Part shown: positions 1-23,735 of the stretch, one piece after another | How the letters are laid out: each line of letters begins with the position of its first letter | How positions within the stretch are numbered: the first letter of the stretch is position 1 | IMG/VR virus record: IMGVR_UViG_3300010392_000273 | Coordinates: 1-23,735 of that record | Source: a virus | Direction: 5' to 3' (one strand) | DNA length: 23,735 bases | Translations under genes and position numbers: made by a program | Notes under the pieces: model-generated | Database searches by the model: none | What the model was told of the DNA's origin: nothing | What the model saw: the letters and a program-made list of their open reading frames with translations, nothing else

Positions 1-111
1 CGTTGCCCTCCCCATCAGATGAAGGATTTAACCAAAAAGAAACAGAACCACCACTAGCCATTAAAGACGTAATAGCAGCACTATTGGCAGCCTCAATAAC
101 ATCATCAACAC
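1..111. repeat. Terminal overlap repeat, left copy
   Basis: These 111 bases are identical to 23625-23735. The LamG gene reads continuously through the join in one frame, so the repeat is best explained as the overlap left when a circular or circularly permuted genome was assembled. The non-redundant genome is then 23,624 bp. The sequence inside the repeat is ordinary coding DNA of that gene. Confidence 0.95.
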
Positions 112-790
112 CATCAAAAAGATAAGCTCCCACATTTTCATAATCAATAGATTCTGAAAATATACTCGTAATAAAGTCGTCAACAGCACGAATATATTCA
201 AAGTCCCCATCCCCCGCCGCTGTTGCTGCCGCTGATACTACGTAATGAGATCCTGTGGTCTTTATTGCCCTAACCCACAATAAGGTCCATACATCACCCA
301 GTGCTGTATTATTTGCAAAGTAGTATACATTGGTATCGTCAAAAATAATCGCTAACTTTGCAACAGCAATCGAATTAGGGTCATTAACAAACTCCCCTGT
401 ATAAATAGTAACAGCGCCATTAAAACCATATTCTAGGTCGGTATATCCAGAAGGTAGCGCCTGCACAGAGTTTAACCCTGCATAGATTCCGCTATTTTCT
501 GCCCTTGTACGGTCAAACTTAATAGCTAGGCCATTTCCAATAGTAACAGCTGAGGCAGATACAAGACCTGCTGTAGCGCCGTCAGCGCCTACTAACTTAC
601 CGCCCGCTATAGAAAGATTAGCGGCATTTGTTATATCAAACGAGCCAGGGCCTGGCTCCGCTACTCTCGGGTCAGTAAGTGGCGCTGTATCAGCAGAGGT
701 AAATTCCTCTTGAATAAGGTAATTTAACCCCCCTCCTCCCCCTTCCCCGGAGAGTCCCATCATATTTTGTAAGTTTTGTAGGGATAACAT
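1..790 (-). CDS. LamG-domain virion protein, N-terminal part (cut by window end)
   Basis: This is the first part of a gene that continues at 23624 and ends at 22660. Joined across the circle it encodes 584 residues. The ATG at 790-788 directly follows the TAA of the upstream gene. The reading frame stays open for 243 codons to the ATG at 61-59, which is only an internal methionine. The product begins MLSLQNLQNMMGL, followed by a glycine run (about residues 15-21) that looks like a flexible linker. An uncharacterised beta-rich region fills roughly residues 25-220. The phrase YLFDGVDDVIEAAN near residue 225 opens the laminin-G/concanavalin A-like fold that continues in the other piece. By position, between small structural genes and the ejection proteins, it is probably a fibre or surface-binding virion protein. 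No signal peptide or membrane segment is visible. Confidence 0.85.
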   Translation of the reverse strand, partial: MLSLQNLQNMMGLSGEGGGGGLNYLIQEEFTSADTAPLTDPRVAEPGPGSFDITNAANLSIAGGKLVGADGATAGLVSASAVTIGNGLAIKFDRTRAENSGIYAGLNSVQALPSGYTDLEYGFNGAVTIYTGEFVNDPNSIAVAKLAIIFDDTNVYYFANNTALGDVWTLLWVRAIKTTGSHYVVSAAATAAGDGDFEYIRAVDDFITSIFSESIDYENVGAYLFDGVDDVIEAANSAAITSLMASGGSVSFWLNPSSDGEGN

Positions 791-1117
791 TTAGTATTCC
801 ATAATATAGATAGTTGCACTTGCAGCAACCTCTATCACGTTAAATGCAGTAAATCGAGCACTTGTATCATATGGTATTTTCCAAATATGGCGCACTTGCC
901 CCTTTGGGATAACCTCATCAAAATTACTACTTGAGGCCGCATCTGTTCCCCAGGCTAGATATACATCCGCGCCTGTTGCATATATAGCTATCCTCTCCGT
1001 TGCTGCATTTAGTGTTATTTCTACAGTAGAACTCAAGCTAGAATTAACATTAACCGCAGTGGTGGTAGCAGCAGGCCAAAGAGGCACAAGGCTACCATTT
1101 TCTACATGTGGATTCAT
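791..1117 (-). CDS. Small beta-rich putative structural protein
   Basis: This 108-residue protein matches no family I recognise. The ATG overlaps the TGA of the upstream gene (ATGA), which indicates translational coupling, and its TAA abuts the ATG of the LamG gene. The sequence is rich in T, S, A and V, with alternating hydrophobic residues typical of beta strands (IAIYATGADVYLAWGTD, then a strand-rich end ATIYIMEY). There are no cysteines. Small all-beta proteins in this position are often head decoration, adaptor or tail-tip proteins. Here that is inference from context only. Confidence 0.8.
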   Translation of the reverse strand: MNPHVENGSLVPLWPAATTTAVNVNSSLSSTVEITLNAATERIAIYATGADVYLAWGTDAASSSNFDEVIPKGQVRHIWKIPYDTSARFTAFNVIEVAASATIYIMEY

Positions 1118-1566
1118 GAATTTTCAATAATAGTATTAATTAGATCCTCTTTTTTAGATTTTTCGTCAAGCTCTATACCAAGATTCTCGCCAAGTACTAC
1201 CAGTTCCTTTTTAGTCATAGCTTTAAGCTCATCCTCAACAGGGATAGTATCTTCAAGTCCTTCAAAAGCCTCTTCTTCTACCTCCGGTGTTGCTGTACTT
1301 ACCTCGACCGCCTGTTGTGCATTAGCGAGATTAACAGGCTTTACAATCTCATCAACCATATTACGCACCTCCGTTCTTTTAGAAAGACCTTTTGCCCCGT
1401 ATTTTAGTTGCATAGCATGTATAGCCAACTTGTGCCCAGCATGTAGCGCAACGCCTCTTTCTAATTGTATATACCCTTGTGTAGGGATAGTATACTCTAC
1501 ACCGTCCCATTTAAACGTAAAGTCCTCATTTAGGGGGTTGTATACTGCCGATAATTCAAATTTCAT
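1114..1566 (-). CDS. Putative structural protein with C-terminal HeH/SAP-like motif
   Basis: This is a 150-residue protein. The N-terminal 60 residues (MKFELSAVYNPLNEDFTFKW...) resemble the short beta-rich starts of head-associated proteins. An acidic linker (about 95-112) joins this part to residues 114-148, where MTKKELVVLGENLGIELD followed by a KKEDLINTII helix has the helix-extension-helix layout of HeH/LEM/SAP/Rho-N-like domains. Such domains bind DNA or proteins and occur at the ends of phage head proteins. The upstream region is A/T-rich (TTATTATACTTTTAT before ATG) and lacks a Shine-Dalgarno sequence. It is the first gene after the glycosyltransferase and is coupled to the next gene by an ATGA overlap. 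It could be a head-tail connector, but nothing in the sequence proves it. Confidence 0.8.
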   Translation of the reverse strand: MKFELSAVYNPLNEDFTFKWDGVEYTIPTQGYIQLERGVALHAGHKLAIHAMQLKYGAKGLSKRTEVRNMVDEIVKPVNLANAQQAVEVSTATPEVEEEAFEGLEDTIPVEDELKAMTKKELVVLGENLGIELDEKSKKEDLINTIIENS

Positions 1567-1606
1567 ATAAAAGTATAATAAATAACTATTTGTAGTTTCT
1601 CACACT

Positions 1607-2743
1607 CTAGATTTTTTGTCCAAACACATGAGAGTATAGAACATCAAACCACTTTTGATACTCTAACTTAACGGTGTCCATAACGTAGCGCTCAGCATGG
1701 GAGCGAATTATTGAAGGCTCTAACGTATCTACCTTAGCGGCTTTTTCTATGAATTCCTCGTTAGTCTCACAAATAAAGCCTGTTACACCATCTCTAACCG
1801 TCTCAGGGAATGCACCAAATCGAGTAGTTAAGACAGGTGTACCGGAAAGCTGCGCCTCAACATTTACACCGCCGAATGGCTCTAAGTATAGAGATGGTAC
1901 TAGAACAGCCTTCGCCTTGGACAGAAGTAATTTCCTTGTTGCAGGATTGGCATAGCCGATATACTCTATATAATCGCTTGTGACGTCGAACTCCCTACCT
2001 GTGAGCCTTCCTGTTTTTGGGTTCCACGAGTACGCGCCCTGTCCCGCTATAAGTAGCTTTGTTTTTAGTGCTTCGGCTACCTTTACAGCAATCGTAATCC
2101 CTTTTGCGTAAATAAGTCTGCCAATGAAAAAGAAGAATTCTTCCTTCTCCTCTGCATAAGTAAAATCTTTAGGGTCAAAATAGTTAGGAATAACCCGATC
2201 AAGTGTATTAGGTCTAATCATATGCCCACCATTCTCTGAACCGTAAGTATAATTCATGATAGCTTGTGACTCGAACGCCCTGAAACGAGCAAAAGAGCCT
2301 ACATACCCTATACCAGACTCTACCGTAAGTTCTAACCCCACACCCTCCGCGATTGATTTGTATGATAGCGGTAACAATAAAAAATCATCTACCTTTTTGC
2401 GTTCGTTTATAGCTGTAATTACGTTAACTAAAAACTTGCCCGTTAGATATGATTTTGACTTTACAGCTATCGACACCTGATCTATACCCTTAGTGAACCA
2501 GTCATACCCCAATTCTGTATCTGTTCCGTCTCCCAGATTATCCCTAATATCTTGCATAGTATGCGTCTCTATGAATTCTGTGCAAGGCACGTTAGAGCCT
2601 TGCGCGCCATAAATATATACTTCATGGCCAAGCGATAAGAGCATTTTAGAAAGCTTTACAATTTTTTGTGTAAACGCACAAGCGCTATATTTTTCGGAAA
2701 CCGGCAAATGGGCCGTACCTGGTATATGGAAGCGGTATTTCAT
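1607..2743 (-). CDS. GT4-type (GT-B fold) glycosyltransferase
   Basis: This 378-residue protein is a likely retaining glycosyltransferase that transfers a sugar from a nucleotide-sugar donor. The N-terminal Rossmann half covers about 1-190 (HEVYIYGAQGSN at 40-51). The C-terminal half carries the family marks: a phosphate-contacting GRLIYAKGI segment (208-216; R209, K214), LLIAGQG (230-236), and the EX7E element in EPFGGVNVE (E288 and E296), followed by SGTPVLTTRFGAFPE. Length and architecture fit GT4. No membrane segment is seen, so it is probably cytoplasmic. Its start overlaps the end of the methyltransferase gene by 4 bp, so the two are coupled. The acceptor is unknown; capsid or fibre proteins, phage DNA or host surface glycans are all possible. 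Confidence 0.9.
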   Translation of the reverse strand: MKYRFHIPGTAHLPVSEKYSACAFTQKIVKLSKMLLSLGHEVYIYGAQGSNVPCTEFIETHTMQDIRDNLGDGTDTELGYDWFTKGIDQVSIAVKSKSYLTGKFLVNVITAINERKKVDDFLLLPLSYKSIAEGVGLELTVESGIGYVGSFARFRAFESQAIMNYTYGSENGGHMIRPNTLDRVIPNYFDPKDFTYAEEKEEFFFFIGRLIYAKGITIAVKVAEALKTKLLIAGQGAYSWNPKTGRLTGREFDVTSDYIEYIGYANPATRKLLLSKAKAVLVPSLYLEPFGGVNVEAQLSGTPVLTTRFGAFPETVRDGVTGFICETNEEFIEKAAKVDTLEPSIIRSHAERYVMDTVKLEYQKWFDVLYSHVFGQKI

Positions 2744-3327
2744 GGAGTGATAATGTTAATATAAGCCTGTCCGTGACAATAGTTTTGATTTAGTTCTAAT
2801 ACCTTCCCTTCTCGCCCTAACCAGTAATCTAGCTCGCTTTTGTGCAGTGTATGTAGATGGCCCTCATCTGTTGGCTTCTCTACCCACTCAAAAATACGCA
2901 GTGTACTCCCCACTATCTCGAGCGCCTCAACTATTTTTCTGGGATTTATAGTATGCTGTAAACAATTATACATCCAGACTTCATCATAGGAATTTGGTGT
3001 GGCGTGTTTTAATATATTCTCTCCCTTGTCTTGGATATAGGTAATGCCAGCTGACTTATATCGCTCCATAACCCATGAGGGATATGCTAGTGGATCAATA
3101 ACAGTCCGCTTTTTGTCCGTTTTGGGAAGTTTTAAAAGCATGGAAACAGGGCCGCCGCCAACATCAAGAACGGAGGTATCATTTTTAATGCACATTTTAC
3201 CGCCCTTACAAAAAGAATAATCTAGCCCCATATGTTTAGCATACTCTATTTGCTTTATCTCTTCGCCTATAGTATTGGTGCAGTCTCCCCACCAGGTAGA
3301 CTCAAATATCTGAGCTTGTTTCCACAT
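2740..3327 (-). CDS. Class I SAM-dependent methyltransferase
   Basis: This 195-residue protein has a Rossmann-type methyltransferase core. Motif I is VLDVGGGP (53-60), which binds SAM. The acidic residue at the end of beta-2 is D79 in TVIDPLA, and the motif IV region is YDEVWMYNCLQH (114-125). It lacks DPPY and PCQ motifs, so it is not a typical DNA methylase and more likely acts on a sugar, small molecule or protein. It overlaps the glycosyltransferase by 4 bp, suggesting a two-step modification such as O-methylation of a transferred sugar. The N-terminal segment (1-50) has four cysteines (C16, C40, C46 and later C122) with no clear zinc pattern. It begins immediately after an intrinsic terminator, so its expression may be attenuated relative to the capsid genes. 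Confidence 0.88.
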   Translation of the reverse strand: MWKQAQIFESTWWGDCTNTIGEEIKQIEYAKHMGLDYSFCKGGKMCIKNDTSVLDVGGGPVSMLLKLPKTDKKRTVIDPLAYPSWVMERYKSAGITYIQDKGENILKHATPNSYDEVWMYNCLQHTINPRKIVEALEIVGSTLRIFEWVEKPTDEGHLHTLHKSELDYWLGREGKVLELNQNYCHGQAYINIITP

Positions 3328-3330
3328 GAG

Positions 3331-3366
3331 AAATAATAACAGGAGTGGCGCGCTAATACCACCCCT
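3331..3366 (-). terminator. Intrinsic terminator after the head gene block
   Basis: In the transcript sense the sequence is AGGGGTGG, a 10-nt loop, then CCACTCCT. This gives an 8-bp stem with one G-U pair, followed by GTTATTATTTCT. It starts 7 bp after the stop of the decoration-like gene and ends a few bases before the methyltransferase ATG. It could separate highly expressed capsid genes from the modification genes. Confidence 0.7.
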
Positions 3367-3373
3367 GTATAAA

Positions 3374-3838
3374 TTATCCTAACGTATTAGTTACGTATGG
3401 ATATGAAAGTTGAACGGTAGCTACATTAGTAGACGCGTCCGTACTTCTTGTAATAGCGCCAATAACAAGGTCGCCCGTTACAGCAGAGTCATCAACCCTG
3501 CCAGCGGTTGCATCGATGTAGAGTACTGCATTATCAGCTACAGCATCAGTCGCGCCAGAAGCGCTTCCCCAAATCTGATACCAACCATACGTACTAGCGA
3601 CAGTAGCGGCCATTGCTACTCCCACCGGTCCTACAGCATTTGCAACAAGTCTTGTAGTTAGGAATGCTTCATCATATGTTACAAAGTCGTTAGCGGCTGT
3701 GCTTGCCACACCTTGTAAATAGATGTATTCGTTTCCGTCCCCATCATAAGTCTTTGTGCCTAGTGCATGTTTTGCGGTTGTGTCTATATCAGTTAGATCA
3801 CCACTAAAAATCTGCGGTTGTGGTTGTGGTTTTGACAT
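3374..3838 (-). CDS. Putative capsid decoration / head protein
   Basis: This 154-residue protein has a low-complexity start (MSKPQPQPQIFSGDLTD), then a compact beta-rich body with GVAMAATVASTYGWYQIWG (about 74-92) and DLVIGAITRSTD. This resembles the small decoration or cement proteins that many tailed phages encode next to the major capsid protein, where a YGWYQIWG-like strand is common. The resemblance is from memory of the family style, not from a search. It is the last gene before the terminator at 3331-3366. Upstream there is only an A/T-rich stretch and no Shine-Dalgarno sequence. Confidence 0.8.
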   Translation of the reverse strand: MSKPQPQPQIFSGDLTDIDTTAKHALGTKTYDGDGNEYIYLQGVASTAANDFVTYDEAFLTTRLVANAVGPVGVAMAATVASTYGWYQIWGSASGATDAVADNAVLYIDATAGRVDDSAVTGDLVIGAITRSTDASTNVATVQLSYPYVTNTLG

Positions 3839-3855
3839 AATACGTTTTTAAAAAA

Positions 3856-4077
3856 TTAAGATTGTCCTCCAACTTCTGAACCGTCGGTATTAGCCGTTGG
3901 CTCTGCGGTGTGGATCTTTAGCGTGCCATCATTTTCAGGGAATATCCAATATTCAGTACCATCAGCCGAGGCAAGCTTCAGATAGTTTATCCCGCTAGCA
4001 CTCTCTATACCTATATCCGGCTTTGTTGTCGCCCCCGCTAAATGTTTTAGTGATCCTAGTACTTCAGATAGTCTCAT
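3856..4077 (-). CDS. Small head-region protein, function unknown
   Basis: This 73-residue protein lies 3 bp downstream of the major capsid gene and 17 bp upstream of the decoration-like gene. It has a short helical start (MRLSEVLGSLKHLAG), then a small beta unit (NYLKLASADGTEYWIFPENDGTLKI, read in two parts) and a flexible acidic tail. The strand-turn-strand SADGTEYWIF/ENDGTLKI resembles trimeric fibre or decoration units, but I cannot assign a family. A head-associated role is inferred from position alone. Confidence 0.72.
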   Translation of the reverse strand: MRLSEVLGSLKHLAGATTKPDIGIESASGINYLKLASADGTEYWIFPENDGTLKIHTAEPTANTDGSEVGGQS

Positions 4078-4080
4078 AAT

Positions 4081-5145
4081 TTATGCAGTAAAGTTTATTT
4101 TAAAATGTCTATTAGGGTTCCAACTAACCAAGTTTCCTAGAACAATTATAAATCCAGCTTCTGCGTATTGATTATAGCTAGGTCTTAGTCCAGTAAAGTG
4201 GATACCCATATGAGGACTTACGCCCTTTCCAGTGTATTCACCCTCTATAGTCTCGTTATTACCTATCTTTACAGGTTTATACTCAGGATTAGCACTTTCT
4301 AGACCATACCAAGCAAGGTGATTTAAATTAATACCAAACCAGCCAAGCTCTGGGGCCTGTTCATCAGCAACAATAGCAGCGCCTCGGTAATATAGAGAAT
4401 CAAAGCCTACTTCAGCTCCTAGCGCCTCTTTACCAGCGACAATACTATCTCTAGTCATTTGTCTATAGCCATTTATACTATGGTTATACTGCACCTGTGG
4501 CTGTAATAGTGATTCAAACTCATCCCATTTAGTCTCGGAACAAACATGAAGCGTTACTTTATCCTTACCATGTCGCGCAAGTGAATCACTGGCACGAAGT
4601 GTATCTAGAGTATCTAGATTGCCCGTTACATCGGTCTCATTAGATTTTAGAGTTGTGTACGTAGCACGTGTTTGTCCACCATATGTAGCAACATCGCCAC
4701 CATCATCAACAATATCATCAAGCCCCTGCGGCGCGTCTGTCGTTGCTGCGTTTGAGCCATAGAAGTGTCCAGCAATATCATCAGCTAGAGAGTTGCCAGC
4801 TTCCTCCACTGCATTTTTAACTAAATCAAGCGCTCTAGCGGGATCAGATGCATTCACATCGCGATCCATTCCCTCTATTACAACTGGTTTATAAATTCCT
4901 TTGGGGTCAAAGGCCAGCTGTACTTTTGTCCCTGATTTATTCAAATCAAAAGTATCTAAACCCGAAAAAGCCCCTCCGTTTGATTGTTTTTCGACAATTA
5001 CAGATCTCTTTATTTGTGTTCCGACCCACTTCTTTGCGTTTCCTAATAGCTTTAAAGTAAGGGGGTTCCCTGTTAAAACGGTATCTACCGCCTTCGGGAC
5101 TAAATGAGTTTGTGTAACTGACTGAAGATTTGTATCAAAAGCCAT
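4081..5145 (-). CDS. Major capsid protein (HK97-fold type)
   Basis: This 354-residue protein is the likely capsid subunit. Size, position directly after the scaffold gene, and internal features agree. There is an N-terminal arm (1-50), a helical stretch (DPARALDLVKNAVEEAGNSLADD), the NAATTDAPQGLDDIVDDGG segment before the spine region, which is common in HK97-type coat proteins, and a beta-rich C-terminus. No delta domain is obvious in the protein itself, since a separate scaffold gene lies upstream. The start is an ATG preceded by eight adenines and no Shine-Dalgarno sequence. It is expected to be the most abundant product of the window. Confidence 0.9.
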   Translation of the reverse strand: MAFDTNLQSVTQTHLVPKAVDTVLTGNPLTLKLLGNAKKWVGTQIKRSVIVEKQSNGGAFSGLDTFDLNKSGTKVQLAFDPKGIYKPVVIEGMDRDVNASDPARALDLVKNAVEEAGNSLADDIAGHFYGSNAATTDAPQGLDDIVDDGGDVATYGGQTRATYTTLKSNETDVTGNLDTLDTLRASDSLARHGKDKVTLHVCSETKWDEFESLLQPQVQYNHSINGYRQMTRDSIVAGKEALGAEVGFDSLYYRGAAIVADEQAPELGWFGINLNHLAWYGLESANPEYKPVKIGNNETIEGEYTGKGVSPHMGIHFTGLRPSYNQYAEAGFIIVLGNLVSWNPNRHFKINFTA

Positions 5146-5153
5146 TTTTTTTT
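5146..5153 (-). promoter_or_regulatory. A-tract leader before the capsid start
   Basis: Eight adenines directly precede the ATG of the major capsid gene, and no Shine-Dalgarno motif is present. A-rich leaders can recruit ribosomal protein S1 and support SD-independent initiation. That it does so here is inference. Confidence 0.4.
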
Positions 5154-5168
5154 AGTAACTAAAGTAAA

Positions 5169-5900
5169 TTAGTCCATGAGGTCTTGTACGATTGTATCAA
5201 AATCGTTATTTCGCAAGTACTCCATAGAAGGCCCTTTACGTTTAGCACTAGTTTTTTTATTAGACTTGTTAATCTTTGATCGTTTTTTAGGTTTTTCCCC
5301 CTCTGGCTCTTGCGAGCGAGGTGAGTAATTTTCTAGCCAAATATCAAACGCTGAGTCAACATCAACTGTGGGGAATTTCTTCATTGCAGTTTCTAAAAAG
5401 CCCAAAAAGCTTTGATATGCAGAATCATCTCCCAAGTCATCTTGTATGGAATCTAACTGAGATTGAAAAGCCTCTGCGGCTGCAGACCGCTCCTGTGAGT
5501 CCTTATCCCTATAGAAAGCCATATCACTAAAGAACGCTTTGCGAATATCTGAGTATATTTCATCTATGCTCTCGTATTCCTTTGGGGCCTTAAACGTATG
5601 TTCTGGGCCACCTTCAAACATGGCATCAAAATCATCGGTTATAGGGCTTGTTGTAGCCTTCGACTTTTTTAATGCTTCATTCTCTTTGCGTAGTTGCCGA
5701 TTTTGCTTTATAACCTGTCTAAATCTCTCGTGCTTATGTAAAGGTTCCATTTTAGATTCGCCCTCATCTTCGCCCTCCTCTTCAGGGGGTTCCTCTGTTG
5801 GCTCCTCTACAGGATTTTCCTCAGTTGGCGCATCTGATGCGATATCCTGATCGCCTGCTATTCCTTCAATAGCTTCGCCTCCGCTGGGTTCTAAGTCCAT
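5169..5900 (-). CDS. Putative capsid scaffolding protein
   Basis: This 243-residue protein has the composition of a scaffold. A very acidic disordered N-terminus (about 1-50, rich in E and P) is followed by a helical segment LHKHERFRQVIKQNRQLRKE (54-73). A longer helical middle follows (to about 190), then a strongly basic stretch near 203-226 with many K and R, as in the coat-binding C-terminus of P22-type scaffolds. It sits between portal and major capsid genes, the usual place. The stop is 23 bp before the capsid ATG. The start is preceded by TTATTAATATAGACAT without a Shine-Dalgarno sequence. No protease signature is seen, so maturation may occur by scaffold exit. Confidence 0.82.
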   Translation of the reverse strand: MDLEPSGGEAIEGIAGDQDIASDAPTEENPVEEPTEEPPEEEGEDEGESKMEPLHKHERFRQVIKQNRQLRKENEALKKSKATTSPITDDFDAMFEGGPEHTFKAPKEYESIDEIYSDIRKAFFSDMAFYRDKDSQERSAAAEAFQSQLDSIQDDLGDDSAYQSFLGFLETAMKKFPTVDVDSAFDIWLENYSPRSQEPEGEKPKKRSKINKSNKKTSAKRKGPSMEYLRNNDFDTIVQDLMD

Positions 5901-6017
5901 ATGTCTATATTAATAAATACACTTTTATAGAGGTTCGTGTCCTCTGTTTTGGTACGTAGTTTGCTCTACGAAACATGCTGATGGGAATACTATATCAAAT
6001 AGAGTAAATATGCGCAA
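5901..6017 (-). promoter_or_regulatory. Portal-scaffold intergenic region with two small hairpins
   Basis: This 117-bp gap is one of the longer ones in the operon. In the transcript sense it contains CGTAG-6 nt-CTACG (5955-5970) and AGAGG-7 nt-CCTCT (5929-5945), then an A/T-rich tail with TAATAT placed 6 bases before the scaffold ATG. It could hold a weak terminator plus a capsid promoter, or an RNA processing site. No convincing -35 element is present. Confidence 0.4.
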
Positions 6018-8018
6018 TTATACAAGGGTCTCAGTCGGTACTATCATAGAAGGGTTAGGTACACCCGGTACTGGCTCTATAGGCGCGCCTTCAGCTGTGG
6101 GCGGCTGCAATGGCTCCGCTACGGGGTTTTCTTCGGCAACCTCTTCTAGTAGCTGCTTGATTATCTCAAGCTCTAGCGCCACATGTGCGTTAAGATTTGC
6201 TTTATTTTGATAACTTAAAGTATCTACATCCGGTAGGTCAGAATCTACCTCCGTCCCGCGAATATATTCCTTGAATGTAGAAATGTAATTAGTAAAGCGC
6301 TCAACATCATCTGTTTTAAATACCTCTGGCATCTCGCCACTTAATATAATTTCAATATTTCTTATAGCGTCTACATCATAGGCATCACCCTGCGGAGAGC
6401 CATATAGTAGCTGAGGAGCATTCTTTTCAATAAACGCATTTCTGGCTCGCTGCTCTGCATCGCCATACTCAAGGTCTCGTAACATATCAAGCGTAGATAT
6501 GCCGCCTTGCCCCCATAAGTCAACCGACTGCGCTTTCATAGTCGATTTATCCTGCGGCGTTGTGCTGCCCTCCTCTACAAGAACAGTTATTCTCTTTCCT
6601 ACTAGTTCATCACGAGAAATATATGAATCTTCCTCCATAGATGAAAGTTCCATAGAATCACCCTCCGCCTTGTGTATCTGAATAGGTCGTGGCTCGTCAT
6701 AATATACATACATCATTTGTATATAGGCCGCATATAATTTTTGTGATAGCTTCTCAATACGTCGTGGGAGTATTTCGAGCCTATTAACATCGGAACCCTT
6801 TAGCATGGCGCGCCCTGTTGCGGTTTCTTTTGCTTCTCTCTCACCTCTAGTTGTTGCATGAGTGCCCATAATGTTATCCACCTCCGCTTTAGAATCGCCC
6901 ATATCGTTATATACGCTAGGGTCTAGTCCTCTCCCGTACTCAATACCAATAGCACCAGTAACTGTATCGGCGTGCGTAAGATATATTTTATCTTTAGGGT
7001 CATTAGAAACATTATCAGCGTCCTCTTTGCTTATCTTATTGCCGGCAAATATCATTTTTCCATTAGCAAGATCGGCATTTTGGCTAAATTGCCCCTTTCT
7101 CTTATTGATGTTCTTTTGCAATCCTATTACTTGTTCGATAAGGCAAGTATCATCAACAAGCGAGTCGCCAAATGAAAACCAGTTCAAGAATATATATGGT
7201 ATTCTAGGAGATTTATACAAGTTATATGTTGGCGCCACCTTGGATTTCTTAGCACCCTCTTTAACCTGAAACGGTTCATAATTAAAATGAGGATTTCGCT
7301 CTTTATGTAATAGTATATTTTTCCACAAACAAGCATAGAAATCACTCTCCCAATACTCGTCATAGATAACCTCTGTATCATCATGAGCTGATGTAGTAGA
7401 AGCAGCGTCTATCTCGTCTACCTTCTCTGGGAATCGCGCCTTCAGCTCGCCCAGTGTAGTTACTACACGCTCTATGACAGCAGGCAGCTCCTTTTCATTT
7501 GAGGCACTATGAGGGAATAATAGAGAGGCTGTCGGTACTAGCTTTATAGCAATCTCATCCTCATCGTCATCGTAATAATACTTAAAGGCAACATATTTAG
7601 CACATGCCAATACTCTTACTCCCTCCTCTAGTCTAGGTTGCATATCCAGATCTATTTTCCATGCGTCTATGAGTTTACGCGATATTTTCTCTTGCAGGCG
7701 CAGCGCTCCTTTATCTAGCGGTCTAATAGAGACATTAGGTATAGGGGTACGACGCGTAACAATAGGGACAATAGTCTCTATTGATTGAAAAATTTTATTA
7801 ACGACCGTGTATTCTTCTCCCTCTAGTATTTCTGATTCATCTACTTGATTGCCTGCCCACCATTCACGGTTTTTTCGTGCTGCCTCTATAAGCTGGCTAT
7901 GATCTTTCCTCCATAGCTTTCCACGTTTAGTAATGCGTTCAGCTAATTCTTTGTCAGACAGTTCAAACTCTATAGCTTCAAGGCCTTCGCCCTCTTCTTG
8001 TTCGTAATTCCTATTCAT
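6018..8018 (-). CDS. Portal protein (podovirus/P22-like type)
   Basis: This 666-residue protein forms the dodecameric DNA gate at one capsid vertex. Supporting features are its place between terminase and scaffold genes, its length (P22-like portals are around 700 residues), and a typical start with an acidic helix. The YTVVNKIFQSIETIVPIVTR segment near 69-88 is followed by a charged block. Further on, a GTHATTRGEREAKETATGRA segment sits in the stem/crown region, followed by a long helix (PRRIEKLSQKLYAAYIQMMYV). The C-terminal third is helical and ends in a proline-rich tail (EPLQPPTAEGAPIEPVPGVP). The start ATG overlaps the terminase stop (TAATG), so the two are translationally coupled. Confidence 0.9.
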   Translation of the reverse strand: MNRNYEQEEGEGLEAIEFELSDKELAERITKRGKLWRKDHSQLIEAARKNREWWAGNQVDESEILEGEEYTVVNKIFQSIETIVPIVTRRTPIPNVSIRPLDKGALRLQEKISRKLIDAWKIDLDMQPRLEEGVRVLACAKYVAFKYYYDDDEDEIAIKLVPTASLLFPHSASNEKELPAVIERVVTTLGELKARFPEKVDEIDAASTTSAHDDTEVIYDEYWESDFYACLWKNILLHKERNPHFNYEPFQVKEGAKKSKVAPTYNLYKSPRIPYIFLNWFSFGDSLVDDTCLIEQVIGLQKNINKRKGQFSQNADLANGKMIFAGNKISKEDADNVSNDPKDKIYLTHADTVTGAIGIEYGRGLDPSVYNDMGDSKAEVDNIMGTHATTRGEREAKETATGRAMLKGSDVNRLEILPRRIEKLSQKLYAAYIQMMYVYYDEPRPIQIHKAEGDSMELSSMEEDSYISRDELVGKRITVLVEEGSTTPQDKSTMKAQSVDLWGQGGISTLDMLRDLEYGDAEQRARNAFIEKNAPQLLYGSPQGDAYDVDAIRNIEIILSGEMPEVFKTDDVERFTNYISTFKEYIRGTEVDSDLPDVDTLSYQNKANLNAHVALELEIIKQLLEEVAEENPVAEPLQPPTAEGAPIEPVPGVPNPSMIVPTETLV

Positions 8019-9673
8019 TACTTTCTCTTTTTTAATGTATCTAATATATCTGCAGAAATATTACCGCCTTTAGAATCTAGAAATAGTTTATCATTATTCT
8101 GCTTTTTCTTCATGGACATTTTTTCAGCGCCAATAGTGCCTCTATTCAAAGCAGTATAGAAATACAATGTGGCGTGCGCTAGGTGATCCGCATCGGTTCT
8201 TACCCATTCAAAGCGCTGATTTCCCTCGCTGTCTTCTTTTACCACCCTTACTAAATTAGTCATATGTTCAACATACTCAGAAATATCATTTATATTCATA
8301 TGGATAGGAAATTGCCCCGTTACTACTTTATCTACTAATTCATCAAATGATTCGTTTCTCTGTATAAGAACAGAATACTTCTTTTTGGCTATAAACTTAG
8401 CCAGCTCCGTTTGATCGCTTGTGGGTTTATAGAACGCCCTCCAAAACCTGCCTTTATATTTGTCTGCAAATTCTTTGGGCTTTTGCTGCTCTGGTAGACC
8501 GTCACACACTACAGTCGCATTATACATTTTCATGAGACGTTCAATTTCAGACCATTTCTCGGTTTTGCCTATAGCAAATATCCCTTGTTTATTGCCTATA
8601 ACATACCATTTCACCCTCCCTTGGTCTACGCCCATTACATTATCCTCTAGTAAATTTACATCCATACTAAGGTTTTGTGATATGTGCTCTCTAGTTATCT
8701 TCACGTCAGAACCAATGTATGGGCGGCCCATGACAAAGTTTTGAAAGTATGAAGTAGGCGTTTTAGTATCTTCTTGGATTTCAAGTAGACTAGATACACT
8801 ATGACGAACATACATCAATTGATTCATCCAATAACCACGCACCTCACTTCTAGATTTATACTTCGGAACCCATTGTCCATGCATGCGGTCTGTATCAGAG
8901 ATGCTTTTAGCACACTTGCCGCAAATAATTAACTTTTTATCTGGATCAATATAGGTATGTAGCGCCTTCTTGTGTTCATGTCTATCTAGTCGTATCCAGT
9001 CTAAATATTGCTTATGCCTACAGTGGGAACACGTAATAAAATAATACATCTGGTCAGAGCGTTGAAAATAACCATCCGCCCCCATTTTGGGATATGTTGG
9101 GTTATCTAATAACCAACGCCCTTTATATAGCGAATTATCAAGCCTAGAGCGCATCTGTGATAAGATAAATTGATCTGATTTAGATGCCTCATCGTGAATA
9201 TTAATATCCGAGGTAAGAGATGTACCCTTTGATGTCTCTTCCCTATCCCCTCTAGATTTTGGGTTGTATGCCCCCTTGAAAAATATAGTCCTAGCATCTT
9301 TACCCGTGCCTACCTGCTTTTGATACATACCACCCGTGATTTGACTATAGATATGCTGATTATTCTCTATTAGTTTATTCACCTTAGACGGTACAACATC
9401 TTTGATGAATTCGTCTGTAGGAAAGGTATATAGCACATTCAGTTTAAGATGTTGAGCCATATAAAAAGCCTTGAGTAGCACGGCCTCTGTTCCGCCTATT
9501 TGCGAGCACTTATTCCAGCCTTGTTGTGGGTGAAAATCGCAGAGTGGTTGCAATAGAAAAGCATGCTCGCTCCATTCAAATGGCACACCCTTAGAAGTAA
9601 GTATGGGAGAGCCTATCTCCTCTAGTTTATCAAGAATTTGTAATACTCTCGTATCAACAGGAGGAATTGTCAT
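8018..9673 (-). CDS. terL: Terminase large subunit (GpA/lambda-like)
   Basis: This 551-residue protein is the DNA-packaging ATPase and nuclease. It has a deviant Walker A of the lambda GpA kind, KCSQIGGTE (55-63), with lysine at the front and no GKT. Walker B with catalytic acid is NIHDEAS (158-164; D161, E162). Residues 215-254 hold a zinc ribbon, CSHC...CGKC (C215, C218, C251, C254), typical of GpA. The RNase H-like nuclease has candidate metal ligands D350 (MGVDQG), D391 (VVCDG) and D494/D496-H497 (DADHLAHA). Its ATG overlaps the small subunit stop (TAATG). The C-terminus is lysine-rich, as expected for the portal-binding tail. Confidence 0.95.
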   Translation of the reverse strand: MTIPPVDTRVLQILDKLEEIGSPILTSKGVPFEWSEHAFLLQPLCDFHPQQGWNKCSQIGGTEAVLLKAFYMAQHLKLNVLYTFPTDEFIKDVVPSKVNKLIENNQHIYSQITGGMYQKQVGTGKDARTIFFKGAYNPKSRGDREETSKGTSLTSDINIHDEASKSDQFILSQMRSRLDNSLYKGRWLLDNPTYPKMGADGYFQRSDQMYYFITCSHCRHKQYLDWIRLDRHEHKKALHTYIDPDKKLIICGKCAKSISDTDRMHGQWVPKYKSRSEVRGYWMNQLMYVRHSVSSLLEIQEDTKTPTSYFQNFVMGRPYIGSDVKITREHISQNLSMDVNLLEDNVMGVDQGRVKWYVIGNKQGIFAIGKTEKWSEIERLMKMYNATVVCDGLPEQQKPKEFADKYKGRFWRAFYKPTSDQTELAKFIAKKKYSVLIQRNESFDELVDKVVTGQFPIHMNINDISEYVEHMTNLVRVVKEDSEGNQRFEWVRTDADHLAHATLYFYTALNRGTIGAEKMSMKKKQNNDKLFLDSKGGNISADILDTLKKRK

Positions 9674-10086
9674 TACTCATTATCCCTTGTAGTAAGATAC
9701 TCAGGATTAGGGTCGCCGCCCACGCTAATAGAAATACCTGAAGGATACTCAATTTGTCTCTTTTCCGTTTCCATTAGTCCGTGATTTGCCTTGAGTTGGA
9801 ATATTGCCATACTAGAATTTACCTTGTTGTGAAGTCCTAGTTTTTGTAGCATTGCCTTTTGTTTGGTTTTTAATCTTTTTATAGCTCCGAAAAATTTCCT
9901 GTGTTCTTTCCCCCAGTTTGTGATAGTATCCTCGTCAACGCCTATTTCAGAGGCGAATTCCTCCAAATATGGGATATTAGCCCCCTTAGTAAATGCATCA
10001 AGCTCATTTACGAGATTAGCGCGATATTTAGTAGGTCTTCCCACTTTATTTGTTTTTTTAGGTGACTTCTTCTGTTTTTTGCTCAT
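9673..10086 (-). CDS. terS: Terminase small subunit
   Basis: This 137-residue protein probably recognises the packaging site and recruits the large subunit. A basic start (KKQKKSPKKTNKVGRPTKY) precedes a helix-turn-helix region, IPYLEEFASEIGVDEDTITNW (58 onward). This is followed by a helical oligomerisation part and the NSSMAIFQLKANHGLMETEK phrase, a common ending of small terminases. It overlaps the end of the ParB-methyltransferase gene by 29 bp and is coupled to terL. Confidence 0.85.
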   Translation of the reverse strand: MSKKQKKSPKKTNKVGRPTKYRANLVNELDAFTKGANIPYLEEFASEIGVDEDTITNWGKEHRKFFGAIKRLKTKQKAMLQKLGLHNKVNSSMAIFQLKANHGLMETEKRQIEYPSGISISVGGDPNPEYLTTRDNE

Positions 10087-11308
10087 ATCTTATTGCCTTT
10101 TGTCCAGTAAATTCCTCCCATCGTGCAATTATAACGCTGCAGTAATGCTCGTCTAGTTCCATAATATAGCATTTCCTATCTGTTTGTTCACATGCAATTA
10201 ACGTTGAGCCGCTACCACCAAAAAGATCTAAAACAATGCCACCTTTCTTGCTTGCATGTCTAATAGCTCTAGCACACAACTCAATAGGTTTCTTTGTGGC
10301 GTGGCTAGTATCACCAGTCATTTTTCTCTGTATATGCCAAACATCACTATATTCCCTATCTCCCTGATGTGTATCTAGTTGGGGCTTTCCTTTTTTACAT
10401 ACGTGAACCAGCTCGTATGTATATTTATAGTCACTCCCTAACTCGTGAACTACTTTATCCCAGACTATTATATTACTAAGCTTAAAGTAATCTTTAATAT
10501 GAGGTATAAGCTCATAACTCCTCCTCCAATCAAGGCATATGTACGCTGCGGCATCTTCTTTCATAGCGATATTATAGGAAGATATGAATAGTTGCATGAA
10601 GTCCTGCCATTCCTCCTCTGTAAAAGAGTCGTTAAACATATGCGAAAGCCTTGCTTTTTTAGTTTTCTTTTTACCCTTCCATAAAGTATTCCCCTTTCCC
10701 GCCTGGGTCTTCGCGGTCATGCCCGTATTGTACGGTGGGTCAGTAAATACCATATCAGCTAGCTTACCGTCCATAAGTTTTTCTACATCACCGAGATTAG
10801 TCGCATCACCGCAAACTAACCTATGCCCGCCCAGTAGCCAAATATCACCACGAATAACACCATGAATATTTTCTTCTGGCTCTTCAAACTCCTCGTCTTC
10901 ACTAACTTCTTCTAACTCCTCTACAAGTTTAATGTCTAAATCAAGCGCATCTATTTCCTCTGCAAAATCGCGCGCCAACTTTTCAAGGTCATCAACACCG
11001 CGTCCGTGATTATCCTTTAATATAATAAGCTTGGCCTCCTCTTCTGATAGTTGTCTACTAGGTAGGGAGACCCATACAGGGTTTATACCTTCCTCTAGGT
11101 AAATGTTATATCGTTGATTTCCTCCTAGTATAGTGTAATCTGCATTCACTACCAGAGGCTTAAAAATACCCGCTGCAATATCTTCTCGAAGCCGCTTCTT
11201 CCCAGTATCGTCAATACTGCGGGGGTTGTTAGGATTTGGTCGTAATTTCTGTATATCAACATACTCGCCAGACCATACAACTATATTATTTTTACTCGTC
11301 TTGCTCAT
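10058..11308 (-). CDS. ParB-like N-terminal domain fused to beta-class DNA methyltransferase
   Basis: This 416-residue fusion probably methylates adenine-N6 or cytosine-N4 in DNA. Residues 10-100 form a ParB/sulfiredoxin-like domain (LRPNPNNPRSI, then LGGNQRYNIY at 61-70 and LKDNHGRG). An acidic linker (130-148) follows. The catalytic part has motif IV first, DPPYN (190-194), and motif I later, DLFGGSGST (361-369), the order of beta-class enzymes, with ATKKPIEL near 337 as the SAM-binding helix region. Such fusions commonly sit beside the terminase in phages and may mark phage DNA against host restriction. A TTG codon at 11314 would add two residues. I chose the ATG at 11308, which also overlaps the preceding gene. 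Confidence 0.92.
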   Translation of the reverse strand: MSKTSKNNIVVWSGEYVDIQKLRPNPNNPRSIDDTGKKRLREDIAAGIFKPLVVNADYTILGGNQRYNIYLEEGINPVWVSLPSRQLSEEEAKLIILKDNHGRGVDDLEKLARDFAEEIDALDLDIKLVEELEEVSEDEEFEEPEENIHGVIRGDIWLLGGHRLVCGDATNLGDVEKLMDGKLADMVFTDPPYNTGMTAKTQAGKGNTLWKGKKKTKKARLSHMFNDSFTEEEWQDFMQLFISSYNIAMKEDAAAYICLDWRRSYELIPHIKDYFKLSNIIVWDKVVHELGSDYKYTYELVHVCKKGKPQLDTHQGDREYSDVWHIQRKMTGDTSHATKKPIELCARAIRHASKKGGIVLDLFGGSGSTLIACEQTDRKCYIMELDEHYCSVIIARWEEFTGQKAIRYEQKTEEVT

Positions 11309-11507
11309 TGGCAATGTCTTTTAAAGCTGCTTGAAACTTAGGCAATAACTCTAGTCTATCTTTTATAAGAGCGCGAAACATCTCGACTACATCTTTTTCA
11401 GAAGCATGCATACCGTAATATAATTCCTCATTCACAAGAAAAAATACCAAGAGGCGCTCCGCCTTATTAAGCTTTGATGTTATATCTTTTAAAATATTTT
11501 CTGGCAT
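11292..11507 (-). CDS. Small helical protein, function unknown
   Basis: This 71-residue, mostly helical and acidic-ended protein (MPENILKDITSKLNKAERL at the start) has no motif I recognise. Its last codons overlap the start of the ParB-methyltransferase gene by 17 bp, so both are read from the same message. The start ATG follows TTATTAAGACTACCT with no Shine-Dalgarno sequence. It may be an accessory factor of the methylase or a small regulatory protein; no direct evidence exists. Confidence 0.75.
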   Translation of the reverse strand: MPENILKDITSKLNKAERLLVFFLVNEELYYGMHASEKDVVEMFRALIKDRLELLPKFQAALKDIANEQDE

Positions 11508-11523
11508 AGGTAGTCTTAATAAG

Positions 11524-12072
11524 TTATTTATCTTTTTTATTTGCGAACGGATCGCCGTAATGCTTTACATAATCTGGATTAGTATACCACTCACGCCTAG
11601 ATTTATCGTAATGCCTACTAGGTTGTAACAGGTCTATTCCTTTTTGACCGATATACTCATTTCGTATTCTCTCCACCTGTCCCTGTGATATGAGCTTTGC
11701 ACCGTATTTATGAAATACTGGGGGCATATATCTATATCTCACCTTTTTACCACAGCGCCAACACCAGACACGATCGTTACCAGCACCACAATGAGGACAA
11801 ATAGTATCACCCCTAGGCACATTAGCTCTGTACTCCCGTGCTCTGCGTATTACCTCCTCCTCTTTAATATACTCTCTCTGGTCGTCAATATGCGCTATAA
11901 CCGCATCAGGCAGGCCGCGCTTTATAAATGCCCATCTCATCTTCTCTTTATATGCCCGTATCTGATCTAATACCCTATTTACAAAGACAAACCGCATGCG
12001 CAGCTCCTTAAGGTTCACAACAAATTCGACAACAAAGACTTTATTATGTACGAGAGTTCTGATTTCTTGCAT
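11524..12072 (-). CDS. Double zinc-ribbon protein, function unknown
   Basis: This 182-residue protein has a basic helical N-terminal half. Residues near 112-130 contain CPHCGAGNDRVWCWRCGKK, two CxxC pairs that form a zinc ribbon. A basic, aromatic C-terminal part ends in lysines. Such ribbons bind nucleic acids or act as adaptors to RNA polymerase and nucleases. The ATG start overlaps the upstream gene by 29 bp. A later ATG at residue 26 (11997) would remove the overlap and cannot be excluded. I do not recognise a named family. Confidence 0.75.
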   Translation of the reverse strand: MQEIRTLVHNKVFVVEFVVNLKELRMRFVFVNRVLDQIRAYKEKMRWAFIKRGLPDAVIAHIDDQREYIKEEEVIRRAREYRANVPRGDTICPHCGAGNDRVWCWRCGKKVRYRYMPPVFHKYGAKLISQGQVERIRNEYIGQKGIDLLQPSRHYDKSRREWYTNPDYVKHYGDPFANKKDK

Positions 12073-12328
12073 GTACGATATTGCTTATTTCATCTACACT
12101 AAGTGAAGCGATCTTAGGACTATTCTCCTTTATTTTCTCCGCCTCCCTTTCTTTCTTTGTCTTATATCTTATTTTCTCCGCTCGCATGGTACTACCTTTA
12201 CCACCCTTAAAACTCTTTCTACGTTGTGGTAGTGATCCGCCCTGTATCATGATTATCTGTAGAATAACCACCATAATTAAACAGGCAATTACAAGTGTTG
12301 ATAGTACAATAAGGATTATTTCAATCAT
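12044..12328 (-). CDS. Small membrane protein with basic cytoplasmic tail
   Basis: This 94-residue protein has one N-terminal hydrophobic helix (about 2-28, IILIVLSTLVIACLIMVVIL), followed by a strongly basic region (RRKSFKGGKG, KKEREAEKIKE) and a short polar end. The topology would place the tail inside the cell. The ATG overlaps the TGA of the previous gene. It might be a membrane anchor for replication or regulation, or a superinfection-exclusion factor. It lies in the operon started by the promoter at 12804-12832, together with another small membrane peptide. Confidence 0.78.
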   Translation of the reverse strand: MIEIILIVLSTLVIACLIMVVILQIIMIQGGSLPQRRKSFKGGKGSTMRAEKIRYKTKKEREAEKIKENSPKIASLSVDEISNIVHARNQNSRT

Positions 12329-12506
12329 TTTTCACTTTATAAATAATAAACGCCATATACGAAGATCTGTTAGTAGAGTCTTGTCGTGCCGTGATCTTAC
12401 TCGATATAACCATTGGTATTGCCCTTAGTCTCTCGTTTGTCCATGCGACTGCCTCTGCTAAGGTTGTAAACTCTTCTGCTATTATCTGGCTGTATATATT
12501 ACTCAT
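12321..12506 (-). CDS. Small protein, function unknown
   Basis: This 61-residue protein starts MSNIYSQIIAEEFTTLAEAV and ends in FIIYKVKND. A longer reading from a TTG at 12548 exists. I prefer the ATG at 12506, because AGGAG sits just before it (one of the few SD-like signals in the window) and because it overlaps the stop of the upstream HTH gene by only a few bases. Residues around TLAEAVAWTNERL look like an amphipathic helix, and the end is a beta strand. Its size and pattern suit a small regulator or inhibitor, but no family is recognised. Confidence 0.65.
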   Translation of the reverse strand: MSNIYSQIIAEEFTTLAEAVAWTNERLRAIPMVISSKITARQDSTNRSSYMAFIIYKVKND

Positions 12507-12672
12507 TTCTCCTAATAACTCGTAAGATAGCCTGTCTAGTAACTTCAAATTCCTTTGCTATATCATCTAATGATGCGGGCTTTAGTTCCCTCCTTAATTC
12601 CTTATATCTCTTTTTGTTTTTAAGCATGGTCTTTACACGCTCTAATACTTTTTTATCATCTAACTTTTTCAT
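12499..12672 (-). CDS. 57-residue helix-turn-helix protein
   Basis: This short gene lies between 12506-12797 neighbours and is coupled to both. Its ATG overlaps the TGA of the membrane-peptide gene upstream, and its TAA overlaps the next ATG. The product starts MKKLDDKKVLERVKTML, continues with a basic region (KNKKRYKELRRELKP), then SLDDIAKEFEVTRQAIL and RVIRRNE. The last part matches the helix-turn-helix pattern (helix, G/E-V-T turn, recognition helix with R, Q and R), as in sigma-region-4-like or RepB-like small DNA-binding proteins. A DNA-binding regulator of this operon or of later genes is likely. The exact family is uncertain. Confidence 0.8.
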   Translation of the reverse strand: MKKLDDKKVLERVKTMLKNKKRYKELRRELKPASLDDIAKEFEVTRQAILRVIRRNE

Positions 12673-12797
12673 ACGTTGCTACGTTTTCTATATATATCTA
12701 AATTACGGATTATTTTTTCAATAAATGAATAGAACAGCCCAAATAGTACGATAAATGGGAAGCAGCAAAGGAGTGTAAATAGTACAAGAAATTCCAT
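12669..12797 (-). CDS. 42-residue single-pass membrane peptide, probably leaderless
   Basis: The frame is ATG at 12797 to TGA at 12669. Residues 2-26 are hydrophobic (FLVLFTLLCCFPFIVLFGLF) and the end is basic (EKIIRNLDIYRKRSNV). It is the first gene after a near-consensus promoter whose predicted start is the A of this ATG. It ends in an ATGA overlap with the HTH gene. Those two constraints make it a real gene despite its size. Possible roles are membrane signalling, exclusion or translational leader function. The two adjacent cysteines are notable. No homologue is recognised. Confidence 0.78.
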   Translation of the reverse strand: MEFLVLFTLLCCFPFIVLFGLFYSFIEKIIRNLDIYRKRSNV

Positions 12798-12802
12798 ATG
12801 AC

Positions 12803-12819
12803 AACTATATACTATAGTT
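12803..12819. promoter_or_regulatory. Palindromic operator over the -10 element
   Basis: AACTATA-TAC-TATAGTT is a perfect 7-bp inverted repeat with a 3-base centre. It covers the -10 box and the adjoining spacer of the promoter at 12804-12832. An XRE-type regulator is encoded just upstream, so this is a likely operator. Binding there would block RNA polymerase. Confidence 0.65.
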
Positions 12820-12832
12820 TACAGCTTGTCAA
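12804..12832 (-). promoter_or_regulatory. Strong sigma70-type promoter, leaderless
   Basis: In transcript sense, TTGACA (12832-12827) is followed by 17 bases and then TATAGT (12809-12804). Six bases further on is the ATG at 12797, so the expected +1 is the A of that ATG. This is the best promoter in the window. It starts the operon that runs into the methyltransferase and probably the packaging and head genes. Confidence 0.8.
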
Positions 12833-12848
12833 CAGACTAAATAAGCAA

Positions 12849-12882
12849 AGTGAGCGCCGTATGGACACTTACGGTACTCACT
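12849..12882 (-). terminator. Terminator-like hairpin after the XRE regulator
   Basis: In transcript sense, AGTGAG-TA-CCGT, a 10-base loop, ACGG-CG-CTCACT, then TTGCTTATTT. The stem has 10 pairs with a 2x2 internal loop. Flanking AAATAA/TTATTT can extend it. It ends the XRE gene transcript 50-90 bp after its stop and lies directly before the next promoter. Confidence 0.6.
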
Positions 12883-12936
12883 AATTTATTTGCATTTACC
12901 CATATTTCGTAATACCTACTCTATAAAGTAAAAGAT

Positions 12937-13140
12937 TTAGTCATTATCGTTCTCTGCTTCTATCTTATTTAGTTCCGCAGATATTTTAGCGTACATATCG
13001 GCTGTGACTACCAGTTTGTTACGATACGCTTTATGTAGATATGTAATGCTAATACCCACCCTTCTGGCTAGCTCTGATATATTTTGTTTCTTCAGGCGCT
13101 TTGTTATTTTTGCGTCTGTAATAATTAGTTTATATCTCAT
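12937..13140 (-). CDS. XRE-type helix-turn-helix regulator
   Basis: This 67-residue protein has the Cro/C1-type fold. The core helices are KRLKKQNISELARRVGISITYL (14-35, given in part): helix 2 ISELARRVG, turn, recognition helix ISITYLHKAYR, then a helix starting VTADMYAKISAEL. Length fits Cro or a small antirepressor-type regulator. It is followed by a terminator and then by a promoter overlapped by a palindrome, so it is a good candidate for the repressor of the downstream operon. It overlaps the previous gene by 11 bp. No integrase or second repressor is present, so a classical lysogeny switch cannot be inferred. Confidence 0.82.
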   Translation of the reverse strand: MRYKLIITDAKITKRLKKQNISELARRVGISITYLHKAYRNKLVVTADMYAKISAELNKIEAENDND

Positions 13141-13345
13141 ACTTTTCTAGTACCTTTTGTATAGATATTTCCATTTCACTAGTAGTATCGTACCAGTTTT
13201 CTATATCTATACCTTGCTTACTTAATCTTTCTATACTGCCATTATCGTAACAAACATCAAGCGTATGTAGTTTGCCATTTTCAATGTGATACTCAATCCA
13301 CACAGTTTCTGTTATATGATATTTACTCTTTTTACGCTCTTTCAT
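13130..13345 (-). CDS. Small protein, function unknown
   Basis: This 71-residue protein begins MKERKKSKYHITETVWIEYH. A basic head is followed by an alternating beta pattern (WIEYHIENGKLHTLDVCYDN) and a final helix (EMEISIQKVLEKYEI). It resembles a small beta-beta-alpha unit. It overlaps both neighbours (14 and 11 bp) within the operon that ends in the XRE gene. I recognise no family. Confidence 0.72.
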   Translation of the reverse strand: MKERKKSKYHITETVWIEYHIENGKLHTLDVCYDNGSIERLSKQGIDIENWYDTTSEMEISIQKVLEKYEI

Positions 13346-13805
13346 TTCTCCAGTGTAATGTTTTATACGCAGTTATAATAGCGTCCTCCGTCATTGGCAT
13401 TGCTTTACTACAATGTAGCAATCTTGTCCTTACTTTCTTATATCGCAATTCTTCGGCACTCAGTAAATACTCTGTGTCAATCTGTGGGGCAATCACCTTA
13501 TGTTTTGCCGTTAAACAACGCCCGCGCAATGTATTATTATTCTTTATATTATTACAAGCCAGAATACCAAACGTAGCATCGTTAGCTGTAACATCTCTAA
13601 CAACAGTACCCGCATACAGACGATCTTTATAGGTGCTCACCTTCTGAAAGAAACGTACAAAGCCATCCGCTTCTATGTCTAGAGTGGGATTTCTGAAATT
13701 AAAATTAAGTATTATATTCCCGGCAAATCTGAGAATATTACTAGTAGGAGTTTTTGCAAGATGCATATGGAGCTGATCTTGCGACGTTAAAATAAGTGAC
13801 TGCAT
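13332..13805 (-). CDS. Protein of unknown function, first gene after a promoter
   Basis: This 157-residue protein matches no family I know. The middle contains NILRFAGNIILNFNFRNPTL and DGFVRFFQKVSTYKDRL, then a cysteine-containing region (LACNN, GRCLTAKHK, LLHCSK). The end is basic and helical. The ATG at 13805 lies about 20-30 bp downstream of the promoter at 13825-13860, so it is the first gene of the operon that includes the XRE regulator. A replication or regulatory role is possible, but nothing in the sequence shows it. Confidence 0.75.
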   Translation of the reverse strand: MQSLILTSQDQLHMHLAKTPTSNILRFAGNIILNFNFRNPTLDIEADGFVRFFQKVSTYKDRLYAGTVVRDVTANDATFGILACNNIKNNNTLRGRCLTAKHKVIAPQIDTEYLLSAEELRYKKVRTRLLHCSKAMPMTEDAIITAYKTLHWRNERA

Positions 13806-13824
13806 GTCATTTAGTTAAGAAATT

Positions 13825-13860
13825 ATGATATACTTTATAACTAATTTGTCCAAATGTCAA
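13825..13860 (-). promoter_or_regulatory. Promoter region for the unknown-XRE operon
   Basis: In transcript sense, TTGACA (13860-13855) is followed 17 bases later by TAAAGT. An alternative, TTGGAC (13853-13848), is followed 17 bases later by TATCAT (13830-13825). The gap at 13806-13883 is A/T-rich and non-coding. The core AGTATAT is shared with the palindromic operator at 12803-12819, which could mean autoregulation. Confidence 0.6.
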
Positions 13861-13883
13861 GAGAAAACATAACTAATAAACTT

Positions 13884-14213
13884 TTATTTAAATGTTTTAT
13901 AAATTGCAGACATAATTTCCTCCGCAATCTGCGGCACAATTGCATTTCCATATGCTTTCAGGGATTCTCTTCTCCACTTTGAGAAACTATAGGGAACTCC
14001 TCCCACTTGTCGGGAAAGCCCATCTGCTTTACCCGAATTAAAAAAATCTAGTGCTTTTAATGCCCGCTTGATAGACTTCTTATCCCCTCTATAAATATGG
14101 TTCGTGAACATCCTTATCATCCATTCATCATTATGCTTATAAATCGAAAGGTAGTCGCGGCCGCTCTTATCTTCACCAATAAACTCTATTTTAGTGCTTA
14201 CTTTCCATGCCAT
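13884..14213 (-). CDS. Small protein with C-terminal motif of cytosine-C5 DNA methyltransferases
   Basis: This 109-residue protein is a mosaic. Residues 1-60 (MAWKVSTKIEFIGEDKSGRD...) are of unknown type. Residues 63-104, ADGLSRQVGGVPYSFSKW followed by RRESLKAYGNAIVPQIAEEI, strongly resemble the last segment (motif X, GNAVVPQ type) of Dcm-like methyltransferases in phages. The catalytic PCQ motif, the SAM-binding N-terminus and the target-recognition domain are missing and lie nowhere else in the window. It is either a remnant of a lost methyltransferase joined to a new N-terminus, or a stand-alone module. The frame is intact from ATG to stop, so it is likely expressed. Confidence 0.75.
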   Translation of the reverse strand: MAWKVSTKIEFIGEDKSGRDYLSIYKHNDEWMIRMFTNHIYRGDKKSIKRALKALDFFNSGKADGLSRQVGGVPYSFSKWRRESLKAYGNAIVPQIAEEIMSAIYKTFK

Positions 14214-14230
14214 AATGTTTTTCTTATATG

Positions 14231-14437
14231 TTATCTAAGTTCAGTAAATGATCTACTTAAATTGCGTTTCTTCATAATCATTACCTTAAAGCCGAGTACT
14301 CTTATCGGATATGCCTCATAATCACTTAGCCAGAGATCCTCTGTATCTGTTCCCTCCCCAAATTCAAGACCCTTATTATCCCAAATAAGATATTTTTTTC
14401 TTCCTACCTTTATACGTATTGTCAGATAGAGTTTCAT
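14231..14437 (-). CDS. Small protein, function unknown
   Basis: This 68-residue protein has a beta-rich first half (MKLYLTIRIKVGRKKYLIWD) and a basic C-terminus (MKKRNLSRSFTELR). It lies 10 bp after its upstream neighbour and 17 bp before the next gene in a run of small early genes. No motif is recognised. The upstream region is A/T-rich (TAAATAAAATTAT) without a Shine-Dalgarno sequence. Confidence 0.7.
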   Translation of the reverse strand: MKLYLTIRIKVGRKKYLIWDNKGLEFGEGTDTEDLWLSDYEAYPIRVLGFKVMIMKKRNLSRSFTELR

Positions 14438-14447
14438 ATAATTTTAT

Positions 14448-14693
14448 TTAATTACTTCTTAACACCTCATCAATAGTACTTGTATTAATAATGCCAATAT
14501 TGCCCAAAAATAGTAACATTTCATCTGCATTATCTGTAAGTAAGGAAGCCGCGCGGATTACGTGTTGTGTTATCTCTCCCTCTAGGTCAGACCCCAAACA
14601 ATCATAATAGATTTCGCCTAATTCCTGTATGAGTTGATATCTATCAACTTTCTGGAGCACTCCCTCCTTATATTTCTTATTCCAGTTAATCAT
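14448..14693 (-). CDS. Small helical protein, function unknown
   Basis: This 81-residue, mostly helical acidic protein starts MINWNKKYKEGVLQKVDRYQ and ends in IINTSTIDEVLRSN. It may be a small regulator or a partner protein. AGGAAAAGAGAT before the ATG gives a purine-rich leader, one of the few near-SD sequences in the window. No family recognised. Confidence 0.72.
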   Translation of the reverse strand: MINWNKKYKEGVLQKVDRYQLIQELGEIYYDCLGSDLEGEITQHVIRAASLLTDNADEMLLFLGNIGIINTSTIDEVLRSN

Positions 14694-14713
14694 ATCTCTT
14701 TTCCTGATAAGGA

Positions 14714-15019
14714 TTATTTAATAAGTAAGTTATGTAGCATATCTTTTACACGGTTTATAAATGAACCCTCCTCCAGTGCTTCTGCCTTAAACCCACACCA
14801 TGAGCAACAAGCAGAAGCAACAAAGGGGCCATAGTTTTCCAAACGGCAAACGGGACATATTTTAAAACAGATTTTGCCGCTACTATTTATATATGCCCCT
14901 GTTCGTAATAACTCCCCGTCCATATAAAACTGAGGCTCTTTATTTTTGAAAGTTATTTTAATCTCTCTCTCACCTCCCCGAATACGTTGTTTTAACACTC
15001 CTGGATCATACCCTGCCAT
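14714..15019 (-). CDS. Zinc-ribbon protein, function unknown
   Basis: With the ATG at 15019 the product has 101 residues. A TTG two codons earlier (15025) is an alternative start. The N-terminus is basic (LKQRIRGGEREIKITFKN). Two CxxC pairs (CPVC near 55-58 and CSWC near 72-75, with a further cysteine beside the second) form a zinc ribbon. The C-terminus is helical and amphipathic (SFINRVKDMLHNLLIK). It overlaps the preceding gene by 14 bp. Nucleic-acid or protein binding is plausible. No family name is supported. Confidence 0.72.
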   Translation of the reverse strand: MAGYDPGVLKQRIRGGEREIKITFKNKEPQFYMDGELLRTGAYINSSGKICFKICPVCRLENYGPFVASACCSWCGFKAEALEEGSFINRVKDMLHNLLIK

Positions 15020-15365
15020 CTCCAATATTTAACTCTAAAAAATTCAAGTAAGTACGCTTAACGTCCTCTAAATCCTCCGCGTCTACCATAACTGCTAAGT
15101 CTGATACAGCAAGTGAAATATTATTAATAATTGCATCTGGTCTCTCCCTGTTAGAGATATTTAAGCAGGCAAAAACCTCCATTATCATATCCCAGGCATT
15201 CATATCTTGTTTTATCTTCCCTTGTTTGTCGTTAATTACTTCTTTAATTTTTAGGTATGCATCCATAGTGTTTTCGTAGTATGGGCCTGCTTTCAGGTGG
15301 TAGCCTTCAAGCGCCTCTCCAATAAGTAATATGCTCTGATTAATATATTCTTCTTTTGTCTTCAC
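15006..15365 (-). CDS. Helical protein, function unknown (GTG start)
   Basis: This 119-residue protein is mainly helical and acidic (IGEALEGYHLKAGPYYENTMD, in part, and AVSDLAVMVDAEDLEDVKR). The start is GTG, overlapping the TGA of the previous gene (GTGA), which supports coupling. No domain is recognised. It lies between an SH3-like small protein and a zinc-ribbon protein in the early block. Confidence 0.72.
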   Translation of the reverse strand: MKTKEEYINQSILLIGEALEGYHLKAGPYYENTMDAYLKIKEVINDKQGKIKQDMNAWDMIMEVFACLNISNRERPDAIINNISLAVSDLAVMVDAEDLEDVKRTYLNFLELNIGDGRV

Positions 15366-15550
15366 TGTTCTCTTTTTATAACCTTTGCGTAAATATCCTC
15401 ATATTCTCTTGCCAGCTTTGATTTAAGCACACCTATCCTGCCTACTACAACACCTACAGAGTTAACCTCTGTAATCCTTCCCGAGCGAATATAGCCATGA
15501 TAATAAAACCATACCTTATCGCCTATTTGGTACTCTTCTAATTTGTCCAT
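15362..15550 (-). CDS. Small SH3/KOW-like beta-barrel protein
   Basis: This 62-residue protein contains YQIGDKVWFYYHGYIRSGRI (7-26) followed by TEV..VGVVVG strands, the layout of small SH3-like, KOW or Tudor-type barrels that bind RNA or proteins. The C-terminus is a short helix. TTATTAAATT precedes the ATG, without a Shine-Dalgarno sequence. The gene is coupled to the next one by a 4-bp overlap. The fold assignment is by pattern only. Confidence 0.68.
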   Translation of the reverse strand: MDKLEEYQIGDKVWFYYHGYIRSGRITEVNSVGVVVGRIGVLKSKLAREYEDIYAKVIKREQ

Positions 15551-15569
15551 AATTTAATAAAGTAATATG

Positions 15570-16028
15570 TTATCCTTCTGAAACACCTTCTAATAAATCT
15601 ATTTCCGCTAATACCTCTTTAGTTGTTCTATCTACTTCCTTCGCTCGCTTCTTCTTTTTGCCTGTGCGAACCTCGTCCATCTTCTTACCGCAAAACTGGC
15701 ACTTAATGTATCCCAACCGTACATCAAAATAACTACAGCTGTGGGTGCAGGCTTTGCGCTTCTTCTTCGTTTTCTTCATAAGTGTTTTCTTTAATAAATA
15801 ACCTTGTTCATATGCCCAGTCTTTTGGTAGTCCATATGCTGTCGGATTGTGTACTTTTGCATGGCAATCGCTACACAACCATATCGCCTCATTCATATAG
15901 CTCCTCCCCCCGATGTGATGTTGGATTGCTGTGCCTTTGCCCGTATCTGGATCAACTGGTGTAATATTACACTCTTCACACATATGTAATTCGCCATTTA
16001 GTTTTTTATCGTATGTATGTGGTCTCAT
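15570..16028 (-). CDS. HNH endonuclease with second zinc ribbon
   Basis: This 152-residue protein has an HNH nuclease core. C17 and C20 (CEEC) pair with C52 and C55 (CSDC) to bind structural zinc. Catalytic candidates are H37/H38 (QHHIGGRS), N46 and H56-H60 (CHAKVHN). Residues 94-113 (CTHSC...CQFCGKK) form a second ribbon, and the remainder is very basic. HNH nucleases of this type serve as homing enzymes or packaging-linked nickases. Here it stands away from the terminase, in the early region. A free-standing homing endonuclease or a DNA-processing enzyme are the two options. Confidence 0.85.
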   Translation of the reverse strand: MRPHTYDKKLNGELHMCEECNITPVDPDTGKGTAIQHHIGGRSYMNEAIWLCSDCHAKVHNPTAYGLPKDWAYEQGYLLKKTLMKKTKKKRKACTHSCSYFDVRLGYIKCQFCGKKMDEVRTGKKKKRAKEVDRTTKEVLAEIDLLEGVSEG

Positions 16029-16069
16029 ATGTTTTACTTGATATATTATTACTTATTGTTACTGTCTTG

Positions 16070-16699
16070 TCAACTATTATTTATAGCCGCCATTCTTTCT
16101 CTTTCCTTAACAATCTCTTTTGCTGTTTTCATCTGATCTAATAAGCTTATCCTTCTCTTGTACATTTCAGGGCTACGCCTAAGAAAGCCACGAACAGCAG
16201 CGATATAATCTTCATACTGTTTTTTGTTTGCCTCACAGTAGTCTATAACAGCATGTATTGCCTTTAACGCGTCATACTTTTTAAACTCCTCTTCCTTCTC
16301 TATCTTCTTTGCAATTTCTTTCTTGTTTGTTTTTAAATACTCTAAATCTTTTTTTACATCTACATCTACTTCTACATCTACCTCTACATCTACAGGTTTT
16401 TTTAAACCCACTGGGTTTTGTTGGGTTTTTTCATCTTCAATTACCTTACGGGGTCTACCTCCCCTTGTTCCGTTTTTACGCGAAATATTTGCTTTTTCTT
16501 CCCATTTCTTTCTATCTATATCAAGTTGAATTTTTATAAAGTTGAATGCCGTTCTAATGGGGGACGATTTAGGAGGCTCTATATCTTCAATTGCGTAATC
16601 CATAAGAGCCTGTAGCAGTTGACCCTTTTCAGAATCACTCATGTCTTTTAATGCCTCATTATACGAATGATAAAAGACAAAAGACTTTTTTTTACTCAT
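16070..16699 (-). CDS. DUF6291-type phage protein
   Basis: This 209-residue protein begins SFVFYHSYNEALKDMSDSEK, the hallmark start of DUF6291 proteins, with AFNFIKIQLDIDRKKWEEKA and GTRGGRPRK following, as usual for the family. These genes generally lie near phage replication genes (DnaC or initiator-like), but the function is unproven and no helicase loader follows here. Residues 103-115 are a V-D-V-E-V-D repeat encoded by a hexamer microsatellite, a variable linker. The C-terminal helical part (about 130-209) is basic. It is the first gene after the 16700-16925 intergenic region, so it probably starts the early transcript. No Shine-Dalgarno sequence is seen. Confidence 0.8.
   Translation of the reverse strand: MSKKKSFVFYHSYNEALKDMSDSEKGQLLQALMDYAIEDIEPPKSSPIRTAFNFIKIQLDIDRKKWEEKANISRKNGTRGGRPRKVIEDEKTQQNPVGLKKPVDVEVDVEVDVDVKKDLEYLKTNKKEIAKKIEKEEEFKKYDALKAIHAVIDYCEANKKQYEDYIAAVRGFLRRSPEMYKRRISLLDQMKTAKEIVKERERMAAINNS
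16355..16394. repeat. Imperfect hexamer microsatellite inside the DUF6291 gene
   Basis: On the plus strand TACATC-type units (TACATC, TACTTC, TACCTC) repeat about six and two-thirds times, giving the VDVEVD linker of the protein. The unit is a multiple of three, so length change keeps the frame. Confidence 0.85.
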
Positions 16700-16773
16700 A
16701 CTTGGGCAATAATAAGTAATACGATATACAAGGCGTAATATATGACGAATGTAGTAAGATTCTGTTACAAGGT

Positions 16774-16787
16774 ATGTTTTGAAACAT
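16774..16787. promoter_or_regulatory. 14-bp palindrome, possible operator
   Basis: ATGTTT-TG-AAACAT is a perfect 6-bp inverted repeat with a 2-base centre. It sits between the interleaved repeats and the first early gene. No convincing promoter hexamers could be set beside it, so an operator role is tentative. Confidence 0.35.
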
Positions 16788-16862
16788 GAGTTAGACCTAA
16801 ATAATAAATTACATAAATGGGGGTATTTTTCAAGGTCTAACTCGAAGAAGCTACCCCCATTT
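16788..16862 (-). ncRNA. Interleaved inverted repeats with pseudoknot topology / terminator
   Basis: Two perfect 11-bp inverted repeats interlock. GAGTTAGACCT (16788-16798) pairs with 16833-16843, and AAATGGGGGTA (16815-16825) pairs with 16852-16862. In RNA from the minus strand the connecting loops are 8, 7 and 16 nt, compatible with an H-type pseudoknot, or with two alternative hairpins. The second stem, followed by ATTTATGTAATTTATTATTT, can also act as the terminator of the lysis transcript. It lies between the endolysin and the first early gene. Confidence 0.6.
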
Positions 16863-16878
16863 CCATAATCTAACTAAG

Positions 16879-16908
16879 TGGAGCCGCCCAGCATGTGAAC
16901 CGGCTCCA
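16879..16908 (-). terminator. GC-rich hairpin after the endolysin gene
   Basis: TGGAGCCG and CGGCTCCA form a perfect 8-bp stem with a 14-base loop, 18 bp beyond the endolysin stop. The tail (CTTAGTTAG in transcript sense) is not U-rich, so it may be an mRNA 3'-end stabiliser rather than a full terminator. Confidence 0.5.
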
Positions 16909-16925
16909 AATCACTCTACCAGAAG

Positions 16926-17915
16926 TTACTGGGATTGTACAGGGCCGGCTATATCTGTTAGATCCACCCTGCCATCCTTATTTTTATCGTAATTTGTTAC
17001 TAAATATTGCACAATAGAAGCACCGACCGTGACTGCTAAACCAGCTACAACAGAAGTAAAGCCATCTTGTGTATCTTGTAAATTATCAGCAAAGTAAATT
17101 ACTGAGGTAATGCCAGCAAATAGCCAGGCAGGCCATGTATATTTGAAAAGTTGTCTAAGATAGTTACTTTTAAATGTAGTATCTACCCATGAATGCCATC
17201 GTGCTTTTAGTCCTCGCGCCTTTAATTCCTCCCCAATACCAGTAACCAAGATATCGCCGTTTATACTAGTTTTAAATAACTCCCGTTCATTTTGTATCTG
17301 TTCTAATAGGGCTTGTTGTCTTGCTTCACTTTCTTCTTTTAGCGCGATAAGTTCTTCATCATATAGTGCTCGCAGCTCGTTTTGTTCTTTTTGCAGGTTC
17401 TCTAGTTTTTCCTCATGTATAGACCGCAAGTCTTGAATCTGTATATTTAGATTTTTAATCTTCTCCTGTTTTTGTTTTAATAAGTTACTCACCGTAGGAA
17501 ATGTAATATATAAAGTAGGGTTTACATACTTCTTACCCTTCATAAGGGCAAAATGTAGGTGGTTGCCTGTTGCATACCCTGTCTTGCCGCTAAACCCTAT
17601 GACTTGCCCAGAAACCACCTTTGTACCTTTCCGTAAACCAGGGTGAATGCTTTTCAAATGCCAATATTTCGAGACAAACCCGTCTTTATGCTTAATAATT
17701 ACATAATTAGCAGGGGTTTTTGTGGTTGGTGTTTTAGCTACTCTACCCTTTCTTGATATGCCTATAATGACACCATTATCAATACTTCTAACTCTAAAAA
17801 TACCGCCAAAATCAACCCCATAATGAAAGTCTGATACTTGTTTGCCATTAACTATTATGCTCCTCTTTCCGTATTTAGACGTAATTTTCTTAGTGCCAAA
17901 AAAAGGACTATTCAT
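16926..17915 (-). CDS. M23 peptidase endolysin fused to membrane segments and a calcium-loop motif
   Basis: The ATG at 17915 gives 329 residues. AAGAGA lies 4 bases before it. A TTG at 17939 would extend it by 8. Residues 10-135 form an M23 (LytM-like) metallopeptidase that cleaves peptidoglycan peptides: H31 and D35 in HYGVD, H86 in YWHL, H119 and H121 in NHLHF. Residues 145-215 are a glutamate- and leucine-rich coiled coil. Two hydrophobic segments follow (about 258-276 and 287-306). The end, DKNKDGRVDLTD (310-321), matches a 12-residue EF-hand/dockerin calcium loop. The coiled coil and membrane part suggest self-anchoring or oligomeric lysis at the membrane, unlike plain soluble endolysins. 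It overlaps the holin-like gene by 8 bp. Confidence 0.9.
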   Translation of the reverse strand: MNSPFFGTKKITSKYGKRSIIVNGKQVSDFHYGVDFGGIFRVRSIDNGVIIGISRKGRVAKTPTTKTPANYVIIKHKDGFVSKYWHLKSIHPGLRKGTKVVSGQVIGFSGKTGYATGNHLHFALMKGKKYVNPTLYITFPTVSNLLKQKQEKIKNLNIQIQDLRSIHEEKLENLQKEQNELRALYDEELIALKEESEARQQALLEQIQNERELFKTSINGDILVTGIGEELKARGLKARWHSWVDTTFKSNYLRQLFKYTWPAWLFAGITSVIYFADNLQDTQDGFTSVVAGLAVTVGASIVQYLVTNYDKNKDGRVDLTDIAGPVQSQ

Positions 17916-18177
17916 TGATTCTCTTAGTAATATAGTCAAACTTTTCTAATAGATTCTCCAGTGCATTAGTATTGTTCTCAAGTGCGCTCTGTACGCCTGA
18001 TGTTACCTCTGTAATCTGCCTTGTCATATGAATTAATGTATTATAAGATTCAACTATTTGAATCTCACGCTCCCTAATTTGTGACTGTGAATCTTTCCGA
18101 TAAAACCATAAAATTATTAGTACAACTCCCGCAGTGCCTAAGTCTAGAATATTAGCTAATATAGGTATTACGTCCAT
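17908..18177 (-). CDS. Holin-like small membrane protein (BhlA/UviB style)
   Basis: This 89-residue protein has a short N-terminal outside segment, one hydrophobic helix (about 5-27, ILANILDLGTAGVVLIILWF), a basic YRKDS anchor, and a long coiled-coil-like cytoplasmic tail with many Q, E and N. This is the build of the BhlA/UviB class of holin-like proteins. It immediately precedes the endolysin with overlap, and its ATG lies 2 bp after the ejection protein stop. A holin or endolysin-release role is well supported by context. Proof of pore formation is lacking. Confidence 0.8.
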   Translation of the reverse strand: MDVIPILANILDLGTAGVVLIILWFYRKDSQSQIREREIQIVESYNTLIHMTRQITEVTSGVQSALENNTNALENLLEKFDYITKRINE

Positions 18178-18179
18178 GC

Positions 18180-20621
18180 CTAGCTACTTAATATTCTCCG
18201 TACATTAGTAAACCATTCCGCCGCCTGTTTCTCACTAGAGTACTCGTTAGGGATACTCTTCATCATAGTTTGAAACTCCCCCTCATTTAGTGTTCCGGCT
18301 CCTCTTGCTTGGTTTATAAGTCCAGCTGCAAGCGTTGCCATTTGATTATATGCCACAATTCTATCAGTGAAGTCTTGATTTGTGGCTTTGCCAATATCAG
18401 TACCTATACGACTTATTATCCCTAGCGGCCCAACCGTTGTGCCTTTTTGTGCTAGGGATTGCTCACCGCCGAGACCGTATAGCCGCTCCATTTCACTAAT
18501 CGCTCCCTCTAGTTTATTCCCAGGACTTGCCTCCTCCCCTGTAGTACCCCCTAGCCCCATAAGCTGGATTATCTGTGTTGATTCTTTACTGTCAAAACCC
18601 GCCATTTGGAGTACAATCGTAGCAGATGCAGGGTTAGATAATGCCTGGTTTAATAACGTCTTATCATTAAATAACATTTCCGCCGTGAGTATGGTTTCTT
18701 CTTTAGGGGCTGTTTTAGCGTATGCGCGCGCCATAGCTTGGCCTGGTTCCACTCCCTCCCTTACAGACCTCTCTACTATGTTCTCCTGATCTTTTAAGAT
18801 ATCATCTACTGCCTCCTCTGGGGTCCGCTGTACTAACCCTGTTGCCGCAATTGGCCCAAGTTTTCCAGCTGTACGCATTAATGTATCTGAAGCGGACTGT
18901 ATCGTAGTATCATCGGCTAGCATCTTTATTGCATTATTTAACTTGTCAACAGGAAAGCGCTTTGGGACTTTTACATTCCCACCGAGAAAATCAACAACAT
19001 CTGCTGTTTTTCTGAATACCTTCCCTACTAAACGTTCTCCCCCAGCCGATTGCATAAATCTAGAACCAACATAACCGAGACCTGCCCCAGCCGGGCCACC
19101 TAATGCCATTCCTGTACCAGCACCGGCTAGTCCCCCCATACCGAGTGCGTCTTGTAGCATATCTGTGGCCGTCCTCTGCGGTCTAGCTTTATTGGCGGCA
19201 GACTCTGCCCAAACGCCTAATCTTTTACCAATCTCCACTTTTTTGTTTAAGTCTCTAAATACGGAAACCCCCGCATTATCAAAAGTTTCATCCAATACAT
19301 CATTTGCAGCACCGTACGCCCTTGCGTATACCTTTTGCACGCTTGGCCGGGCATCGCCCTTAAAGTTAGCAATATCCCCCCACCCTTGTTTTGCGCTGTA
19401 AAGCTCATCGGGTGTAATTGTTGTTCTCCCCGCAAACTCCTCATTAATATCTTTAATAACATCTTGTATCGGCTTTTTTAATCTTCTATTTGTTGTTCTC
19501 GCAAGTTCTGCTTCTAGGGGCGCTAAGACTTCATCTAAGGTAACTACCACGCCACTCTCACTTAAATCCTTAGCTATTTTGGGAACTTCAGGGCCATACA
19601 CTTTTAAAATATTATCTCCTAGCTGTTGCAAATCATCCGCACTTTTTATCGCTTTACCAGACCATACATTAGTATCCTCTAGAGCCTCTAGGGTTGCTTT
19701 CTCAAGCCTCGCACCTTTAATTCCTGCGCCTCTATTAGGGGCAGCACCGCCAACCGCTTTATTCAGTCCTACTTGTTCCCGTTCTGAAGCAGCAGTACGA
19801 AGTTTATCGCTAATACTTTGTCGCGGCGTTGGTGTTATATCGTATGTTCTGCCTAAGTCATCGAGTACCGCTCCTGCATCCGCTAATCCCTCCTCTGCCG
19901 CAGGTGCTATCCTATCTGCAAAATCTTGCAAGCGCTGTACTTGCATAGGATCATCTAAATTAGTTACTCTAGCTAGGTCGTCGTATGCTGCAGTAAAAGG
20001 CGATTCTCCTCCTGCGCTCAAAACATCATCAAATGTATTCGCCGCTGGGTTTTTAGAAAATCCTTTAGCTACTTTCCCAACACCTTTCCCGATTGCGCCT
20101 AATGCGCCCCCTGTAATACCACCTGTCGCAGCTCCTTGAAGTGTCTCGCCGACAATATCTCCCTCCCGCAAATCAGCATTAGAAAAACCAGACATACCAC
20201 CGGCTACCGCTCCTGCTTTAGCTAACCCTGCAATCCCGCTGCCCCCTGGCACGAAAAAAGCGCCAACGCCTGCAGCATTTTGGACGTTCTTACCCAATGG
20301 ATTTTGTACATACTGATCCCATTCGTCAGAAGACATATAAGCTGGAGTATATTCTGCATCTCCCCGCTCTTCCCTTGTCTTTAGCTCTCTAAATTGTTCG
20401 CTAATACCGCTAGTAGTATCAGCAAAGGGCTGCACCAGTGCTGCGCCTATCTGGTCTAAAATGCCGTAATCTTTTGGTTCTGGTGCAATTGAGTCAACAA
20501 CCTCACCAGACTTGTCCAACATGTCGTATTTATATCCAGGATTCTCCTGTAAAAACTTTTCTGCTTCTTGTCCTACTAGTATTTGTCCTTTTTTATAGTT
20601 CATATTATTGATATCCGGCAT
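18180..20621 (-). CDS. Large glycine-zipper internal virion / ejection protein
   Basis: At 813 residues this is the largest product. Three glycine- and alanine-rich hydrophobic stretches stand out: about 115-145 (AAGVGAFFVPGGSGIAGLAK), 158-187 (GGITGGALGAIGKGVGKVAK) and 493-520 (GMGGLAGAGTGMALGG). These are typical of proteins that leave the capsid and insert in the host envelope during DNA delivery. The rest is alpha-helical and charged. Length and location next to the lysis genes fit podovirus ejection proteins (P22 gp16/gp20 or T7 gp15/gp16 as analogues, not homologues shown). A tape measure is less likely because no tail-tube genes exist. It overlaps the previous gene by 17 bp and has no Shine-Dalgarno sequence. 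Confidence 0.78.
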   Translation of the reverse strand: MPDINNMNYKKGQILVGQEAEKFLQENPGYKYDMLDKSGEVVDSIAPEPKDYGILDQIGAALVQPFADTTSGISEQFRELKTREERGDAEYTPAYMSSDEWDQYVQNPLGKNVQNAAGVGAFFVPGGSGIAGLAKAGAVAGGMSGFSNADLREGDIVGETLQGAATGGITGGALGAIGKGVGKVAKGFSKNPAANTFDDVLSAGGESPFTAAYDDLARVTNLDDPMQVQRLQDFADRIAPAAEEGLADAGAVLDDLGRTYDITPTPRQSISDKLRTAASEREQVGLNKAVGGAAPNRGAGIKGARLEKATLEALEDTNVWSGKAIKSADDLQQLGDNILKVYGPEVPKIAKDLSESGVVVTLDEVLAPLEAELARTTNRRLKKPIQDVIKDINEEFAGRTTITPDELYSAKQGWGDIANFKGDARPSVQKVYARAYGAANDVLDETFDNAGVSVFRDLNKKVEIGKRLGVWAESAANKARPQRTATDMLQDALGMGGLAGAGTGMALGGPAGAGLGYVGSRFMQSAGGERLVGKVFRKTADVVDFLGGNVKVPKRFPVDKLNNAIKMLADDTTIQSASDTLMRTAGKLGPIAATGLVQRTPEEAVDDILKDQENIVERSVREGVEPGQAMARAYAKTAPKEETILTAEMLFNDKTLLNQALSNPASATIVLQMAGFDSKESTQIIQLMGLGGTTGEEASPGNKLEGAISEMERLYGLGGEQSLAQKGTTVGPLGIISRIGTDIGKATNQDFTDRIVAYNQMATLAAGLINQARGAGTLNEGEFQTMMKSIPNEYSSEKQAAEWFTNVRRILSS

Positions 20622-21489
20622 ACTTTCTATTACCGGTTGCCCAGTTATAAAAGTCTCCAGTACGTAAAGTTAAATCATTTAGAAATGGATCACTCGCTAC
20701 TGATTTATCTAGTTGCCTGCTTACATTAGGGAAAAGCCTGTTAAATTCTTGAGCAACAGGCTGGGAAAGTGAATCAGCAATATTTGCCATACCTCCTGCA
20801 TAACCCTTAGCTAGTTTTTTGACCTGTCCACCAAGAGAACCATCATTAGCTTGATCGCCTACCCTCACAACCGTCTGTTCACCATTGTTTATAGGGTTGC
20901 CGTTTGCATCCCTGCCCATTTGTGTATTTAATATCTTCATTTGCCATTCCCTCGCCTTTTTGGCCGCTCTGTTTTGTGCTCTTCTCGCCTCTCTTGCAAG
21001 GGCTGCTTGTTGCGCCAGTTGACTTGCGATGCGCTCACTTTCGGTATCTGCCTGCCATTTTGTCATCGCATTATCCCGCTTTAGAATGCCAGCTTGATAA
21101 TCTCTCACAAAGTTTTGCCCAGAGTTTGACAAAAAATCATCAACTAGGGAATTAACTAAATTAACCCCCTCTTGTTCTGCTCCCCGCCCCCTTGAAATAT
21201 CAGCTAACTGATATGCCAGGGGGTTTTGTTCTGAGGCCGTTATCCTATTCTTTTGACCAGCTGTAACCAGCCTCCCCCTTGTTCTATTCTGAACATTTTT
21301 AGGAAGGTCGCGGATTAGCTTTTCAGTATCATATGCCGATTTACGAAGACCTTCAAGAGCCGTTAGACGGTCATCTAAGTTATATTTATCTTTAATATCT
21401 TGCTGTCCGCTTTTTTCTTCTTCTTTATATCTGTCGACAATATTACCAAGATTTCTAGAGGCTCTCCTTACCGCTCTAAATGAGGCCAT
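20605..21489 (-). CDS. Helical putative ejection / internal virion protein
   Basis: This 294-residue, highly basic and helical protein has a coiled-coil-like middle (QLAQQAALAREARRAQNRAA and following AKKAREWQMKIL). The start (MASFRAVRRASRNLGNIVDR) is arginine-rich. A glycine-rich turn and an amphipathic end follow. The composition is that of a smaller ejection protein such as P22 gp7 or T7 gp14, and it overlaps the large glycine-zipper gene. No enzyme motif is visible. The upstream sequence is A/T-rich without a Shine-Dalgarno sequence. Confidence 0.75.
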   Translation of the reverse strand: MASFRAVRRASRNLGNIVDRYKEEEKSGQQDIKDKYNLDDRLTALEGLRKSAYDTEKLIRDLPKNVQNRTRGRLVTAGQKNRITASEQNPLAYQLADISRGRGAEQEGVNLVNSLVDDFLSNSGQNFVRDYQAGILKRDNAMTKWQADTESERIASQLAQQAALAREARRAQNRAAKKAREWQMKILNTQMGRDANGNPINNGEQTVVRVGDQANDGSLGGQVKKLAKGYAGGMANIADSLSQPVAQEFNRLFPNVSRQLDKSVASDPFLNDLTLRTGDFYNWATGNRKYAGYQ

Positions 21490-21520
21490 AACAATTCATA
21501 AAAAGTAAACACATGCTGGA

Positions 21521-21913
21521 TTATCTAGTTAGTATCTGGTAGACGTGTGCCCGTATATTCACAGTACCAGAAAAACTTGTATTATAGTTTACCACATTAG
21601 AAGTAAACACCTTATTATCCACTTTTGCATTAGATATTACAAGGTTTTCTGTGACTATTTGTGTATATATTTCGACTATAATAGCGCCGCCTTTAGTTTC
21701 ATGCTCTACCTCAATTGAAGCCTCTCCCGGCGTGGTTGTCATAGACATAAAGTCAAATACTGCTGCCGGAACCGCAACGGCAATATCAAAAACCTTTTTT
21801 AATCGTAATGTAGACGTATAGACATCTTGTCTACCGCGCAGCATATCAACATATACGTCACCTGTCGGACTTTGATAGTACTCTGGTATGGGATTTAGTG
21901 CACCCTCTTTCAT
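21521..21913 (-). CDS. Small structural protein with shared N-terminal module (third of three)
   Basis: This 130-residue protein begins MKEGALNPIPEYYQSPTGD, matching the first 27 or so residues of the protein at 22286-22663 and, more weakly, that at 21910-22317. The rest is a different beta-rich domain (ASIEVEHETKGGAIIVEIYT), so the conserved part looks like a docking tag. The ATG overlaps the TGA of the preceding gene. By position after the LamG protein it may be a tail-tip or fibre component. No known family is recognised. Confidence 0.8.
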   Translation of the reverse strand: MKEGALNPIPEYYQSPTGDVYVDMLRGRQDVYTSTLRLKKVFDIAVAVPAAVFDFMSMTTTPGEASIEVEHETKGGAIIVEIYTQIVTENLVISNAKVDNKVFTSNVVNYNTSFSGTVNIRAHVYQILTR

Positions 21914-22317
21914 ACAGTAAAATCAATAAAATATATTTCAATAGCGCATTCTCCAGTTAAATCCATAAGGTATGAATTCCAGAATGTAAGTATAATAGTA
22001 TCCTTGGTTATATCTGTTAGCTCACAGTAAACCGTCCCCCCTAACGTGCCGTCTAGTTGGTGTGTAGAGGGAAGGCTTTGCCACTCTCCACTGTTAGTTT
22101 TTATACGTATGAATGGTTCATATATTTTGCCAGCATTATGCGTTACCGTGATAATCTCTTCAAAAGAACCGCCAAGCGTAATACTTCCCCTATATGTAAA
22201 TATAACCCCCAAAATAGTATCATCAATGAGCGCACCAACACCCAAGCGCTCAATATGCGTCGGTAATGTCGGCGCTGTATAAAATTTAGGTTGTTGTTCT
22301 ATCGAGGCTTCCTTCAA
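21910..22317 (-). CDS. Small structural protein with diverged shared N-terminal module (second of three)
   Basis: This 135-residue protein starts at a TTG. MKEASIEQQPKFYTAPTLPT is a weaker version of the module in its two neighbours (M-K/R-E, P at position 10, FY/YY and T-rich turn). The body is beta-rich (SITLGGSFEEIITVTH, NSYLMDLTGECAIEIYFIDF). It overlaps the preceding gene by 32 bp, and no alternative ATG gives the shared start, which supports the TTG. Probably a tail or fibre accessory protein. Confidence 0.75.
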   Translation of the reverse strand: MKEASIEQQPKFYTAPTLPTHIERLGVGALIDDTILGVIFTYRGSITLGGSFEEIITVTHNAGKIYEPFIRIKTNSGEWQSLPSTHQLDGTLGGTVYCELTDITKDTIILTFWNSYLMDLTGECAIEIYFIDFTV

Positions 22318-22663
22318 GGTCGAGATTGTAAACTTTTATATGGTAGCGTGAACCCGCTGTAACAGGAAATCCACCGCTACCGATAATTATATATGATTCT
22401 GTTACTGTAAGATATTCATTATCGGGACGCAGGCGCATAGTGCTCTCGTCTGGGGCTTGTAAGAGACCTGTTATAAGCGGGACGCGGTGAAATACTATAG
22501 GAAGTAGTATAGTGTTTTGTGTATCCTGGCATATACCTGATAAAAATAGTTCTATAACAGGTATACGAAAGCGGGTATCAAGCCCACGAAGCCGATCAAC
22601 TGTAACATTTCCCGTTGTAGAACGGTAATACTCAGGGACTGGGTTTAGTCCTCCCTCTCTCAT
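22286..22663 (-). CDS. Small structural protein with shared N-terminal module (first of three)
   Basis: This 125-residue protein opens MREGGLNPVPEYYRSTTG and continues NVTVDRLRG, the best-conserved copy of the module. The later part (MRLRPDNEYLTVTESYIIIGS) is beta-rich and unrelated to its neighbours. The ATG overlaps the stop of the LamG gene (ATGA), so it is produced with that protein. Modular proteins of this build commonly attach to a common virion site with different binding domains. Confidence 0.8.
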   Translation of the reverse strand: MREGGLNPVPEYYRSTTGNVTVDRLRGLDTRFRIPVIELFLSGICQDTQNTILLPIVFHRVPLITGLLQAPDESTMRLRPDNEYLTVTESYIIIGSGGFPVTAGSRYHIKVYNLDLEGSLDRTTT

Positions 22664-23735
22664 ACTCTGCCGATTTGTTCTTCTTTTATTAGTTCTACAT
22701 TTGCCCGGATACCTAGTAGCGTTGGCATTGTAACCGGGTTTATTGTTGTTGTTGTAAAAACCACGCGAAATTCTATTTCAAAGAAGCGAGTGAACTTAGA
22801 TACACCAGTTGCGGCATCTGTTGGCGCTGCAAATGACTTATAAATTATCCCCTGATCGTTTGTATCAGTAATCGGGTCAACTGTACCAAGTGAAGTCCAA
22901 GCACTGCCCTCCATTCTGTAAAACAATTCAAGCTTTTCACCTTCAGTTCCAGCATATGAAAGAGCATCAAACCGAAGCGACACCCCTGTTAAGTCTTTTT
23001 GATAGTGTTCAAGATCACCTCCCCCCGTCTCTCGTAAAAAATCTATTTTCGCGTAGCGTACCTTATTAGTTGTATCAATATTATCGACCCCATATACCGT
23101 GCGTTCAGCATGAAAAGTAGACTCGTTACTTGCAGAAATTGTCCCGCTAGCATCGCCCATCTCATCAGTCGCGGTAGTTCCTGAGCCTTCGTCACACTTA
23201 TACCACCTTACCGGGTTATATGTTATGACTTCATCTTTGTATACACTATCTGCCTCAGCTGCTGAAAGACCCGTACTAAAAAGCTTAATATCACTTACAT
23301 AGCCGTCATATGCCTTTGTTAGACCTCCCCAATTGCCAATATTTAAATCATTGCTGTTGCTAGTCTCCGCAGTCCCAACAGGGGTATCAGTCTCGTTTAC
23401 AGTGACTGAAACGCCGTTTACATAAAATACCGGATCGTTAGTAGTAGCACCGTTATCGTAGACTATAGCAAAGTGCGTCCATGAGCCAATCGGAATGTTC
23501 ACGTCAGTATCCCAAATGCCATTTGTGCTACTAAATCGCTGAATAAACCGAAGCGCAATATTTCCGCCAGATTCCCCAGTTGTTACAATACGCCAATCAC
23601 CCTCCTTGTTAAGGATATAGCCGTCGTTGCCCTCCCCATCAGATGAAGGATTTAACCAAAAAGAAACAGAACCACCACTAGCCATTAAAGACGTAATAGC
23701 AGCACTATTGGCAGCCTCAATAACATCATCAACAC
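22660..23735 (-). CDS. LamG-domain virion protein, C-terminal part (cut by window end)
   Basis: This continues the gene at 1-790 and ends at TGA 22660. Roughly residues 225-365 of the joined protein form a LamG/concanavalin A-like jelly-roll: SGGSVSFWLNP, GSWTHFAIVYDNGA, PVFYVNGVSV, GYVSDIKLFSTGLSAAEAD. These are the standard strands of the Laminin_G_3 group, which binds glycans. A second beta-rich domain follows (about 400-584). Upstream codons run through the window edge without a stop, so the ATG at 23685 is internal. A receptor or surface-glycan adhesin is the likely role. Confidence 0.88.
   Translation of the reverse strand, partial: VDDVIEAANSAAITSLMASGGSVSFWLNPSSDGEGNDGYILNKEGDWRIVTTGESGGNIALRFIQRFSSTNGIWDTDVNIPIGSWTHFAIVYDNGATTNDPVFYVNGVSVTVNETDTPVGTAETSNSNDLNIGNWGGLTKAYDGYVSDIKLFSTGLSAAEADSVYKDEVITYNPVRWYKCDEGSGTTATDEMGDASGTISASNESTFHAERTVYGVDNIDTTNKVRYAKIDFLRETGGGDLEHYQKDLTGVSLRFDALSYAGTEGEKLELFYRMEGSAWTSLGTVDPITDTNDQGIIYKSFAAPTDAATGVSKFTRFFEIEFRVVFTTTTINPVTMPTLLGIRANVELIKEEQIGRV
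23625..23735. repeat. Terminal overlap repeat, right copy
   Basis: Exact copy of 1-111. The LamG frame continues through it without change. It marks circularity of the assembly and is not an extra gene copy. Confidence 0.95.

Follow-up and report, generated by a model that had tools for sequence, protein, structure and literature searches.

Two interlocked inverted repeats at the lysis/DUF6291 junction of a virus fragment: a candidate H-type pseudoknot in minus-strand mRNA

Two perfect 11-bp inverted repeats interlock in a gap between genes of an IMG/VR virus fragment of 23,735 bases, the whole of which was analysed and is here called the window. Such an arrangement raises the question whether the four arms have come together by chance and, if they have not, whether they act as RNA or as DNA and on which step of gene expression. 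An earlier note on this DNA had offered a range of answers, from a pseudoknot or a two-state switch to a terminator, an origin or a packaging site. Therefore, the arms, the predicted folds, the gene context and the interlocked repeats of related phages were analysed here, and the possible functions were ranked.

Arms of the repeat, their chance level and their gene context

Direct reading of the sequence gave exactly the arm order A-B-A′-B′ and the coordinates of the earlier note, with four perfect 11-nt arms that read on the plus strand GAGTTAGACCT (A, 16788-16798), AAATGGGGGTA (B, 16815-16825), AGGTCTAACTC (A′, 16833-16843) and TACCCCCATTT (B′, 16852-16862). The loops of 8, 7 and 16 nt were also given correctly, since the layout in minus-strand RNA is B′-8-A′-7-B-16-A. 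On this strand arm B′ (exact sequence AAAUGGGGGUA, 16852-16862) is transcribed first as the 5′ arm of stem 1 and is followed by arm A′ (GAGUUAGACCU, 16833-16843), the 5′ arm of stem 2, which lies inside the loop of hairpin B. The third arm to be transcribed is B (UACCCCCAUUU, 16815-16825), the 3′ arm of stem 1, and the last is A (AGGUCUAACUC, 16788-16798), the 3′ arm of stem 2, which abuts an AUG.

Perfect inverted repeats of at least 11 bp with arms at most 60 nt apart were found twice in the whole window, and these two are A/A′ and B/B′; block-wise dinucleotide shuffles contained 0.31 per window. None of 300 composition-preserving shuffles of the window held an interlocked pair of 11 and 11 bp. 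With hairpin B fixed, the probability of a loop match of at least 11 nt in a dinucleotide-shuffled 60-nt flank on either side was p ~0.0006, and none of ~19,700 real flanks taken from elsewhere in the window matched the loop by 11 nt. The chance of A/A′ remains below 0.01 when about 10 hairpins that a reader could have spotted are allowed for. The shuffles and the p value for A/A′ given hairpin B thus bear out the judgement that the interlocking is very unlikely by chance.

The element is located in a non-coding gap of 226 nt, the second largest among the 35 gene gaps (the largest, of 264 nt and free of assigned genes, is at 12673-12936). Upstream lies an endolysin gene of the M23-peptidase type (Peptidase_M23; 16926-17939, minus strand), and downstream lies the gene of a DUF6291 protein (PF19808; 16070-16699, minus strand), the first after the junction. 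The position at a boundary is hereby confirmed, with the M23 endolysin on one side and the gene that opens the next group on the other; every assigned gene of the window is on the minus strand. The region from the element to DUF6291 (16700-16787) has 69% A+T. It is spanned by a possible leader ORF of 31 codons (MFQNIPCNRILLHSSYITPCISYYLLLPKYE; 16692-16787, minus strand), whose AUG abuts arm A at 16787 and whose stop codon UAA (16694-16692) overlaps the DUF6291 start (ATG 16699-16697). This arrangement of AUG, ORF and stop overlap was spotted post hoc and arises in ~0.8% of cases by shuffling; no homologue of the 31-codon ORF was found. Arm A contains AGGU, a possible weak ribosome-binding sequence shortly 5′ of the AUG. 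A Shine-Dalgarno-like sequence within 20 nt upstream was present for only 8 of the 36 window genes, suggesting that the host uses such sites rarely, so that ribosome binding at AGGU may not matter in this host. No sigma-70-like promoter was detected between the element and the DUF6291 start by a promoter scan, in which the real site count was about equal to that in shuffles; the nearest minus-strand site of this kind (16961-16934) is weak and lies upstream of the element.

Predicted folds of the junction RNA

The B arms are the core of a longer imperfect hairpin that was absent from the earlier note (16805-16872, minus strand). Its 21-nt arms are 81% complementary, and the extended hairpin B consists of the 11-bp core, an 8-bp outer helix and a 6-bp inner helix. 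The predicted energy of these 68 nt is −27.1 kcal/mol on the minus strand (z = −6.6 against shuffles) and −22.1 kcal/mol on the plus strand (z = −5.4). The minus-strand fold is the stronger one because G-U pairs exist only in minus-strand RNA, and this strand asymmetry favours an RNA over a DNA function. Two further features of the junction had likewise gone without mention. The first is an adjacent GC-rich hairpin (UGGAGCCG...CGGCUCCA; 16879-16908, minus strand; −16.5 kcal/mol, z = −3.3), which begins 17 nt past the endolysin stop and before arm B′ and is devoid of a U-tract. The second is TCTAACT, the core of arm A, which is present a third time at 16869-16875 (plus strand) and as AGUUAGA in the minus-strand RNA could be a nested alternative partner for arm A and compete with the pseudoknot.

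In the nested ensemble the pairing probability of stem 1 was ~0.9-1.0 and that of A/A′ was ~0, the latter because the method excludes pseudoknots and cannot form them. The energy of the two-stem pseudoknot was estimated at about −31.6 kcal/mol by a rough stacking sum with a penalty of 9.6 kcal/mol, as compared with −27.7 kcal/mol for the best nested fold of the 85 nt. The uncertainty of the energy model covers this difference, and therefore both folds are possible. Judged by their geometry, the full hairpin B and the full pseudoknot are probably mutually exclusive, because the outer 8 bp of hairpin B take half of the 16-nt pseudoknot loop.

Interlocked repeats in related phages

No homologue of the element was found in any database searched. 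A blastn search with the region and the surrounding 5 kb against 50,697 phage records returned nothing, and IMG/VR pattern searches with the endolysin, TerL, capsid and an 813-aa virion protein yielded no relative of the query. The IMG/VR pattern search with the portal protein returned 27 distant loci. The nearest relatives, L031 and L032, share 50-52% in TerL, 50% in the capsid and 35% in the portal (portal and two-member TerL alignments); the L032 contig, read to both ends, stops before the lysis/early junction. The broader IMG/VR group includes a TM7 phage and a Manatee Spring phage, whose portal and capsid share 22-32%, and a genome scan returned two MAG contigs only. In the fetched loci the hairpin B repeat did not occur beyond the window's own copy. 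L026 shares 19 nt with the end of the gap; this was taken to be a chance match, because it falls within a coding start of L026 and is clear of the element.

Long inverted repeats of other kinds were observed among these phages. A perfect one of 34 bp breaks the TerL frame of L032 (L102:8020-8109, corresponding to 23020-23109 of the L032 contig); the closely similar TerL gene of L031 is intact, and the repeat of L032 could be a genuine insertion or have arisen in assembly. Another perfect inverted repeat, of 22 bp, lies in the TM7 phage (L030:14117-14173) in a gap between oppositely oriented gene groups.

A census of 1.29 Mb from ~90 related contigs gave four interlocked pairs with summed arms of at least 20, as compared with a shuffle mean of 0.22, and none of 120 shuffles reached four; with summed arms of at least 22 there were three, against 0.017 in shuffles. 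As the cut-off was chosen after the window element had been seen, these counts are suggestive. The four pairs are those of the window (11+11), L027:3952-4010 (9+13), L067:3867-3924 (14+8) and L017:5962-6031 (11+9). Side-by-side hairpin pairs of equal strength also numbered four, i.e. they were no commoner than interlocked ones. The last arm of the L017 pair holds an in-frame ATG at 6029, which is probably the portal start codon. The 14+8 pair is embedded in a long stretch of L067 (3730-4041) that is imperfectly inverted on itself, at 72% over 330 nt. In 0.73 Mb of bacterial control DNA, inverted repeats of at least 11 bp were more frequent per base (98, as compared with 52 in 1.26 Mb of phage DNA), and the summed arms of interlocked pairs did not exceed 18. 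This result agrees with the excess in the phage group and is not significant alone, the control being too small as proof because ~2.3 pairs would be expected at the phage rate and zero has a chance of ~0.1. Lambda alone had no interlocked pair.

When all loci were compared with one another for interlocked pairs preserved by double changes, two elements emerged. One of them is shared by L092 (2876-2936) and L060 (4402-4461), where a TATAAT-like box on the minus strand lies just upstream of it and a small ORF, followed by an ATPase gene, begins 17 nt downstream. In its second stem GTCCTTGTG/CACAAGGAC is replaced by GCTATTGCG/CGCAATAGC through four double changes with none broken, and its first stem has one broken pair; these are two sequences only, and an equally good result was reached by 30 of 500 shuffles. 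A scan of IMG/VR for this element gave its own two contigs and 9 chance matches with a loop-tail match of at most 7 nt, and phage records gave no match. The other element is a short H-type pseudoknot (L008:6032-6080, L009:10116-10164, L014 ~11928-11974, L018 ~9652-9696, L021:9049-9094 and L028:3696-3741), found downstream of the capsid gene in the interval that separates two structural genes. In L009, L014, L018 and L028 both of its stems are kept with four double-changed pairs and none broken. Stem S1 has 6 bp and S2 has 7 bp, the linker is UA, AAGUG precedes the last arm, and the single-stranded parts are conserved. This element is possibly a new RNA family; neither it nor the element of L092 and L060 had an Rfam match at gathering scores. 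Sliding the partners destroyed the covariation signal in both sets. Downstream of the structure, the covarying elements and L027 have an A/U-rich stretch and a start codon 17 to ~30 nt on. The paired changes show that interlocked repeats in this group of phages can be RNA folds under selection, without indicating that the analogues are homologous to the window element. The earlier proposal of a pseudoknot or two-state switch is plausible and gains support from these analogues, apart from its terminator part, which found no support in canonical form.

Possible functions of the element

The function placed first, as a tentative choice, is that of a cis-acting H-type pseudoknot with two 11-bp stems on the minus-strand mRNA, controlling translation at the lysis/DUF6291 junction. 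In its favour are the non-random arms and their fold on the minus strand, the genes on either side, the place of the AUG and its ORF, and the recurrence and covariation of the analogues; the varied contexts in which the analogues sit count against it. If the region is read as one RNA, as we infer, hairpin B would fold first, and the tail with arm A, once transcribed, would pair with arm A′ in the hairpin loop. The pseudoknot so formed would hide the initiation region (off), and its opening would expose this region (on), because arm A bears the weak ribosome-binding sequence beside an AUG whose ORF overlaps the DUF6291 start. The 31-codon ORF would then be translated, and the effect would be one on translation. 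Since arm A abuts this AUG, translational control like that of phage T4 gene 32 is the first choice.

In the T4 gene 32 leader, 67 nt separate a pseudoknot from the start codon, and the initiation region that comes after it is A+U-rich; a 2010 review described this as possibly the only viral pseudoknot used in translational autoregulation (PMC3014915). Similarly to the gene 32 leaders of T4, T2 and RB69, arms that would allow a pseudoknot lie here in the presumed phage mRNA, 88 nt upstream of the DUF6291 start, and a presumably unstructured A+U-rich stretch precedes the start. The two differ in that no sequence relation was shown and that a short ORF stands between the window element and DUF6291. 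Furthermore, DUF6291 is without known RNA binding, unlike the gene 32 product, which binds single-stranded nucleic acid and its own leader, and the window element is without a known protein ligand. The stems of the gene 32 pseudoknot are shorter than 11 bp, whereas those of the window are 11 bp each.

Similarities to other phage-related pseudoknots were also considered. Short pseudoknots that phages produce or that are directed against them are known from ToxI and pseudo-ToxI, and the ToxI type III antitoxin consists of tandem 36-nt pseudoknot units beside the toxN gene (PMC3475682). A ToxI-like antitoxin was rejected, as the window element is a single copy and the tested flanking genes gave no ToxN-like Pfam or PHROG match. 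STAXI, which occurs in tandem in two or three copies, resembles the window element in being a possible pseudoknot RNA close to genes of DNA-handling proteins (PMC2864571); the window had no match at Rfam thresholds, which sets it apart provided that STAXI is in Rfam.

Less probable, though still possible enough to rank second, is a 3′-end element of the late (lysis) transcript, in which the GC-rich hairpin and hairpin B would slow or stop the polymerase imperfectly and the loop-tail pseudoknot would, in readthrough RNA, shield the 3′ end from exonucleases. The structure starts shortly past the endolysin stop, at a gene-group boundary on one strand where a terminator is expected, and downstream of hairpin B come an A/U-rich spacer (AUGUAAUUUAUUAUUU) and arm A; the order of hairpin, T-rich spacer and loop-complementary arm recurs in L017 and L027. 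Intrinsic terminators with large loops likewise close an operon with a stable hairpin; hairpin B differs from them by its lack of a U-tract, its 26-nt loop and the ability of this loop to pair with the tail. The claim that one of the hairpins is a terminator did not hold: neither has a proper U-tract on either strand, the 16-nt A/U spacer is an imperfect one at best, and the terminator scan was empty across the gap. A canonical intrinsic (Rho-independent) terminator was therefore rejected, as scan and direct reading found no GC stem with short loop and U run in the gap. Termination would moreover have to fall beyond the hairpin, because arm A must be transcribed, and a classical attenuator fits the topology poorly, since hairpin B and its tail are already made by the time arm A is transcribed.

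It is unlikely, and third in rank, that only hairpin B is functional and that the A/A′ match is due to chance or is the residue of a template switch. Template switching can create short perfect inverted repeats, and hairpin B dominates the nested ensemble, in which A/A′ has almost no probability. Against this stand the small chance of A/A′ given hairpin B and the excess of interlocked pairs within the phage group, two of which covary.

Sites acting in DNA were ranked fourth and are improbable: A, A′ and the third TCTAACT would be bound by a regulator that controls the following gene group, while B/B′ would be a second site pair or an origin or packaging signal. Three TCTAACT cores lie within 87 bp, the window contains 9 where 4.5 are expected, and the region between element and gene is A+T-rich. 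The strand asymmetry of the fold energy, with G-U pairs only in the minus-strand RNA, speaks against DNA sites, as do the scattering of the other TCTAACT copies in genes, the lack of a common sequence among the analogues in relatives and a GC skew without a switch. The suggestion of an origin failed on the same skew, which is negative throughout with no sign change here, and with only 2-3 TCTAACT cores a skew-defined replication origin with iterons was rejected. For a packaging site no positive evidence was obtained, and the terminase genes are ~7 kb away.

A known structured RNA, i.e. a riboswitch, ribozyme, tRNA-like element or other Rfam family, is very improbable: small riboswitches and ribozymes commonly have H-type pseudoknots, but Rfam gave no family in the window at gathering scores and only two chance-level eukaryotic matches up to E 5, and no tRNA or tmRNA was found.

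With translational control by a pseudoknot as the preferred reading of the window element, a wider possibility, which is itself doubtful, is that this phage group, a distant relation of a TM7 (Saccharibacteria) phage and a spring-water phage, makes use of a recurrent and undescribed class of long-stem loop-tail pseudoknots. Placed in operon leaders, they would control translation in a setting with few Shine-Dalgarno sites, and the window element would be one of several independent examples. Few phages have documented regulatory RNA pseudoknots, and the interlocked elements described here are short and testable. The excess of interlocked repeats, together with the compensatory changes in two of them, would point to control by RNA structure as a general device in a poorly known group of phages.
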